The notes under the pieces are model-generated. The model did not search any database and had not been told where the DNA came from. It saw nothing but the letters and a program-made list of their open reading frames with translations. A stretch of DNA of 64,000 nucleotides from Marinobacter sediminum. GTDB taxonomy: Bacteria; Pseudomonadota; Gammaproteobacteria; Pseudomonadales; Oleiphilaceae. A program made the position numbers and the translations under genes. The stretch lies in NCBI RefSeq assembly GCF_016820575.1, contig NZ_JAEMQH010000002.1:679305-743304 (forward strand). The letters run 5' to 3'. Numbering within the stretch: position 1 is the first letter of the stretch; the number at the start of each line of letters is the position of its first letter. Positions 1-64,000 of this stretch are shown one piece after another.

Positions 1-79
1 AATGGTCACAAACTGGTATAGCAAGGCGCCAGGCTGCGCAGCGGTTTTTTTGTATCGGCGACTAACTGTTCTCATCAAC

Positions 80-104
80 AAAAAAGCCCCGGGACGGGGC
101 TTTT
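80..104 (-). terminator. Rho-independent terminator of infA
   Basis: Read on the minus strand, a GCCCCG/CGGGGC hairpin with a short loop is followed directly by a run of six Ts. It lies 17 bases past the infA stop codon. Bases 1-79 hold a T7 run at 45-51 but no gene or convincing hairpin that I can support. Confidence 0.85.
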
Positions 105-120
105 CAGATGTCGGTCGGCC

Positions 121-339
121 TTAACGGGCGCGGTACACAATGCGGCCCTTGCTCAGGTCGTAGGGAGTCAGCTCAACCTTGACCTTGTCGCCAGTCAGGA
201 TGCGGATGTAGTTTTTGCGCATCTTTCCGGAGATATGAGCAGTCACCACGTGACCGTTGCTGAGTTCAACACGGAACATGGTATTTGGAAGGGTATCGAT
301 GATGACGCCTTCCATTTCAATGACATCTGATTTCGCCAT
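121..339 (-). CDS. infA: Translation initiation factor IF-1
   Basis: A 72-residue S1/OB-fold protein that binds the ribosomal A site of the 30S subunit and helps IF-2 and IF-3 select initiator tRNA. The whole length matches the family: [11 protein letters not shown] start, [19 protein letters not shown] core and the GRIVYRAR end. The ATG start is preceded by a purine-rich GAGAGG. It is a single-gene unit ending in its own strong terminator. In related genomes infA lies beside clpA and the leucyl-transferase genes, and the next two genes fit that arrangement. Confidence 0.97.
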
Positions 340-421
340 TCAGTAGAAACCTCTCGTGGAATGTACTTCTCGTGATTTTAAATTGCGCAATTCTGCCTGA
401 TTTATCAGCCTTTGGCAAAAA

Positions 422-1135
422 TCAGTTTAACTCCATGGGCAGCCAATGCCCTTCCCGCAAGGCTTCAATGGGCTGGAAACGGGTTTTGTAGTTCATTTTC
501 CGGCATTCCCGAATCCAGTAGCCCAGGTACAGGTGGGGCAGACCCCGTCGCTTGGCCTCCTCAATTTGCCAAAGAATGGCGAAAGTGCCGAGGCTTCGGT
601 GCTCAAGCGAGGGTTTGAAAATGGTATAGATGGCGGAAAGACCGTCGTCGAGCAGATCAATCGCTGCCAGGCCAACCAGCTCATGGTTCAGGCGAATCTC
701 CAGGAACCAGGAGTCGGTGGCGCCTTCCACCAGGAACGAAGAAAACTGTTCCGGGGAGGGCGGGTACATGTCACCGTCCTTGTGACGCTCTTCGATGTAA
801 CGGGCATACAGCTGGTAATAGTGCTCGTTAAACCGGGCCGGAACCAGGCTGTATTCCAAGTCCTGATTCTTGCGCAATACGCGCTTCTGGTTCCGGTCGG
901 GCTCAAAGTCATCTACTTTCAGGCGAACAGGAATGCAGGCGTTGCAGTTTTCGCAGTGGGGACGGTAGTAGTGTGAGCCGCTGCGACGAAAACCGAGGGC
1001 GGTGAGCTGGCTGTACAGTTTCTTGTCGATGTGAGCGCGCGGATCCACGAACATAGTGGTCGCTTCTCGATCCGGAAGGTAGCTGCAATCGTGAGGCGGG
1101 GTTGCGAAGAACACCAGTGTTCTAAGATTGCTCAT
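422..1135 (-). CDS. bpt: Aspartate/glutamate leucyltransferase (Bpt/Ate type)
   Basis: Transfers leucine (bacterial Bpt branch) from charged tRNA to N-terminal Asp or Glu of proteins, marking them for ClpS/ClpAP by the bacterial N-end rule. The 237 residues have the N-terminal cysteine-containing domain (HCENCNACIPVR near residues 60-71) and the C-terminal GNAT-like domain (YLGYWIRECRKMNYK). Its ATG abuts the stop of aat (TGAATG on the minus strand), so the two are translationally coupled. Leucyl rather than arginyl transfer is inferred from bacterial family membership, not from a residue visible here. Confidence 0.93.
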   Translation of the reverse strand: MSNLRTLVFFATPPHDCSYLPDREATTMFVDPRAHIDKKLYSQLTALGFRRSGSHYYRPHCENCNACIPVRLKVDDFEPDRNQKRVLRKNQDLEYSLVPARFNEHYYQLYARYIEERHKDGDMYPPSPEQFSSFLVEGATDSWFLEIRLNHELVGLAAIDLLDDGLSAIYTIFKPSLEHRSLGTFAILWQIEEAKRRGLPHLYLGYWIRECRKMNYKTRFQPIEALREGHWLPMELN

Positions 1136-1849
1136 TCACGCCTCCGGCCCAGACCATTGCCAGCGGATTTCCCAGTCACGTTGATTCGGTTTTCGATCGA
1201 CGCATGCCTTGAGTATAGATAAAAACTCGCTGCGTGAAATAGTGCGCGCCCCCATCGTCAGCAGGTGTCGGCTCTCCACCTGGCAGTCCATGATTCTGTA
1301 ATCCCACTCCTGAAGCTGGTGGGCCAAGTGCACCATCAACACCTTAGAGGCATTGGTTTCCAGGGAAAACATGGACTCCCCAAAAAAACACTGCCCGATC
1401 GCGAGCCCATACATGCCGCCGGCCAGTTCGCCGGACCGGTTCCAGACCTCAATGGAATGGGCCACACCCTGCCGGTGCAGTTCGGAGAAACTGGCGATCA
1501 TGTCTTCGGTAATCCAGGTGCCCTCGGCCCGTGTGGTTGCACACAGGCGAATAATCCGGCCGAAGGCCTGATCGGCGGTAACCCGGAAGCGGCCTTGGTT
1601 CAGGGTTCGGCGCAAGCTACGGGATACGTGGATGTCTCCGGGCAACAATACGCAGCGTGGATCCGGTGACCACCAGAGGATGGGCTGGTCATCACTGTAC
1701 CAGGGGAAAATGCCATTTCGGTAGGCAAGGAGGAGTCGTTCGGTTGACAGATCGCCGCCGAGAGCCAAGAGCCCATCGGGGTCCTCGAGAGCTTCGTCTA
1801 CGGGAGGGAACCAGAGTTGGTCCGGATCAAGCCAGGGTAGTGAGGTCAT
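1136..1849 (-). CDS. aat: Leucyl/phenylalanyl-tRNA--protein transferase
   Basis: Adds Leu or Phe from aminoacyl-tRNA to N-terminal Lys or Arg, creating primary N-degrons read by ClpS. Length 237, usual for Aat. Family signatures are visible: the N-terminal WFPP segment, DGLLALGGDLS, RNGIFPWY near residues 44-51, WWSPDPRCVL, and GMYGLAIGQCFFGESMFS in the second half. It is first in a two-gene operon with bpt. The pair makes a complete acyl-transfer arm of the N-end rule; clpS/clpA would be expected outside the window. Confidence 0.96.
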   Translation of the reverse strand: MTSLPWLDPDQLWFPPVDEALEDPDGLLALGGDLSTERLLLAYRNGIFPWYSDDQPILWWSPDPRCVLLPGDIHVSRSLRRTLNQGRFRVTADQAFGRIIRLCATTRAEGTWITEDMIASFSELHRQGVAHSIEVWNRSGELAGGMYGLAIGQCFFGESMFSLETNASKVLMVHLAHQLQEWDYRIMDCQVESRHLLTMGARTISRSEFLSILKACVDRKPNQRDWEIRWQWSGPEA

Positions 1850-1905
1850 CCTGCTCCGGTAAGGAAGTCAAACTGAATAATGCCTGCATTCGAGTATCGA
1901 CCCGC

Positions 1906-1996
1906 GGCAATTCATCCCTGAAACACGCTGTGAATACATCCGTGTACGCTTGGCTCCGCCATCCATGGCTCCGCACAGTTTCAGTGATGAATTGCC
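1906..1996. repeat. 91-bp imperfect palindrome, REP/MITE-like
   Basis: The 19-base arms at 1906-1924 and 1978-1996 are inverted copies with one mismatch. The interior holds a second small symmetry (CCATCCATGG) and two direct copies of GGCTCCGC. It fills the non-coding gap between aat and trxB. It encodes no credible protein and lacks a terminal T tract, so it is not a simple terminator. I see no second copy in this window. It resembles short palindromic repeats dispersed through marine gammaproteobacterial genomes, but that assignment is from memory and unverified. Confidence 0.6.
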
Positions 1997-2038
1997 ACTG
2001 GTCTCGTCATGCTATTGATGCTTTGTTCCCAGCTTAGT

Positions 2039-3001
<963 letters not shown>

Positions 3002-3129
3002 TCACTAAATTCAGTACGACGCTGAGTGCCGTTTCCGGGCCCAGTTCTGTCAAGAAAGGGCGAAAGGCTAACACGAATGGTGCTTTCTGCCATTCGATTT
3101 GGCCAATTCCGCTTATAAAACTTCGCTAT

Positions 3130-4041
3130 TTACTCAAGGACAGAGACGGTCGCCAGGAGTTGCCGAACCCGCTCTTCGCTCTTGCCGCTTTCACCCTGTT
3201 CCAGGCGGTGTTCGGCAATCGAAGGGAACACCGTCTGGATGTCGTCGGGCAGAACGTGCTGGCGCCCTTCCATCAGGGCCCAGGCCTTGGCGGCGCGCAC
3301 CAGGCCAAGGCCGGCGCGGGGGGACAAGCCGTACAGCAGGCCTGGCATGCGCCGGCTTTGTTCCAGCAGGCGCTGGACATAGTCGAGCAGGGCGGGGCTG
3401 GTTTTTACCCGGCTGACCGCATCCTGCAGGCTGGCCAGTTCGGCCTGGGGCAGCAAGGCCTGGAGCCGGTCGGTCACTACTTTGCGGTCTTCGCCTTCCA
3501 GCAGTTCCCGCTCTGCTCGCGGGTCCGGGTAACCCAGGCGCAGGCGCATCAGAAACCGGTCAAGCTGCGACTCCGGCAGCGGGAAGGTGCCGCCCTGTTC
3601 AATGGGATTCTGGGTGGCAATGACGAAAAACGGCTGGGGCAGGGGACGGGTCTCGCCCTCAATCGAAACCTGGCGCTCCTCCATGGCTTCCAGCAGGGCG
3701 CTCTGAGTGCGCGGTGATGCCCGGTTGATTTCGTCCGCAAGCACCACCTGGGCAAAGATCGGGCCCGGGTGGAACACCAGGCTGCCGGCTTCCTTGTCGT
3801 ACATGGAGTAGCCCAGTACGTCCGCAGGCAACAAGTCGTTGGTGAACTGGATGCGCTGATAGCTCAGGCCCATGATTTTGGCGAGCGCATGCGACAGGGT
3901 GGTCTTACCCATGCCGGGAATGTCTTCGATCAGCAGGTGTCCCCGAGCCAACAGGCCGCACATGGCCAGGCGCACTTGCTGATCCTTGCCAAGCAGTATC
4001 TGGTTCAGCTCGTGAACAACGGTATCAATCAGTTTCTTCAT
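3130..4041 (-). CDS. MoxR-family AAA+ ATPase
   Basis: A 303-residue AAA+ ATPase of the MoxR/RavA clade, chaperone-like enzymes that help assemble or activate partner complexes. Walker A is GMGKTT at about 43-48, Walker B is VVLADEIN, sensor 1 is ATQNP, and an arginine-rich C-terminal lid follows. MoxR genes usually precede a DUF58 protein and vWA-domain genes. Here the downstream gene is trxB and no such partner is present. Its stop-side and start-side neighbours read the same way, and the gap to aguB is only 7 bases, so it could be cotranscribed with aguAB. Confidence 0.9.
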   Translation of the reverse strand: MKKLIDTVVHELNQILLGKDQQVRLAMCGLLARGHLLIEDIPGMGKTTLSHALAKIMGLSYQRIQFTNDLLPADVLGYSMYDKEAGSLVFHPGPIFAQVVLADEINRASPRTQSALLEAMEERQVSIEGETRPLPQPFFVIATQNPIEQGGTFPLPESQLDRFLMRLRLGYPDPRAERELLEGEDRKVVTDRLQALLPQAELASLQDAVSRVKTSPALLDYVQRLLEQSRRMPGLLYGLSPRAGLGLVRAAKAWALMEGRQHVLPDDIQTVFPSIAEHRLEQGESGKSEERVRQLLATVSVLE

Positions 4042-4048
4042 TCCGGGC

Positions 4049-4972
4049 TCAGTCCCTTACGCGTTTGAGGATGTCGCTGTAAGCATCAATGCGACGGTCT
4101 CTCAAATACGGCCAGATGCGGCGGACCGATTCACTTCGGGTTCGGTCGATGGTGACACTCAGAATGCATTCGCTGGATTCGTCGGCGCAAGCGAGGAATT
4201 CGCCTTGGGGGCCACAGACAAAGCTGTTACCCCAAAAACGGATGCCATCCGATTGCCCGGAGGGATCCGGCTCGGTGCCGACCCGGTTCGGGGCAACCAC
4301 GGGCAGATTATTGGCGACCGCGTGGCCCCGCTGCACCGTTACCCAGGCTTCAAGCTGACGAGCCTGCTCGTCTGGGTCGTCGGTTACGTCCCAGCCAATG
4401 GCCGTGGGGTAAATGAGGATCTCGGCGCCGGCCAGTGCCATCAGACGCGCAGCCTCGGGGTACCACTGGTCCCAGCACACCAGCACGCCCAGTTTGCCAA
4501 CAGAGGTCTCAATCGGGGTGAAGCCGCTGCGACCATCGTTGAATTCGGCATCGCCCGGGGTGAAGTAGAACTTCTCATAGAAACCCGGGTCGTCCGGTAT
4601 GTGCATTTTCCGGTACATGCCCGCCATTGAGCCGTCGGATTCAAACACCACTGCGGTGTTGTGGTAGACACCATTCATCCGCCGCTCGAAGATGGAGCCG
4701 ACCAGAACAATGCCGAGTTCCTTCGCCAGGCTGGAAAGCCGCTCGCTTGTAGGGCCCGGAATCGGCTCGGCCAGCTCGAATACATCGGTGTCTTCGGTTT
4801 GGCAGAAATAGAGTGTGGCGTGGAGTTCTTGTAGCACAACCAGGTTGGCGCCATTGGCGACGGCTTCGCGCACCAGTTTTTCGGTAGTAGCGAGACTCGC
4901 TGCCTTATCGGAACTGCATGCCTGCTGGATAGCGGCCAGGTTCAACAGTTGACTGTCGGGGCGGCTGCTCAT
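4049..4972 (-). CDS. aguB: N-carbamoylputrescine amidohydrolase
   Basis: Nitrilase-superfamily enzyme that hydrolyses N-carbamoylputrescine to putrescine, CO2 and ammonia, the second step of the agmatine deiminase route. With this start it has 307 residues and the catalytic triad Glu49 (LQELHA), Lys122 (YRKMHIPDDPGFYEK) and Cys166 (LVCWDQWYPEAAR). I chose the ATG at 4972 because it overlaps the aguA stop as ATGA. The longer frame to 5047 would add 25 unconserved residues lying inside aguA. The pairing with aguA makes the assignment firm. Confidence 0.95.
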   Translation of the reverse strand: MSSRPDSQLLNLAAIQQACSSDKAASLATTEKLVREAVANGANLVVLQELHATLYFCQTEDTDVFELAEPIPGPTSERLSSLAKELGIVLVGSIFERRMNGVYHNTAVVFESDGSMAGMYRKMHIPDDPGFYEKFYFTPGDAEFNDGRSGFTPIETSVGKLGVLVCWDQWYPEAARLMALAGAEILIYPTAIGWDVTDDPDEQARQLEAWVTVQRGHAVANNLPVVAPNRVGTEPDPSGQSDGIRFWGNSFVCGPQGEFLACADESSECILSVTIDRTRSESVRRIWPYLRDRRIDAYSDILKRVRD

Positions 4973-6021
4973 GAAGCGACAACTCCTTCGGGAATTTGCA
5001 TGGTGACGCAATGCAGGCTGCCATGCTGTAGAACCAGCGCCCGACAATTAATGGGCACGATCTCCCGATCCGGGAACAGGTCCGCCATGATGCTGATGGC
5101 CTGTTCATCCTGAGCCGAGCCATAGACGGGCAGCAGAACGGCGCCATTGATAATCAGAAAGTTTGCGTAGGTGGCCGGAAGCCGGTTGCCTTCGTCGTCA
5201 TAAATCGGATCGGGCAGGGGGAGGGCCGTCAGCTGATAGGGCGAACCGTCGCGCTGTCGGAATTCCCGCAGCTCCTCGGCCATGGCTGACAAGGCACCAT
5301 AATGCTCGTCTTCCGGGTTATCGCAGGCTACGTAACAGATACAGTCCGGGCTGCAGAACCGCGCCAGGGTATCGACGTGGCTGTCGGTATCGTCGCCAGC
5401 CAGGAAGCCGTGGTTGAGCCAGAGCACGCGCTCGGCACCCAGCTGCTCGGACAACAACTGTTCGATAGCGGCGCGATCGTAGGCTGGATTCCGGGTCGGT
5501 GTCAGCAAGCATTCGCTGGTGGTGAGCAAGGTGCCTTCACCATCGGATTCAATAGAGCCGCCCTCCAATATGAAACCCACCGCCTCCAGGGGTGTGGTCC
5601 CAAAAGCGCCGGCATTAGCCAGGTGTCGATTGAGGGCGTCGTCTTTTTCCCAGGGGAACTTCCCTCCCCAGGCGTTGAAGCGAAAGTCCAGCAGGGTCAA
5701 ACCATCGTCCTTCTTTACCGCCAGTGGGCCATGATCCCGGGCCCAGGTATCGTTGGCGGGCGCGGGAACGCACACGGCTCGTCCCGGCAGGCCCTGTTCA
5801 CGGGCAAAGCGATTCAGAGTCTGCTCCAGTTCCTGGACTCGAACCACATGTTCGCAGCTGATCAGCAGGTGCTCGAAACGCAGCACCGCTTCAGCAATAG
5901 CTATGAAGACGGGTTCAACCTGGTCGAGAACAGCAGCCCAGTCCGTTCCCGGATGCGGCCAGGTCAGCATTACTGCGCTTTGCGGGGCCCATTCAGCGGG
6001 CATCACACGTCTGGATGTCAC
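4969..6021 (-). CDS. aguA: Agmatine deiminase
   Basis: Converts agmatine to N-carbamoylputrescine and ammonia; a guanidino-modifying PAD-fold enzyme of 350 residues. Characteristic segments are MPAEWAPQSAVMLTWPH at the N-terminus, NDTWARDHGP, the LEGGSIESDGEGTLLTTSEC block, HGFLAGDDTDSHVDT and the catalytic Cys338 in SLHCVTMQ. Translation is coupled to aguB by a 4-base overlap, giving a complete agmatine-to-putrescine module. Confidence 0.96.
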   Translation of the reverse strand: MTSRRVMPAEWAPQSAVMLTWPHPGTDWAAVLDQVEPVFIAIAEAVLRFEHLLISCEHVVRVQELEQTLNRFAREQGLPGRAVCVPAPANDTWARDHGPLAVKKDDGLTLLDFRFNAWGGKFPWEKDDALNRHLANAGAFGTTPLEAVGFILEGGSIESDGEGTLLTTSECLLTPTRNPAYDRAAIEQLLSEQLGAERVLWLNHGFLAGDDTDSHVDTLARFCSPDCICYVACDNPEDEHYGALSAMAEELREFRQRDGSPYQLTALPLPDPIYDDEGNRLPATYANFLIINGAVLLPVYGSAQDEQAISIMADLFPDREIVPINCRALVLQHGSLHCVTMQIPEGVVAS

Positions 6022-6135
6022 TTTACTGCCACCTTAAATCGTAAAAGCCGCCATTCTAACCAAAACAGGCGTCAAAACATCAGGGGCTATGCCAGCAATG
6101 GCATGCCCGTACAGGTTGTTGGACTGTAACAGAGT

Positions 6136-6435
6136 TCAGCGCTTGGGCTTGAGTACTGTATGCAGCACGCGGTCTTTTTCGAAGTAGACGATGAAGTCCT
6201 GGTAGTACCATTGGCTGATGGGCGGCTCACCAACCGGTCCCTGGATTTCCACGGGTGCACCCCACTTGGCGCGCACAGAGGCTTGGCTCATGCCGATTTG
6301 GGGGGTGCTGATGCTTGCGCGATCCGTCTGCGAGCCCACCGGGATGGTGATCTGCTCGGCAACAACGTTGCCGGACGGTGCCAGGATAAAGGCCGCCAGA
6401 GCCAGTGCACTCAGCATCATGTTATTTTTCTTCAT
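6136..6435 (-). CDS. Small secreted protein, BamE/SmpA-like
   Basis: A 99-residue protein with a clear signal peptide (MKKNN then a hydrophobic stretch ending near VVAEQ at about 27). The mature part is about 70 residues with GMSQASVRAKWGAP and YYQDFIVYFEKDRVLHTV, the spacing seen in SmpA/OmlA (BamE)-fold repeats, where a helix-loop 'GMS..V...WG.P' is followed by beta strands. It lacks a lipobox cysteine, so it would be periplasmic, not a lipoprotein. The ATG has GGAGAACAGTCA upstream. It is a single gene between aguA and the PilZ gene. Function unknown. Confidence 0.75.
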   Translation of the reverse strand: MKKNNMMLSALALAAFILAPSGNVVAEQITIPVGSQTDRASISTPQIGMSQASVRAKWGAPVEIQGPVGEPPISQWYYQDFIVYFEKDRVLHTVLKPKR

Positions 6436-6543
6436 TGACTGTTCTCCATTAGAGCCTGATTTGCCTGAAAATTGTTATCGTATCGATGTGGATAAAGCGT
6501 AATGTCTTTCTGCACCGGGGAAAAGTCATAAACGTGCGGTAGT

Positions 6544-7131
6544 TTATTCTTTTTTGCGTTGGCGAATTTGCCAGCGCATCACATGCCGCGCAATCTGCTG
6601 TCGGTCACTGTCGTGGATGTGCACGAATTGGCTGTGGATGCGCTCACCGCCAGCGTTATCAAGGTGGGTATGGATAATCTCGGCAATCGCCCGGGGCTGA
6701 AAAAGCTCCGGGGGCAGAGTCATCCGGACGGTAAGCAGGTTGCCAGTCCTGAAGGTTTCCGGGGCGGCGGTGAAGGCGAGTCCGCCCTCGCTAAGCGTAA
6801 CTTCCTGCCAGTCTTCCGGTTGCAACGGATTTTGCTCAAAGGCCATAATGCGCGCGAGCGTATCGAGCTTGCCATTCAGGGACTTAATTAACCCGGTGAC
6901 CAGGCGGTCCCGCTCGGCGAGACTGGCAAGCTGGGATCTGACATCCTGGTCCAGTCGCCGGTACTCGGCCTTCAGGCTTTCCAGGTGATCGTCGCCAAAC
7001 GCTTTTTCGTCTGGGTTAGCCATCGGTGAGAGCTTTCGGATTTCGAGACCGATCCGGTCCTCAATACGGAAGTAATCTCGACGTTCCAGGCTTTGTTCGG
7101 CCGGTTCGCTGGGGTTGTTGGGTGATGTCAT
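6544..7131 (-). CDS. PilZ-domain protein (putative c-di-GMP effector)
   Basis: 195 residues. An early RRDYFRI matches the RxxxR half of the PilZ c-di-GMP-binding motif, a helical region in the middle may form a coiled coil (about residues 55-95), and a beta-rich C-terminal half carries TLSEGGLAFTA, an equivalent of the second PilZ motif (D/N-x-S-x-x-G). The first Asp/Asn is replaced here, so ligand binding is likely but not certain. I start it at 7131 because GGAG lies 5 bases upstream; an in-frame ATG at 7158 has no such site. It is divergent from the lipoprotein-release genes. Confidence 0.75.
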   Translation of the reverse strand: MTSPNNPSEPAEQSLERRDYFRIEDRIGLEIRKLSPMANPDEKAFGDDHLESLKAEYRRLDQDVRSQLASLAERDRLVTGLIKSLNGKLDTLARIMAFEQNPLQPEDWQEVTLSEGGLAFTAAPETFRTGNLLTVRMTLPPELFQPRAIAEIIHTHLDNAGGERIHSQFVHIHDSDRQQIARHVMRWQIRQRKKE

Positions 7132-7253
7132 CCTGACTCCGAAGCGTTCAATTATCATTATTTGAGAATAGTTTAGCAGTTTCCCGGTGCGCAGGAAGAC
7201 GGTCGGGAAAACCAGACCACGACAGATCCGCAGGTAGCGACAGGCGCCTCCCC

Positions 7254-8495
7254 ATGTTTAGACCTTTATCGTTTTATATCGGCTTGCGTTACACAGCGGC
7301 CAAACGTCGAAATCACTTTATTTCTTTTATATCACTGACCTCCATGATCGGGCTGATGCTGGGTGTGGCGGTGTTGATCATCGTTCTGTCGGTGATGAAC
7401 GGCTTTGACCGGGAGCTCAAGCAACGCATCCTCGGCATGGTTCCCCATGCCGTCATCGAAGGCTCCGGCCCGCTACAGGACTGGGAATCGATCGATGAAC
7501 AGGTCCAGCAGCATCCACGGGTTCTGGCGGCGGCGCCGTTTATTCAGGGTCAGGGTATGGTGACCGGTGGCGGCAACGTGCGCGGGGTTCTGTTGAATGG
7601 CGTTCTGCCGGAGCAGGAAAAAACAGTATCGATTATCGAACGGCACATGGTCGATGGCAGCCTGCACGACCTCAAATCCGGTGAGTTCGGCATTATTATC
7701 GGCCGGCTGATGGCTGCCAGCTTGCGCCTGAAATTGGGCGACAAGGTCACGGTGGTGCTGCCCGAGGCCTCGGTAACGCCAGCCGGTGTTTTGCCGAGGT
7801 TGAAGCGGTTCACGGTAAAGGGGGTGTTTAGCGTCGGTGCCGAGCTTGACGGGAATTACACCCTGATCCACATGGACGATGCCTCCAAGCTAATGCGCAC
7901 CGGTGGTAAGGCGCTTGGCGTTCGACTGCTGGTGGATGACCTGTTCGCAGCGCCCAAGGTGGCAGAGCAGGCCGCCCGCTCGCTCCCGGGCCGGTACTAC
8001 ATCTCCGACTGGACTCGCACTCATGGCAACCTTTTCCAGGCCATTCGCATGGAGAAAACCATGATTGGTCTGCTGCTGATGTTCATCGTCGCGGTTGCCG
8101 CCTTCAACATTGTTTCGACCCTGGTCATGGTGGTGACCGATAAGACCGCGGATATTGCAATTCTGAGAACCATGGGCGCCACGCCCGGGCGAATCATGCG
8201 TATTTTCATGGTGCAGGGCGCCGTAATCGGCGTGTTCGGCACGCTCATTGGTACGGCCCTTGGCATCGTCGGTGCGCTCAACATCAGTGCCTTTATTTCC
8301 TGGCTGGAGGATGCGCTGGGGCACCAGTTCCTGAGTGCCGACGTTTACTTCATTAGTTATCTGCCGTCCCAGCTGCAATGGCAGGATGTGTTTATCATCA
8401 GCGGTGCCGGCCTTGCCATGAGCCTGCTGGCGACTATCTATCCCGCGTGGCGGGCTTCCCGGGTCGATCCGGCGGAGGCGTTGCGTTATGAGTAA
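7254..8495 (+). CDS. lolC: Lipoprotein-releasing ABC permease (LolC/LolE/LolF type)
   Basis: Inner-membrane subunit of the LolCDE-type transporter that extracts mature lipoproteins and passes them to LolA. 413 residues: an N-terminal membrane helix after KRRNHFISFISL, a periplasmic domain of about 200 residues, and three C-terminal helices. The last 15 residues (WRASRVDPAEALRYE) are the family ending. A proline-bearing TPAGVLPR loop in the periplasmic domain matches the LolA-binding Hook of LolC. Only one permease gene flanks lolD here, so it may act as a homodimeric LolF. It overlaps lolD by 8 bases. Confidence 0.93.
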   Translation: MFRPLSFYIGLRYTAAKRRNHFISFISLTSMIGLMLGVAVLIIVLSVMNGFDRELKQRILGMVPHAVIEGSGPLQDWESIDEQVQQHPRVLAAAPFIQGQGMVTGGGNVRGVLLNGVLPEQEKTVSIIERHMVDGSLHDLKSGEFGIIIGRLMAASLRLKLGDKVTVVLPEASVTPAGVLPRLKRFTVKGVFSVGAELDGNYTLIHMDDASKLMRTGGKALGVRLLVDDLFAAPKVAEQAARSLPGRYYISDWTRTHGNLFQAIRMEKTMIGLLLMFIVAVAAFNIVSTLVMVVTDKTADIAILRTMGATPGRIMRIFMVQGAVIGVFGTLIGTALGIVGALNISAFISWLEDALGHQFLSADVYFISYLPSQLQWQDVFIISGAGLAMSLLATIYPAWRASRVDPAEALRYE

Positions 8496-9198
8496 GGAAA
8501 ACTGGAACATGCACGAAACAGCGCCGGTTATCGATTGTCGTCAGGTTACCCGCACCTACAGCGAGGGGCCTGAAAAACTGACAATCTTCTCGGACATTTC
8601 GCTGCAGGTGGCGGCCGGAGAGACGGTGGCCATCGTGGGTAGCAGTGGTGCCGGCAAAACCACTCTGCTGAACCTGCTCGGTGGCCTGGACCGGCCGTCC
8701 TCGGGTCAGATTTCAATTTGCGGGAACGATATTCACCGGCTGTCGGAGGCCGGGCGGGCCCGGTTCCGCAACAAGCATCTGGGCTTTGTCTATCAGTTCC
8801 ATCACCTGCTGCCAGAGTTTTCGGCATTGGAGAATGTAATGATGCCGTGCGCACTTGGCGGCATGGCCGTTAGCGCTGCCAAGGAAAAGGCGGAGGGTTT
8901 TCTGGCCCAAGTGGGACTGGCGGAGCGGCTTGCCCACAAACCCGGTGAGCTATCCGGCGGCGAGCGTCAGCGTGTGGCCATCGCCCGCGCCTTGGTGAAC
9001 GAGCCCCAGTGCGTGCTGATGGATGAGCCGACGGGCAACCTCGACGAGCACACGGGGGAAGGTGTACGCAAGCTGATCGAATCGCTTCGGGATGAGCTGG
9101 GCATCTCGTTCGTGATGGTTACTCACGACATGAAGATGGCACGAAGCTTGGGGCGGGTCTTGCGTCTTGAGCAGGGGCGGCTGGTTCAGGAGGTTTGA
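8488..9198 (+). CDS. lolD: Lipoprotein-releasing ABC ATPase LolD
   Basis: Cytoplasmic ATPase that powers lipoprotein release from the inner membrane. 236 residues with Walker A GSSGAGKTT at 51-59, the signature LSGGERQR, Walker B VLMDEPTGNLD and the switch His in VTHD. It starts inside the end of the permease gene, which supports coupled synthesis. A second ATG seven codons downstream (MHETAPVID) is also possible. Its 3' end overlaps the convergent DUF2062 gene by 13 bases. Confidence 0.95.
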   Translation: MSKENWNMHETAPVIDCRQVTRTYSEGPEKLTIFSDISLQVAAGETVAIVGSSGAGKTTLLNLLGGLDRPSSGQISICGNDIHRLSEAGRARFRNKHLGFVYQFHHLLPEFSALENVMMPCALGGMAVSAAKEKAEGFLAQVGLAERLAHKPGELSGGERQRVAIARALVNEPQCVLMDEPTGNLDEHTGEGVRKLIESLRDELGISFVMVTHDMKMARSLGRVLRLEQGRLVQEV

Positions 9199-9716
9199 TC
9201 AGCGGCCCGTTGGCCACGGCGCAAGCGCCAGTCGGAGCGTATCTTGCGCCGCCACAGGAACTGGATGATCAGATAGGCTATGCAGGCGGAAACCGTGGCC
9301 ACCATCAGCGAGCCGAGGTACAGGGGAATTCCGATATCCAGCAGGCGCTCGCTGATCCAGGCCCAGGATAGCTCAAATTCGAAGTTGAGGACTGGCCGGT
9401 CCAGTACCCAGGCGCCTACCTTGTAGTTGAAATAGAAGATTGGCGGCATGGTAATCGGGTTGCTGATCCAGACGAGCACTACCGATAGCGGCAGGTTCGC
9501 GTTGAACCAGATCGCGAACAAGGCAGCACCGATCATCTGAAAGGGCATAGGGATGAAGCAGAACCAGATGCCGACCAGAAACGCACGGGCAACGCTGTGG
9601 CGGTTGATGTGCCAGAGATTGGGTTCATGAAGGATATCGCCAAGAAAGCGTAGCGATTTCATCGCTTGCACCTTCTCTGGTGTTGGCAGATAGCGTTTCA
9701 TGAACTTCTTTGGCAT
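9186..9716 (-). CDS. DUF2062 membrane protein
   Basis: A 176-residue inner-membrane protein of the DUF2062 family, whose function is not established. The family core is visible: NRHSVARAFLVGIWFCFIP, then PMPFQMIGAALFAIWFNANLPLS and SNPITMPPIFYFNYKVGAW, with another membrane helix near residues 135-157. It converges on lolD (13-base overlap) and diverges from comEC. The same neighbourhood (lol genes, DUF2062, comEC) is found in Pseudomonas, which suggests an envelope-related role but does not prove it. Confidence 0.88.
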   Translation of the reverse strand: MPKKFMKRYLPTPEKVQAMKSLRFLGDILHEPNLWHINRHSVARAFLVGIWFCFIPMPFQMIGAALFAIWFNANLPLSVVLVWISNPITMPPIFYFNYKVGAWVLDRPVLNFEFELSWAWISERLLDIGIPLYLGSLMVATVSACIAYLIIQFLWRRKIRSDWRLRRGQRAADQTS

Positions 9717-9796
9717 TGGAAGCTCTGCCTGTTATTTGCGTGTGAATTCCGGAAGCATGGATGCTGCCGGTGGATCATCAAATCGGAGGACAAGGA

Positions 9797-12244
9797 TTGT
9801 CCGAAAACTCAATTACCCGACCCGGGTCCGCATCTGGGCGCGGTTTAGCGGTCGCGGGTGCCTTCGCCTTCTCGTGCGGCGTTATCTTACTGTATTGGCT
9901 GTCGATGTTGCCACCTTCGGAATGGATCGTGGCGAGCTTTATTACAGCTTTTTGCATTGCGTTTCGAGCCCGTCAGTATCCACTTCGCCGTATGGCTGTC
10001 TTGAGCATGGCCCTGATCATAGGGTTGGCCTGGGCCAGCTGGCACGCTGCTGGGCGCCTGGCTGAGAGATTGCCGGCCGGCATGGAAGGGCAGCGCTTGT
10101 CGGTTTCCGGCTACGTCTGTGACATCCCATCGCCCGGAAGCTTTAACAGTCTCCGCTTCAGCTTCTGTGTCACTCAATGGCACCAGCGCCCCCATTCCTC
10201 GAGTCAAACCCTCGAGCTACCGCAGTTTCTGCGTCTTGCTTGGTACGGACAAGCCGAACGCCGTTTGCCTTCACACCGTTTGAGACTTGAGCTGGTCCTG
10301 AAACGTCCTCACGGTGCCCTGAACGACGCTGGATTTCGCTATGAAGACTGGCTATTTCGCAAAGGCTACCGGGCGACGGGGACGGTCCGGGAGGCAGTGC
10401 CGGATCACGCCGTGGTGTGCAGCTTAAAATGCCGCTACCACGAGGCACACCACTGGATTGCAAATTGGGTTGAGCGTCGGTTTGCCAGTGCCGACCATCG
10501 GCCCTTGATCAGTTCCCTGTTGGTGGGTGATCGGGGGCACCTGACGCCCGCCCATTGGCAGGTTTTGCAGGCCACCGGCACCATCCACTTGGTGGCCATC
10601 TCCGGTCTGCACCTGGGGTTGATTGCGCTCGGTGCGGGTTTTCTGGTGCGCAGGCTGCTACTGGCATTGCCGTTGACCTGGATCGGAGAAGTTGGACAGC
10701 GCCGCTGTTTATTTTTCGCGGTGATGATTTGTTGTCTGGTCTATGCCTTGATGGCCGGGTTCACCGTTCCAACCCAAAGAGCGCTGCTCATGGTGTGGGT
10801 GGGCGGTTGGTCATTGCTGTTCGCGCGTCAACTTCCGGCTTGGCAGGCGTGGGTCTGGGCCTTGGCGGCGGTTCTATTGCTGGATCCGTTTGCGCCGCTG
10901 GATCAGGGTTTCTGGCTGTCATTTGGCGCGGTTGCTGTTCTGATCTGGGTCTTTGCAGCAGGGCTTCGGCCGCTGGGGTGGTTCGGGACACTTTTGCTGG
11001 CCCAGGGCGCGCTGTTTGCCGGGCTCTGGCCGCTGCTGCAGGTGTTCGGGCAGGGCCAGCCCTTGATCGGTGGGCTGGCCAATTTGTTGGCTATTCCTTG
11101 GGTTTCGCTGGTGGTTATGCCCGGTCTGATTGGCGGTGCTGTGGTCGTGGCGATCGTGCCGGCCGCCTTTGAGATGGTGGTTCCCTTCTGTGACGGACTC
11201 ATGGGAATGCTCTGGGTGGTGTTGACCTACCTGGCGGAATTGCCGTCTCCGGTCATTGAGGTGGGGCCGGGGGAGGTGATGGGGCTGGCGGGACTGGTGC
11301 TGTTGTTGGTGAAAGTGCCTACGCCTGGAGGTGGCATCTGCGCCGGTTTGTTGTTCATGGTTTGGCTGGCAATGCTCCAATCACCGGCATCCCAGCGACC
11401 CAATCCCCATCTGGTTGAGCCAGAGCTGCGAGTCTGGGATGTCGGGCAGGGCCTGGCGGTACTGGTGCGGCATCAGGACAAGGTGTTGTTGTACGACACC
11501 GGACCAGCAGTACCGGGTGTGTTCTCGGCTGTGGAGTCGACTTTGCTGCCGAATCTCAAAGCGCTGGGGGTACACCGTATCGATACCTTGGTAATCAGTC
11601 ATGCCGACAGCGATCACTCCGGTGGCCTGGCAACGCTGGCCAGCTCTATCCAGATAGGAAAGCTGGTCACCGGTGAGGTGTTGGCCGTTCGGGAAAAGCT
11701 GGGCGAAGCGTCCGGCCTTGTCGTGCAGCCCTGCGCGCTGGCGGATGAGGCGTTAGGAGGATTGCACATTTACTATTGGCAAACTGGTAGTTCGCCGACC
11801 GGCAATGATGCCTCCTGCGTGGTCCGGATTGAGCATCCGCCATCTCGCACTGAGTGGCTGCTGCCCGGCGATATCAGCGCCGCAACTGAGGCGCTCTATC
11901 TGTCATACCTGCGCGGGCGGGGGGCTTTGGCGGCGGATGCGACGCGGCTGGTGCTTGCGCCTCATCATGGCAGCAAGACATCCTCTTCGCCCCAGTGGGT
12001 GTCAGCTTTAACTCCGGACGTGGTGATCTACTCCTCCGGTTACCGGCACCGATACGGGCACCCTCACAGCAGCGTAACGGCCCGCTATCGTAATCGTGGG
12101 GTGAGCGCGTTCAGTACGGCCTGTTCCGGAATGCTGGTGGCAGTCATTGAGGATAACCGCCTGACCATCAAAGAGAAGCGCCTGGATACACCGTTCTGGA
12201 TTGGCGCGAAAGGGCAGGCCCGGGATGAATGTGCGATACCGTGA
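9797..12244 (+). CDS. comEC: DNA internalization protein ComEC/Rec2
   Basis: Inner-membrane channel for uptake of single-stranded transforming DNA. 815 residues with this start: an N-terminal OB-like domain (about 40-180), the Competence membrane domain with multiple helices (SSLLVGDRGHL, ATGTIHLVAISGLHLGLIALG at about 235-270), and a C-terminal metallo-beta-lactamase domain (VWDVGQGLAVLV, SHADSDHSGGL, LAPHHGSKTSSS). I chose TTG at 9797 because GGAGG lies 7 bases upstream; the in-frame ATG at 9761 has a weaker site. Presence alone does not prove natural competence. Confidence 0.93.
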   Translation: MSENSITRPGSASGRGLAVAGAFAFSCGVILLYWLSMLPPSEWIVASFITAFCIAFRARQYPLRRMAVLSMALIIGLAWASWHAAGRLAERLPAGMEGQRLSVSGYVCDIPSPGSFNSLRFSFCVTQWHQRPHSSSQTLELPQFLRLAWYGQAERRLPSHRLRLELVLKRPHGALNDAGFRYEDWLFRKGYRATGTVREAVPDHAVVCSLKCRYHEAHHWIANWVERRFASADHRPLISSLLVGDRGHLTPAHWQVLQATGTIHLVAISGLHLGLIALGAGFLVRRLLLALPLTWIGEVGQRRCLFFAVMICCLVYALMAGFTVPTQRALLMVWVGGWSLLFARQLPAWQAWVWALAAVLLLDPFAPLDQGFWLSFGAVAVLIWVFAAGLRPLGWFGTLLLAQGALFAGLWPLLQVFGQGQPLIGGLANLLAIPWVSLVVMPGLIGGAVVVAIVPAAFEMVVPFCDGLMGMLWVVLTYLAELPSPVIEVGPGEVMGLAGLVLLLVKVPTPGGGICAGLLFMVWLAMLQSPASQRPNPHLVEPELRVWDVGQGLAVLVRHQDKVLLYDTGPAVPGVFSAVESTLLPNLKALGVHRIDTLVISHADSDHSGGLATLASSIQIGKLVTGEVLAVREKLGEASGLVVQPCALADEALGGLHIYYWQTGSSPTGNDASCVVRIEHPPSRTEWLLPGDISAATEALYLSYLRGRGALAADATRLVLAPHHGSKTSSSPQWVSALTPDVVIYSSGYRHRYGHPHSSVTARYRNRGVSAFSTACSGMLVAVIEDNRLTIKEKRLDTPFWIGAKGQARDECAIP

Positions 12245-12316
12245 CACAACGGGTGTGGCCTGCCACGGCAGCTATGCTAAAGTAGCGCGGCTTGTAAACT
12301 ATCAGGGAGACCGAGC

Positions 12317-12943
12317 GTGTTCGAGCTGTTGAAAGCCGGTGGCATTTTGATGGTGCCTATTGTTGCGTGTTCCATTCTGGCCCTCGCCATTATCCTGGAG
12401 CGTTTCTGGACCTTGCGTGCGTCCAGGGTGGCACCGTCCCAGACCCTTAATGAGCTTTGGCGCTGGATCAAGAAGAAAGAACTCAATGGCCGTAAGCTGA
12501 AGGCGCTTCAGGGATCCTCTCCCATGGGCCGCGTTCTGGCGGGTGGCCTGCTTAATGCCAAGCACGGTCGCGAGATCATGAAAGAGAGTATTGAGCATGA
12601 AGCCAGCCAGGTGATTCACGACCTCGAACGGTTCCTGAACCCGCTGGGCACGGTGGCTACCATCACACCGCTGCTTGGTCTCCTGGGTACCGTGATCGGC
12701 ATGATCAAGGTGTTCGCCGAGATTCAGCTGGCTGGTGTCGGCAATGCCGGTAATCTCGCAGGCGGCATCTCGGAGGCCCTGATTACCACGGCTGCGGGTC
12801 TGAGCGTTGCGATTCCGGCCCTGATTGCCCACCGCTATTTCATCCGCCGTGTCGACGAACTGGTGGTCAGCATGGAGCAAGAGGCCATCAAGCTGGTTGA
12901 GGTTGTGCACGGAGACCGCGAAATCGACGTGGAAGGAGCCTGA
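12317..12943 (+). CDS. exbB: MotA/TolQ/ExbB proton-channel protein
   Basis: A 208-residue inner-membrane protein with three helices (about 8-28, 113-135, 155-175) and the family motif TPLLGLLGTVIGMIKVF. Pairs with the following ExbD-like protein to turn proton flow into mechanical work in the periplasm. It opens the operon that continues through msbA, lpxK and kdsB. No tonB lies nearby, so its client is unknown; the same exbBD pair precedes lpxK in Pseudomonas. The symbol exbB marks the family and does not claim iron transport. Confidence 0.9.
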   Translation: MFELLKAGGILMVPIVACSILALAIILERFWTLRASRVAPSQTLNELWRWIKKKELNGRKLKALQGSSPMGRVLAGGLLNAKHGREIMKESIEHEASQVIHDLERFLNPLGTVATITPLLGLLGTVIGMIKVFAEIQLAGVGNAGNLAGGISEALITTAAGLSVAIPALIAHRYFIRRVDELVVSMEQEAIKLVEVVHGDREIDVEGA

Positions 12944-12948
12944 ACGCC

Positions 12949-13374
12949 GTGAAGTTCAAGCGCCAGAGAAGTCAGGAAGTCGCGGTCGACCTGACACCAC
13001 TGATCGATGTGGTGTTCCTGCTGCTGATTTTCTTTATGGTCTCAACCACCTTTACCCGAGAGAGCCATCTCCAGGTGGAACTGCCTGAGGCTAGCGGGGA
13101 GCCGGCATCGCCTTCAGAGGTTCGCCAGATTGATGTGGTGATCAACGCCGAGGGCCAATACCTGCTAAATGACCAGGCCCTGGTCAACAACCGCCGCGAG
13201 ACCCTGGAAAGGGGTGTGAAAGAGCTGGCGGAGGGTGATAAATCCCTGCCGTTCATTATTACCGCCGATGCCCGCACCCCCCATGAGTTTGTGGTTCGTG
13301 CCATGGACGTCGCCGGTCGTCTCGGCTTTGCCAAACTGAGCATCACCACCGAGCGGGAGACGGAAACAGAATGA
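12949..13374 (+). CDS. exbD: ExbD/TolR-family protein
   Basis: 141 residues: a short cytoplasmic tail, one membrane helix (about 17-38) with the essential Asp in VDLTPLIDVVFLLLIFF, and a periplasmic domain ending in GRLGFAKLSI. GTG start, with GGAAGGAGCC upstream inside the end of exbB. Its stop overlaps the msbA start as ATGA, tying this proton-driven pair to the lipid A exporter at the translational level. Confidence 0.92.
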   Translation: MKFKRQRSQEVAVDLTPLIDVVFLLLIFFMVSTTFTRESHLQVELPEASGEPASPSEVRQIDVVINAEGQYLLNDQALVNNRRETLERGVKELAEGDKSLPFIITADARTPHEFVVRAMDVAGRLGFAKLSITTERETETE

Positions 13375-15152
13375 GCAGTCCAGACCCGCTCCCGGTCCAG
13401 GGGCCTGCCGTCCAACCTTCCGGCAGCTGGGAAACCTACAAGCGGCTGCTGGCCTACGTAAAACCGTTTTGGTTGGCGTTTTCCCTTGCCGTGTTAGGTA
13501 ACATCATTTATGCGGCGGCATCCACCGGTATGGCGGCTGCCATGGAGTATGTAATTGCCGCGATCGAAAACCCGACTGACGGCAATCGGATTCTTCTCAC
13601 CCTCCTTATTGTCGGCGTATTTGCGTTCCGAGGGGTGGGTACATTTTTGAGTCAGTACTTTATCGGCTACGTCGGCCGACACGTTATAAATGCCCTGCGC
13701 AATGATGTATTCGATCGTCTGCTTTCTCTTCCATCCCGTTATTTTGATGACAACGCGGCCGGCCGACTGGTGTCCAAGCTGACCTTCAATGTGGAGCAGG
13801 TCGCGGCAGCGACGACCGATGCCGTGACCATCACGCTCCGGGAAGGGCTGACCATTATTGGCCTGCTGTCTTTCATGCTCTACACCAACTGGGTACTCAC
13901 GCTGATCTTCCTCGCGGTTGGCCCGGTCATCGGTGCCGTGGTGAGTTACGCCAGCAAGCGTTTCCGCCGAATCAGCAAGCGCATCCAGGGCTCCATGGGC
14001 GACATTACTCATGTGGCCTCCGAGTCCATTGCCGGTTATCGTGTGGTGCGCACGTTTGGCGGCGAAGACTACGAGCAAAAGCGATTCCGTGAGGTCAACG
14101 ACCGTAACCTCGCGCAGAGTCTGAAGATGGCCTCGACCCAGGCCATCAGTGTGCCAGTCATTCAGGTGTTGGTGGCCATCGCTATCGCAGCACTGGTGTG
14201 GACCATGTTGGCGCCGGAGATTCGGGGTGGCATGACCACAGGCCAGCTGGTCGCCTTTATTACCGCCGCGACCACCATGGCGAAACCGATCCGTCAGGTG
14301 ACTTCGGTGCACGCCAAGATCCAGAAAGGCCTGGCCGCCGCCTACGATGTGTTCGAAACCATGGACGAGCAGCCCGAACAGGATCCAGGCACCTACGCTC
14401 CGTCACGAGTGGACGGCAACATCCGGTTCGAGGACGTATCGTTCCGGTACCGGGATCAGCTCGACAATGTGCTTGAGGGCATCACGCTCGACATTCCAGC
14501 CGGTCAAAGTGTCGCCCTGGTTGGCCGCTCCGGCAGCGGCAAGTCCACCCTGGTCAGCCTGTTGCCACGCTTCTACGAGTACACCGGTGGCGATATCCTG
14601 ATCGACGACCACTCGTTGCGAGATTACTCCCTGAAAGCCCTGCGCTCGCAGATCGCCCTGGTAACCCAGAACGTTGTGCTGTTCAACGACACCATTGCCG
14701 CCAACATCGCCTACGGCGCCTTGCGGGATTGCAGTCGTGAGGAAATCCGGGAGGCAGCGGCCAAGGCCCATGCCCTTGAGTTTATCGACCGGATGCCCGA
14801 GGGGCTGGATACCATGATTGGTGACAACGGGGTGATGCTCTCGGGCGGTCAGCGCCAGCGATTGGCCATTGCCCGCGCACTGCTCAAGAACGCGCCGGTT
14901 TTGATCCTTGATGAGGCCACCTCGGCGCTGGATACCGAGTCTGAGCGTCACATTCAGGAAGCGTTGGAAATGGTCATGAAAGGCCGAACCACGCTGGTCA
15001 TCGCGCACCGTCTGTCCACCATTGAGAAAGCCGACCGAATCCTGGTGATGGACAATGGCCGAATTGTTGAATCCGGGCGGCACGACGAGCTGCTGAAGAC
15101 CGGTGGCGCCTACGCCCAGCTGCATCAGATGCAATTCAGCGAATCGGTATGA
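13371..15152 (+). CDS. msbA: Lipid A export ABC transporter MsbA
   Basis: Homodimeric exporter that flips core-lipid A across the inner membrane. 593 residues: six-helix ABC membrane domain (about 25-330) then an ATPase with Walker A GRSGSGKST, Q-loop ALVTQNVVLF, signature LSGGQRQR and Walker B VLILDEATSALD. It is coupled by 4-base overlaps both to exbD before it and to lpxK after it. The next genes make Kdo-lipid A precursors, which supports msbA over a drug exporter. Confidence 0.95.
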   Translation: MSSPDPLPVQGPAVQPSGSWETYKRLLAYVKPFWLAFSLAVLGNIIYAAASTGMAAAMEYVIAAIENPTDGNRILLTLLIVGVFAFRGVGTFLSQYFIGYVGRHVINALRNDVFDRLLSLPSRYFDDNAAGRLVSKLTFNVEQVAAATTDAVTITLREGLTIIGLLSFMLYTNWVLTLIFLAVGPVIGAVVSYASKRFRRISKRIQGSMGDITHVASESIAGYRVVRTFGGEDYEQKRFREVNDRNLAQSLKMASTQAISVPVIQVLVAIAIAALVWTMLAPEIRGGMTTGQLVAFITAATTMAKPIRQVTSVHAKIQKGLAAAYDVFETMDEQPEQDPGTYAPSRVDGNIRFEDVSFRYRDQLDNVLEGITLDIPAGQSVALVGRSGSGKSTLVSLLPRFYEYTGGDILIDDHSLRDYSLKALRSQIALVTQNVVLFNDTIAANIAYGALRDCSREEIREAAAKAHALEFIDRMPEGLDTMIGDNGVMLSGGQRQRLAIARALLKNAPVLILDEATSALDTESERHIQEALEMVMKGRTTLVIAHRLSTIEKADRILVMDNGRIVESGRHDELLKTGGAYAQLHQMQFSESV

Positions 15153-16168
15153 GCTCGCTGATTGACCGGCTCTGGTATGGAAAATCCCGGCCGTTGTGGC
15201 CTCTGGCTCCGCTGAGCTGGCTGTTCCAGGCGGTCGCCGCCTCCCGACGCCGAAAGGCGTGGGAGGCGAGGAATGAGGCGTTACCCGTGCCGGTGGTGGT
15301 GGTGGGCAATATCACCGCTGGCGGTACCGGAAAGTCCCCTCTCACTGCTTGGCTGGTCGCCGAGCTCCGGTCGGCGGGTTGGCGCCCGGTGATCATCAGT
15401 CGCGGCTACGGTGGCAAGTCCCCGCAGTATCCGGCACTGGTCAGTGCCGACAGCAACCCCTCCGCAATGGGCGATGAGCCGGTGATGCTGGCGCAAGCAA
15501 CCGGTGTTCCCGTGGTGGTCGACCCCATTCGCCGCCGCGGCGCGCTGTGGGCGTTGGATCAGGAGCTGGGTGACATTCTCGTTTGCGACGATGGCCTGCA
15601 GCACTACGCCTTACCGAGAGATGTCGAGCTGGCGGTTTTCGACGGTGCCCGCGGTGCTGGCAATGGTGCCGTAATTCCTGTCGGGCCATTACGTGAGCCC
15701 GTTTCGCGCCTGTCTTCTGTGGACTTTGTCGTGGTGAATGGTGGCGAGTTTGAGGCCGGCCAGCATCTCGACGCCTTCAACGATATCGAGCATCCGGAAA
15801 TCCACACCATGGCGCTTGAGCCATCGACGCTGGTTAACCTGAAAACCGGACAGGCGCGGCCAATTACCGATTTGCAGGGGCAGACCGTAAGAGCGGTTGC
15901 CGGAATCGGCAATCCTGGACGGTTTTTCGATACACTAAGGAACTTGGGCGCCACGGTCACCGAGGCACCTTTTCCGGATCATCACAGCTTCAAGGCCAGT
16001 GATCTGACTGCGGATGCGGGCCAGTGGGTGGTGATGACGGCCAAGGATGCAGTGAAGTGCCGTTCATTTGCTCCAGACAACGCCTGGGTTTTTTCCGTAC
16101 AGGCCAGTTTGTCGGATGAATTTTCACGTTCGGTGATCTCCCGCATCGGCAGAGTTCCGAACAGCTAA
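15149..16168 (+). CDS. lpxK: Tetraacyldisaccharide 4'-kinase
   Basis: Phosphorylates the 4' position of the disaccharide lipid A precursor at the inner membrane. 339 residues, with the P-loop variant GNITAGGTGKSPLT at about 50-63, SRGYGG, GDEPVMLA, CDDGLQHYAL and a C-terminal FPDHHSF segment, all typical of LpxK. Its ATG lies within the msbA end (ATGA). The msbA-lpxK pairing is a classic arrangement. Confidence 0.96.
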   Translation: MSSLIDRLWYGKSRPLWPLAPLSWLFQAVAASRRRKAWEARNEALPVPVVVVGNITAGGTGKSPLTAWLVAELRSAGWRPVIISRGYGGKSPQYPALVSADSNPSAMGDEPVMLAQATGVPVVVDPIRRRGALWALDQELGDILVCDDGLQHYALPRDVELAVFDGARGAGNGAVIPVGPLREPVSRLSSVDFVVVNGGEFEAGQHLDAFNDIEHPEIHTMALEPSTLVNLKTGQARPITDLQGQTVRAVAGIGNPGRFFDTLRNLGATVTEAPFPDHHSFKASDLTADAGQWVVMTAKDAVKCRSFAPDNAWVFSVQASLSDEFSRSVISRIGRVPNS

Positions 16169-16192
16169 TCTCTTAACCCTGGGTGAGACATC

Positions 16193-16381
16193 ATGGATAA
16201 AAAGCTGCTGGCAATGCTGGCGTGCCCGGTCTGCAAGGGCGATCTGAAACTCAACGAGGCTCGAACCGAGTTGGTCTGCTATCAGGACGCCATGGCGTTC
16301 CCCGTTCGCGAGGGGATACCGGTCATGCTATCCAGTGAAGCTCGTACGCTCACTACCGACGAGCGCCTCGACAAACGCTAA
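16193..16381 (+). CDS. Trm112/YcaR-family small zinc-ribbon-like protein
   Basis: A 62-residue protein with [18 protein letters not shown] at the start and [13 protein letters not shown] near the end, the UPF0434/Trm112 pattern. Bacterial members form a CPxC zinc-ribbon-like fold, here with CPVC plus one further Cys. Trm112 activates methyltransferases in eukaryotes; the bacterial role is not settled. Its position between lpxK and kdsB is conserved in gammaproteobacteria. Confidence 0.9.
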
Positions 16382-16407
16382 GTCACTGATTCAGGATACT
16401 TGTGCTC

Positions 16408-17193
16408 ATGTCTTTCTCTGTGGTTATCCCAGCTCGTTATGCCTCCAGCCGTTTGCCTGGCAAGCCGCTGGCGGACATCGTGGGCAAGCCAATGATTCAA
16501 CATGTTTATGAACGGGCGTTGGCGAGCCGTGCTGATCGGGTGGTGGTGGCCACCGACGATGACCGTATTCGCGAAGCCTGCGAGCGCTTTGGCGCCGATG
16601 TTGTGATGACATCGCCGGACCATGCCAGCGGCACTGATCGGCTGGCAGAAGTGGCGCGAAAGCTCGAGCTGGACGGCGATCACCGGGTGGTCAACGTGCA
16701 GGGTGATGAGCCCCTGATTCCATCGGTGTTGATCAATCAGGTGGCGGACAATCTGGAATTCTATCCCGATGCCGCCATCGCCACCCTGTGCGAGCGAATC
16801 CACGACGTTGATCAGTTGATTAACCCTAATGCCGTGAAAGTGGTGTTCGACCACCAGGGCATGGCCCATTATTTCAGCCGGGCGCCGATTCCGTGGCCCC
16901 GGGATGCCTGGATGGACGGTAGCCCACTGAGTGGCGACGACGTACCCATGCCCGCCGGTGTCGATTATTTTCGTCATATTGGCATTTACGGCTACCGGGC
17001 ACATGTCCTGGAGCAGTTCGTGAACTGGGCGCCGGCACCCACCGAAAAGGCGGAGTCTCTGGAGCAGCTGCGGGCTTTGTACAACGGTGCCCGTATCCAC
17101 GTGGACGTAGCCGCTGAAAAACCACCCGCCGGCGTTGATACCGAATCCGATCTGGAACGCATCCGGGGATGGCTGGCGACGAGGAGCGCGTAA
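16408..17193 (+). CDS. kdsB: 3-deoxy-manno-octulosonate cytidylyltransferase
   Basis: Activates Kdo as CMP-Kdo for LPS inner-core synthesis. 261 residues with the nucleotide-binding [19 protein letters not shown] at the N-terminus, [27 protein letters not shown] and HIGIYGYR. I prefer the ATG at 16408 ([11 protein letters not shown]), the usual family start; a GTG two codons earlier is also open. AGGA sits 11 bases upstream. Its stop shares a base with the next start (TAATG). Confidence 0.95.
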
Positions 17194-17672
17194 TGTCGAA
17201 GCAAGTGAGTGTGCTGTTTGTCTGCCTGGGCAACATCTGTCGCTCGCCCAGTGCCGAAGGCGTGTTTCGGTCACTGGTGGAGAAATCGGGTCTTGAAGAC
17301 TCTATCAAGATCGATTCCTGCGGCACAGGCCACTGGCACATTGGCAAGGCGCCCGATTCCAGGGCGACACAGGCAGCCCGCAAGCGCGGCATTGACATCA
17401 GTACCCTGAGAGCCCGGCAATTCGTTGCCGAGGATCTCGATGGCTTTGATTATGTGCTGGTGATGGACCAGCAGAATCTGGCTGATGTCACCGACATCTG
17501 GCGCCAGAGTGGCGGCACCCGGCCGGAGCTGTTCCTCGGCTACGGACGGTCCCGGCACCAGGAAGTCCCCGATCCTTACTACGGTGGCCCGGACGGCTTT
17601 GAGTTCGTGCTGGACCTGATCCACGAGGCAGGCGAAGGCCTGCTAGCCGATATCCGGGAGCGTCTGGCTTGA
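17193..17672 (+). CDS. Low-molecular-weight protein-tyrosine phosphatase
   Basis: 159 residues. The P-loop CLGNICRS at 11-18 gives the CX5R catalytic signature (Cys11, Arg17), and the general-acid loop is VPDPYYGG with Asp near 120. Start at 17193 is supported by GAGGAG 6 bases upstream and TAATG coupling to kdsB; an earlier frame start would sit inside kdsB. It lies between kdsB and murB, an order shared with Pseudomonas. LMW phosphatases often act on polysaccharide tyrosine kinases, but no kinase gene is visible here, so its substrate is unknown. Confidence 0.93.
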   Translation: MSKQVSVLFVCLGNICRSPSAEGVFRSLVEKSGLEDSIKIDSCGTGHWHIGKAPDSRATQAARKRGIDISTLRARQFVAEDLDGFDYVLVMDQQNLADVTDIWRQSGGTRPELFLGYGRSRHQEVPDPYYGGPDGFEFVLDLIHEAGEGLLADIRERLA

Positions 17673-18694
17673 GCCTGAACACGCAACCCCTTGAGTATGT
17701 AGAGCTGGCTGAGCTCAACACCCTGCGGGTAGCTGCCATTGCCCGTTACTACCTTGACGTCCGGGATGCCGAGGAGCTTGCCGAGGCCTTGGCCTGGGCC
17801 GAGCGCCAGGAACTCCGTACCCTGATTCTGGGTGGTGGCAGCAACCTGGTGTTTGCCGGCGATTTCGACGGGCTGGTGGTGCGTATGGGCATGCGCGGTC
17901 GGCACTGGGAGCAGGCTTCGGGTCAGGAGGCCACGATGGTACTGGGCGCTGGCGAAAACTGGCACGAGGCCGTTCTTTACGCTGCGGGTGCCGGTTACCG
18001 TGGAATCGAAAATCTGGCCCTGATTCCCGGCACGGCGGGCGCGGCGCCGGTACAGAATATTGGTGCCTACGGGGTGGAGCTGTGTGACACGCTGGTGTCT
18101 GTTACGGCGCTGGATCGTGAAGCTGGCAAGGTCATTACCCTGGAGCGTGAAGACTGTGAATTTGCCTACCGGGACAGCCTGTTCAAGCGCACTCCGGGGC
18201 GTTACGTCATTACCGAGATCCGGCTCAGGCTGTCACGCAGCAAGCCCTTGCAGTTAGGCTACCGGGATCTGGAGGAGTACCTGGCTGACACTTCACCCTC
18301 GGAATTGACGGTTAAGGATGTTGCCACTGCGGTGATGGCAATCCGCCGCCGCAAGCTTCCCGACCCGGAAATGATCCCCAATGCCGGCAGCTTCTTCAAG
18401 AACCCGGTGGTACCGTCCGCTGACTATGAGAGCTTGCTGGCACGCTATCCCGATATTGTCGGTTATGCCCAGAGCTCCAGCGTCAAACTTGCTGCGGCTT
18501 GGCTCATTGACCAGTGCGGTTGGAAGGGGTTCCGAAACGAAAATGTCGGTGTTCACAACCGTCAGGCGCTTGTGCTGATCAATCATTCTGGCGGTACCGG
18601 ACGGGATATCCTGGAGCTGGCCGCCAAGATACGGGCATCGGTGCAGGATAAGTTCGGGGTGGAACTGGAGATGGAGCCCGGGATCGTCAGCTAA
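17669..18694 (+). CDS. murB: UDP-N-acetylenolpyruvoylglucosamine reductase
   Basis: FAD enzyme that reduces UDP-GlcNAc-enolpyruvate to UDP-MurNAc, committing to peptidoglycan. 341 residues: FAD-binding LILGGGSNLVF, GAGENWHEAV, GIENLALIPGTAGAAPVQNIGAYG, the YRDSLFK loop and NAGSFFKNPVV carrying the catalytic Ser. This is the longer E. coli-type MurB. The start is TTG, overlapping the previous stop as TTGA. It closes the operon, just before a bidirectional terminator. Confidence 0.94.
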   Translation: MSLNTQPLEYVELAELNTLRVAAIARYYLDVRDAEELAEALAWAERQELRTLILGGGSNLVFAGDFDGLVVRMGMRGRHWEQASGQEATMVLGAGENWHEAVLYAAGAGYRGIENLALIPGTAGAAPVQNIGAYGVELCDTLVSVTALDREAGKVITLEREDCEFAYRDSLFKRTPGRYVITEIRLRLSRSKPLQLGYRDLEEYLADTSPSELTVKDVATAVMAIRRRKLPDPEMIPNAGSFFKNPVVPSADYESLLARYPDIVGYAQSSSVKLAAAWLIDQCGWKGFRNENVGVHNRQALVLINHSGGTGRDILELAAKIRASVQDKFGVELEMEPGIVS

Positions 18695-18774
18695 TCTGCC
18701 TACTGTAATGAGCGTGTCGTGGGTGCTGCGAGCGATAAGACAGGTAGGGAAGCGCATAGTTGGCAAGACGAAAA

Positions 18775-18813
18775 CAGAAGGGCAGACCGTTGCGGTCTGC
18801 CCTTCTGCCTTTT
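18775..18813. terminator. Bidirectional terminator between murB and proS
   Basis: A perfect 15-bp stem with a 3-base loop (CAGAAGGGCAGACCG, TTG, then its complement) sits between converging genes. On the minus strand it is followed by TTTTCG, on the plus strand by CCTTTTG, so it can end both transcripts. Confidence 0.9.
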
Positions 18814-18826
18814 GAGACTATCGGAC

Positions 18827-20560
18827 TCAGAGGCCTTTACGCGGAGACGCATTGATCAGGAAAGGCAGGGCTTCCTCGATCGGAAGGTCCTGCTTTTCGG
18901 CGTCCCGACGGCCCTTGTATTCCAGTGTGCCAGCGGCCAAGCCGCGATCGGAAACCACGAACCGGTGTGGAATGCCGATCAGCTCCATGTCAGCAAACTT
19001 CACGCCCGGGCGCTCATTGCGGTCATCCAGCAAGACGTCATAGCCCGCCTGGCGCAGCTGTTCGTACAGCTTGTCGCCTGCTTCCGCGACTGTCTCGGAC
19101 TTGTGGGCGTTCAGGGTAACGATGGCAACCTGGAACGGGGCAATGGCGTCTGGCCAGATGATGCCTTTGTCATCATGATTCTGCTCGATCGAGGCGGCGA
19201 CGATGCGGGAAACGCCGATGCCGTAGCAGCCCATTTCGAGTACCGCACTCTTGCCATTTTCATCCAGCACCGTGGCGTTCATGGCGCTGCTGTACTTGTT
19301 GCCAAGCTTGAAGATGTGGCCCACTTCGATGCCCCGGCGGATTTCCAGGTGGCCCTTGCCATCTGGGCTCGGGTCACCTTCAACCACGTCGCGAAGGTCC
19401 TCAACACGGTCCAGCGGTACGTCCCGCTCCCAGTTCACCCCGGTCAGGTGGAAATCATCCTTATTGGCGCCACAAACAAAGTCGGCAAGGTGGGCGGCGC
19501 TGCGGTCCGCGATCACTGGCACTGAAAGGTTTACTGGGCCGATGGAGCCGGGCTTGCAGCCGATAGCCGCTTCGATTTCCTCATCGGTTGCCATGGTCAG
19601 CGGTTCTGCGATACCCGCCAGGTTCTCCGCCTTGATCTCGTTCAGGGTGTGGTCGCCGCGCAGAATCAGGGCAACAAGGCCGCTGTTGCCGTCTTCATCC
19701 GGCTCGGATTTAACCAGCAAGGTTTTGACCGTGCGAGTCGCGTCGATATTCAGGAATTCGGCGATGGCATTGATGGCGCGTTGTCCCGGGGTCGCGACTT
19801 CCTTCAGGTCTTCGCTGGGCGCGGCGCGCTCTCCGGCTGGGGCTACCGCTTCCGCCTTTTCAATGTTGGCGGCATAGTTGCTGTCGGAGCTGAACACGAT
19901 GGCGTCCTCACCCGAGGAGGCCAGCACGTGGAATTCGTGCGAGGCGCTGCCGCCGATGGCGCCGGAATCGGCTTGAACCGGGCGATAGTCGAGACCCAGG
20001 CGATCGAAGATTGCGCAATAAGCCTGATGCATTTCCTGGTAGGTTTCATCCAGTGACTCGGCATTCAGGTGGAAGGAATAGGCGTCCTTCATGACGAACT
20101 CGCGAGCGCGCATCACACCGAATCGTGGCCGGCGTTCATCCCGGAACTTGGTCTGAATCTGGTAGAAGTTTGCCGGCAGTTCCTTGTAGCTTTTCAGCTC
20201 ATTGCGAATCAGGTCGGTAATGACCTCCTCATGGGTTGGGCCGAAGCAGAAGTCGCGCCCATGCCGATCCTGCATTCTCAGCAGCTCACCGCCGTATTGG
20301 GTCCAGCGGCCGGACTCCTGCCAAAGTTCTGACGGCTGCACGGCCGGCATCAGGACTTCCTGGCCACCACTCTTGTCCATTTCCTCGCGAACAATCCGCT
20401 CAACCTTGCGCAGGGTTCGCAGGCCCATGGGCAGCCAGGTGTACAGGCCGGCTGCAAGCTTTCGGATCATGCCGGCGCGGAGCATGAGCTGATGGCTGAT
20501 GATCTCGGCGTCTGCCGGTGTCTCTTTCTGGGTTGCAATCAGGTAACGGCTTGCTCGCAT
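18827..20560 (-). CDS. proS: Prolyl-tRNA synthetase
   Basis: Class II synthetase that charges tRNA-Pro. 577 residues in the bacterial-type layout: catalytic core with motif 2/3 elements ([21 protein letters not shown]), an inserted YbaK-like editing domain (about 225-400), [12 protein letters not shown], and the anticodon-binding domain near the C-terminus. I start at 20560 ([17 protein letters not shown]), which has GGAAGA 6 bases upstream and is the usual family N-terminus. The frame remains open for 20 codons upstream, without conservation that I recognise. Confidence 0.96.
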
Positions 20561-20760
20561 CGTGTCTTCCGTTTGGTTCCAATCAGGGGTTATCAGGGGC
20601 TCGAGGCCATGCTTGGCCATCGATTGCCCGAGAAGAAGTTGTCGCGTGTTAAGTGCCGGTTATTGTACGGAGCCTCTGTCTCAAGGTACAGGTGGTCACT
20701 GATGAAACCGATGATGTTGTTTCATAGTAATTGGTGGATGCGGTGTGGCTCGCATCCGGG

Positions 20761-21258
20761 TCAGGACAGGTAGCCCAAGGGTAGGGCGGTGGAGTCGAGC
20801 ACACGCCTGAGAACGAAACTGGAATGCACGCCGCTGACTCCTTGAATGCGAGTAATCCGGTTGAGCAGGAAATGGTGGTAGTGATCCATGTCCGGCACCA
20901 CCACCTTGAGCATGTAATCCGCATCCTGCCCGGTGATCAGGTAGCACTCCTGCACTTCCGGGTAGGCCGACACCTGTTCTTCGAAGGCCGCAAAACGCTC
21001 CGGCGTGTGCCGGTCCATGCCGATCAGAATAATGGCGGTGAGCGACAGTCCCAGTTTCTTGTGATCCAGGATGGTGACGGTCCGGACAATGACCCCGGCC
21101 TCTTCCAGCGCGCGAACCCGGCGCAGGCAGGGTGAAGGGGAAAGGCCCACTTTGTCGGCCAGTTCTTGATTGGTCAGTGCGCCGTTCTTCTGGACCTGTT
21201 CAAGGATTTTCCGGTCGGTGTTATCGATTTTGACAAGCGTTTTGTTTATTTCTGGCAT
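20761..21258 (-). CDS. Lrp/AsnC-family transcriptional regulator
   Basis: 165 residues: N-terminal winged helix-turn-helix (DRKILEQVQKNGALTNQELADKVGLS, about 14-40) and a C-terminal RAM/ligand-sensing domain with ITGQDADYMLKVVVPD. The closest match is the Lrp group that senses amino acids. It is transcribed away from leuA with 146 bases between them, so regulation of leuA, and of itself, is a reasonable guess. An inverted repeat, AATATG-N12-CATATT, lies in that gap. Confidence 0.9.
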   Translation of the reverse strand: MPEINKTLVKIDNTDRKILEQVQKNGALTNQELADKVGLSPSPCLRRVRALEEAGVIVRTVTILDHKKLGLSLTAIILIGMDRHTPERFAAFEEQVSAYPEVQECYLITGQDADYMLKVVVPDMDHYHHFLLNRITRIQGVSGVHSSFVLRRVLDSTALPLGYLS

Positions 21259-21289
21259 AGTATTGCCCGTTTTTTAGTTTTAATAGTTG

Positions 21290-21313
21290 AATATGTCCAA
21301 AAATAGCCATATT
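21290..21313. promoter_or_regulatory. Inverted repeat, candidate Lrp-family operator
   Basis: AATATG and CATATT are perfect inverted arms separated by 12 AT-rich bases, in the divergent gap between the Lrp-like gene and leuA. The spacing and composition would suit an Lrp/AsnC dimer. No experimental or comparative support is available from the window. Confidence 0.35.
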
Positions 21314-21404
21314 GAGCGTAATTAGCAATCACGTGCCCGGAGATCGGCGTTACACTGTCGGGCACGGCATGATGTTTCACCGGCAACCGCAAGGATTGAT
21401 TGAA

Positions 21405-23099
21405 ATGGCTTTTGATTATCGTAAATATGCTGCGTTCAAGCCCGTCAGGAAGACTGATCGACGTTGGCCTGACCAAGTTATCGAAAAGGCACCCACCTGG
21501 TGTGCTGTCGATCTTCGGGACGGTAATCAGGCGCTGGTCAAACCGATGACCGTTGCGCAAAAGCAGAGGCTGTTCGATCTGCTGGTGAAACTGGGCTTCA
21601 AAGAGATTGAAATCGGTTTCCCGTCAGCCAGTCAGCCGGATTTCGATTTTTGCCGGAAACTGATCGATGAAGGCCGGATTCCCGACGACGTCAAGATTCA
21701 GGTGCTGACCCAGGCTCGTCCTGAGTTGATTGAGCGTACCTACGAAGCCCTTAAAGGCGCCAAACAGGCGATTGTCCATGTCTACAACTCCACCTCCACG
21801 GTGCAGCGGGAGCAGGTGTTTGGGCTGGACCGGGCCGGCATTCGCGAGATCGCGGTAAAGGGTGCGACCCACGTGAGGGATTTGGCAGCCAAGGCGCCGG
21901 AAACTGAATGGACCTTCCAGTATTCGCCAGAGAGCTTCACCGGCACCGAGCTGGATTTTGCTGCCGAAGTGGTGGACGCCGTGACCGAGGTCTGGCGCCC
22001 GGATCAGGGCCAGCCGGTCATTATCAACCTGCCGGCGACCGTGGAAATGGCCACGCCGAATGTGTTTGCAGATCAGATCGAGTGGATCTGCGACAACATC
22101 CAGCGCCGCGAACATCTGAGCATCAGCGTTCACACCCATAACGACCGGGGCTGTGGGGTGGCTGCCGCCGAACTGGCGGTGATGGCCGGTGCTGACCGGG
22201 TTGAAGGTACCTTGATGGGCAATGGAGAGCGGACAGGCAATATGGATCTGGTCACCATGGCTATGAATCTCTATTCCCAGGGCGTTGACCCAACACTGGA
22301 TCTGTCCGGGATGGCGGAAATCACCGAGGTGGTTGAAGCCTGCACCGAAATTTCCACCCATCCCCGTCATCCATACGCCGGGGAGCTGGTGTTTACCGCG
22401 TTTTCAGGCAGCCACCAGGATGCGATTCGCAAGTGCCTGGCCCGGCGCAGCGAAGGTGAGGTCTGGAATGTTGCCTATCTGCCCATTGATCCTTTCGATG
22501 TCGGTCGCCGCTACGAGGAAGTCGTGCGCATCAACAGTCAGTCGGGTAAGGGCGGTATAGCCTACGTGCTTGAGCGGGACTACAACATCAGCCTGCCGCG
22601 CTGGCTGCAGATTGAGTTCAGCAAGACAGTCCAGCGGGAGGCGGAAACCAACGGTGGTGAAATCGATTCACTGACCATCCACCGCTTGTTTGAAGAGCGC
22701 TATCTCAAGGTACACAAAGACTGGGAGCTGCGCGGCTATGACCTGCACCGCGATGCCAATGGTGTCCGTGCCGATGTGATCGTGGGTGCTGAAGGGCAAC
22801 CAGTAACTCTCCAAGGCCGCGGACTGGGCGCGGTTGAGGCTGTCTCAGACGCTCTGGAGCAACGTTTTGGGATCGCCATTGCCGTTGAGGCCTATGACGA
22901 ATTTGCCCTGGGAGAAGGTACTAATGCCAATGCCCTGGCCTGTATCCGTCTGATGGTCAACGAGACCCATTGCAGCGCCGCCGCCCTGGCGGAGGACACG
23001 ACCTCGGCGACTTTGCAGGCGCTGTTTTCTGCCGTTGCCCAGGTGGTTGGCTCGTCCGGAGTGGTACAGCAGTCGGACCGGCAGGCGGCTGAGGTCTGA
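21405..23099 (+). CDS. leuA: 2-isopropylmalate synthase
   Basis: First committed enzyme of leucine synthesis: condenses acetyl-CoA with 2-oxoisovalerate. 564 residues, of the LeuA type 2 seen in pseudomonads. Visible are the DRE-TIM entry LRDGNQALV, FPSASQPDFDF, YNSTSTVQR, the metal-binding HTHNDRG and GNGERTGN, followed by a C-terminal regulatory LeuA dimer domain (from about 425), expected to give leucine feedback inhibition. The ATG at 21405 has AAGGA 9 bases upstream. The frame runs back to 21312, but that extension would overlap the operator-like repeat. Confidence 0.95.
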   Translation: MAFDYRKYAAFKPVRKTDRRWPDQVIEKAPTWCAVDLRDGNQALVKPMTVAQKQRLFDLLVKLGFKEIEIGFPSASQPDFDFCRKLIDEGRIPDDVKIQVLTQARPELIERTYEALKGAKQAIVHVYNSTSTVQREQVFGLDRAGIREIAVKGATHVRDLAAKAPETEWTFQYSPESFTGTELDFAAEVVDAVTEVWRPDQGQPVIINLPATVEMATPNVFADQIEWICDNIQRREHLSISVHTHNDRGCGVAAAELAVMAGADRVEGTLMGNGERTGNMDLVTMAMNLYSQGVDPTLDLSGMAEITEVVEACTEISTHPRHPYAGELVFTAFSGSHQDAIRKCLARRSEGEVWNVAYLPIDPFDVGRRYEEVVRINSQSGKGGIAYVLERDYNISLPRWLQIEFSKTVQREAETNGGEIDSLTIHRLFEERYLKVHKDWELRGYDLHRDANGVRADVIVGAEGQPVTLQGRGLGAVEAVSDALEQRFGIAIAVEAYDEFALGEGTNANALACIRLMVNETHCSAAALAEDTTSATLQALFSAVAQVVGSSGVVQQSDRQAAEV

Positions 23100-23123
23100 G
23101 CGAAACGACCATGCCAGAACGCA

Positions 23124-23150
23124 TTAAGCCGGCACAGGATGCCGGCTTAA
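23124..23150 (+). terminator. Terminator after leuA
   Basis: An 11-bp stem (TTAAGCCGGCA with its complement), loop of 5, followed by TAATTTCC. The T tract is weak. It lies 25 bases past the leuA stop and also faces the end of the convergent cold-shock gene. Confidence 0.6.
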
Positions 23151-23195
23151 TAATTTCCCTTTGCCCGTGAGGGGCAGAGGGCGGAAGCAGTAACC

Positions 23196-23405
23196 TTAAA
23201 CCGGGGTTACGTTTTCCGCCTGGGGACCTTTCGGGCCCTGAGTAACGGTGAACTGCACCTGCTGGCCTTCGGTCAGGGTGCGGAAACCGCTTGCGTTGAT
23301 TGCACTGTAGTGAACAAACACGTCACTGCCGCCATCCTGAGCGATAAAGCCAAAGCCTTTGGACTCGTTGAACCACTTCACGTGGCCAGTTTTTGTATCG
23401 GACAT
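23196..23405 (-). CDS. Cold-shock-domain protein (CspA family)
   Basis: 69 residues, a single OB-fold that binds single-stranded nucleic acid and melts RNA structure. RNP1 is KGFGFI and RNP2 is DVFVHYSAI, both intact. Which paralogue it is cannot be told from sequence alone. It has a long leader (about 158 bases) from a near-consensus promoter, the arrangement used by cspA-type genes for cold-dependent mRNA stability and translation. Monocistronic. Confidence 0.95.
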
Positions 23406-23570
23406 TGATCTTTCCTGTCTTTCTGTAATTTGCCCTCACGGGACCTTCATATTCCGTTTGGAATCGACGCTGAGAAATCCAGAGAGTACTGAGGAAGGAG
23501 CAACGAAGAGCACGTGGGCAGGACGTTATAGCGCATTCACCAAATACCGCTGTATTTTCACAGCAATTTC

Positions 23571-23598
23571 AGTATAGACCGAGTTTGGGGGGCGTCAA
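23571..23598 (-). promoter_or_regulatory. Sigma-70 promoter of the cold-shock gene
   Basis: On the minus strand TTGACG and TATACT are separated by 16 bases, with a run of As just upstream of the -35. Transcription from about 23563 would give a leader of about 158 bases before the cold-shock ATG. The 315-base gap 23406-23720 otherwise holds only the prpE terminator. Confidence 0.7.
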
Positions 23599-23670
23599 CG
23601 CTTTTTTTAACCCCGTTTTGAGGGTCTTTACTGGTTCAAAAACAGTTGGTTGGCCAGAGCGGGCATGGGC

Positions 23671-23697
23671 AAAATTCGGGCCTTTGAGTAAGGCCCG
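23671..23697 (-). terminator. Probable terminator after prpE
   Basis: Minus-strand hairpin CGGGCCTT/AAGGCCCG with a 5-base loop followed by AATTTT, 24 bases beyond the prpE stop. The T tract is short, so confidence is moderate. Confidence 0.55.
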
Positions 23698-23720
23698 GAG
23701 GTCTTTTTTCTGGCGCAGGG

Positions 23721-25595
23721 TCAGCGTCGGAACTGGGTGCTGATCTCGTCCAGAATGGCGGGGTCATCAATGGTGCTTGGTACCGTATACTCCTCGCCGT
23801 CGGCAATCTGTCGGATGACTCGGCGCAGTATCTTGCCAGACCGGGTCTTGGGCAGCCGGTCGACCACCATGGCCCGGCGGAAGCAGGCAATGGCACCGAT
23901 CTTGTCCCGAACCATCTCGATCAGCTCGTCCTCAAGCTCGTCGTGCCCAATGGTTGCACCGTCTTTGATCAACACCAGCCCCACTGGTACCTGGCCTCTC
24001 ATGTCGTCATGGGCGCCAACGACGCAACATTCGGCAATAGCAGGATGCGAGGCAACCACTTCTTCCATTTCGCCGGTGGAGAGCCGGTGGCCTGCGACGT
24101 TGATGACATCATCGGTGCGGCCCATGACAAAGACATAGCCGTCTTCGTCAACAAAGCCTCCGTCGCCGGAGCTGTAAAAGCCGGGAATAGGCGCCAGGTA
24201 ACTCTTGTGGAACCGCTCGTCGTCACCCCAGACGGTCAGCAGGCAGCCTGGCGGTAGGGGTAGTTTGACCGCTATCTGGCCCTGTTCGCCCGCGGGCATT
24301 TGGTTGCCGTTCGGGTCGACAACCTGCACATCGAAGCCTGGTGAGGGTACGGTGGCCGAGCCCGGTTTGGTGAGCATCATTTCGATGCCCACTGGGTTGC
24401 AGCAGATTGCCCAGCCGGTTTCGGTTTGCCACCAGTGATCAAGAATGGGCAGGTTGGTGTGTTCACGGAGCCAGTCATAGGTGGGTGGGTCCAGCCGTTC
24501 GCCCGCCAGGAAGATGCGTTTCAATGAGCCGATATCGTAATGGTCCAGCTGGTCGGCCTCTGGGTCTTCCTTTCGCACGGCCCGGAACGCGGTCGGTGCG
24601 GTGAACAGCAGGTTCACTTGATGCTCTTGAACCACCCGCCAGAACGCACCGGCATCCGGGGTTTTTACCGGTTTGCCTTCGTAAAGAACGGTGGTGCAGC
24701 CTGCGAACAGGGGGCCGTAGACAATGTAGCTGTGGCCCACCACCCAGCCTACATCCGAAGCAGCCCAGTAAACGTCGCCCGGGTTAGCATCGTAAACCAG
24801 CTTCATGCTGTAGTTCAGGGCGACAGCGTGGCCGCCGTTATCCCTGACCACGCCTTTCGGTTTACCGGTGGTGCCTGAGGTGTAAAGGATGTACAGCGGA
24901 TCGGTGGATTTCACTGGCACCGGCTGCTCTGGTTGAGCCTTGGCCATGAGCTGATTCCAGTCCCAGTCCCGTCCGGACTGTAACTGCGCTTTTGCTTCAG
25001 GTCGCTGGTAAACGATGCAGTGTTCAGGCTTGTGAGTCGCCTGCTTAATCGCCTTGTCAACCAGGGGTTTGTACTCGATCACCCGATTTATTTCGATGCC
25101 GCAGGAGGCGGTGATCAACGCCTTGGGTTCCGCGTCGTCAATCCGTACGGCCAGCTCATGGGCGGCAAAGCCACCAAAAACAACACAATGAACCGCTCCG
25201 ATGCGGGCGCACCCGAGCATGGCGATCACCGCCTCGGGAATCATCGGCATGTAGATGATCACCCGGTCGCCTTTCTCGATGCCCTGGTTCTTGAGCACGC
25301 CGGCAAACCTGGCCACGGAGTCGGTCAGTTCGTTGTAGGAGAACGTTTGCTGGGTATTGGTGACCGGGGAATCGTAGATGAGCGCGGTCTGGTCGCCACG
25401 TCCGGCCCGGATGTTGGCGTCCAGGGCGACATCGGAGCTGTTCAGGACGCCATCAGGGAACCACTGGCCATGGCCGTTGTCGGTGGGTGTCCAGATGGTC
25501 CCGGGGGGCTGGATCCATTCAATCTGTTCCGCCTGCTCGCGCCAGAAGTCTTCCCGCCGGTGAATCGACCGGCGAAACTCTGAGTGGTAGTCCAT
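23721..25595 (-). CDS. prpE: Propionyl-CoA synthetase
   Basis: AMP-forming acyl-CoA synthetase of 624 residues, nearest to PrpE/ACSS3 propionate-CoA ligases. Adenylation motifs: YILYTSGTTGKPKGVV, WWQTETGWAICCNP, YSSGDGG, and the C-terminal catalytic Lys in KTRSGKILRR. Acetyl-CoA synthetase differs in the acyl pocket; the HDELEDELIEMVRDKIGAIACFRRA tail fits the PrpE group. Start at 25595 (MDYHSEFRRS) has GAGGTGG 5 bases upstream. It stands alone, away from any methylcitrate-cycle genes. Confidence 0.87.
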   Translation of the reverse strand: MDYHSEFRRSIHRREDFWREQAEQIEWIQPPGTIWTPTDNGHGQWFPDGVLNSSDVALDANIRAGRGDQTALIYDSPVTNTQQTFSYNELTDSVARFAGVLKNQGIEKGDRVIIYMPMIPEAVIAMLGCARIGAVHCVVFGGFAAHELAVRIDDAEPKALITASCGIEINRVIEYKPLVDKAIKQATHKPEHCIVYQRPEAKAQLQSGRDWDWNQLMAKAQPEQPVPVKSTDPLYILYTSGTTGKPKGVVRDNGGHAVALNYSMKLVYDANPGDVYWAASDVGWVVGHSYIVYGPLFAGCTTVLYEGKPVKTPDAGAFWRVVQEHQVNLLFTAPTAFRAVRKEDPEADQLDHYDIGSLKRIFLAGERLDPPTYDWLREHTNLPILDHWWQTETGWAICCNPVGIEMMLTKPGSATVPSPGFDVQVVDPNGNQMPAGEQGQIAVKLPLPPGCLLTVWGDDERFHKSYLAPIPGFYSSGDGGFVDEDGYVFVMGRTDDVINVAGHRLSTGEMEEVVASHPAIAECCVVGAHDDMRGQVPVGLVLIKDGATIGHDELEDELIEMVRDKIGAIACFRRAMVVDRLPKTRSGKILRRVIRQIADGEEYTVPSTIDDPAILDEISTQFRR

Positions 25596-25704
25596 GCGTT
25601 CCACCTCACTGGGCCTATTGTTGTTTTATTGACTGACGTAACAACTCTAGGCCGTTTGAAATCATGGACTAGTAGACCATTGGCTTAGTCGCGATCTTCG
25701 ATGG

Positions 25705-27084
25705 TTATTCGGCTGGCATCTCCACGCTGGTGACGTCGGCGGCGATCTCGCCCCGAGCTGTTCGGGCGTTGATCCGGTCGCCGGGGGCAAGGCCTGAGGC
25801 GTCACGCACGATGTTGCCGCCGGCATCGCGAACGATGGCGTAACCACGCCCCAGGGTTGCCAGGGGGCTAACGACGTTGAGTGTTTGCGCGACGTGCTCA
25901 AATTGATCCTGACGCTGCTTTAGTTGCATCTGGATTGCCGAGTTCAGTTTTTCTGATACGCGCGCCAAGGCGCTCTGGCTATCTGCAAGCCGGCGACCCG
26001 GTGATTGCGTCATCAGCCGTTGTCCCAGGTTTTCACTGCGCACAGTCAGGCGCTCGAGCCGCTGACTGATGGTCTGCATCAGTCGCAGTTCCAGGTCATC
26101 CATCCGCTGGGCTTTTTCGAGCAGTTCGCGCCGCGGATCCCGGAGTCGCGCACCCAAATGCTCAAGTTCGGTGCCGAATCGCTTCAGTGCGCGCTGAACG
26201 GCGTTTGCCAGCCGGAGTTCGCGTTCGTTGAGCTGTCGTAGCCAGTCCCGCTGGTCCGGAGAAATCTTTTCGGCCGCTGCCGAAGGCGTTGGCGCCCGCA
26301 GGTCAGCAACAAAATCGGCGATGGTGACGTCCACCTCGTGGCCGACCGCACTGACCGTGGGGATCGGACAGTTGGCAATGGCGCGCGCTACCACCTCTTC
26401 GTTGAAGCACCAGAGGTCTTCCAGGGAGCCGCCGCCCCGGCCAATGATCAGCACGTCGGCCACACCGTGGCTCTGCGCTCGCTCAATTGCCTGAACGATG
26501 TCGCCGGTTGCGGCTTTGCCCTGCACCGCAGTCGGGTAGAGCGTGACCGGGATGGCGGGGCAGCGGCGGGCCAGTACCGTTAGGATATCGTGGATGGCGG
26601 CGCCGGTTGGCGAGGTGACAACGCCGATGTGCCTGGGTGTGGATGGAAGCGGTTTCTTTCTGGCGGCGTCGAACAGGCCCTCGCCCTGCAATTTGCGCTT
26701 CAATTCTTCGTAGGCCTGCTGAAGTTCGCCCAGTCCCGCCGGTTCCATATGCTCGACAATGATCTGAAAGTCACCGCGGTTCTCGTACAGGGTGACCTTG
26801 CCGCGAATCCGGATCTGGTCGCCTTCCTTCGGCATTTCACGAATGCGCTGGTTAAAACCCCGGAACATCGCGCAGCGAACCTGGCATTTGCGATCTTTCA
26901 GGGAAAAGTACCAGTGGCCCGACGAGGGTCGGGACAGGCCAGAGATTTCCCCCTCCACCCAGACCTGCATAAAGCTGGATTCCAGAAGGTGTCGGGCCTG
27001 ATGGTTTAGCTCGCTGACGCTCAGGGCTCGCGGCCTGGAGTCCTGAAAAGCGGGGGTTGTCCGGGGTGATCGGTAGTCTTCCAT
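25705..27084 (-). CDS. xseA: Exodeoxyribonuclease VII large subunit
   Basis: Catalytic and DNA-binding subunit of the single-strand-specific exonuclease VII, working with XseB, which is not in the window. About 459 residues: N-terminal OB-fold (VWVEGEISGLSRPSSGHWYFSLKD), catalytic region with TSPTGAAIHDIL, IGRGGGSLEDLW and SAVGHEVDVTIADFVADLRAPTPSAAAE, then a long coiled coil and C-terminal GRGYAIVRD. The start is uncertain: ATG at 27084 lacks a good ribosome site and a TTG at 27129 is also open. Divergent from guaB. Confidence 0.94.
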   Translation of the reverse strand: MEDYRSPRTTPAFQDSRPRALSVSELNHQARHLLESSFMQVWVEGEISGLSRPSSGHWYFSLKDRKCQVRCAMFRGFNQRIREMPKEGDQIRIRGKVTLYENRGDFQIIVEHMEPAGLGELQQAYEELKRKLQGEGLFDAARKKPLPSTPRHIGVVTSPTGAAIHDILTVLARRCPAIPVTLYPTAVQGKAATGDIVQAIERAQSHGVADVLIIGRGGGSLEDLWCFNEEVVARAIANCPIPTVSAVGHEVDVTIADFVADLRAPTPSAAAEKISPDQRDWLRQLNERELRLANAVQRALKRFGTELEHLGARLRDPRRELLEKAQRMDDLELRLMQTISQRLERLTVRSENLGQRLMTQSPGRRLADSQSALARVSEKLNSAIQMQLKQRQDQFEHVAQTLNVVSPLATLGRGYAIVRDAGGNIVRDASGLAPGDRINARTARGEIAADVTSVEMPAE

Positions 27085-27161
27085 ACGCAATAGCCGAAAA
27101 TCTGAAGGATAAAAAATGACAGAATTCAAGAGGATGCAATCGTACCTTAAAAAAGGTGCGG

Positions 27162-27190
27162 TTTACTGTCTCGATACGCCCCTTTATAAT
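27162..27190 (+). promoter_or_regulatory. Promoter of guaBA
   Basis: TTTACT and TATAAT separated by exactly 17 bases, 87 bases ahead of the guaB ATG. A perfect -10 and good spacing make this the strongest sigma-70-like promoter I see in the window. Confidence 0.75.
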
Positions 27191-27276
27191 GGATCGATTA
27201 AGGATTTTGCTTTGCTGTGCCGCCGCGAGTACAGCAGGTAATCTCCCAACTTAGCACGTTCAAAAGGCGGATCCCA

Positions 27277-28740
27277 ATGCTGCGAATTGCCGAAGAAGCC
27301 CTCACATTTGATGATGTTTTGCTGGTCCCCGGATATTCCGAAGTTCTACCTCACGAAGTTAATCTGCAAACGCAGTTGACCAAGGGGATTACCCTCAATA
27401 TCCCGCTGCTGTCGTCTGCGATGGACACAGTAACTGATGCCGAGCTGGCTATTGCCATGGCTCAGGAAGGCGGTATTGGCATCATGCACAAGAATATGAC
27501 GGTTGAACAGCAGGCAGCTGCAGTCCGCAAGGTGAAGAAGTTTGAGAGCGGCGTGGTTAAGGATCCGATCACCGTTTCTCCGGATACCACCGTGCGGGAA
27601 TTGGTGGATATCACAACGGCAAATAGCATTTCCGGTCTGCCAGTGGTTGATGGCAACGATCTGATCGGAATTGTGACCGGTCGCGACATTCGTTTCGAAA
27701 GCCGTATGGATACCCCGGTTCGGGACATCATGACGCCCAAGGATAAGCTGGTAACGGTAAAAGAGGGTGCCAGCCTCGATGACGTTAAAGAGCTGCTTCA
27801 CCGTCATCGCATCGAGAAGGTGTTGGTTGTTAATGACAACTTTGAACTGCGCGGCCTGATTACCGTGAAGGATATCCAGAAGGCGAAGGACTATCCGCTG
27901 GCGTGCAAGGACGACCAAGGCCGTCTGCGTGCTGGCGCCGCGGTGAGCACCGGCGGTGATACCGAAGCCCGTATTTCGGCCCTTGCCGAGGCCGGCGTGG
28001 ATGTCATTGTTATCGACACCGCCCATGGTCACTCAAGAGGCGTACTTGAGCGCGTTCGCTGGGCCAAGCAGAACTTCCCGGAAGTGCAGGTAATAGGTGG
28101 CAATATTGCCACTTCCGAGGCCGCGATTGCCTTGGCGGATGCCGGTGCGGATGCGGTCAAGGTGGGTATCGGCCCTGGTTCCATCTGTACAACCAGAATC
28201 GTGGCGGGCATTGGTGTGCCCCAGATCTCAGCCGTTTCCAATGTGGCAGCAGCGCTGAAAGACAGAGGTGTTCCGCTAATCGCTGACGGTGGCATCCGTT
28301 TCTCGGGTGATATTGCCAAAGCCATCGCGGCCGGTGCCCACAGCGTAATGATTGGCAGCCTGCTTGCCGGTACCGACGAGGCGCCGGGCGAGGTCGAGTT
28401 GTTCCAGGGCCGTAGTTATAAGGCCTATCGCGGCATGGGTTCCATCGGTGCCATGGGGCAGGGTTCTAGCGACCGGTACTTCCAGGACGCCAGCAAGGGT
28501 ATTGAGAAGCTGGTTCCGGAAGGCATCGAAGGCCGTGTTGCCTGTAAGGGCCCAATGCGCAATATCGTGCATCAGCTTGTCGGAGGCCTGCGCGCCTCCA
28601 TGGGTTACACCGGCAGTGCCACCATGGAAGAGATGCGCACCAAGCCAGAGTTTGTGCGCATCACCAATGCCGGTATGCGGGAGAGTCACGTACACGATGT
28701 GACCATCACCAAAGAAGCGCCCAACTACCGTATCGGTTAA
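27277..28740 (+). CDS. guaB: Inosine-5'-monophosphate dehydrogenase
   Basis: Oxidises IMP to XMP with NAD+, the rate-limiting step to GMP. 487 residues: TIM barrel interrupted by two CBS domains (about 92-205, [14 protein letters not shown] and [15 protein letters not shown]), the catalytic Cys in GSICTTR, and the flap region [13 protein letters not shown] at 27277 has AAGGCGG upstream, and [21 protein letters not shown] is the family N-terminus. It is followed by guaA after a 64-base gap with a hairpin terminator or attenuator. Confidence 0.97.
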
Positions 28741-28755
28741 TTATTGCCTTATCCA

Positions 28756-28788
28756 AACGCGGCTCACCCTTGAGCCGCGTTGCTTTTT
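28756..28788 (+). terminator. Hairpin terminator/attenuator between guaB and guaA
   Basis: An 11-bp stem (AACGCGGCTCA/TGAGCCGCGTT) with a 4-base loop followed by GCTTTTTC. It sits inside the guaBA unit, so it may lower guaA expression relative to guaB, unless guaA has its own promoter, which I do not see. Confidence 0.7.
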
Positions 28789-28804
28789 CTGACCCGAGGA
28801 CTTC

Positions 28805-30382
28805 ATGGCCCAGAATATTCACGACCACCGCATCCTGATTCTCGATTTCGGTTCCCAGTACACCCAGTTGATTGCGCGTCGAGTGCGGGAAATTGGCGTT
28901 TACTGCGAAATCAAAGCGTTCGATATTACCGATGAAGAGCTGGATGACTTCAATCCCAAGGGCATCATCCTGGCTGGCGGTCCGGAGTCGGTGACCCAGC
29001 TGGGTGGGCCGCGTGCGCCTGAGGGTCTTTTTGAGCGGGGCATTCCGGTGCTGGGTATCTGTTACGGCATGCAGACCATGGCAGAGCAGCTTGGCGGCCG
29101 GGTGGCCAGTTCCGAGAAGCGGGAATTTGGCTATGCCCAGGTCAAAGTTCGGGCCACCGGTCCGCTACTGCAGGACATTACCGACCATCTGACCGGCACC
29201 GGCGATTCCCTGCTGGATGTTTGGATGAGTCACGGTGACAAGGTTGTGGCGATGCCGGAAGGCTTCGAGCTGCTGGCCTCCACCGAGAGTGCGCCGATTG
29301 CCGCAATGCAGGACCTCGAACGGAACCTTTACGGTGTGCAGTTCCACCCGGAAGTCACCCACACGCTGCAGGGTAAGCGCATTCTGGAGCATTTCGTTCA
29401 CAATATTTGTGGCTGTGAGGCGCTCTGGACGCCGGCGAAGATTGTGGACGACGCAGTGCGCCAGATCCGCGAGCAGGTCGGTACCGATAAAGTCCTGCTT
29501 GGCCTGTCCGGTGGTGTCGACTCCTCGGTGACTGCAGCGCTGCTGCACAAGGCCATCGGCGAGCAGCTTACCTGTGTGTTCGTGGATAATGGCCTGTTGC
29601 GTCTGCACGAGGGCGACCAGGTCATGGATATGTTTGCCAGCAACATGGGCGTGAAAGTGATTCGGGTGGATGCCGAAGATCTGTTCCTGTCCAAGCTCAA
29701 GGGTGTCGACGATCCCGAGCAGAAACGAAAGATCATTGGCAACACCTTCATCGACGTGTTCGATGAAGAGGCGACCACCATCAAGGATGTGAACTGGCTG
29801 GCCCAGGGCACCATTTACCCGGATGTGATTGAGTCTGCGGCGTCCAAAACTGGCAAGGCCCATGTTATCAAGTCGCACCACAACGTTGGTGGTCTGCCTG
29901 AAACCATGAAGCTGAAGCTGGTTGAGCCCCTTCGCGAGCTGTTCAAGGACGAGGTTCGTCGCATCGGCTTGGAGCTTGGCCTGCCGTACGATATGGTCTA
30001 CCGGCACCCGTTCCCGGGGCCAGGCCTCGGTGTTCGTATCCTGGGTGAAGTGAAAAAGGAATACGCGGACATTCTGCGCCGGGCCGACGCCATCTTCCTG
30101 GAAGAATTGCACCGGGCAGATCTATACCACAAGACCAGCCAGGCTTTCGCCGTGTTCCTGCCGGTCAAGTCGGTCGGGGTTGTCGGTGATGCCCGTCGCT
30201 ACGAGTACGTCGTGGCCTTGCGTGCAGTAGAAACCATCGATTTCATGACCGCGCGTTGGGCTCACCTGCCGTATGATTTGTTGGAAACTGTCTCCAACCG
30301 CATTATCAACGAAATCTCCGGGGTTTCCCGGGTGACTTACGACGTCTCGTCCAAGCCACCTGCTACCATTGAATGGGAATAA
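28805..30382 (+). CDS. guaA: GMP synthase (glutamine-hydrolysing)
   Basis: Aminates XMP to GMP. 525 residues: N-terminal class I glutamine amidotransferase with Cys in GICYGMQ and the His-Glu pair in [14 protein letters not shown]-pyrophosphatase domain with P-loop [10 protein letters not shown]-terminal dimerisation domain with [15 protein letters not shown] and ending in KPPATIEWE, the family terminus. It overlaps or nearly touches tadA. Confidence 0.98.
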
Positions 30383-30392
30383 GCGGGCAGAA

Positions 30393-30908
30393 ATGCCTGT
30401 GCCAGCCGGAACCGAGATGACCGATGAGGCCTGGATGGCGCGGGCGCTTGAGCTCGCTGCCCAGGCAGCATCGGTTGGTGAGGTGCCCGTTGGCGCCATC
30501 GTTGTTCTTGACGGTCGGGAGGTCGGGGCTGGATTCAACGCCCCGATCACCGGCTGTGACCCCACCGCCCACGCCGAGATCCGAGCTCTTCGCGATGCCG
30601 CAGCCCGGGTTGGCAACTATCGTTTGTCCGGCGCTACTCTTTACGTAACACTTGAGCCTTGTACGATGTGCGTTGGCGCTATTGTACACAGCCGTGTTAG
30701 CCGTTTGGTCTACGGCGCTACCGAGCCCAAGGCCGGTGCGGTGGAGTCGGCGAGAAGAACGTTGGAAGAGCCGCATCTGAATTGGAATGTGGAGGCGGTA
30801 GCGGGGGTTCTGCAGCAGCGATGCAGCTGGATCATCAGCGAATTTTTCAGCGCCCGACGCGAGGAGCGGCGGCAGAGTCGGAAAAAATCTTCAGGGAAAG
30901 GTGAATAG
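30393..30908 (+). CDS. tadA: tRNA-specific adenosine deaminase
   Basis: Converts A34 to inosine in tRNA-Arg(ACG). Zinc-deaminase fold with His60 and Glu62 in TAHAEIRAL, and Cys90/Cys93 in EPCTMCVGA. With this ATG it has 171 residues. ATG at 30417 (MTDEAW) with GGA 7 bases ahead is an equally good start, and a TTG at 30369 inside guaA is less likely. The C-terminus is rich in Arg and Lys. It follows guaA closely, so it is probably cotranscribed. Confidence 0.93.
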   Translation: MPVPAGTEMTDEAWMARALELAAQAASVGEVPVGAIVVLDGREVGAGFNAPITGCDPTAHAEIRALRDAAARVGNYRLSGATLYVTLEPCTMCVGAIVHSRVSRLVYGATEPKAGAVESARRTLEEPHLNWNVEAVAGVLQQRCSWIISEFFSARREERRQSRKKSSGKGE

Positions 30909-30912
30909 CAGC

Positions 30913-31905
30913 ATGAAGGTACTGGTTACCGGCGGAGCCGGATATATTGGCAGTCATGTGGTGCGTCAGTTGGCGCAGGCAGGCCACGATATTGTGGTGT
31001 TCGATAACCTGTCGACCGGATACCGCTGGGCGGTTACGGCCGGTGAGCTGGTGGTTGGGGATCTGGCTGACGAAGCCGCCATCGACGATGTGTTTGCCAG
31101 GCATGAGTTTGATGCAGTGCTACACTTTGCCGCGCATATTGTGGTCCCGGAATCGGTCGCCAATCCCCTCAAGTATTACAGCAATAACACCCGCAACACC
31201 CTTAATCTGCTCAAGGCGGTGGAGCGGCACGACGTTCCCTACATGGTGTTCTCGTCCACCGCGGCCGTCTATGGCATGCCTGAGCAGACCGTGCTGACGG
31301 AAGATCTGCCGCTGGCGCCAATCAATCCCTACGGCGCCTCGAAGATGATGAGTGAGCGGATGATCATGGATCTGGCGGCCGCTTCAAATCTCAACTACGT
31401 GACTCTTCGCTATTTTAACGTGGCGGGCGCCAATCCTGACGGTAAGTTAGGGCAGGCGACCCCTGAGGCCACTCATCTGATCAAGGTGGCCTGCGAATGC
31501 GTTACAGGTCAGCGCGATGGCATGAGTGTGTTCGGAACCGATTACGACACCCGCGACGGTACCTGCGTCCGTGATTACATCCATGTCGAAGATCTCGCCA
31601 AGGCCCACGTGATGGCGCTGGACTATATGGCGCAGGGTGGCGAATCCAGCGTTCTTAACTGCGGATATGGCCGCGGCTTCACCGTTAATGAGGTGATTGA
31701 TGTGGTCAAGGCGCAGTCTGGCGTGGATTTTCCAGTTGAACAGGTCGGTCGCCGTGCCGGTGACCCAGCTGCCTTGATGGCCGATAACGCCCGTATCAAG
31801 GCGACGCTGGGCTGGACCCCAGATTTTGACAATCTCGATACCATCGTTAGCACTGCGCTGGCGTGGGAAGCCATCTGGCAGAAAAAAAAGAGCTCTACAG
31901 TGTGA
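30913..31905 (+). CDS. galE: UDP-glucose 4-epimerase
   Basis: Interconverts UDP-glucose and UDP-galactose. 330 residues, extended short-chain dehydrogenase: NAD-binding VTGGAGYIGSH at 5-15, catalytic Ser-Thr in FSSTAAVYG, YxxxK in NPYGASKMMSE, and GTDYDTRDGTCVRDYIHVEDLA, the GalE substrate region. ATG at 30913 has AAGG 12 bases upstream; a GTG at 30901 overlaps the tadA end. Next is ugd, so both draw on UDP-glucose. Confidence 0.93.
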   Translation: MKVLVTGGAGYIGSHVVRQLAQAGHDIVVFDNLSTGYRWAVTAGELVVGDLADEAAIDDVFARHEFDAVLHFAAHIVVPESVANPLKYYSNNTRNTLNLLKAVERHDVPYMVFSSTAAVYGMPEQTVLTEDLPLAPINPYGASKMMSERMIMDLAAASNLNYVTLRYFNVAGANPDGKLGQATPEATHLIKVACECVTGQRDGMSVFGTDYDTRDGTCVRDYIHVEDLAKAHVMALDYMAQGGESSVLNCGYGRGFTVNEVIDVVKAQSGVDFPVEQVGRRAGDPAALMADNARIKATLGWTPDFDNLDTIVSTALAWEAIWQKKKSSTV

Positions 31906-31959
31906 GGGCAGAGTTTGTCCCCCTCTCACTGCGCCTCTCACCATGGCAGGAATGATTGA

Positions 31960-33306
31960 ATGAATATTACGATTTTCGGAACCGGTTACGTTGGGTTGGT
32001 TACAGGCGCTTGCCTGGCGGACGTTGGCCACAACGTGCTCTGCATGGACGTCGACAAGGCCAAGATTGAAAAGCTGGAAAATGGCCAGATCCCTATTTTT
32101 GAGCCGGGCCTTGAGGCCATCGTCAAGCACACGGTTGCCGCCGGGCGCCTGTCGTTTACCACCAATGCCGAAGCAGCGGTCAAGCACGGTGTACTCCAGT
32201 TCATCGCCGTTGGCACGCCGCCCGACGAGGACGGTTCGGCCGATCTTCAGTACGTGACTGCGGTGGCCCGATCCATCGGCCAGTACATGGATGATTACAA
32301 GGTGGTGGTGGACAAGTCCACGGTGCCGGTTGGGACAGCCGACAAGGTGCGTGCCGCGGTTCGGTCTGAGCTGGACCGCCGCAATCTTGAGCTTGATTTC
32401 GATGTGGTCTCCAACCCTGAATTCCTGAAGGAAGGGGCGGCCATCAACGACTTCATGAAGCCGGATCGGATTGTGGTCGGTACCGACAGCGACAAGGCTT
32501 CGGAGATGTTGCGTGAGGTTTATTACCCGTTCAACCGCTCCCATGATCGCATGATCTTCATGGACGTGCGTTCAGCGGAACTGACCAAGTACGCCGCCAA
32601 CGCCATGCTTGCCACCAAGATCAGCTTCATGAATGAAGTGGCGAACCTGGCGGAGCGATTGGGGGCCGATATTGAAGCCGTACGTCAGGGTATCGGGTCC
32701 GATCCGCGCATTGGCTATCACTTCATTTACCCTGGTTGCGGCTACGGCGGTTCCTGCTTTCCGAAGGACGTTCAGGCGCTGGCGCGCACGGCCCGTGACT
32801 GCGATTACGAGTCTCGCTTGTTAAATGCCGTAGAGGCGGTCAATTACGCCCAAAAGTACGTTTTGTTCGACAAGGTATCCCATTATTTTCGGGGTGAATT
32901 GAAGGGCAAAGTGGTCGCCGTGTGGGGGCTGGCATTCAAGCCCAACACCGACGACATGCGTGAGGCGTCATCACGAACCCTGATGGAAAACTTGTGGAAG
33001 GCCGGGGCCGTGGTTCAGGCGTTTGATCCCGAGGCCATGGAAGAAACGCAGCGGATCTACGGCGACCACGATGGTTTGACCCTGTGTGGTACCAAGGAGC
33101 AGGCTCTTAAGGGAGCGGACGTCCTGGTCATATGCACAGAGTGGAAGGAGTTCCGTTCGCCGGATTTCGAGGCCATTGCGTCGACGCTCAGAGAGCCAGC
33201 GGTGTTTGATGGTCGCAACCTTTACGAGCCCGAGATGCTCCATCGTTATGGCCTGATCTACTACGCCATCGGGCGGGGCCAAAACCAATTCAGTTCGGTG
33301 CAATGA
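31960..33306 (+). CDS. ugd: UDP-glucose 6-dehydrogenase
   Basis: Oxidises UDP-glucose to UDP-glucuronate in two NAD+ steps. 448 residues: Rossmann [18 protein letters not shown] at 7-24, [23 protein letters not shown]-like [13 protein letters not shown], active-site Cys in [10 protein letters not shown], and [17 protein letters not shown] in the C-terminal domain. Its product can feed the UDP-glucuronate 4-epimerase at 53403. The stop overlaps the HIT gene start by 4 bases. Confidence 0.96.
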
Positions 33307-33737
33307 TGGCGGATGATACGGGCTTTCAGCTCCACCAACGCCTGGCGTCAGACACCGTCAGTCTCGGGCGCAGCCAGTTGTGTGAGATTCGCCTGATGAA
33401 CGACAGCACCTGGCCCTGGTTGTTGCTGGTGCCAGCGGTGGCTGGCATTCGGGAGATCTATGAGCTCTCGGACCAGCAGCAAGCGCGCTTGGTGTACGAG
33501 TCCTCGGAGCTGAGTCGGGGCATGATGGAGTTGTTTGCCGGCGACAAAATGAACGTTGCGGCGCTGGGTAACATGGTTCCCCAGCTCCACCTGCATCACA
33601 TTGTCCGGTTTGTGGACGACCCGGCCTGGCCGGGACCGGTTTGGGGAGTCCAGCCTCCGGTGCCCTATAGCCAAGAGGCCCTGGCGGTCGTTCAGGAGAA
33701 ACTTGAGCCGGTTCTGGCGCGGCTTAGGCAGCGGTAA
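33303..33737 (+). CDS. HIT-domain protein with altered motif
   Basis: 144 residues with a histidine-triad-like core: [19 protein letters not shown] at the N-terminus and [12 protein letters not shown] in place of the canonical H-x-H-x-H. The first His of the triad is Gln, while the central nucleophilic His is kept. This variant is a recognisable proteobacterial HIT subfamily. HIT proteins hydrolyse nucleotide phosphoramidates or diadenosine polyphosphates, but the substrate here is unknown. It is coupled to ugd by ATGATG overlap. Confidence 0.85.
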
Positions 33738-33746
33738 AAGGCAGGC

Positions 33747-33778
33747 ATAAAAAAAGCCCGCCGAAGAGGGCGGGCTTA
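33747..33778 (-). terminator. Terminator of the fabR-like gene
   Basis: Minus-strand reading gives GCCCGCCCTC...GGCGGGC followed by seven Ts, a strong intrinsic terminator. On the plus strand only TTAAGG follows, so it works mainly for the leftward gene. Confidence 0.85.
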
Positions 33779-33806
33779 AGGCTACCTGGAAAGGTAACGA
33801 CTCAAC

Positions 33807-33831
33807 AATGGAAGGTGTATCGTCTTCCATT
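33807..33831. repeat. Inverted repeat between HIT and fabR-like genes
   Basis: AATGGAAG and CTTCCATT are perfect 8-base inverted arms with a 9-base spacer. A smaller pair, TACC...GGTA, lies just before it at about 33783-33796. No T tract follows. It may be a structured 3' UTR or an operator; nothing else supports either. Confidence 0.4.
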
Positions 33832-33870
33832 ACCAACCACGGAGCCGCTTTCAAAAAGGTTCCAACGGAT

Positions 33871-34500
33871 TTAATTTTTTTGTGACTTCGCTCTTTGGGC
33901 AATGCTTTGCGAGCCCAGCAAAATCATCCGCAGTTCAGTCTTCAGCTTCAATTTAAGCTCTTCCCGTTCCTTGGCGTTGGCATCCAGCGCCTCCGCGCCC
34001 TGATTGAAAACCAGTGTAACCATGGCCTCGGCAACAAGTCGGGCGTCCGCCAGTGGTTTGCCCTGTTCGTCGGCAAAGCGGCGCAGGTCGTCAGCCAGTT
34101 CGGTTACGAAGTGGTCGATTTCGGCCTTGATGGCGGTACGGAAGGGCTTGGATACCCCGGTGCGCTCGCGCAGCATCAGCCGGAACAGGTTGGCGTTGTT
34201 GCCAAGGTATTCCATGAACGTCTCGACCGAAGTGGAAATAGCGCTGCCGTCGCGGGCAATGCGCTTGCGGGCCTGGCGCATCAATTGTCGTAACGCCACG
34301 CCTCCCTCGTCCACCAGGGCAAGGCCGAGCTCGTCCAGTTCGGAGAAGTGCCGGTAGAAGGAGGTGGGAGCAATGCCAGCTTCACGAGCCACCTCGCGCA
34401 GGCTCAGGCTGCCGAAGCCCCGGTCGGCACTCAGTTGTGCCAGGGCTGCGTCCATCAGGGCGCGACGGGTACGAAGTTTCTGCTCGGCTCTGGACGACAA
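33871..34500 (-). CDS. fabR: TetR-family repressor of unsaturated fatty acid genes (FabR-like)
   Basis: 209 residues, TetR fold. The N-terminal helix-turn-helix ([20 protein letters not shown]) and the following [22 protein letters not shown] block are very close to E. coli FabR, which senses acyl-ACP/CoA and represses fabA/fabB. The start is my choice: TTG at 34500 has TGGAG 7 bases upstream and gives a FabR-sized N-terminus, while an ATG at 34560 has AGGCGG touching it. DesT-type regulators are the alternative. No fab or des gene lies nearby. Confidence 0.85.
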
Positions 34501-34612
34501 GGTGGGGCTCCATCTACTGCGTGAACCGTGCATTCTAGCGGTCTGTCGGCGGTGAGTCATCCGCCTGCCGAGAACGCCGCGAATGACGCCTGATTTTCAG
34601 CGACATTGTGTT

Positions 34613-34618
34613 TATAAT
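34613..34618 (+). promoter_or_regulatory. -10 element ahead of aspS
   Basis: A perfect TATAAT, 122 bases before the aspS ATG in the divergent gap with the fabR-like gene. The best -35 partner is a weak TGATTT at 34591-34596 with 16-base spacing, so only the -10 is well supported. Confidence 0.5.
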
Positions 34619-34739
34619 GGGCGGCTTTTCCAGTATGGTCCCGACGATATTTTTGCGGACCAAATTTAAGCAGCAAGGTAAGCCACGCCCGCTTACTTGC
34701 CCAGACATTACGCACACATCAGAAATAACGGGAACCGGT

Positions 34740-36539
34740 ATGCGCAGTCATTATTGCGGTGGGATCAACGAATCCCACATCGATCAGGAAGTCACACTCT
34801 GCGGATGGGTACATCGCCGCCGTGACCATGGGGGTGTCATCTTCCTCGATCTGCGGGATCGGGACGGTATGTCCCAGGTTGTGGTCGATCCAGACACGCC
34901 CGAGAGTTTCGCGCTGGCGGAAAAGGTGCGCAGCGAGTTTGTTATCAAGGTGACCGGCCGGGTCCGTCGTCGTCCTGCAGGTACCGAGAATAACAGCATG
35001 CCGACGGGCCAGGTTGAGTTGCTGGGTAAAGAGCTGAGCATCCTCAACGCTGCCGCCACGCCGCCGTTCCCGCTGGATGAGCATGTTGATGTGGGTGAGG
35101 ATGTGCGCCTGCGCTACCGCTTTGTCGACCTGCGTCGTCCGGAAATGATCAATCGTCTGCGGTTCCGTTCACGGGTAACCAGCTACATCCGGAACTACCT
35201 CGACGGCAACGGCTTCATGGACGTGGAAACGCCGATCCTGACCCGTGCCACCCCGGAAGGCGCCCGTGACTACCTGGTGCCAAGCCGCACCCACGAGGGT
35301 TCTTTCTTTGCGTTGCCGCAGTCGCCCCAGCTGTTCAAGCAGCTGCTGATGGTGTCCGGCGTTGATCGCTACTACCAGATTGCCAAGTGCTTCCGTGACG
35401 AAGATCTGCGGGCAGATCGTCAGCCGGAGTTCACCCAGGTGGACATCGAGGCCTCGTTCATCGACGAAGAAACCCTGATGGGCCTGAACGAAGACATGAT
35501 TCGTTCGCTGTTTAAGGACGTGCTGGACGTTGAATTGCCAAGCTTCCCGCGCATGCCGCACGCCGAAGCCATGCAGCGCTACGGCAGTGACAAGCCGGAC
35601 TTGCGGATTCCGCTGGAACTGATTGATGTTGCGGACCTGGTTGAAAGTGTCGACTTCAAGGTGTTTGCCGGTCCGGCCAAGGACCCGAAGGGTCGTGTGG
35701 CGGCCCTGCGCGTGCCCAAGGGCGGCGACCTGAGCCGTAAGCAGATCGACGAGTACACCAAGTTCGTTGGTATCTACGGTGCCAAGGGCCTGGCCTACAT
35801 CAAGGTCAACGACCTGTCCAAGGGCGTTGAAGGTCTGCAATCGCCGATCATCAAGTTCCTGGGCGACGACGTCGCTCTGGCGATGATGGAGCGTGTAGGC
35901 GCAGAAGATGGCGATATCGTGTTCTTCGGTGCCGACAAGACCACGGTGGTCAATGAGGCGCTGGGTGCGCTGCGGATCAAGGTTGGTCATGATCTTGAGC
36001 TGCTGACCAGCGATTGGGCACCGTTGTGGGTTGTCGACTTCCCAATGTTCGAGGAAACCCCGGACGGCAGCCTGACCGCCATCCACCACCCGTTCACCGC
36101 GCCGTCCTGCAGTGTGGAAGAGCTCGCCGCGAATCCTGCCACTGCGCTTTCCCGGGCCTATGACATGGTGCTGAACGGTACCGAGCTTGGTGGCGGTTCC
36201 ATCCGTATCCACAACGAGCAGATGCAGGAAGCGGTGTTCCGCATCCTGGGCATTGGCGAAGAAGAAGCCCGTGCGAAATTCGGCTTCCTGCTGGACGCGC
36301 TGAAATACGGTTGCCCGCCGCACGGTGGTCTGGCGTTTGGTCTGGATCGACTGATCATGCTGATGACTGGATCGTCATCCATTCGCGACGTGATCGCTTT
36401 CCCGAAAACCCAGAGCGCGACCTGCCTGATGACCCAGGCACCCGGTGAGGTGGACGATAAGCAGCTGAAAGAGCTGCACATTCGTCGCCGAAAGTCTGCC
36501 AAGGCCGCCGAGGGCGCTGAGCAGGCAAAGAGCGAGTAA
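34740..36539 (+). CDS. aspS: Aspartyl-tRNA synthetase
   Basis: Class IIb synthetase, 599 residues. N-terminal OB-fold anticodon-binding domain ([22 protein letters not shown] at about 20-41), motif 2 [16 protein letters not shown], a bacterial GAD insertion (about 290-425) and motif 3 GLAFGLDRL. Whether it is strictly Asp-specific or non-discriminating cannot be read off safely; the window has no gatCAB. Start at 34740 (MRSHYCGG) gives the standard N-terminus, and the open frame extends 44 unconserved codons further. Confidence 0.96.
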
Positions 36540-36550
36540 ATCCGAAGACC

Positions 36551-36574
36551 GGGCGCGCGGATGATCGCGCGCCC
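36551..36574. repeat. GC-rich hairpin between aspS and yebC
   Basis: Perfect 9-bp inverted arms (GGGCGCGCG/CGCGCGCCC) around a 6-base loop, just after the aspS stop. There is no T run, so it is more likely an mRNA stability or processing hairpin than a terminator. Confidence 0.55.
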
Positions 36575-36596
36575 AGACGATGGATGGAGTGGTTTT

Positions 36597-37340
36597 ATGG
36601 CTGGTCACAGTAAATGGGCCAACATCAAACACCGCAAAGCAGCCCAGGATGCCAAGCGTGGCAAAATCTTCACCAAGATCATCCGAGAGCTGAGTGTTGC
36701 CGCCCGCCAGGGCGGTGGCAACCCCGATGATAACCCGCGACTGCGGGCAGTTATCGACAAGGCGCTCACCGCCAATATGAAGAAAGACACCATTGAGCGT
36801 GCCATAGAGCGGGGCGCTGGTGGTGGCGATGACAGCAACTACGAAGAGCTCACCTATGAGGGCTATGGTCCTGGTGGTGTCGCGGTGTTCGTAGAGGCGA
36901 TGACCGATAACAAGAACCGCACCGTTGCCGAAATCAGGCACGCCTTCAACAAGATGGGCGGTAATCTGGGTACCGACGGTTCGGTTGCCTATTTGTTCAG
37001 TAAACAGGGCATAATCAGCTACGGCCCTGATGTAGCTGAGGACTCGCTTCTGGAGGCCGCCCTCGAAGCCGGGGCGGAAGACCTGGAGGCCCAGGAGGAC
37101 GGTTCGTTCGAAATCGTCACTCTGCCCGAGGAGTTCCTGGATGTTAAGGACGCCCTGGTGGCCTCGGGTTTCAAGCCTGACAACGCCGAAGTGACCATGG
37201 TGCCGGCCACCCGTGTTGAACTGGACCGGGACGGAGCCGAAACCATACTGAAACTGATCGATATGCTGGAAGATCTGGACGACGTCCAGAACGTCTACTA
37301 CAACGCCGATATCTCCGGCGACATCATGGATTCGCTGTAA
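36597..37340 (+). CDS. yebC: YebC/PmpR-family transcriptional/translational regulator
   Basis: 247 residues with the unmistakable [23 protein letters not shown] start, [11 protein letters not shown], and ARVE..-like VPATRVELD near the end. Family members act as DNA-binding regulators in some species and as ribosome-associated factors easing translation of proline stretches in others; the role here is not decided by sequence. ATG at 36597 is preceded by TGGAGTGG. It sits between aspS and ruvC, its classic position. Confidence 0.95.
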
Positions 37341-37358
37341 CCCAACGGGAGTATCGAT

Positions 37359-37886
37359 TTGGCGATCATTCTGGGCGTGGATCCGGGATCCAGAATTACC
37401 GGTTTTGGTCTGATCCGGGCCGAAGGTCGCAGCATCGAGTACATCGACAGCGGCTGTATCCGGGTGGGCGAAAAGCCCATGGCCCAGCGTCTGCAAACTA
37501 TCTTCCATAGCCTGGCCACGCTCATCGGTGAGTATCGACCCGAGGAATTTGCCATCGAGCAGGTGTTCATGGCGAGGAATCCGGACTCTGCGCTGAAGCT
37601 GGGGCAGGCCCGTGGAGCTGCCATTGTCAGTGCGGCCAACAGCGGCCTGCCTGTCCATGAATACTCTGCCCGCCAGGTCAAGCAGGCGGTCGTGGGTAAG
37701 GGTAGTGCCGATAAGTCCCAGGTGCAGCATATGGTTCAGGCCCTTCTGGCACTCTCGCGCAAACCCCAGGAAGATGCGGCGGACGCCCTTGCCATTGCCC
37801 TGTGCCATGCCCACATGAGCCAGAGCATACTGCGCGTCGCCGGTGCCGGCGGCAAGGCCCGAAGTGGCCGAATGCGGCAACAATAA
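37359..37886 (+). CDS. ruvC: Holliday junction endonuclease RuvC
   Basis: Resolves Holliday junctions by paired nicks, with RuvAB. 175 residues, RNase H-like fold with acidic catalytic residues in ILGVDPGSR (Asp7), [22 protein letters not shown] (Glu), and [15 protein letters not shown] near 140. TTG start with CGGGAG 7 bases upstream. Confidence 0.96.
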
Positions 37887-37916
37887 ACTGCTCCCAGGAG
37901 CGAGAGGAGAGAGCCC

Positions 37917-38546
37917 TTGATTGGTCGTATCCGAGGAATGCTGATCGAAAAAGCGCCAGGCCAGGTGCTGGTGGAAAGTGCCGGCCTGGGCTACGAAGTC
38001 GACATTCCCTACACCTCGTTTTTTCACCTCCCCGAAACCGGACAGGAAGTCATACTGCATACCCACTTTGCCGTCCGTGAGGATGCCCAGCATCTGTATG
38101 GGTTCGCTTCGCGTCTGGATCGAGATGTATTTCGTCTGCTGATCAAAGTAAACGGAGTGGGGCCAAAGCTCGCAGTTGCCATTTTGTCGGGTCTGGATGC
38201 AGAGCAGTTTATTCGGTGCGTTGAGAACCGGGATGTAAATGCACTGGTCAAGTTGCCGGGTGTTGGTAAGAAGACTGCTGAACGCCTGCTTATTGAAATG
38301 GCGGATAGGATAGGGCAACTTGAGGGGCAGTTCGTTCCAGCATCGCCAGAAGCGACAGGCTCTGTTGAGCCTCGTGGGGCTATGCAGGCGAGAGCGCCCG
38401 CCCCGAAGGACGAGGCCGAGGCCGCATTGATTGCTCTGGGCTACAAACCCCAGGAGGCCGCAAAAGCGATTTCCAAGGTCGCTGAAGATGGAATGACCAG
38501 CGAGGCGCTGATCAGGCTTGCCCTGCGCAATATGATTCCGGCCTGA
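37917..38546 (+). CDS. ruvA: Holliday junction branch-migration protein RuvA
   Basis: Tetrameric junction-binding subunit. 209 residues: N-terminal OB-fold (MIGRIRGMLIEKAPGQVLVE), two helix-hairpin-helix motifs (VNGVGPKLAVAILSG and LPGVGKKTAERLLIE), a flexible linker around 145-160, and the C-terminal domain that contacts RuvB (AEAALIALGYKPQEAAKAI). TTG start behind GAGAGGAGAGAG, a very purine-rich ribosome site. Confidence 0.96.
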   Translation: MIGRIRGMLIEKAPGQVLVESAGLGYEVDIPYTSFFHLPETGQEVILHTHFAVREDAQHLYGFASRLDRDVFRLLIKVNGVGPKLAVAILSGLDAEQFIRCVENRDVNALVKLPGVGKKTAERLLIEMADRIGQLEGQFVPASPEATGSVEPRGAMQARAPAPKDEAEAALIALGYKPQEAAKAISKVAEDGMTSEALIRLALRNMIPA

Positions 38547-38600
38547 TGACGATGCCGTAATATGTCGCCCATGTAGAGCCAAACCTGTAGAGAGCGTAAC

Positions 38601-38702
38601 GTGACACCCCGCAAGCTGTTTGTACAATTGGTGCCACTGGTTAACTCAGAGGTAAGCGCTAAAGGCACGATGTTGAATCCCAATGAACGGATGATGCCAT
38701 GA
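38601..38702 (+). CDS. Possible 33-residue leader ORF coupled to ruvB
   Basis: A GTG-initiated frame ([18 protein letters not shown]...) of 33 codons that ends by overlapping the ruvB ATG as ATGA. AGAG lies 6 bases upstream of the GTG. The 152-base gap between ruvA and ruvB is otherwise unusually long for this operon, and ruvB itself lacks a good ribosome site. It could be a coupling leader peptide or chance. I know of no named homologue. Confidence 0.3.
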
Positions 38703-39730
38703 TCGAATCCGACCGACTGATTTCAGCCAGGGCCGGTGATTACGAAGAGGTTCAGGATCGGGCGATCCGTCCTGGCTTGCTGGCCGAGTATGTTGGTCAG
38801 CCGGCAGTGCGCGAGCAGATGGATATCTTCATCTCTGCCGCCCGAGGCCGCGACGAAGCGCTTGACCATGTGCTGATTTTCGGTCCGCCGGGTCTCGGTA
38901 AAACGACCCTGGCGAACATCATCGCTAACGAAATGGGGGTGTCGATCAAGACGACTTCCGGCCCGGTGTTGGAAAAGGCCGGCGATCTCGCCGCCATGTT
39001 GACCAACCTGGAAGAAGGCGATGTGCTTTTTATCGATGAGATCCATCGCCTGAGCGCAGCCGTGGAAGAAGTGCTGTACCCGGCGATGGAAGACTATCAG
39101 CTCGATATAATGATTGGTGAGGGGCCTGCGGCCCGCTCAATCAAGCTGGATCTGCCGCCTTTTACTCTGGTAGGCGCCACGACCCGGGCCGGACTGTTGA
39201 CGTCGCCACTGCGGGATCGTTTTGGCATAGTCCAGCGGCTCGAGTTTTACAACACTGATGACCTGACCAACATCATCATGCGTTCGGCCAGGCTGTCGTC
39301 GGTCGCCATTGATGAGGCCGGTGCGTTTGAAATTGCCCGTCGGTCCCGCGGCACGCCGCGCATTGCCAACAGGCTGTTGCGCCGCGTGCGGGATTTCGCC
39401 GAGGTGCGATCCGATGGCCATATCAGTTCTGATATCGCCGACCAGGCATTGAACATGCTGAAAGTGGATAGCCGGGGGTTCGATCATATGGACCGTCGAC
39501 TGTTGCTGGCGATGATTGAAAAATTCGACGGCGGCCCGGTCGGCGTCGAAAGTCTGGCTGCAGCAATCAGTGAGGAGCGGGGCACAATTGAAGATGTCCT
39601 GGAGCCTTTCCTGATTCAGCAGGGCTATATGGTGCGCACGCCGCGGGGGCGGATGGTTACGTCCAATGCCTACCAGCACTTTGGTGTGGTGCCACCGAAA
39701 TCGGGCAAAGAGGAGGATCTCTTTGACTGA
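38699..39730 (+). CDS. ruvB: Holliday junction branch-migration ATPase RuvB
   Basis: AAA+ motor that drives branch migration on RuvA. 343 residues: Walker [10 protein letters not shown] at about 61-69, Walker [10 protein letters not shown], sensor 1 GATTRAG, arginine finger region RDRFGI, and the C-terminal winged helix ending [14 protein letters not shown] start; there is no strong Shine-Dalgarno, and a 33-codon frame overlaps it. It overlaps ybgC by 8 bases. Confidence 0.97.
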
Positions 39731-40160
39731 GCCGTCGTGCGGTGACGTGTTTGAGTTGCCGGTTCGTGTCTACATCGAGGATACGGACGCCGGTGGCATT
39801 GTGTTCCATGCCAAGTACCTGCACTACATGGAGCGGGCTCGTACCGAATGGGTTCGCAGTTGTGGGGTCGGCCTGCGCGCAGGCCTCGCTGAGAATATCA
39901 GCTATGTTGTACAGCGTATGGCGATACATTATGCGGTGCCGGCACGGCTGGACGATCAGTTGCTGATCTCGGCAGAGCCTCAGGGCTACGGCCGGGTGTG
40001 GATGAGCTTCAAACAGCGGGTTCTGCGCGCCGAAGACCGGGCCTTGCTGTGTGAAGCCGATGTGAGAGTGGCCTGTGTGGCGCTGGACAGTGGCCGCCCA
40101 CGCCGATTACCCGAGAACATGCAGGCGTTGCTTGAAAGCAACGTTCAGACAACGGAATAA
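39723..40160 (+). CDS. ybgC: Tol-Pal-associated acyl-CoA thioesterase YbgC
   Basis: Hot-dog-fold thioesterase of 145 residues. The 4HBT signature is [30 protein letters not shown], with the catalytic Asp in the DTDAGG loop. TTG at 39723 is set by AGGAGG at 39711-39716, 6 bases ahead; the longer open frame lies inside ruvB. It leads the tol operon, the position it has across proteobacteria, and may link lipid turnover to the Tol complex. Confidence 0.95.
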
Positions 40161-40174
40161 GCCAGGAGCTAAAG

Positions 40175-40864
40175 GTGGAATCAGAAGTTTCAGTCTGGTA
40201 TCTCGTATCCAATGCCGGTGTGCTGGTGCAGCTTGTCATGTTGCTGCTGGCGCTGGCTTCCGTGGTGTCCTGGGCGCTGATTTTTCAGCGCCTTCAGGTA
40301 TTCCGAAAGGCCAAGCAGTCCCAGCTGGCTTTTGAGGAGCGATTCTGGTCCGGCATGGATTTGGGGCAGCTTTACCGTGAAGTGAATGCCGAGCCAACTC
40401 CATTTTCTGGCATGGAATCCGTGTTCCGTTCAGGTTTCAAGGAGTTTTCCCGTCTGCGTCAGCAAAGTCGGGACGCGGACGCGGTCATGGAAGGCACCCA
40501 GCGCGCAATGAGAGTGGCCTTCTCCCGGGAGCAGGAACGCCTGGAAACCCATCTGCCATTTCTGGCAACGGTGGGGTCGACCAGTCCCTATATCGGCCTG
40601 TTTGGTACGGTTTGGGGCATCATGAACTCGTTCCGGGGCCTGGCCCAGGTGCAACAGGCCACCCTGGCTACGGTTGCTCCCGGTATTTCCGAGGCTCTGA
40701 TTGCAACCGCGATGGGTCTGTTTGCCGCTATTCCGGCGGTTATCGCCTACAACCGGTTCTCGGCCATATCCGACGCCTTGCTCAAGAACTACGAAACCTT
40801 CGCTGAGGAGTTTTCGAGCATTCTGCATCGCCGTGTTCACCACAGTGAAAAGAGTGCCGCGTAA
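40175..40864 (+). CDS. tolQ: TolQ proton-channel protein
   Basis: Inner-membrane channel subunit of the Tol-Pal system that constricts the outer membrane at division. 229 residues, three helices (about 15-38, 125-150, 165-190), with TVGSTSPYIGLFGTVWGIM and PGISEALIATAMGLFAAIPAVIAYN. GTG start behind CAGGAGC. TolR, TolA, TolB and Pal follow in order. Confidence 0.97.
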   Translation: MESEVSVWYLVSNAGVLVQLVMLLLALASVVSWALIFQRLQVFRKAKQSQLAFEERFWSGMDLGQLYREVNAEPTPFSGMESVFRSGFKEFSRLRQQSRDADAVMEGTQRAMRVAFSREQERLETHLPFLATVGSTSPYIGLFGTVWGIMNSFRGLAQVQQATLATVAPGISEALIATAMGLFAAIPAVIAYNRFSAISDALLKNYETFAEEFSSILHRRVHHSEKSAA

Positions 40865-40899
40865 ATGTGCTTGTTCGGTGATGGTTGGAGGATAACGCG

Positions 40900-41346
40900 A
40901 TGAAAGGCATGGGCATGATGCCGCAGCATCGGCGAAAGCCGATGTCAGAGATCAACGTGGTGCCGTACATCGACGTCATGCTGGTGCTGCTGGTTATCTT
41001 CATGGTAACTGCACCCATGTTGACTCAGGGCGTAAAGGTGGATCTGCCGGAAACGACGTCGGATCCAATTCAGGCTGACAAAAACGTCGAGTCGATCGTA
41101 GTGTCGGTAGATGCCAATGGCGCCTATTACGTTGAAGTTGGGGATCGCGGCAGTGACCCTATGTCTCTGACTGAGGTTCGGGAACAGATTGCCAAAATTC
41201 TTTCACAGCGTGCCAACAGTGAAATCCTTGTGCGTGGCGACGAGCACGTGGAGTACGGAACCGTGGTTCGGCTGATGGCAGAGTTGCAGGGTGCAGGTGC
41301 CGGGAGTATCGGTTTGATCACTGAATCACCCCTGGACGACAAGTGA
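40900..41346 (+). CDS. tolR: TolR protein
   Basis: 148 residues. Single membrane helix with the proton-relay Asp in INVVPYIDVMLVLLVIFMVTAP, then a periplasmic domain. ATG at 40900 has GGAGG 9 bases upstream; the open frame begins slightly earlier with a TTG that overlaps that site. It pairs with TolQ. Confidence 0.96.
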   Translation: MKGMGMMPQHRRKPMSEINVVPYIDVMLVLLVIFMVTAPMLTQGVKVDLPETTSDPIQADKNVESIVVSVDANGAYYVEVGDRGSDPMSLTEVREQIAKILSQRANSEILVRGDEHVEYGTVVRLMAELQGAGAGSIGLITESPLDDK

Positions 41347-41368
41347 TACCAGTGCAGGCAGGTATTTT

Positions 41369-42397
41369 GTGATAGGTCACGAGCGTGAAGTAACCAGCAC
41401 GGGCGTTCCACCCTGGAAATCACCCGTTGCCTTGTCGCTGATATTGCACCTGGTCATCGTGGGTGTCGCGTTGGCGGGCTGGACCTGGAGCAGTCCGGAG
41501 CACGAGCCACCGCCACGCAGCATCTCCGCTCGATTGGTCACCCAGCAGCAGCCGGAGCCCAGTCCGATAGAGGCCCTGGATGATCAGCCGGACCGTGACG
41601 AAGAGCGACGGCTGGAAGAGCAGAAGCGCGAGGCGGAGGAGAAACGGAAGGAAGAGGCCCGGAAACTGGCCGAACAGAAGGCCAAAGAAGAGGCTGAACG
41701 TAAGGCTCAGGAGCAAGAGCAAGAGCGTCAGCTGGCTGAGAAGCGCAAGCGCGAAGAAGCAGCGAAGGCCAAGGAGGCTGCCCGTCAGAAAGCGGAAGCC
41801 GAGGCGAAAGAGCGCGAACGTCAGAAAGCCGAGGCAGAGAAAAAACGCCAGGAAGAGCAGCGCAAGGCCGAGGCTGAAGCTGAAAAGAAGCGCAAAGAAG
41901 AGCAGCGTAAGCGTGAAGAGGCGGAGCGCAAGAAGCGGGAAGAAGAGGCCCGAAAGGAAGCCGAGCGCAAACGTCAGGAGGCGGAGCGTCGGTTGAAGGA
42001 AAAGCAGTTGGAAGCGTTGGCTGAGGAAGCCAGCGAGGCCAAGCAAGCCGAGGCCCGGCGGCAAGCTCAAGCGGCGGCTGCCAAGGCCCGCGAGGCGCAG
42101 ATGCTGACGGAAAGTGAGAAGTATCAGGCACTGATCCGCGAACGGCTCAGTCAGGCCTGGTACCCGCCTTCGTCGGCCACTGAGGAAATGACAGCGCGCC
42201 TACAGATTACCTTGTTACCCACGGGCGAGCTGGCCGGCGTTAAATTGGTGAGCAGCAGTGGCAACACCGCTTTCGATAATTCGGCACTGAGCGCCGTACG
42301 TTCGCTCAGTCGGTATCCGATTCCGGATAAGCGGGACACTTTCGAGCGGTATTTCCGCCAGTTCACCATCGAGTTCAACCCTCGCCGGTTGAAATAG
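41369..42397 (+). CDS. tolA: TolA, periplasm-spanning protein
   Basis: 342 residues: an N-terminal membrane anchor (about 19-40, SPVALSLILHLVIVGVALAGW), a long charged helix of Lys/Glu/Ala/Arg repeats (about 70-245) that spans the periplasm, and a C-terminal TonB-like domain with YPPSSATEEMTARLQITLLPTGEL that contacts TolB/Pal. GTG start. The repetitive central DNA yields large spurious frames on both strands. Confidence 0.95.
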   Translation: MIGHEREVTSTGVPPWKSPVALSLILHLVIVGVALAGWTWSSPEHEPPPRSISARLVTQQQPEPSPIEALDDQPDRDEERRLEEQKREAEEKRKEEARKLAEQKAKEEAERKAQEQEQERQLAEKRKREEAAKAKEAARQKAEAEAKERERQKAEAEKKRQEEQRKAEAEAEKKRKEEQRKREEAERKKREEEARKEAERKRQEAERRLKEKQLEALAEEASEAKQAEARRQAQAAAAKAREAQMLTESEKYQALIRERLSQAWYPPSSATEEMTARLQITLLPTGELAGVKLVSSSGNTAFDNSALSAVRSLSRYPIPDKRDTFERYFRQFTIEFNPRRLK

Positions 42398-42433
42398 GGA
42401 ATGGAACACACTTTGACACAGCGGGCTTGGACC

Positions 42434-43726
42434 ATGTTGTTAAGAAAGCTAGTTACAGTGCTGACTTTGGCGCTGGTTGCAGCGGGTACAGCGCGTGCCG
42501 AGTTGTTGATTCGTATCACCGAGGGTGCCGACGCTGCCGTTCCGATTGCGGTGGTGCCATTCGCTGAATCCGGCAACATCCCCCCCGGCGACAAGCTCAG
42601 TACCATCGTTCGAAGCGATCTCGCCATGAGTGGCGAATTCAGTCCGTTGCCGGCGGAAAAAATGCTCAGCCTGCCGTCTAAGCGGGAAGACGTGTTTTTC
42701 CGGGACTGGCGTTTGCTTGGCCAGCGTTATGTCCTGGTCGGTGAGCTGACTCGCCAAGGCGACCGGGTCTCAGCCCGCTATGAACTGTTCGACGTGAACA
42801 CCGAGGAGCGTTTGCTCGGTGAAACCGCTGCTGCACCGGCCAGCAACCTGCGCTCCCTCGCCCATCATGTCAGTGACAAGGTGTACGAGGCCATCACCGG
42901 GGTACCAGGTGCATTTTCTACCAAGCTGGCTTATGTGACTCTGGATAAGTTTAATGACAAACCGCGTTACCGGCTGCAGGTAAGCGATGTTGACGGCAAG
43001 CGGGCGCGGATCCGGCTGGAAAGTCAGGAACCGATTCTCTCGCCGGCTTGGTCACCTGATGGCAAGAAGCTGGCCTATGTTTCTTTCGAAACCGGCAAGC
43101 CCGTTATTTTTGTGCACGAATTGTCCAGCGGGAAGCGCACCAAGGCGGCGGATTTCCCGGGCCTGAATTCGGCGCCAGCCTGGTCCGAGGATGGTCGCTC
43201 GTTGCTGATGACGTTGTCGAAAGACGGCAACGCCGAGATCTATCGAATGGATTTGGCCACCAAGAAACTGACCAAGATCACCAACCACTGGGCGATCGAC
43301 ACGGAAGCCAGCTGGGATCACACTGGCAATGGCCTGTTTTTCACCTCTGATCGCTCCGGCGGCCCGCAGATTTATTACAAGGAGAGCGAGCGTGCCTCGC
43401 CCCGTCGGATCACCTTTGGCAGCCGTTACAATGCGCGGCCAAGGCCGGATAACAGCGGTAATTTTGTCTATTACGTGCATCAAAGGGATCGGGCGTTCCA
43501 CATCGCCCGGACCAACCTGAAAACCGGTGAGGAGACGATTCTCACCCGAACCGAATCCGATGAATCCCCAAGCGTGTCCCCGAACGGCCGCATGCTGATT
43601 TATGCAACCAAGCAGGGCGCAGACAGTGTGCTTACGGTTATCTCAGCCGATGGCGGTGCCGCGTACAGTCTTCCGGCTTCGGAAGGTGATGTTCGTGAAC
43701 CTGCCTGGGGGCCGCTGGTGCGGTAA
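42434..43726 (+). CDS. tolB: TolB periplasmic beta-propeller
   Basis: 430 residues with this start: signal peptide MLLRKLVTVL...ARAELL (cleaved near 22), an N-terminal alpha/beta domain (about 25-160) and a six-bladed WD-like propeller with recurring SPAWSPDGKKLAYVSF, APAWSEDGRSLLMTLS and SPSVSPNGRMLIYAT. An in-frame ATG at 42401 would lengthen the signal region by 11 residues and has GGGA touching it; I prefer 42434. Binds Pal and TolA. Confidence 0.95.
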   Translation: MLLRKLVTVLTLALVAAGTARAELLIRITEGADAAVPIAVVPFAESGNIPPGDKLSTIVRSDLAMSGEFSPLPAEKMLSLPSKREDVFFRDWRLLGQRYVLVGELTRQGDRVSARYELFDVNTEERLLGETAAAPASNLRSLAHHVSDKVYEAITGVPGAFSTKLAYVTLDKFNDKPRYRLQVSDVDGKRARIRLESQEPILSPAWSPDGKKLAYVSFETGKPVIFVHELSSGKRTKAADFPGLNSAPAWSEDGRSLLMTLSKDGNAEIYRMDLATKKLTKITNHWAIDTEASWDHTGNGLFFTSDRSGGPQIYYKESERASPRRITFGSRYNARPRPDNSGNFVYYVHQRDRAFHIARTNLKTGEETILTRTESDESPSVSPNGRMLIYATKQGADSVLTVISADGGAAYSLPASEGDVREPAWGPLVR

Positions 43727-43791
43727 CAGGCAGATGGTTATGCCTGTCAATTGATTCAGAAAGCAAGTCCACCAACTGAAAGGAAAGTGTT

Positions 43792-44361
43792 ATGAAGTTG
43801 TCAGCTCAATCCAAGGCTTTTGCAGTCCTTCTGTCCGCCGGTCTGTTTGCTGGCTGTAGCTCCACGGGTGAAACGCAGGACGACGGCGCTTATGGTTCCG
43901 ACGTGGCCGCGATTGATCAGGAAGGCGGTTCCACTGTTTACGGTGGCGATGACCAGGCTGGTGTGTCTTCCTCAGCGATGACCGAAGAGGAGCGCATGGC
44001 GGCCCAGCAGCAGGCCGAGCAGCAAGCGCTGCGCGATATCACCGTATTCTACTTTGATTTCGATACTGCCGAGATCAAGCAGGAAGCGCGTGACGTACTG
44101 GTGGCTCACGCCCAGTTCTTGGCCAACAACCCAGGTCAGCAGGTCCGTCTTGAAGGCCATGCCGACGAGCGTGGTACTAAGGAGTACAATTTGGCACTTG
44201 GCGAGCGTCGTGCTAACGCCGTTCAGCGTTTCCTTATCGTAAACGGTGCTTCACGCGGCCAGATGGAAACCATAAGCTATGGTGAAGAGAAGCCGGCGGT
44301 CATGGGATCCTCAGAAAGCGACTGGGCCCAGAATCGTCGTGTGGAGCTCGTGTTCGAGTAA
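43792..44361 (+). CDS. pal: Peptidoglycan-associated lipoprotein Pal
   Basis: Outer-membrane lipoprotein that anchors to peptidoglycan. 189 residues: signal peptide with lipobox LFAGC (Cys22), a low-complexity linker with Gln/Ala stretches (about 65-80), and an OmpA-like domain with FDFDTAEI, GHADERGTKEYNLALGERRAN and the C-terminal NRRVELVFE. AAAGGAAAG is 6 bases upstream of the ATG. A small hairpin (ACAGGCA/TGCCTGT, 43726-43747) lies between tolB and pal. Confidence 0.97.
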   Translation: MKLSAQSKAFAVLLSAGLFAGCSSTGETQDDGAYGSDVAAIDQEGGSTVYGGDDQAGVSSSAMTEEERMAAQQQAEQQALRDITVFYFDFDTAEIKQEARDVLVAHAQFLANNPGQQVRLEGHADERGTKEYNLALGERRANAVQRFLIVNGASRGQMETISYGEEKPAVMGSSESDWAQNRRVELVFE

Positions 44362-44385
44362 ACACACCAGAAGTCGGGAATGCCC

Positions 44386-45165
44386 ATGAGAACAAGACTC
44401 ATGGCGACAGTGGCCGTCTCGCTTGCCCTCGGGCATGCGGGCGCGGCTCTGGCGCAATCGTCTACCCCCGCGTTCCAGAACACCGGTTCGGAAGCGCAGC
44501 GGAAAGCTAATAGCAGTCAGGCGACAGCCGAACTGTTCTATATGATCCAGCAGTTGCAGGGCGAAGTTCGTCGCTTGCAGGGTGAGGTCGAAGAGCAGAG
44601 GCATGAGATCGATCGTCTGAAAGAGCAAGGCCGGGATCGTTACATCGATCTCGATCAGCGTATTCTGGACCTGTCCGAGAAGGTTTCTGCGCAGCCGCAG
44701 CCGCAGGCTTCGGACGCCGGTACAGGAGGAGTTGGGGCTGGCAGTAATGCCGGTACGGCTACCAAGGAATACCGCCAGCCCGGTGCCGAGGAGCGCAAAG
44801 CCTACCAGGACATTGTCGATCTGATTCGAAATCAGAAGAAGTACGATCAGGCGATCAGCCAGTTGTACGAGTTCATCGACAAGCACCCGGAAGGAGACCT
44901 CACCGTTAACGCCTATTACTGGCTGGGAGAGGTTTACCTGGTCAAGCCTCAGCTCGAGCAAGCTAAGCAGGCGTTCACCATCGTTGCCACACGCTATCCG
45001 GATCACCGGAAAGCGCCTGACGCGGTCTACAAGCTGGGTGTCACGCTGGATCGCCTGGGTGAGTCCGAGGAAGCCAAACGTCGCATGAATACCGTTGTCA
45101 CGGACTATCCGAACAGCAGTGCGGCCAAGCTGGCCAAGAAGTTTTTGGACTCCGGCAGCTCTTAA
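44386..45165 (+). CDS. cpoB: Cell division coordinator CpoB (YbgF)
   Basis: Periplasmic partner of TolA linking PBP1B activity to outer-membrane constriction. 259 residues: signal peptide ending near ALAQ, an N-terminal trimerisation coiled coil (about 45-95, IQQLQGEVRRLQGEVEEQRHEIDRL), a Gln/Gly-rich linker, and C-terminal TPR repeats (AYYWLGEVYLVK, DAVYKLGVTL). ATG at 44386 has CGGGA 6 bases upstream; another ATG two codons earlier touches that site. Last gene of the operon. Confidence 0.93.
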   Translation: MRTRLMATVAVSLALGHAGAALAQSSTPAFQNTGSEAQRKANSSQATAELFYMIQQLQGEVRRLQGEVEEQRHEIDRLKEQGRDRYIDLDQRILDLSEKVSAQPQPQASDAGTGGVGAGSNAGTATKEYRQPGAEERKAYQDIVDLIRNQKKYDQAISQLYEFIDKHPEGDLTVNAYYWLGEVYLVKPQLEQAKQAFTIVATRYPDHRKAPDAVYKLGVTLDRLGESEEAKRRMNTVVTDYPNSSAAKLAKKFLDSGSS

Positions 45166-45209
45166 GTCGGCGTCGAGGGAAAAATGTTGAGAAACCTGAA
45201 AAAAAGGGG

Positions 45210-45237
45210 TTGATCAGCGCCAAAAAATCATTACTAT
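45210..45237 (+). promoter_or_regulatory. Promoter of the tRNA-Lys pair
   Basis: TTGATC and TACTAT spaced by 16 bases, ending 13 bases before the first tRNA-Lys. The bases GCGCCTC between the -10 and the tRNA are GC-rich, as in many stable-RNA discriminators. Confidence 0.5.
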
Positions 45238-45250
45238 ATGCGCCTCGTTT

Positions 45251-45326
45251 GGGTCGTTAGCTCAGTTGGTAGAGCAGTTGGCTTTTAACCAATTGGTCGA
45301 AGGTTCGAATCCTTCACGACCCACCA
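45251..45326 (+). tRNA. tRNA-Lys (anticodon TTT), copy 1
   Basis: 76 bases with a full cloverleaf: acceptor GGGTCGT pairing with ACGACCC, D arm CTCAG..., anticodon TTT at 45284-45286, TTCGAAT T loop and encoded CCA. Reads Lys AAA/AAG. Confidence 0.98.
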
Positions 45327-45333
45327 AACAAGA

Positions 45334-45361
45334 TTTCCGAGCAGGCTGAGTTGCTCGGAAA
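45334..45361 (+). repeat. Hairpin in the spacer between the tRNA-Lys genes
   Basis: A perfect 10-bp stem (TTTCCGAGCA/TGCTCGGAAA) with an 8-base loop, directly after the first CCA. No T tract follows, so I suggest a processing or spacing structure in the precursor, not a terminator. Confidence 0.6.
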
Positions 45362-45394
45362 TGGGTCAGGAAAAGATGTCTGGCCGGCAGTTCC

Positions 45395-45470
45395 GGGTCG
45401 TTAGCTCAGTTGGTAGAGCAGTTGGCTTTTAACCAATTGGTCGAAGGTTCGAATCCTTCACGACCCACCA
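45395..45470 (+). tRNA. tRNA-Lys (anticodon TTT), copy 2
   Basis: Base-for-base identical to the copy at 45251-45326, 144 bases downstream, with encoded CCA. The flanks are not duplicated, so only the tRNA sequence is kept identical. Confidence 0.98.
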
Positions 45471-45499
45471 AATGCTAAAGCCCGAAAGGGTTTTTGCGA

Positions 45500-45527
45500 A
45501 AAAAGAGCCTTCGGGCTCTTTTTTTTT
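45500..45527 (+). terminator. Terminator after the tRNA-Lys pair
   Basis: AAAAGAGCC-TTC-GGGCTCTTTT hairpin ending in a run of nine Ts, a strong intrinsic terminator for the tRNA transcript. Confidence 0.9.
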
Positions 45528-45625
45528 GCGTATAAGTTACTACCTACTCAATGAGGGCACTTAAATCCTCATCAGAGTTCTGTTACCACGCCGTGTCAGA
45601 ACCCGAATTTGAAGGGTGTAAAGTG

Positions 45626-45632
45626 GTATACT
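45626..45632 (+). promoter_or_regulatory. Extended -10 ahead of nadA
   Basis: TGGTATACT contains an extended -10, 32 bases before the nadA ATG. No convincing -35 is visible at normal spacing. Confidence 0.4.
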
Positions 45633-45663
45633 TCCATAGACATAGCAACACAGAGACGCAGTA

Positions 45664-46725
45664 ATGACCCGAGCTGAAGATCGTATCCTTGTCCAGGAAC
45701 ACCTTGCCCACGCGGCAGAGCCAAAACCGCTAAGTGCTGACGAGAAGGCTGATCTTGAGGCTCGCATCAAGGCTGCCCTGAAGGCCGAAGATGCGGTTCT
45801 GGTGGCTCATTACTACACCGATCCGGATCTCCAGCGCCTTGCGGAAGAGACCGGAGGTTGCGTTGCCGACTCCTTGGAAATGGCGCGGTTTGGCAACCAG
45901 CACCCGGCGTCCACGGTTGTGGTGGCCGGCGTGCGCTTCATGGGAGAGACAGCAAAGATTCTCAATCCCGAGAAGCGCGTGCTGATGCCGACCCTCGAGG
46001 CCACCTGTTCACTGGACGTAGGCTGCCCGGCCGACGAGTTTGCCGACTTCTGCGACCAGCACCCGGACAGGACCGTGGTGGTGTATGCGAACACCTCGGC
46101 AGCGGTAAAAGCGCGAGCCGATTGGGTGGTCACCTCCAGCTGCGCCCAGGCCATCGTTGAAGATCTGGACGCCCGCGGCGAGAAGATCCTCTGGGCCCCT
46201 GACAAACACCTGGGGCACTACGTCCAGAAGACCACTGGGGCTGATATGCTGCTCTGGGATGGCTCCTGCATCGTGCACGAAGAGTTCAAGTATCGTGGCC
46301 TGGAAGACCTGAAGGCCTTGTACCCCGATGCCGCCGTACTGGTGCACCCGGAGTCCCCGAGTGCTGTTGTGGATATGGCTGACGTGGTGGGGTCCACCTC
46401 GCAGTTGATTCACGCGGTGCAGACGCTGCCGAATGAGAAGTTCATTGTTGCAACGGACAACGGCATCTTCTACAAGATGCAGCAGCTCGCGCCCAAGAAG
46501 ACGCTTCTCGAGGCGCCCACGGCTGGTAACGGTGCAACCTGTCGCAGCTGTGCCCATTGCCCGTGGATGGCCATGAATGGCCTGGAGAACCTGCTGCACG
46601 TTCTGGAGCAGGGTGATCAGGAGGTTCTGGTAGACGATGCTCTGCGGGAGCGCGCGCTCAAGCCGTTGCGGCGAATGCTCGATTTCACCGCGAACATGAA
46701 CCTGAAAGCCGCGGGCAACGCCTGA
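45664..46725 (+). CDS. nadA: Quinolinate synthase A
   Basis: [4Fe-4S] enzyme that condenses iminoaspartate with dihydroxyacetone phosphate to quinolinate, the precursor of NAD. 353 residues. [18 protein letters not shown] at about 49-65, cluster Cys115 in [11 protein letters not shown], a second Cys in TSSCAQAIV (near 160-165 by count, with further Cys in the family position), and the last ligand in [14 protein letters not shown]. It stands alone, 12 bases from the convergent bepA. Confidence 0.96.
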
Positions 46726-46737
46726 GCGCTCCGGCCG

Positions 46738-48213
46738 TTAGCCTCGGCGCTGGGTGTTCAGGCGACGGGTGATTTCGGCCAGTCTTTCGGTGACAACCTG
46801 GCGTTGGGGTGAGCCAGCCGGTAGTTTCTCCTGGGCTTGCCGCAGTTGTCGTTGGGCCGCCTCCAGGTTGCCCATGAGCGCGTCGTACTCCGCCCGGGCC
46901 CGATGTACTCCAACGATGTTTCTCGCCATACCCTCTGCTTCGGCCAGTCTTAGCCAGAGGCCCTCCTGCCTTGGAAGCATTCGAGTGAGCTGTTTGAGGA
47001 TGTCGGCCGCCGCGGTGCCATTGCCGCTTGCCAGCTCCGCTTCAGCCAGCGTGAACATGATTGGATAGTTGTCTGGGTTGCGTTTCAGAGCGTCTTTCAG
47101 CAAGGCGAGGGCTTCCTGCGTCCGTTCCTGGCCAATGAGAACGTCTGCCAAGGTGACCTGGTAAGTGATCCGCCCGGGTTTTTCATCCAGCAGGCTTTTG
47201 AGCAGCTCAATCGCTTTGTCAGGCTGGTTGTTCTTCTGATACGCCACTGCCAAGCCGTATCGGACTGAATCGTTTGGTTTTGTTCCGCTGCGGTCCAGAT
47301 AGGCCTTAAAGGTTTCTACCGCGACATCGGCGGAAGCTGCATAGCGTACCTGCAACCGGCTCCGCATCAGGTGAAATTCCTGACTGTCGCGGACGGTTCG
47401 ATCTGGGTACTGCTCCGCTCGGTTTCTGGTATCTGCGACCCGGCTCTGGGTCAGCGGGTGCGTAGACAGGTATTCGGGCGGCTGGTTACCTTGCAGCCTG
47501 TTCTGGCGCATCATGATTTCGAACATCTCGGGCATGCCGTCCGGATCCATGCCGGCGGATGCCAGAATGTCCAGGCCTACCCGGTCTGCTTCCTGTTCGT
47601 GGGCGCGGCTGTAGGCCAGCATATTCTGGACGGCGAGCGCCTGGGTGCCCGCGATTGCGGCGATGCCCAAGTCGGACTGAGTGACCGCAGACAGCACGAT
47701 GCCGGCAATCATGCCGGCGATGGTCAGTGGCGCGCTGGTTTCCTGCTGCTCGAGGCGTCGGGCGAAATGCCTCTGGCTGAGGTGGGCAAGCTCGTGCGCG
47801 AGTACCGAGGCAAATTGCTGCTCAGTGGTAGCGTTCAGGAACAGGCCGCCGTTGACTCCTACAATGCCGCCTGGCACCGCAAAGGCGTTGATCGCCGGGC
47901 TATCGATTAGCGCTAGCGTCAGGTCCCGCTCTCGGAGTGGGGCGGAGGGCACCAGTTGATAGGTAATCGCGGTCAGGTAGTCAAATACTAGAGGGTCGGT
48001 GATCCTTGGCGCTGAGCGGCGGATCGATACCATGACCTGTTCGCCAATCTCGGACTCCTGCTGGCCAGATATCAGTCCGCCACCTGCGCCACCAATGCTT
48101 GGCAGCTCGGTTTCCTGGGCCTGAAGTGGTGAAACCACGAGAAAAAGGCCAAGGGCGAGAGTCCATGCTTTGGCGGCATACTTTGGGCGAGGTCTGGTTC
48201 GGGAAGAAGTCAT
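46738..48213 (-). CDS. bepA: Periplasmic M48 metalloprotease, BepA-like
   Basis: About 491 residues: signal peptide (KAWTLALGLFLVVSPLQAQ), M48 peptidase domain with zinc motif HELAHLSQRH, a long hydrophobic segment after it (TIAGMIAGIVLSAVTQ), the third ligand region in RAHEQEADRVGLD, then TPR repeats (NPDNYPIMFTLAEAELASGNG). BepA assists or degrades stalled LptD and other outer-membrane proteins at the BAM complex. The start is uncertain: ATGs at 48213, 48234 and 48246 are all open and none has a good ribosome site. Confidence 0.9.
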   Translation of the reverse strand: MTSSRTRPRPKYAAKAWTLALGLFLVVSPLQAQETELPSIGGAGGGLISGQQESEIGEQVMVSIRRSAPRITDPLVFDYLTAITYQLVPSAPLRERDLTLALIDSPAINAFAVPGGIVGVNGGLFLNATTEQQFASVLAHELAHLSQRHFARRLEQQETSAPLTIAGMIAGIVLSAVTQSDLGIAAIAGTQALAVQNMLAYSRAHEQEADRVGLDILASAGMDPDGMPEMFEIMMRQNRLQGNQPPEYLSTHPLTQSRVADTRNRAEQYPDRTVRDSQEFHLMRSRLQVRYAASADVAVETFKAYLDRSGTKPNDSVRYGLAVAYQKNNQPDKAIELLKSLLDEKPGRITYQVTLADVLIGQERTQEALALLKDALKRNPDNYPIMFTLAEAELASGNGTAAADILKQLTRMLPRQEGLWLRLAEAEGMARNIVGVHRARAEYDALMGNLEAAQRQLRQAQEKLPAGSPQRQVVTERLAEITRRLNTQRRG

Positions 48214-48377
48214 GTAGCGAGTATTGCCTTCCATTCTGTGTGTCATAGAGACAGAAGCCTACGATAAAAAGTTCTGACTTTTCGATTAAAAACTATTGTG
48301 GTGCAATACATTACCACTGGCGGCATAATGCCAGCCCGTTAATTCGCTTTACAGTTCTGCGTTGGTGTTTGTCTCCT

Positions 48378-48605
48378 ATGGTTGATCGTACTCTGGATGC
48401 TTCCGGGCTTCTTTGTCCCATGCCGCTGCTGAAAACCAAGCTTGAGCTCAATAGCATGACCCCTGGCGAAGAGCTTGAGGTTATTGCCACCGACTCTGGT
48501 TCTGCTCGCGATATCCCCGCCTTTATCAAGCTGTCCAGTCATCAGCTGGTGAGCTCGGCTGAGACCGATGGCCAGTACCGGTTTGTGATAAAGTGCGGCG
48601 CATAA
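48378..48605 (+). CDS. tusA: Sulfur carrier protein TusA
   Basis: 75 residues, SirA/TusA fold. The sulfur-carrying Cys13 lies in DASGLLCPMPLLKTK. Carries persulfide sulfur from IscS for tRNA 2-thiouridine and other uses. ATG at 48378 has no clear ribosome site; an in-frame TTG three codons earlier is possible. Followed closely by the PerM transporter, as in pseudomonads. TusA-like paralogues exist, so the exact target is not certain. Confidence 0.85.
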   Translation: MVDRTLDASGLLCPMPLLKTKLELNSMTPGEELEVIATDSGSARDIPAFIKLSSHQLVSSAETDGQYRFVIKCGA

Positions 48606-48621
48606 CCTTTCGGAGATACTG

Positions 48622-49701
48622 ATGCTCAGGATTTTACGCGGTCTGGCCCACAAGTACTTTTCCGATGAAGAAGCGGTCATCCTGTTTCTGATTCTGGTTA
48701 CCGGTACCGTCTTTGTGATCTGGTTTGGGGCCATGCTGGCGCCCGCCATCGCTTCGCTGATCATTGCCTTTATTTTACAGGGGCTGGTGACCAAATTGAC
48801 CAAGCTGGGCGTTCCTGAAGTGGTCTCCATCGTCAGCGTGTTCCTGGTCTTTCTCGGTATTCTCGTGGGTGTCACCTTTGGCCTGTTGCCGTTGATCTGG
48901 ACTCAGCTTAGCAATCTTGCCGGTGAAACTCCGCGGATTATCGGAGAGTTGCAAACCTATCTTGAGTTGCTTCCTGAAGAGTATCCGCAGCTGATTTCTG
49001 CCGACGCGGTCAACAAGCTGTATCAGCAGGTGTCGACCGAAGTAGGTCACATGACCCAGTGGCTGGTGTCGTTCTCGCTCTCCAGTATCCCGGATCTCGT
49101 GGCCCTGCTGATCTACATGGTCTTGGTGCCGATCCTGGTGTTCTTCTTCCTGAAGGACCGGGAAGTGTTGCTTGGGGCTATTGGCCGGCTCCTTCCGCCG
49201 CAGCGCCCGATGATGCTGCAGATTTGGCATGAGGTGAATCTGCAGTGTGCTAATTATGTGCGCGGTAAAGCGGTCGAGATCCTTATCGTGGGTGGTGCCA
49301 CCTACGTGGCCTTCAAGCTGCTCGGCATGCCTTATGCTGCGCTACTGTCTTTGTTAGTGGGGCTGAGTGTAGTGATTCCCTACATTGGCGCCGCGGTAGT
49401 GACCGTTCCTGTTGCGATGATTGGCCTCTTTGCCTTTGGTTGGGGCAGCCACTTTATCTGGGTTATGGTGGTTTACGGTGTCATTCAGGCGCTGGACGGA
49501 AACGTTCTGGTGCCGGTACTGTTCTCTGAGGTGAACAACCTTCACCCGGTGGCCATCATCGTAGCGGTTCTGTTTTTCGGCGGTATCTGGGGCTTGTGGG
49601 GAGTGTTTTTTGCCATTCCCCTGGCGACGATGCTCAAGGCCGTTTTTGCTGCCTGGCCGGTGAAGGATTACGTGCCACCACCAACAGTGGGGCAGTCATG
49701 A
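48622..49701 (+). CDS. AI-2E (PerM/YdgG) family membrane transporter
   Basis: 359 residues with about eight membrane helices in two halves and an intervening amphipathic region (about 90-150). PILVFFFLKDRE and GLSVVIPYIGAAVVTVPVAMIGLF are family motifs. Members export or exchange small solutes: AI-2 in some, Na+/H+ in others; most are uncharacterised, so I do not name a substrate. GGAG lies 9 bases before the ATG. Confidence 0.88.
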   Translation: MLRILRGLAHKYFSDEEAVILFLILVTGTVFVIWFGAMLAPAIASLIIAFILQGLVTKLTKLGVPEVVSIVSVFLVFLGILVGVTFGLLPLIWTQLSNLAGETPRIIGELQTYLELLPEEYPQLISADAVNKLYQQVSTEVGHMTQWLVSFSLSSIPDLVALLIYMVLVPILVFFFLKDREVLLGAIGRLLPPQRPMMLQIWHEVNLQCANYVRGKAVEILIVGGATYVAFKLLGMPYAALLSLLVGLSVVIPYIGAAVVTVPVAMIGLFAFGWGSHFIWVMVVYGVIQALDGNVLVPVLFSEVNNLHPVAIIVAVLFFGGIWGLWGVFFAIPLATMLKAVFAAWPVKDYVPPPTVGQS

Positions 49702-49761
49702 ACCAGGAAGTTGAACAGCCGTGAGCCGGATTTCGGTTCAGGCCCTCGGGGGAACATTCGA

Positions 49762-49819
49762 ACACAGGGAATCCCGAGTCTTTAATTCCCTTGTGTCAGT
49801 TCGTGCCCAACATTACCAT
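49762..49819 (+). promoter_or_regulatory. Stem-loop and putative promoter of dapA-bamC-purC
   Basis: The arms ACACAGGGAAT and ATTCCCtTGTGT form an inverted repeat at 49762-49796. TTGTGT (49791-49796) and TACCAT (49814-49819), spaced by 17 bases, form a weak promoter just after it. They fill the 144-base gap before dapA. Confidence 0.4.
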
Positions 49820-49845
49820 ATCGGTTTTATTCGGACGGAGCTTTT

Positions 49846-50724
49846 ATGATTACGGGTAGCCTTGTCGCACTGGTCACGCCCATGGATCCAAACGGTGAAA
49901 TTCACTGGCAGGAACTGGATCGGCTGGTGGACTTTCATATCGAAAATGGCACCCATGGCATCGTTGCTGTGGGTACCACGGGTGAGTCCGCAACCCTGGA
50001 TCCTGAAGAACACTGCAAGGTGATAGGTCATATCATAAAGCGTGTGGACGGTCGGATTCCTGTCATTGCGGGTACCGGTGGTAACAGTACTCGCGAGGCG
50101 ATCGAGCTCACCACGGAAGCTCACAAGCTGGGCGCCGATGCCTGCCTGCTGGTTGTGCCTTATTACAACAAGCCGACGCAGGAAGGGCTGTACCAGCACT
50201 TCAAGACCATTGCCGAAGCCGTCCCAGGCATGAAGCAGATGCTCTATAACGTGCCAGGTCGCACCGCTTGCGACATGCTCAACGAAACGGTTCTGCGGCT
50301 TGCCGACATTCCCAACATCGTGGCCATCAAGGACGCAACCGGCAACATCCCCCGTGGCGCCGAGTTGATTGAAGCTCTGGAAGGTCGCCTTGCGGTCTAC
50401 TCAGGCGATGACGCCACCGCCGCTGAGCTGATGCTGGCGGGCGGCAAGGGTAACGTTTCGGTTACCGCGAACGTTGCCCCCAAGGGCATGTCCCAGCTTT
50501 GTGAAGCCGCCATTGCCGGCAATCGCGAAGAAACCGAGCGCCTCAACGAACTGTTGATGCCCCTGAACCGCAAGCTGTTCCTTGAGGCCAATCCTATCCC
50601 GGTAAAATGGGCATTGCACCGCATTGGAATGATCAGCGAAGGCATCCGCTTGCCACTGACGCCGCTGAGCGAGAAGTTCCACGCAGAAGTGGAAGATGCG
50701 CTGAAAGCCTCAGGTGTGCTCTGA
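49846..50724 (+). CDS. dapA: 4-hydroxy-tetrahydrodipicolinate synthase
   Basis: Aldolase that condenses pyruvate with aspartate semialdehyde in lysine and peptidoglycan (mDAP) synthesis. 292 residues: GTTGESATL at 43-51, catalytic Tyr134 in LYNVPGR, and Schiff-base Lys162 in [12 protein letters not shown] lies 9 bases upstream of the ATG. bamC follows in the same unit. Confidence 0.97.
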
Positions 50725-50759
50725 GTTTACTGAAACTGTGTTCAACCCGGAGTAACCCG

Positions 50760-51857
50760 ATGCCGGTTCTTCTTGGAACCCGTAGTACCTTGTTGTCAAA
50801 TTCCCTGACTGTTGCCTCCGGATTGCTGCTGGTATCAGCGCTGTCCGGATGTGGCATGCTGGAAGACCGATCTGAACGTTATGTATCCGCCAAAGAAGGA
50901 AAGCTGCTGCAGCTTCCGGCCGGTTCCGAAAAAGCCAATTTCAGTCAGGTGATGCCCATCCGGGATGTCGCCGTGGCGGATTCCAGTAAGCTGTACCCGT
51001 CCAGTATTCCCAACCCGCCAGACATGACTTCTGAAATTCTCGATGAGAACTATGCTGTTGAGGAGCTAGATGGCCGGGTTTGGTTGTTGGTGAACGATGT
51101 TCCCGGTCGGATTTGGCCTGCGGCCAACGCCTACATGACAAGCCGAGGTCTGGGAGTCAGCTACGACAGCCCGCAGCTGGGTCTGTTGCAGAGTGAACTG
51201 CTTAACTTCAGCAAGCGCGCCCGCGAATTGGCCGAGCTGCCCGAAAATCCTGGTGCGGAAGAGTCCAAGGTAGTGCTGCAGGTCCGGATGGCACCGGGCG
51301 TTCGGCGCAAGACCACCGAGATCCAGGTTCGTAAGCTGACTGTGGAGGGCCAGCCTCAGGAGTTAGTGCCTTGGTCGGGGATAGCAAACCCAACTCCAGA
51401 GGCATTGGAATTGCAAAAGCGGTTGCTGGCCGACATGGGCGATTTCCTAAAGGCCCGAGAGGAGAACAAGTCCTTCTCCCGGGCGGCGTCTGGTATGGTC
51501 AGCGATCCTCTGGTCAAACTCATCTCGAGCGACGAGGAGACTTCAGCGATCCGCATGAGCCTGGATTACGGCCGCTCCTGGGCGGAGGTGAGTCGGGCGC
51601 TGACGGAGGCCAAGGTTCCGGTGGTGGATCTGAACCGCAGTGAAGGCTGGTTCTACGTGGACTACCGCACTGAAGACGAACGCGAACCGGGTTGGTTCAG
51701 CTGGTTCAGGGACGCAGAAGAACCCCGGCATACCCACACTGTTACTCTGATGCAGGGTAACAAGGACATCGTGATTACTGCTGAACGGCTGCCGAGCTAC
51801 GACGGTGAGCAAACGGCGTCGGATCTGCTGACAGAACTGTTCGACTATCTATACTGA
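50760..51857 (+). CDS. bamC: Outer membrane assembly lipoprotein BamC
   Basis: 365 residues: lipoprotein signal with lipobox ALSGC (Cys31), an unstructured stretch after it, and two helix-grip domains (about 110-215 and 255-360). Accessory part of the BAM complex that folds outer-membrane beta-barrels. ATG at 50760 is set by GGAG 8 bases upstream; the longer frame starts inside dapA. The dapA-bamC-purC order is shared with many gammaproteobacteria. Confidence 0.92.
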   Translation: MPVLLGTRSTLLSNSLTVASGLLLVSALSGCGMLEDRSERYVSAKEGKLLQLPAGSEKANFSQVMPIRDVAVADSSKLYPSSIPNPPDMTSEILDENYAVEELDGRVWLLVNDVPGRIWPAANAYMTSRGLGVSYDSPQLGLLQSELLNFSKRARELAELPENPGAEESKVVLQVRMAPGVRRKTTEIQVRKLTVEGQPQELVPWSGIANPTPEALELQKRLLADMGDFLKAREENKSFSRAASGMVSDPLVKLISSDEETSAIRMSLDYGRSWAEVSRALTEAKVPVVDLNRSEGWFYVDYRTEDEREPGWFSWFRDAEEPRHTHTVTLMQGNKDIVITAERLPSYDGEQTASDLLTELFDYLY

Positions 51858-51899
51858 TTGAGTGGTTGCCGCTGGTTCGGCACCACTTCGGAGACCCCA

Positions 51900-52613
51900 A
51901 TGGAAAAGCGTGAAGAGCTATACGCCGGCAAGGCAAAGTCTGTCTACAAGACCGACAACCCGGACCGATTCATCCTTGAATTTCGGGATGACACCTCGGC
52001 CTTTGACGGCGAAAAGAAAGAGCAGCTCAACCGCAAAGGCATGGTTAACAACAAATTCAATGCCTTCGTAATGGAAAAGCTTGAGGCTGCGGGCGTACCG
52101 ACTCATTTCGAAGGCCTGCTGTCTTCAACTGAGTCCATCGTGAAGAAACTCGACATGATCCCGGTGGAGTGTGTGGTGCGGAATATTTCCGCCGGCAGCT
52201 TGTGCCGTCGAATTGGTGTGGAAGAGGGCGTTGAGCTGAAACCCTCTACCTATGAGTTGTTCCTGAAGAACGACGCACTGCATGATCCGATGGTCAACGA
52301 ATCGCTGGCCGTGAGCTTTGGTTGGGCTTCGGCCGACGAGCTGGAACGCATGAAGCAGCTGACCTACCAGGTGAATGACGTGCTGAAGGCTCTGTTTGAT
52401 GACGCCGGTATGCTGCTCGTGGATTACAAGCTGGAGTTTGGTCGCAGTGGTGGCGAGATTGTCCTGGGGGATGAGTTCAGTCCTGATGGCTGCCGCATCT
52501 GGGACAAGGAAACCCGTAAGAAGATGGATAAAGATCGGTTTCGCCAGGGACTGGGTGATGTGATTGAAACCTATGAGGAAGTGGGGCGCCGTTTAGGCAT
52601 CCAGTTCGATTAA
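51900..52613 (+). CDS. purC: Phosphoribosylaminoimidazole-succinocarboxamide synthase
   Basis: Adds aspartate to CAIR in purine synthesis. 237 residues in the short bacterial form: [14 protein letters not shown] at the N-terminus, [32 protein letters not shown] and [28 protein letters not shown] at 51900 has GGAG 7 bases upstream. Last gene of the dapA unit. Confidence 0.96.
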
Positions 52614-52643
52614 TCCAGACACACAACAAAGAAAAGGTGTTCT

Positions 52644-53390
52644 ATGCGTAACTTGATTGTCGCTGCCGGTGGTTCCTTGCTTCTGGCCGCACCCTTCGCC
52701 CACGCGGACGTGGTAGGTCTTGGTGCAAGTGTAAGTTACTGGGATTCAGAGCTGACAGGTGAGGCTGCAGACAAGCGCGGTGGCCAGGTGGATGTCGAGA
52801 ATGACCTGGACCTTGAAAACGATTCCAACACGAATGCTTCTTTGTATTTTGAGCATCCCGTCCCGGTGCTGCCTAACGTGAGGCTCAACTACACTCTGGT
52901 CCAGCAGAGCGGCCGCGGTGAATTGGGCGCTAACTTTGGCGGTATTGTTAATGTAGGATCAGGCGTGGATGTTCGGTCCGAGCTGGATCTGGAACAGCTG
53001 GACTTCACGTTCTATTACGAAGTGCTTGATAACTGGGTCAATCTGGATCTTGGTCTCACTGCCCGTGATCTTTCCGGTGAGCTGGTAGTTCGTCAGATTG
53101 GCGGAGCTGGCCAAGCGAGCAAGACCGAAGTGGATGCGGTTCTGCCCATGGGGTACCTGGCTGCCCGGTTCGATTTACCGCTGACCGGCGTGTCGATTGG
53201 CGCTGAAGGTAATTTCGTCAGCTACAGCGGCGATTCCCTTCACGACTTTAACGCGTACGGCCAGTTTGAAATGGCTGTCATTCAGCTGCGAGCTGGCTAC
53301 CGCCAGATGTCGATTGATTACGAAGATGATGACGACAGATTGGACGTCGAGATTGATGGGCCGTTTGTCAGTGCTGGAGTTGTATTTTAA
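52644..53390 (+). CDS. Outer-membrane beta-barrel protein (TIGR04219-like)
   Basis: 248 residues: signal peptide MRNLIVAAGG...AHAD (cleavage near 21), then alternating polar and hydrophobic strands ending in the aromatic residue F, the outer-membrane insertion signature. Acidic stretches DVENDLDLENDSN and YEDDDDRLDVEI look like barrel loops. It resembles the TIGR04219 family, whose role is unknown. AGAAAAGG lies upstream of the ATG. It is followed after 12 bases by the epimerase and may share a transcript. Confidence 0.8.
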   Translation: MRNLIVAAGGSLLLAAPFAHADVVGLGASVSYWDSELTGEAADKRGGQVDVENDLDLENDSNTNASLYFEHPVPVLPNVRLNYTLVQQSGRGELGANFGGIVNVGSGVDVRSELDLEQLDFTFYYEVLDNWVNLDLGLTARDLSGELVVRQIGGAGQASKTEVDAVLPMGYLAARFDLPLTGVSIGAEGNFVSYSGDSLHDFNAYGQFEMAVIQLRAGYRQMSIDYEDDDDRLDVEIDGPFVSAGVVF

Positions 53391-53402
53391 AGGGAGTTTA
53401 AC

Positions 53403-54410
53403 GTGAAGATTCTCGTGACCGGAACGGCGGGCTTTATTGGCTCGCACCTGGCGCATCGCTTGCTGGACCGTGGCGATGAAGTAATCGGCGTTGATAACGT
53501 CAACGACTATTACGACGTCAACCTGAAAGAGGCTCGTTTAGCGAGACTGACAGGCAAGGCCGGTTTTACTGAGGTTCGTCAGGATGTTGCGGACCGGAGC
53601 GCCATGGAGGCGCTCTTTGCAAAGCACAAGCCCGAGCGCGTCGTCCATTTGGCCGCTCAGGCAGGCGTTCGCTACTCCATCGAGAATCCTCACGCTTATG
53701 TCGACGCCAACCTTGTAGGGTTTATGAATATCCTGGAAGGTTGCCGTCACAATAACGTCAAACACCTTGTCTACGCCTCCAGCAGCTCGGTGTACGGCGC
53801 TAACGAAACCATGCCTTTCTCTGTGCATGACAACGTCGATCATCCTCTGAGCCTCTACGCGGCCTCCAAGAAGGCCAACGAGTTGATGGCTCACACCTAC
53901 AGCCATCTCTACAATCTGCCCACCACCGGCTTGCGGTTCTTTACTGTGTACGGTCCCTGGGGCAGGCCTGATATGGCGCTGTTCATCTTTACCAAGAAGA
54001 TTCTGGCAGGCGAGCCAATCGATGTGTTCAATCACGGCCAGCACCGGCGTGATTTCACCTACATCGATGACATTGTCGAAGGCGTGATTCGTACCCTCGA
54101 TCATGTTGCGGAACCCAATCTGGAATGGACAGGTGAGAATCCGGATCCAGGCACCGGCAAAGGTCCTTACCGGATTTACAACATCGGAAGTAATAACCCG
54201 GTTGAGTTGTCGCGCTTCATTGAAATCATTGAAGAGCGTGTCGGCAAGAAAGCAGAGAAAAACCTGCTGCCATTGCAGCCTGGGGATGTCCCGGCCACCT
54301 ACGCCAATGTGGATGACCTGATTGCCGATGTCGGTTACAAGCCCGGCACAACAGTGGAAGAGGGTATTGCCAATTTTGTTGACTGGTATCGTGAGTTTTA
54401 CGACGTCTAG
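53403..54410 (+). CDS. UDP-glucuronate 4-epimerase
   Basis: 335 residues of the extended SDR class: GTAGFIGSH at 7-15, [16 protein letters not shown] typical of the GlcA-epimerase/CapI group, [16 protein letters not shown] with the catalytic Tyr/Lys, and [15 protein letters not shown]. Converts UDP-glucuronate (from Ugd, 20 kb away) to UDP-galacturonate for polysaccharide. GTG start behind AAGGGAG. A related UDP-sugar epimerase activity is not excluded. Confidence 0.88.
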
Positions 54411-54440
54411 CGAACGACTGTGATGTTCATGTAAGTGAAT

Positions 54441-54462
54441 GCCGGGCCAGAAAAGGCTCGGC
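54441..54462 (+). repeat. Hairpin after the epimerase gene
   Basis: GCCGGGCC and GGCTCGGC arms (one mismatch) with a 6-base A-rich loop, 30 bases past the epimerase stop. It lacks a T tract, so it may protect the mRNA 3' end or act as a weak terminator. Confidence 0.45.
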
Positions 54463-54518
54463 AGAACTCGGTCCTATTCGAGATCGACGAACAACCTTTG
54501 CAGTGATTGTGAACCCGG

Positions 54519-54550
54519 CTAAGCTTCTACTATCCTCTGGTAAAGCTTAG
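54519..54550. promoter_or_regulatory. Inverted repeat upstream of the GNAT gene
   Basis: CTAAGCTT and AAGCTTAG are perfect 8-base inverted arms with a 16-base spacer, 26 bases ahead of the GNAT start. It could be an operator. The rest of the gap 54411-54576 has no gene. Confidence 0.35.
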
Positions 54551-54576
54551 ATGGGCAAACAACGGATGTTCGAGCA

Positions 54577-55209
54577 TTGAAGGCCCTCAGGCGCTGGCTG
54601 CGCCCCCTCAAACGATGGTTCAATCGCTTAGTCCGCGTAGATGCGGGTATCTTCCTGTCTCTAAAAATTAGCCCCGATTGTTCATCTAGCTCGACTGACG
54701 TTGGGCTGTTGCGGGAGATGACAGGTGCGCCAATGTTAAGGGATGGTCTCCCAGTTTCTAAGGCGGAGTTTGTCAGGCGAGTGAGCGAAGGCCACAAGTT
54801 TTACGAGTTGCTTGTTGGTGATAAGCCCGTAGTTTATGGCTGGGTCGCCTGCGAAGGAGCTCATGTGAGTGTCTTGCACCATTTAAAGCTGACAATACCT
54901 GGCAATGCAATTTATGTCTGGGATGTGGCTACAGCGCCAGAGCACAGGGGTCAGGGTTTGCTTGGTATCATGCTGAATGAAATCTTTAACTTGCACCGTC
55001 CGTCAACCAGGGTTGCATGGAGCGCCGTAGCCGTCAGTAATCATGCCTCAAGGCGGGCGCTGGCAAAGGCGGGTTTCAACCCGATGTTTACCTATTTTAC
55101 TATGCAGTTTTTGGGTCGAACGATCTTCAGTGCCGTGCTGAAAAAGGGAAGACTGGTGCGGGCACAGCCGGTATTTGATTGTCTAGGCCTGGAGCCCGTG
55201 CCAGTTTGA
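54577..55209 (+). CDS. GNAT-family N-acetyltransferase
   Basis: 210 residues. The C-terminal two thirds is a GNAT fold: VWDVATAPEHRGQGLLGIMLNE carries the acetyl-CoA-binding R-G-x-G-L motif, followed by NHASRRALAKAGFNPM. The N-terminal 60 residues, with many Arg and an early hydrophobic segment, are unlike usual GNATs. TTG start with only a weak GGA upstream. Base composition is less GC-rich than its neighbours, which may point to horizontal acquisition. Substrate unknown. Confidence 0.75.
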   Translation: MKALRRWLRPLKRWFNRLVRVDAGIFLSLKISPDCSSSSTDVGLLREMTGAPMLRDGLPVSKAEFVRRVSEGHKFYELLVGDKPVVYGWVACEGAHVSVLHHLKLTIPGNAIYVWDVATAPEHRGQGLLGIMLNEIFNLHRPSTRVAWSAVAVSNHASRRALAKAGFNPMFTYFTMQFLGRTIFSAVLKKGRLVRAQPVFDCLGLEPVPV

Positions 55210-55220
55210 TTTCTAAGAGC

Positions 55221-56033
55221 CTACTTAAGGCTGTATTCAGGCTCGGGCAAGCGGATCTGGACGCGCCGGCGTTCCAATGGGCAGTCGAATTCCAGAAAGT
55301 AAGCCAATAGTTGCAGAGGCTCTTGTGCAGGACGACCATAAAGCCGGTCACCAATGATGGCGTGGCCGATGCCTGCTAGGTGCTTCCGGATTTGGTGCTT
55401 TCGTCCTGTTTCAATGCTTACCTGTAGCAGCGATGTCTGATCGGTTTCGTTAATGCTGACGGTTGAGATTCTGGTAATGGCCTCTTTGCCGTCGATCGGG
55501 GCATCTATGAGTTGATCCTGAGCGGTAATCTCGCCACGCACCCGTGCCTGGTAGTGCTTGGTGATCGCTCGTCCCGAGAAGCACTTTGAGAGCGCGCCAG
55601 CGGCCTTGGAGTCGTGAGCAATAAGCATCAGCCCGGCGGCATCTGCATCCAGGCGATGAATCAGAAAGCAATCCCGGCCAAGAGCTAATTCCGCTTCGCG
55701 AAGCAGACTGCAATGATCGCCCCACTGTGAGCCCTGGGCCAACAGGCCGTGAGGCTTAAACCAGATGGAGTAGCGGCGCCTGTCTTCCAGCAGGGTGGCA
55801 GGTTCCGGTTTGCGGGCGAGCACGGCCTCATCGTAAAAGAGTTGCAAGCGCGTGCCGGCTCGTACTTCCCGTTTGGCTTTACGCAGTCGAACTCGTTTGC
55901 CTTTGTGCGTCCACCAGCATGCGCCCTTGCTCATGGCGTCTTTGATGCGCTGTTTGGGCAGTCCCGAGGCTTCGCTGAGTGCGTCGACCGCAGTCTGCGA
56001 GTGTTCCAGTGTGAAGTCGATGGTGGTTCGCAT
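55221..56033 (-). CDS. RluA-family pseudouridine synthase
   Basis: 270 residues: an N-terminal S4-like RNA-binding region (about 10-60, SGLPKQRIKDAMSKGACW) and the catalytic domain with Asp129 in HRLDADAAGLML, plus VSIETGRKHQIRKHL and GDRLYG. The usual HRLDxxTSG is altered to HRLDADAAG, but the Asp is kept. It is nearest the RluA/TruC-like group acting on rRNA or tRNA; the target site is unknown. I start at 56033, since the longer frame would run into tRNA-Val. No good ribosome site is visible. Confidence 0.85.
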   Translation of the reverse strand: MRTTIDFTLEHSQTAVDALSEASGLPKQRIKDAMSKGACWWTHKGKRVRLRKAKREVRAGTRLQLFYDEAVLARKPEPATLLEDRRRYSIWFKPHGLLAQGSQWGDHCSLLREAELALGRDCFLIHRLDADAAGLMLIAHDSKAAGALSKCFSGRAITKHYQARVRGEITAQDQLIDAPIDGKEAITRISTVSINETDQTSLLQVSIETGRKHQIRKHLAGIGHAIIGDRLYGRPAQEPLQLLAYFLEFDCPLERRRVQIRLPEPEYSLK

Positions 56034-56086
56034 GGGGGAAATACCGGGCAAGAGGTCCGGGGAAGAGAGTATAGATATCCGGACAT

Positions 56087-56125
56087 AAAAAAAGCCAGTT
56101 CTTACGGTGTCGCAAGTAACTGACT
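56087..56125 (-). terminator. Terminator of tRNA-Val
   Basis: Minus-strand 12-bp stem with one mismatch (AGTCAGTTACTT/AAGAACTGGCT) followed by seven Ts, 14 bases past the tRNA 3' end. It also lies upstream of the pseudouridine synthase start, so that gene needs its own promoter. Confidence 0.75.
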
Positions 56126-56138
56126 TTCTATGCAGAAG

Positions 56139-56215
<77 letters not shown>

Positions 56216-56270
56216 GTGTCCTGCAACGGGGACGCAATATACTGATTCTACGGTTTTTGGTCAACTACTT

Positions 56271-57221
56271 TCACGAGGTTTTCTGATTGCGCAGCCAAGT
56301 CTTGAGCGCTTTGCTGAGTGCACCCCAGCGGTTGACCAATAATGCAGCAAAAATAAGGGCACAGCCGCCAAGCTGCAGGCCGCTCATGGTTTCTCCAAAC
56401 CAGAGGGCCGCAAACAGGCTTACCCAAACCGGCTCCAGGATCAGGATAACTACGCCATGGCTGTGGGCCGATAGGCTCTGTGCGTAGGTTTGTATCAGGA
56501 AGCGACCGGCAGTGCCGATTATGGCGCTGGCCAGGATCCAGCCGACCAGAGCGCCAGATGGCTCGAACAAAGCCTTTTGCCAGGGCTCAAGCACTGATGA
56601 TGCGGCAAGTGTGACAAATCCTACTGTGGTGAGCACCAGGCTGGTCAACGGTAGGGCCGGCACCCGGCGTTTTTCGATGGTTTCACCGCGCCGATTGATC
56701 ACCGTGCGCTGGTTCGCAGCCCGGGTGTTCATGGTGAAGTACAGCGCCAGGATAAAAGCTGCGCCGACAAAGAATAGTTGGGCCGGTTCCGGCCTGAAGC
56801 CATTCTTAAGTGACAGCAGGGCAAGCCCGGCAACTGCAATGGGAATGGCGATCCAGGTGCTTTTAGGTTGCTCCTCTTTGAACAAAAGTCTGGCAAGGAT
56901 CGGAACGATCACCACACCCAGACTCGTCAGGAATGCACCTTCACCCATGCTCTCGCCATGGAACAGGCCCATGATCCAGAAGGTCATGGCGACTCCAAAT
57001 ACCAGGCCAACGCCAAGGCTTCGGCGAATCTGATCTGCGCTGAGACGGGATAGGGGGCGCCACGCGACAATCGCCAGAACGAAACCGGCGAGGAGGAAAC
57101 GCTCTGCCATGAAAAGAAGAGGCGGCATCAGCAATATCGCCTCCTTGGAGAAGATCCAACTGACCGCCGCTATCAAAGTAACGGCGAACAACAAAGCATC
57201 GGATTTTTGAGTATCGGACAT
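56271..57221 (-). CDS. EamA/DMT-family transporter
   Basis: 316 residues, about ten membrane helices in two EamA repeats (WIFSKEAILLMPPLLFMAERFLLAG early; ILEPVWVSLFAALWFGETMSGLQLGG late). Such proteins usually export metabolites or amino acids; the substrate cannot be told. The promoter region 57222-57362 holds TAGTT-N4-AACTA, a likely operator. Monocistronic, leftward. Confidence 0.9.
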   Translation of the reverse strand: MSDTQKSDALLFAVTLIAAVSWIFSKEAILLMPPLLFMAERFLLAGFVLAIVAWRPLSRLSADQIRRSLGVGLVFGVAMTFWIMGLFHGESMGEGAFLTSLGVVIVPILARLLFKEEQPKSTWIAIPIAVAGLALLSLKNGFRPEPAQLFFVGAAFILALYFTMNTRAANQRTVINRRGETIEKRRVPALPLTSLVLTTVGFVTLAASSVLEPWQKALFEPSGALVGWILASAIIGTAGRFLIQTYAQSLSAHSHGVVILILEPVWVSLFAALWFGETMSGLQLGGCALIFAALLVNRWGALSKALKTWLRNQKTS

Positions 57222-57270
57222 GAATAACCGCTTGAGCGTCGATCAGTAGAATGGCAAACGGATCAATGTA

Positions 57271-57284
57271 TAGTTTGCGAACTA
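57271..57284. promoter_or_regulatory. Palindromic operator-like site upstream of the EamA transporter gene
   Basis: TAGTT-TGCG-AACTA has perfect 5-base inverted arms, a form common for MarR-family operators. It overlaps a -10-like TATACA read on the minus strand, 50 bases ahead of the transporter ATG, so it is placed for repression. Confidence 0.4.
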
Positions 57285-57320
57285 AAAAGGAAAGGTGGCC
57301 AGTTATTTTGCAACCTGGGC

Positions 57321-57346
57321 AGGCCCGTCCTTGGGCCTTATTTTTG
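57321..57346 (+). terminator. Plus-strand hairpin with T tract and no plus-strand gene
   Basis: AGGCCC-GTCCTT-GGGCCT followed by TATTTTTG. It is shaped as a terminator for rightward transcription, yet the genes on both sides read leftward. On the minus strand it lacks a T tract but lies just after the end of the leftward operon. Confidence 0.45.
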
Positions 57347-57370
57347 TCTTAATAACAGATGGTTAGAAAG

Positions 57371-57830
57371 TTAGTTGTTGAGTGTTGAGTAGACCAAAGT
57401 CGACATGTCGGTGTCTTTGGATCCAGGCGCCTCGATGTAGCGGTCGCCGGAGCCCCAACACTGCCACCAGGCTCCCGGCGATGGTCACTTCGTAGATCCC
57501 ATCGCCGTCTGTGGTTATCAATCGGGCAGACACCACAGAGTACCGGTTCAGGGAATTTTTTAGTGAGAGTTCCAGGCGATCTGCCACCACCTGCGGGCCC
57601 TGAATCGAGGCGGCGACCAAAATCGGCTCTCCGCGGGTGAAGCGGTATTGCTCGAGAATAAAGTTAAATTGGCCGTTATTGCCCAGCGGAAGGCTGACCG
57701 GTTCGTAGCGATTGCCGCGATAGCCCTCGGCTCGTGGGTCGGGACTCAGCCAACTAAAACTGGCGTGGCTGCTTGAGGCTAACCAATAGGCTGTTCCTGC
57801 AAAAAGCGAAGGAGCTACAGCCAAGACCAC
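57371..57830 (-). pseudogene. Unknown secreted protein with a probable frameshift
   Basis: Starting at the GTG (57830), a signal peptide (MVLAVAPSLFAGTAYWLASSSHA) is followed by about 95 residues rich in beta-prone segments (LEQYRFTRGEPILVAASIQG). Near GDGIYEVTI (about 57490) the frame changes character: in this frame it runs on with rare Arg and Leu codons (CGA, AGA, CTA) to 57363. The +2-shifted frame instead reads AWWQCWGSGDRYIEAP...VYSTLNN and stops at 57371, with GC-rich third positions like its neighbours. I infer a one-base indel, real or a sequencing error. It is last in an operon with YceI. No family is recognised. Confidence 0.6.
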
Positions 57831-57832
57831 AT

Positions 57833-58450
57833 TCAGAACCAGCCTGACTTCTGGTTGGCCTCAAAGCCAAATCGTAAGCGAACCTCATCCCCGACCAATG
57901 CTGGATCCAGTCCGTAGGTCATTCCCCAGTCACTTCGGCGCAGCGTAGTCTCGGCGCTGATCCCCAGGGTGAAGTCCTCATGCCCGATCGGGTAGTCAGC
58001 GGATTTATTAAGCGTCACATCCAAGATGACCGGGTTGGATTGTCCCAACATAGTCAGATCTCCGGTCACTTTGCCGGTCTTTTCACCGGTTGCTTCAAAT
58101 CCAGTGAGGTTGAAGGTGATTTCCGGGTATTTGCTGCTATGCAGAAAATCTGAACCTCGAAGATGCTCATCCCGCTTTTTATGGTTGGTGAACACGCTAC
58201 GACTTTCGAACACCAGGGTGCCTGATTCCAGCTCGCCGGTGGCGTCGTCGTATACAAACTGTCCTTCCACGTCCCGGAACATGCCGATCACCGGGGCGTA
58301 ACCGATATGCATGATTTCAAAGGACATGGAAAAGTGATCGGAGTCCACTTCAAACGTAGCAGGTTCGGCAAATGTCGTGGCGGGCATAGCGCAAGTACCT
58401 AGAATTAGAGCACAGCATGCGGCTTTGCCAATGGGATTTCCGTTAATCAT
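57833..58450 (-). CDS. YceI-family periplasmic lipid-binding protein
   Basis: 205 residues: signal peptide (CCALILGTCAMPATTFAEP, cleavage near 29) and a lipocalin-like barrel with YceI hallmarks DSDHFSMSFEIMHIGYAPVIGMFRDVEGQF, FTNHKKRDEHLRGSDFL, and TLRRSDWGMTYG. Family members bind isoprenoid or other amphipathic lipids in the periplasm. ATG at 58450 has AGGAGG 6 bases upstream and overlaps the end of the CDP-alcohol phosphatidyltransferase by 8 bases. Confidence 0.93.
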   Translation of the reverse strand: MINGNPIGKAACCALILGTCAMPATTFAEPATFEVDSDHFSMSFEIMHIGYAPVIGMFRDVEGQFVYDDATGELESGTLVFESRSVFTNHKKRDEHLRGSDFLHSSKYPEITFNLTGFEATGEKTGKVTGDLTMLGQSNPVILDVTLNKSADYPIGHEDFTLGISAETTLRRSDWGMTYGLDPALVGDEVRLRFGFEANQKSGWF

Positions 58451-59186
58451 GGGAGAACCTCCTTCGATGAAGCCAGCGAATATCCAGTCCAAATGACCAT
58501 GCCAACAGGGCCAGAGCCGTGGCCAGTGTGGTACCGGCAAACGCAGGCGATACGGGCGGCAGCAATGCCACCATCAGGGTAACGAGTTGCCACACGCAGA
58601 CAGTTTTGCGCCGGAAACTGTCGGGAAGCGGGTGCTTAAGCCAATGCCAGATTGTGCTCCCAGAGATAAAAGCATAGCGCATCAGACCTAAACAGAGCAC
58701 CCACGCTCCAGCTTTGTCCAGAGTCATAACCGCTATGCACAAACCGAGGATAAGAGCGGCGTCCAGCTCCATATCAAAGCGTGCGCCAAACCGGCTCTGA
58801 CATCGATTGGCCCGTGCCAGCGCGCCGTCCACGCCGTCCATTAGCAGGGCGGTCAGGGCAACGATGGCGTAAGTCCAAAGCTGGGCATCAAGGTGCCCTT
58901 TGGTCAGATGCCCGATAAAGGGAGCACTGGCCACGAGCGTCACAACCAGTGAGCTTCGAGCCAGGGTCGCCCGGTTGGCGGGGTTGAAGTCCTGGTCCGC
59001 AGGCCAGTGCCTGAAAACGCACCACCCAATGAATGCAAATAAACCGACAGCAATCGCCGGTGCAGCCGGCGTGAGCTGCCAGAACCAGGCCGCGGCCAGG
59101 CAGGCTGTAGCGGTTAATGCAAAGCCCCAAACCAGGTCCTGATGGATGGATAAGCCTGGCGGAGCCGTGTTGTCTCGAGAATCCAT
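58443..59186 (-). CDS. CDP-alcohol phosphatidyltransferase family enzyme
   Basis: 247 residues, six or so membrane helices. The catalytic motif DGVDGALAR...G...D...D is complete, with all four acidic residues (MDGVDGALARANRCQSRFG then FDMELD). Such enzymes displace CMP from a CDP-linked donor with an alcohol acceptor. The acceptor is unknown: the protein is larger and less conserved than PgsA or PssA. It heads a leftward operon with YceI and diverges from the MDR-PTPS-glycosyltransferase operon. Confidence 0.9.
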   Translation of the reverse strand: MDSRDNTAPPGLSIHQDLVWGFALTATACLAAAWFWQLTPAAPAIAVGLFAFIGWCVFRHWPADQDFNPANRATLARSSLVVTLVASAPFIGHLTKGHLDAQLWTYAIVALTALLMDGVDGALARANRCQSRFGARFDMELDAALILGLCIAVMTLDKAGAWVLCLGLMRYAFISGSTIWHWLKHPLPDSFRRKTVCVWQLVTLMVALLPPVSPAFAGTTLATALALLAWSFGLDIRWLHRRRFSHD

Positions 59187-59330
59187 AGCTGAGCCCTAGC
59201 GTATAGCTACTACACGGTGCAGACAGTGAAACACTCACAGACTGACTATAGTTGTGAAGAGCTAAGGGTGCTTACGCACAAGCGTGGTGTTCGGACCCAG
59301 TTTTCATTGGAAAAAAACAGGGAGAGGGCG

Positions 59331-60332
59331 GTGCAGCTGGATAACAGGCAGGAAATGGGGGATAGCCTGGCATGGTGGGTGACCGGGCCGGGCGAAGGGA
59401 TGCTGTCGCATGCGCCGGTGCGCTCCGAGAAGACCAATACCAATTGTGGGTGGGTAACCGTTGAAGCTCTTTATTCCGGTATCAGCCGAGGTACTGAAGC
59501 ATTGGTTTTCCGGGGGCAGGTCCCAGAGAGCGAATTTCAGCGTATGCGTGCTCCGTTCCAGCAGGGTGAATTTCCGTTTCCGGTAAAATACGGCTATGCC
59601 AATGTTGGACGGGTGGTTTCCGGGCCAAAACATTTGGAAGGCCGACTTGTCTTTTGCCTGTTTCCTCATCAACAACGCTTTCAGGTGCCTCAGGAAGCCG
59701 TGCAATTGATTCCTGACAATGTTCCGGCTGAACGTGCGGTGCTGGCGGCCAACCTGGAAACCGCGATCAACGGCCTGTGGGATGCCTTGCCGACCGTTGG
59801 CGATCGAATCCTGGTAGTTGGGCTGGGCGTGGTCGGGTTGCTGGTCGCGTGGCTGGCCAGGCAGATACCGGGGGCTCACGTCACCGCTATTGACCTCAAC
59901 CCGGCAAGACGCGCCCAGGCGGAGGCCTTGGGGCTCAAGTTTGCAGAGTGCCCTGACGAAAACGACTATGACCTGGTGTTTCACACCAGTGGCCACCCAT
60001 CGGGCCTAACCACGGCATTGTCAGTCGCGGGTCAGGAGTCCAAGGTTGTTGAAATGAGCTGGTACGGAAGCCGGAGAGTGGAAGTGCCTCTTGGCGAAGC
60101 TTTCCATTCCCGCCGGTTGACGCTCAGATCCAGCCAAGTCGGCCAGATTCCCTCCTACCAACAACCTCGATGGAACTATGGCCGGCGCATGAGGCTGGCG
60201 CTGGAGTTACTGGCCGATGACCGACTCGACTGCCTGATTACTGGGGAGACCCGGTTTGCCGATTTGCCAGAGGTTATGGGCGATATATTAGCGAATGACG
60301 GGCACACCCTGTGCCATCGAATTATTTACTAG
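59331..60332 (+). CDS. MDR-superfamily dehydrogenase lacking zinc ligands
   Basis: 333 residues with this start. The medium-chain dehydrogenase fold is clear: WVTGPGEG, EALYSGISRGTEALVF, FPFPVKYGYANVGRVV and the nucleotide-binding VVGLGVVGLLVAW. The catalytic Zn Cys is replaced by Ser (GISRGTE instead of GICGTD), and the GHE motif is KYGYANVG, so it probably works without zinc. The same variant (ISRGTE...KYGY) occurs in BchC-like proteins. GTG at 59331 is set by GGGAGAGGG just upstream; 38 further codons are open. First gene of the rightward operon. Confidence 0.82.
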   Translation: MQLDNRQEMGDSLAWWVTGPGEGMLSHAPVRSEKTNTNCGWVTVEALYSGISRGTEALVFRGQVPESEFQRMRAPFQQGEFPFPVKYGYANVGRVVSGPKHLEGRLVFCLFPHQQRFQVPQEAVQLIPDNVPAERAVLAANLETAINGLWDALPTVGDRILVVGLGVVGLLVAWLARQIPGAHVTAIDLNPARRAQAEALGLKFAECPDENDYDLVFHTSGHPSGLTTALSVAGQESKVVEMSWYGSRRVEVPLGEAFHSRRLTLRSSQVGQIPSYQQPRWNYGRRMRLALELLADDRLDCLITGETRFADLPEVMGDILANDGHTLCHRIIY

Positions 60333-60366
60333 TTTCCACCCACCGTTACCTTCCGGAGAACGATCT

Positions 60367-60765
60367 ATGTTCAGCTTGACCGTCCGAGACCACATGATGA
60401 TTGCCCATAGTTTTCGGGGCGAGATTTTCGGACCTGCACAGCAGGTCCACGGGGCAACTTACGTTGTGGATGTAGCCTTTGAGCGGCAGGAGTTGGATGC
60501 GGACAACCTGGTGGTCGATATTGGCCTGGCGGCGTCAGTGCTTAAAGACGTTCTCGCAGAATTCAACATGAAGAATCTGGACGACCTTGAGCAACTGCAG
60601 AGTCAGAATACCACTACCGAGTTCATGGCCAGGCAGGTGTTTGAGCGCATGGCAGCTGCGATCAGGACAGGGCGTCTGGGCGAGTCCGCCCAAGGTATGA
60701 ACAGCCTGAAAGTGACCCTGTCTGAATCCCACATTGCCTGGGCCAGTTTCCATGGCAAGCTCTGA
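60367..60765 (+). CDS. Degenerate 6-pyruvoyl-tetrahydropterin synthase-like protein
   Basis: 132 residues with a QueD/PTPS-like layout: AHSFRGE (His14), QQVHGATY (His28), and the C-terminal LSESHIAWASF strand with the substrate-anchoring Glu. Compared with QueD/PTPS, the third zinc ligand is Ala30 (HGA for HGH), no Cys exists anywhere in the protein, and the DHH/DHxxLN segment is FNMKNLDDL. So canonical pterin synthase chemistry is unlikely unless the site was rebuilt. GGAG lies 8 bases before the ATG. It overlaps the next gene by 14 bases. Confidence 0.7.
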   Translation: MFSLTVRDHMMIAHSFRGEIFGPAQQVHGATYVVDVAFERQELDADNLVVDIGLAASVLKDVLAEFNMKNLDDLEQLQSQNTTTEFMARQVFERMAAAIRTGRLGESAQGMNSLKVTLSESHIAWASFHGKL

Positions 60766-62692
60766 TTTCAGCCCGGTCCTTCGATTTGTAGTGCCTGGTG
60801 ATCCCGGTCAGAACACCGGTGGCTACCGCTATGTTCGTCGTGCTGTCGATGCAATAAACGAACTCGGTACCCGGGCTGTTGTCACCGGGCTGGCTGGGCA
60901 GTTTCCGCGTCCCGACCAGCGGGCACTGGCGGCGATGAATCATTGCCTGGAACAGTGCCCGGACTCAGCGGTGGTGGTGCTCGATGGTCTGGCTATAGGT
61001 GCCATGCCGCAGGTTATAGAGGAGCATGCGCAGCGTTTGAAGCTAATAGCGTTAATCCATCACCCACTTGCCGATGAAACGGGGTTGTCGGAGGAAGAAC
61101 GCCAGTGGTTCTTCGAGCAGGAACGCCGCGCCCTGGCAGCCGTGGCCCATGTGGTGACTACCAGCGCGTTCACTGTTGGGCGCCTTGCGGCTTTCGGTGT
61201 TTCTGCTGACCGAATTGATACTGCGCATCCAGGCGTTGCAATCAAAGCCAGGCTTCAAACGAACAATGACGTCCGCCGTGCACCTGTTCCCCAGTTACTC
61301 TGTGTTGGCCATCTCTCTCAGCGCAAAGCGCAACATCAGTTAGTTAAAGCCTTACAGAACCTTCAATCCCTACCGTGGCATTGCACTCTCGCAGGTTCCC
61401 TGGATCGAGATTCTGCCTACAGTCAGGAAGTTGCCAATCAGATCCGAAAGGCCGGGCTGGAAGGGCGGGTAGAGCTCACCGGAGAAGTAGCCGAAAGACG
61501 GTTATTGGAGCTGTACCAACAGGCTGATGTGTTCGTGTTTCCCTCCCTCTATGAGGGCTATGGGATGGTGATTGACGAGGCCATTGCGTCTGGCTTGCCT
61601 GTCATAACCTCGGACGGTGGCGCTTTAGCCAACACTGGCGACCAGCCAGGTGTTCTTCAGTACCCGGCTGGCGACGTTGAGGCTTTGGAATCGGCGCTGC
61701 GAGCCTGGCTGAGTGATCCTGAAGGACTGGCACAGCAAACAACGCAGGCACAATGCCTGTCGAGCCCCCTTCGCACCTGGGAGAATGCTGCGCAGGTTTT
61801 TTTGAAGGTGGCAGGGTTGGGCTGCGTCGCGGCGGGCAGTGTGTTTGAGAATAGTTGGCTGGAACTCCGTGAAAGTGCGGACCACCAAGCGAGATCGATG
61901 GCGCTGACCGAAGCCGTGGATCGTTGGCTTCATCGGGATGTTGCCGGGCAAGTTGATGCCGGTTCCCGGGAGCCAGTGACGATTGTCGACCTGGGTACGG
62001 GGCGTGGATCCAACGCTGTGTTTCTGGCGCCGAGGCTCCTTGTGCCGAAGCAGTGGCTGCTGCTGGATCACGATGCCTCATTGCTGACGGTGGCGAAGGA
62101 TCGGTTGACGCAACTGGGGGAATCGAGTTCGGTGGCTGAGGCATGGCTGACAGCTGACTCGCTGGCCGCACAGATTCCCTCTGAGGCAAGGCTGATCACC
62201 GCTTCTGCACTGATCGACCTTGTCTCAGAGGAATGGCTGGATGCGCTGGTGGCGTCGGCTGGGTCGCAGAGAGCCGCGCTGCTTGTGACCCTGAGTTACT
62301 CCGGCCAATTCCGTTTGGAACCCGAACACCCATGCGACGAGCGAGTGCAGACGCTGGTCAATCAGCATCAGAGAGGCGAGAAGGGAACCGGCCGGGCGTT
62401 GGGGCCAGATGCACCTCGCGTACTGGCAAAAAAACTGAAACAGGCGGGCCACTCCGTTGAAATCTCTGAAACCCCTTGGCGGCTCAATGCCCGTGATCGA
62501 GCACTGATCAGCCAGTTGCTGGAAGGTTGGGTGGCAGCAGCGGCTGAGCTGGCTCCTGATATCAACGGCGACGGTTCAGAATGGCTGTCGGATTGGTTGT
62601 CGGATCGAAAGCGTTGGCTGGCCGAGGGCCGTCTGTCGGTCAGCGTCCACCACTTGGATCTGATGGCGCTTCCTCCGGATCAAATCTCATGA
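60752..62692 (+). CDS. Glycosyltransferase (GT4) fused to a class I methyltransferase
   Basis: 646 residues. N-terminal half (about 1-365): GT-B fold of family GT4, with PGDPGQNTGGYRYVRR, LCVGHLSQRKAQHQLVKAL and the donor-site EGYGMVIDEAIASGLPVITSDGG containing EX7E. C-terminal half (about 400-646): SAM-dependent methyltransferase with motif I VDLGTGRGSNAVFLAPRL and acidic motif II LLLDHDASLL. The linker is around 365-400. It is coupled to the PTPS-like gene and to the next membrane protein (ATGA), so all three are made together. Confidence 0.85.
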   Translation: MASSDFSPVLRFVVPGDPGQNTGGYRYVRRAVDAINELGTRAVVTGLAGQFPRPDQRALAAMNHCLEQCPDSAVVVLDGLAIGAMPQVIEEHAQRLKLIALIHHPLADETGLSEEERQWFFEQERRALAAVAHVVTTSAFTVGRLAAFGVSADRIDTAHPGVAIKARLQTNNDVRRAPVPQLLCVGHLSQRKAQHQLVKALQNLQSLPWHCTLAGSLDRDSAYSQEVANQIRKAGLEGRVELTGEVAERRLLELYQQADVFVFPSLYEGYGMVIDEAIASGLPVITSDGGALANTGDQPGVLQYPAGDVEALESALRAWLSDPEGLAQQTTQAQCLSSPLRTWENAAQVFLKVAGLGCVAAGSVFENSWLELRESADHQARSMALTEAVDRWLHRDVAGQVDAGSREPVTIVDLGTGRGSNAVFLAPRLLVPKQWLLLDHDASLLTVAKDRLTQLGESSSVAEAWLTADSLAAQIPSEARLITASALIDLVSEEWLDALVASAGSQRAALLVTLSYSGQFRLEPEHPCDERVQTLVNQHQRGEKGTGRALGPDAPRVLAKKLKQAGHSVEISETPWRLNARDRALISQLLEGWVAAAAELAPDINGDGSEWLSDWLSDRKRWLAEGRLSVSVHHLDLMALPPDQIS

Positions 62693-63666
62693 GGCAGGTT
62701 GCTGCGCTTTGGCGCTGGCTCATGGCATTCCTGTTGCTGGCCGGTCTGGCTTTGTTTCTGGACCTGGATCGACTGTGGCTGGAGCTTCAGCGTTTACCAG
62801 CATCTTTGCTGCTACCGGTCTTAGCTCTGACGGTCTTTCAGGTAGGGTTGTCGGCCTGGCGCTGGCGATACACCGCCAAGCGTCTGGGTCTTCAGATGTC
62901 CTACTCCCGGGCTTTTCGCGAGTATTACCTGGCGAGCTTCCTCAATCAGGTGCTCCCGGGTGGGGTAATGGGGGATGCTGGTCGAGCTTGGCGGCACAGC
63001 CGGGAAACGGATAAGAAACTCGGGGCCGTGCATGCTGTAATTATTGAGCGTTTGTCCGGACAGTTTGCACTGTTTTTGGTGGTGGCCTGGGCAGTGGCGT
63101 GGCTGAGTGAGTCTGGTCGCTTCAGCCCGAACTTGTCAGTCGGTTGGCTACTTCCCGTCGTAGCCATTGGCAGCCTGGCTGTCGGCCTTTGGGGGATGCG
63201 CAGCAAAAATCGGGCTGGGCGCTATATACGCCGCCTGTGCAAGGACCTGTCACAGACGCTGTTTGGCTGGCAGGTCTTGCCGATTCAGTTGGGGACCTCT
63301 TTACTGGTGCTCGGGAGTTACCTCGCCGTCTTTTTTTTACTTGCCCAGCAGGCCGGATATATAGAACGGGAGGGCTCCGGGTTTTTAATGCTGGCACTTT
63401 GCAGTTTGTTGCTATTAAGCATGGTGATCCCACTGACAGTAGCTGGCTGGGGCGTGCGAGAAGGGGCGGCAGCCGTTTTGTGGCCATTAGCCGGGTTGCC
63501 CGCTGAGCAGGGCGTGGCCCTGAGTGTGGCTTATGGAGTTTTGGTGTTGATCTCGTCCTTCCCGGGGCTGGCTGTGTTGCTTAGGAGGCAGTCCCCGGTA
63601 GGGGTGAAAAACGGGAACCGGCTTACGAAAACTCCAGGTCAAACAACATATCGCTGCCCAGATTGA
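62689..63666 (+). CDS. UPF0104/LPG-synthase-TM family membrane protein
   Basis: 325 residues, about eight membrane helices (LMAFLLLAGLALFL first; later VVAWAVAWLSE, LLLLSMVIPLTVAGWGVREGAAA). The AFREYYLASFLNQVLPGGVMGDAGRAWRHSR segment is the family signature shared with the flippase-like part of MprF and with YbhN. Such proteins are candidate lipid flippases or lipid-linked intermediate handlers. Here it lacks the soluble aminoacyl-transfer domain. The start overlaps the previous stop as ATGA. It converges with the RibD-like gene, overlapping 44 bases. Confidence 0.85.
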   Translation: MRQVAALWRWLMAFLLLAGLALFLDLDRLWLELQRLPASLLLPVLALTVFQVGLSAWRWRYTAKRLGLQMSYSRAFREYYLASFLNQVLPGGVMGDAGRAWRHSRETDKKLGAVHAVIIERLSGQFALFLVVAWAVAWLSESGRFSPNLSVGWLLPVVAIGSLAVGLWGMRSKNRAGRYIRRLCKDLSQTLFGWQVLPIQLGTSLLVLGSYLAVFFLLAQQAGYIEREGSGFLMLALCSLLLLSMVIPLTVAGWGVREGAAAVLWPLAGLPAEQGVALSVAYGVLVLISSFPGLAVLLRRQSPVGVKNGNRLTKTPGQTTYRCPD

Positions 63667-64000
63667 TCAGCTGGGATTTAGGGCGCAGGGCGCCATCGAG
63701 TTGATCGATCTCCGGCAGCGAGAAAGCGGGCCGCCCACTGCCAATGATCATTGGCGCCACCATGACATGCAGGCGGTCCAGCAGGCCAGCGTTAAGGAAA
63801 GACGACACTGTCAGGCCACCGCCTTCGATAAAGATTTTTCGCAGGCCAAAATCACTCAGCACCTGCAGAATCACTCGAGGGTCAACAGGCTCGGTTTGTT
63901 CTCTATCGCCCAGACAAGCGACTTCGGTGACCTGACCATACTCCCTTGCCACTGACTGCGAGTCGTACTGACCAGCAACCAGCCTGATTGTCCGGGATTT
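63623..64000 (-). CDS. RibD C-terminal-like reductase (partial, cut by window edge)
   Basis: The last 125 residues of a RibD_C/dihydrofolate-reductase-like protein. IFIEGGGLTVSSFLNAGLLDRLHVMVAPMIIGSGRPAF is the family ending, with the EGGG NADPH-binding turn. The frame is open to base 64000, so the start lies outside. Canonical RibD reduces the GTP cyclohydrolase II product in riboflavin synthesis; stand-alone homologues occur in antibiotic and pteridine pathways. Its convergence on the PTPS/glycosyltransferase operon suggests a shared pathway. Confidence 0.82.
   Translation of the reverse strand, partial: KSRTIRLVAGQYDSQSVAREYGQVTEVACLGDREQTEPVDPRVILQVLSDFGLRKIFIEGGGLTVSSFLNAGLLDRLHVMVAPMIIGSGRPAFSLPEIDQLDGALRPKSQLINLGSDMLFDLEFS

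Follow-up and report, generated by a model that had tools for sequence, protein, structure and literature searches.

Among described proteins, SCO6650 of Streptomyces coelicolor, whose T-fold structure has been solved (3d7j), stands close to the PTPS protein of the locus analysed here and reportedly performs no PTPS reaction. Our protein resembles it in sequence and in its FGPAQ signature, and by its sequence belongs to PTPS-IV, a published and functionally unsettled subgroup of COG0720. An AGeNNT neighbourhood network reports, for its cluster-node 62, that PF00925 and PF01872 genes neighbour FGPAQ-type PTPS-IV genes, and labels PF00925 as FolE2/cyclohydrolase I; the section on this node names no MDR dehydrogenase, GT4 glycosyltransferase, methyltransferase, phosphatidyltransferase, flippase, creatininase, YceI or cytochrome b561, and no pathway (PMC5445326). 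A review ties PTPS-IV to archaeal F420 in an aside based on unpublished data (PMC5041015). A Streptomyces plasmid carries genes for a CDP-alcohol phosphatidyltransferase (CDPOH), a dehydrogenase, PTPS, GT4, a methyltransferase, a creatininase and ribA in the same order; a flippase is not listed there, and other actinomycete loci add one to this set. The Marinobacter set differs in having a fused glycosyltransferase-methyltransferase, a RED-type reductase and a YceI gene, and in lacking a second GTP cyclohydrolase II gene (RIBA2) and, nearly always, the creatininase.

Three further systems share single components with the locus. Tetrahydrobiopterin glucosyltransferase (BGluT, 5ze7) is a GT4 enzyme that acts on a pterin, without a lipid module; it is cyanobacterial, and GTP cyclohydrolase I together with a genuine PTPS supplies its pterin. 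YceI and cytochrome b561 genes, which adjoin the core in some lineages, are the kinds of gene found in the BcnA-LcoA system, BcnA being a lipocalin that we take to belong to the YceI family. That lipid-peroxyl-radical system combines a lipocalin with a cytochrome b561, and differs from the present one in that its abstract mentions no pterin pathway (PMC9113575) and in that a search at 90 bits, extending 9 kb from the PTPS gene, found no cytochrome b561 gene in any of 46 Marinobacter loci. Finally, the BrbF/ArfB formamidases act in the riboflavin pathway, and BrbF, which belongs to the creatininase family, has been proven to deformylate a formylated pyrimidine nucleotide, the role that we propose for the putative creatininase-type hydrolase (CREA) described below (PMC9478397).

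The locus lies at the right end of a 64,000-nucleotide stretch of the Marinobacter sediminum genome (hereafter the window), and Pfam recovered, in the Marinobacter-type genome block, all seven gene families that the initial annotation had named there. Coordinates are predicted and refer to likely starts. On the reverse strand, a YceI-family secreted lipocalin (57833..58450, 205 aa; PF04264, 1.7e-39 to 2.6e-39), with a Sec-type signal peptide recognised by eye, overlaps by 8 bp the CDPOH gene (58443..59186, 247 aa; PF01066, 2.4e-17). On the forward strand, a zinc-less medium-chain dehydrogenase (MDR; 59355..60332; PF00107 and PF01262) resembling BchC and polyol dehydrogenases is followed after a 34-bp gap by the SCO6650-like PTPS-IV gene (60367..60765, 132 aa; PF01242, 2.6e-22), which overlaps by 14 bp a fusion gene encoding a GT4 glycosyltransferase and a class I SAM methyltransferase (60752..62692, 646 aa; Pfam). 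This in turn overlaps by 4 bp (ATGA) a UPF0104/LPG_synthase_TM flippase-like membrane protein (FLIP; 62689..63666; PF03706, 1.1e-37 to 1.6e-37, below the TIGR00374 cut-off), so these four genes do overlap or nearly overlap, as first described. A RibD_C/RED-type pyrimidine reductase on the reverse strand (63623..64486, 287 aa; PF01872, 1.7e-14) overlaps the 3' end of the flippase gene by 44 bp; the window holds 63623..64000, and the gene extends 486 bp beyond it (7928-8791 of locus L002).

The edges of the block required revision. Its left end had been put at 57371, which falls within an open reading frame (57363-57830) that we reject as a member: it is the relic of a deletion of about 1.6 kb relative to M. 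similis, by which the beginning of one gene was fused with the final 30 codons of its neighbour (93% identity). To the right, the reductase is followed by XRE, GalU and methylcitrate (prp) genes, and the XRE regulator was rejected as a member because M. daepoensis retains XRE and GalU with the rest of the block gone. The initial annotation had advised looking beyond base 64000 for RibA and a creatininase/ArfB-type hydrolase; in this genome neither lies within 11.7 kb of the window end. No creatininase was found elsewhere in the genome, both of its PF00925 genes map to different contigs, and the right flank of the block holds no ordinary rib genes. A block-specific extra RibA in Marinobacter was also rejected, as the PF00925 copy number is the same with or without the block (two in 60 of 61 same-genus genomes, three in one). 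An Rfam search of 20 kb returned one tRNA and nothing else.

The gene set is real and conserved. The row is kept in 45 of 46 Marinobacter loci, mostly with the same strand pattern, and recurs with varying completeness in 61 non-Marinobacter loci from three phyla; annotated examples include Thiodictyon, Methylosinus, Peteryoungia, Microbacterium, Agrobacterium and Streptomyces fungicidicus. Its conserved core consists of MDR (61/61 non-Marinobacter loci), PTPS-IV, GT4 and methyltransferase, usually with the RED-type reductase and often with RIBA2 and/or CREA. Among the genomes sampled, the PTPS-IV gene occurs in 27 of 398 from Pseudomonadota and 11 of 296 from Actinomycetota; 18 and 9 of these positive genomes, respectively, were retrieved. 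All counts are conditional on PTPS-IV, by similarity to which the loci were picked, and the family profiles were partly built from loci that they later scored; that the association exceeds chance is judged from the recurrence of the same neighbours in three phyla. The counting script missed the PTPS of L076 and L077, which tblastn finds, and the methyltransferase of L184, which Pfam finds. Orphan PTPS-IV genes without the core also exist, and no relatives of the block were found on viral contigs. A joint pathway had been considered unlikely should the flanks hold ordinary riboflavin genes and the block not be conserved; in fact, XRE, GalU and prp genes follow on the right, and the block proved to be conserved.

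We tentatively read the block, at slightly less than an even chance, as the Marinobacter form of a widespread PTPS-IV-centred pathway in which a dihydropterin is made, glycosylated, methylated and, in this lineage, linked to lipid. Stated more generally, the gene set probably builds a pterin-like, sugar-linked, methylated compound from GTP that is often attached to the membrane. RIBA2 would open GTP to a diaminopyrimidine nucleotide, with the formyl group retained in some lineages, and CREA would then remove that group. Since RIBA2 adjoins the core in none and CREA in only one of the 46 Marinobacter loci, the first step there would fall to the housekeeping RibA, with a deformylated product expected. 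The reductase would convert the ribosyl into a ribityl chain without deamination of the ring, after which the zinc-less MDR may oxidise this chain, probably at C2', and the 5-amino group could close onto the resulting ketone in the PTPS-IV pocket. The predicted product is a 6-polyhydroxypropyl-7,8-dihydropterin, that is, a dihydroneopterin-type pterin made with GTP cyclohydrolase I bypassed, which GT4 would glycosylate and the methyltransferase methylate. Lineages with CDPOH and FLIP, including that of the window, would join the pterin product to phosphatidate and flip it across the membrane, with YceI as its possible periplasmic carrier. The idea of a joint pathway in the initial annotation is supported in part: the genes form one conserved row, but RibA and creatininase are absent from this locus and YceI is lineage-specific.

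The first half of this scheme draws on the reductase and its neighbours. The reductase family profile matched a 2,5-diamino-6-ribosylamino-pyrimidinone 5'-phosphate reductase (6p8c, 4.3e-53) and the archaeal-type 2azn (7.4e-46), both ranking above bifunctional RibD; its DG and EGG motifs are present in 26 of 26 sequences, and Pfam matched no deaminase domain in the part searched. By these features it classes as a RED-type diaminopyrimidine reductase resembling the archaeal enzyme. It is absent at the locus in 12 of the 61 non-Marinobacter loci, one of which (L106) ends at a contig edge; they include Amycolatopsis (L109) and five loci (L177-L180, L182) that we call Streptomyces-like partly from their gene order. 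The initial annotation had anticipated a GTP cyclohydrolase II and a creatininase/ArfB-type hydrolase, and elsewhere these predicted enzymes do adjoin the core, RIBA2 in 38 and CREA in 33 of the 61 loci. Of the two published PTPS-IV neighbours, PF01872 is at the locus and PF00925 beside none of the 46 Marinobacter cores. GTP cyclohydrolase I was beside none of 113 loci (E 1e-3).

At the RIBA2 switch position, which we take to be that of E. coli Tyr105, nine of the 38 proteins have a residue other than Tyr (five Met, three Ile, one His), and all nine are beside CREA; the RibA of S. fungicidicus, beside a creatininase, has Met. The 29 Tyr-type proteins divide into 19 with CREA and 10 without, so a formyl rule would be one-sided. 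The co-occurrence of CREA and RIBA2 (p 1.4e-4 unthinned) is no longer significant after thinning (p 0.10). The housekeeping RibA of Marinobacter has the ordinary Tyr.

The steps leading to the ring are assigned to MDR and PTPS-IV. MDR scored above the cut-off for AlaDh_PNT_C (PF01262) and just below it for ADH_zinc_N (PF00107, 2.7e-7, 31.0 versus 31.8 bits), with no ADH_N match at E 0.01. Its best NCBIfam model was BchC (3.2e-16), at 59.4 bits far below the cut-off of 291.25 for membership, and its best PDB matches by sequence and fold include diol and polyol dehydrogenases, along with threonine and simple alcohol dehydrogenases. With the ligand positions mapped by us through the GICGTD motif, the position taken as that of the canonical Cys holds Ser (S66) and that of the His-Glu pair Tyr-x (Y103), both invariant in 26 of 26 sequences, in agreement with the earlier description of an MDR without zinc ligands. 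PTPS matched 3d7j at 2e-45, and at 3.5e-66 with the family profile. The FGPAQ signature is found in the window protein, in 14 of 14 aligned sequences and, by pattern, in 30 of 33 proteins, the exceptions being L082 (FGPAR) and the distant L184 and L185. Its description as degenerate also proved correct: in an alignment to 2g64 the protein has HGA for HGH and other residues where Cys and Asp-His are expected, so that the PTPS/QueD catalytic set of three zinc His, Cys and Asp-His is incomplete; catalytic and third zinc residues are thus replaced in PTPS-IV and the C-terminal Glu is kept. The QueD and 6PTHBS models scored below their cut-offs.

These residue losses also bear on a rival account that we regard as rather unlikely, in which the pathway starts from GTP in the same way and forms no pterin ring, yielding a ribityl-pyrimidine, lumazine or flavin-like compound that is glycosylated and methylated, with PTPS-IV as an aldolase/epimerase or binding protein. 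It would fit a PTPS-IV without PTPS catalytic residues and the reported lack of a PTPS reaction in SCO6650, and both RIBA2 and the RED-type reductase are of enzyme types known from the riboflavin pathway; against this, among the genes of loci listed by eye or seen annotated, none was recognised as RibH, RibE or a deaminase, and a polyol-type dehydrogenase and a pterin-type T-fold protein would be superfluous.

For the later steps of the proposed pterin route, GT4 and the methyltransferase are in one frame in the window (Glycos_transf_1 with a weak Methyltransf_25 match, 0.0013, below cut-off); they have the fused length in five of 33 loci compared and are otherwise two genes. GT4 is related to 6kih, MshA, PimB and PimA, and the matches to 6kih, MshA and PimB are far stronger than that to 5ze7 (1e-13). 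The methyltransferase domain was modelled with a pLDDT of 92 as a generic class I fold, and searches returned generic class I enzymes and nothing more specific. CDPOH scored best, below cut-off, against PgsA and archaetidylinositol-phosphate synthase, and its nearest named relatives use glycerol- or inositol-phosphate; the motif DxxDGxxARx(8-9)GxxxDxxxD is present in all 18 homologues tested.

The name glycolipid, given initially, suits only lineages with CDPOH; CDPOH is absent within 9 kb in 21 of the 61 non-Marinobacter loci, which places lipid attachment outside the core. It is conceivable, though unlikely, that two separate functions are combined, with the core making a soluble pterin-type glycoside and CDPOH, flippase, YceI and sulfatase-like genes serving an unrelated membrane lipid. 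Consistent with this, 11 of the 21 loci without CDPOH carry a GT2 (MdoH-like) gene instead, and YceI and sulfatase-like genes are patchy, each in 14 of the 61 loci, whereas YceI accompanies the core in 45 of the 46 loci from Marinobacter. Arguing for a single function, CDPOH and MDR, where both are present, are divergently oriented in all 45 Marinobacter loci and in 39 of the 40 others; in Thiodictyon, CDPOH is on the strand of the core. FLIP, moreover, was never found without CDPOH (32/32 non-Marinobacter and 42/42 Marinobacter loci; after thinning to 40 loci, 14/14, Fisher 5.5e-6). The idea that GT2 replaces CDPOH is weakened by GT2 matches 8.4-9.0 kb away, beside CDPOH-carrying blocks, in 12 of the 46 Marinobacter loci; these are weaker (353-422 bits) than in most other loci (504-1110 bits).

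A role in making or modifying a deazaflavin like F420 is highly improbable: the remark on archaeal PTPS-IV mentioned above speaks for it, but the loci listed by eye or seen annotated showed no recognisable FO-synthase gene, and we know of no role for GT4 or the methyltransferase in the F420 pathway. A chance neighbourhood of unrelated genes, suggested by the mixed gene names and nothing else, is refuted to near certainty by conservation in 45 of 46 Marinobacter loci and 61 loci of three phyla.

If the pterin reading is true, the block would represent a second route from GTP to pterins, would give membrane lipids a new class of head group, and might supply a ligand for YceI lipocalins and a substrate for orphan cytochrome b561 proteins. 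We found no description of a product in the literature on this gene set or on pterin lipids, and partial leads at most. A bolder extension, which we think unlikely, is that many bacteria make, with GTP cyclohydrolase I bypassed, a membrane-anchored, redox-active pterin glycolipid that works together with YceI lipocalins and cytochrome b561 to protect the envelope from oxidation or to carry electrons there. Cytochrome b genes adjoin the core in other lineages.

Two further features of individual loci were recorded. In favour of the pterin reading, FolB (dihydroneopterin aldolase) adjoins the core in two related genomes (L184, L185), where it could however be an ordinary folate neighbour, and lies about 1.6 kb away in L108. 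One Marinobacter locus, L057, contains a lone 23-bit match to cytochrome b561.

We placed the window in contig C4 of the 3.72-Mb Marinobacter sediminum genome, and open reading frames together with Pfam searches bore out the seven gene families that the initial annotation had named at its right edge: a YceI protein, a phosphatidyltransferase, an MDR dehydrogenase, a PTPS, a GT4-methyltransferase fusion, a flippase and a RibD-like reductase. The window ends within the reductase gene, for which the genome sequence gives a full protein of 287 amino acids. The left boundary had been drawn 462 bp too far out: positions 57363-57830 lie outside the block and hold a relic open reading frame, in which the 5' part of one gene is followed directly by the final 30 codons of the adjacent gene. 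The intact counterpart of the first gene encodes 319-357 amino acids in two relatives, and the two fragments were joined by a deletion of approximately 1.6 kb relative to M. similis. Neither parent gene matched Pfam at 0.001; by eye, the second looks like a hydrolase gene. Beyond the reductase, outside the window, lie genes, mostly named by eye, for an XRE-type regulator, GalU, an outer-membrane protein with a weak ShlB match and a GntR-type regulator, as well as the 2-methylcitrate genes. Adjoining the latter is a gene whose short product looks secreted and has a PEP-CTERM-like tail, a motif seen by eye (18529-19032 of L002, this genome's own locus).

A search of genome contigs returned 322 PTPS relatives, of which we used the best 80 (46 from Marinobacter and 34 others), adding 18 loci from 27 positives among 398 sampled Pseudomonadota and 9 from 11 positives among 296 sampled Actinomycetota. 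Neighbours were counted within 9 kb of the PTPS gene in 61 non-Marinobacter and 46 Marinobacter loci, the latter including three that are cut by contig ends (L036, L056 and L073). The PTPS gene is present in 35 of 61 genomes of the genus Marinobacter. The same neighbours, which the initial annotation had proposed to seek in other genomes, form the gene row in 45 of the 46 Marinobacter loci and recur, more or less completely, in the 61 others. The core comprises the PTPS (scored in 59 of 61 non-Marinobacter loci, with the remaining two found by tblastn, and in 46 of 46 Marinobacter loci), MDR (61/61 and 45/46), GT4 (60/61 and 44/46) and methyltransferase (56/61 and 38/46). It is accompanied by the reductase (49/61 and 42/46), the phosphatidyltransferase (40/61 and 45/46), the flippase (32/61 and 42/46), YceI (14/61 and 45/46) and a GT2 glycosyltransferase (13/61 and 13/46), and outside Marinobacter by a sulfatase-like membrane protein (14/61) and cytochrome b561 (7/61). 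The phosphatidyltransferase gene is divergent from MDR in 45 of 45 Marinobacter loci and in 39 of 40 other loci with both genes. In M. daepoensis, only a PTPS reading frame is left between the usual flanking genes (L095, 9578-9973); it has FGLAQ for FGPAQ and TTTAF for TTTEF at otherwise invariant residues, and looks like a decaying remnant of the block.

SCO6650 of Streptomyces coelicolor (PDB 3d7j) reportedly contains no zinc and has no PTPS activity. The PTPS family of the block matched this protein at 3.5e-66 but the true PTPS 2g64 at merely 1.6e-5, and the closest named relative of the window protein, at 93% identity, is from M. similis. Alignment to 2g64 agreed with its earlier description as degenerate, with HGA in place of HGH and neither the Cys nor the Asp-His positions retained. 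By its FGPAQ motif, a mark of PTPS-IV under the rule quoted in PMC5445326, the protein is assigned to that subgroup. The MDR had been described as lacking zinc ligands, and the residues at those positions are indeed replaced. Its best profile and AlphaFold-model (pLDDT 89) matches include butanediol, idonate, sorbitol and galactitol-phosphate dehydrogenases and also take in threonine and simple alcohol dehydrogenases; they point to the diol/polyol branch. GT4 matched 6kih best, followed by MshA and PimB/PimA, with a tetrahydrobiopterin glucosyltransferase further down. No specific relative of the methyltransferase domain was found with a good model (pLDDT 92).

A GTP cyclohydrolase II and a creatininase had been predicted as partners; a second cyclohydrolase II (RIBA2) and a creatininase lie near the PTPS gene in 38 and 33, respectively, of the 61 non-Marinobacter loci and in 0 and 1 of the 46 Marinobacter loci. 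The sole Marinobacter creatininase gene adjoins the reductase gene in M. mangrovi (L089, 14147-14938). SCO6655, a cyclohydrolase II homologue from the SCO6650 region, is said to halt at the formylated product owing to a methionine at a switch residue. We aligned the 38 RIBA2 proteins with the housekeeping RibA of this genome and compared the residues at the position that we take to be E. coli Tyr105, located by counting from the Cys motif. Tyr occupies it in 29 proteins; the others carry Met (five Streptomyces-like actinomycetes), Ile (three Halomonas) or His (Amycolatopsis). A creatininase gene adjoins all nine non-Tyr forms and 19 of the 29 Tyr forms, the other 10 having none beside them; the S. 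fungicidicus plasmid RibA has both the Met and a creatininase neighbour. A creatininase-family enzyme that deformylates the formylated cyclohydrolase II intermediate is described in PMC9478397.

The reductase is nearest to RED-type diaminopyrimidine reductases, and would reduce C1' of the ribose to give a ribityl chain. The dehydrogenase would then oxidise C2', arriving at the carbon skeleton that the cyclohydrolase I rearrangement produces, and the free 5-amino group could accordingly close to a 6-substituted 7,8-dihydropterin. This scheme would employ every core enzyme once and could explain both the polyol type of the dehydrogenase and the presence of a pterin-type fold lacking PTPS catalysis. 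With this genome's own GTP cyclohydrolase I as query, none of 113 loci gave a match at E 1e-3. FolB adjoins the core in L184 and L185, each from an actinomycete genome, and lies approximately 1.6 kb away in L108, which fits, weakly, a dihydroneopterin-type intermediate. The PTPS-IV subgroup and two of its neighbours have been published, as has the SCO6650 structure, and the open-access literature searched held no description of the whole gene set or its product; hence we predict a variant of pterin/pyrimidine biosynthesis.

The flippase was seen only with the phosphatidyltransferase (32/32 non-Marinobacter and 42/42 Marinobacter loci), and this held (14/14; Fisher 5.5e-6) after the non-Marinobacter loci were thinned to 40 by linking dehydrogenases at 75% identity. 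YceI likewise occurred only with the phosphatidyltransferase (14/14 non-Marinobacter loci; 7/7 thinned). GT2 was mostly found without it in the 61 loci (both in 2 of 13; p 0.012 after thinning) and accompanied cytochrome b561 in 6 of 7. This pattern of co-occurrence leads us to see the architecture as a core with alternative envelope modules, rather than a fixed nine-gene unit. An MdoH-like GT2 gene adjoins the core, with no phosphatidyltransferase, in L149, L151, L153, L154 and L157-L160 (in L149 and L153 by the Pfam run), and six of these eight loci also have a cytochrome b561 gene. Weaker GT2 matches sit 8.4-9.0 kb from 12 Marinobacter blocks. The secreted lipocalin BcnA is a YceI-family member. 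PMC9113575 describes BcnA and the cytochrome b561 LcoA as a system against lipid peroxyl radicals. On the boldest reading, a lipid-borne reduced pterin would be a natural partner of such a system.

Annotated genomes contain comparable rows. Peteryoungia desertarenae has a sulfatase, LPG-synthase-TM, FkbM methyltransferase, phosphatidyltransferase, ribA, dehydrogenase, PTPS, GT4, methyltransferase, RibD and cytochrome b; Candidatus Thiodictyon has, on a single strand, dehydrogenase, PTPS, GT4, methyltransferase, cytochrome b, RibD and phosphatidyltransferase. Methylosinus has a like row with mdoH and a 'hypothetical protein' in the methyltransferase place, and further rows occur in Microbacterium, Agrobacterium and Streptomyces fungicidicus. 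A Rhodobacteraceae plasmid row without a glycosyltransferase and PTPS-IV genes without the core on two Streptomyces plasmids (L186 and L198) count against a strict unit. Near these two orphan genes are cupin, MBL-fold, sigma-70 and BTAD regulator genes. An FkbM-type methyltransferase gene lies near the core in L155 (by Pfam), L189 (by annotation) and L108 and L156 (by sequence similarity).
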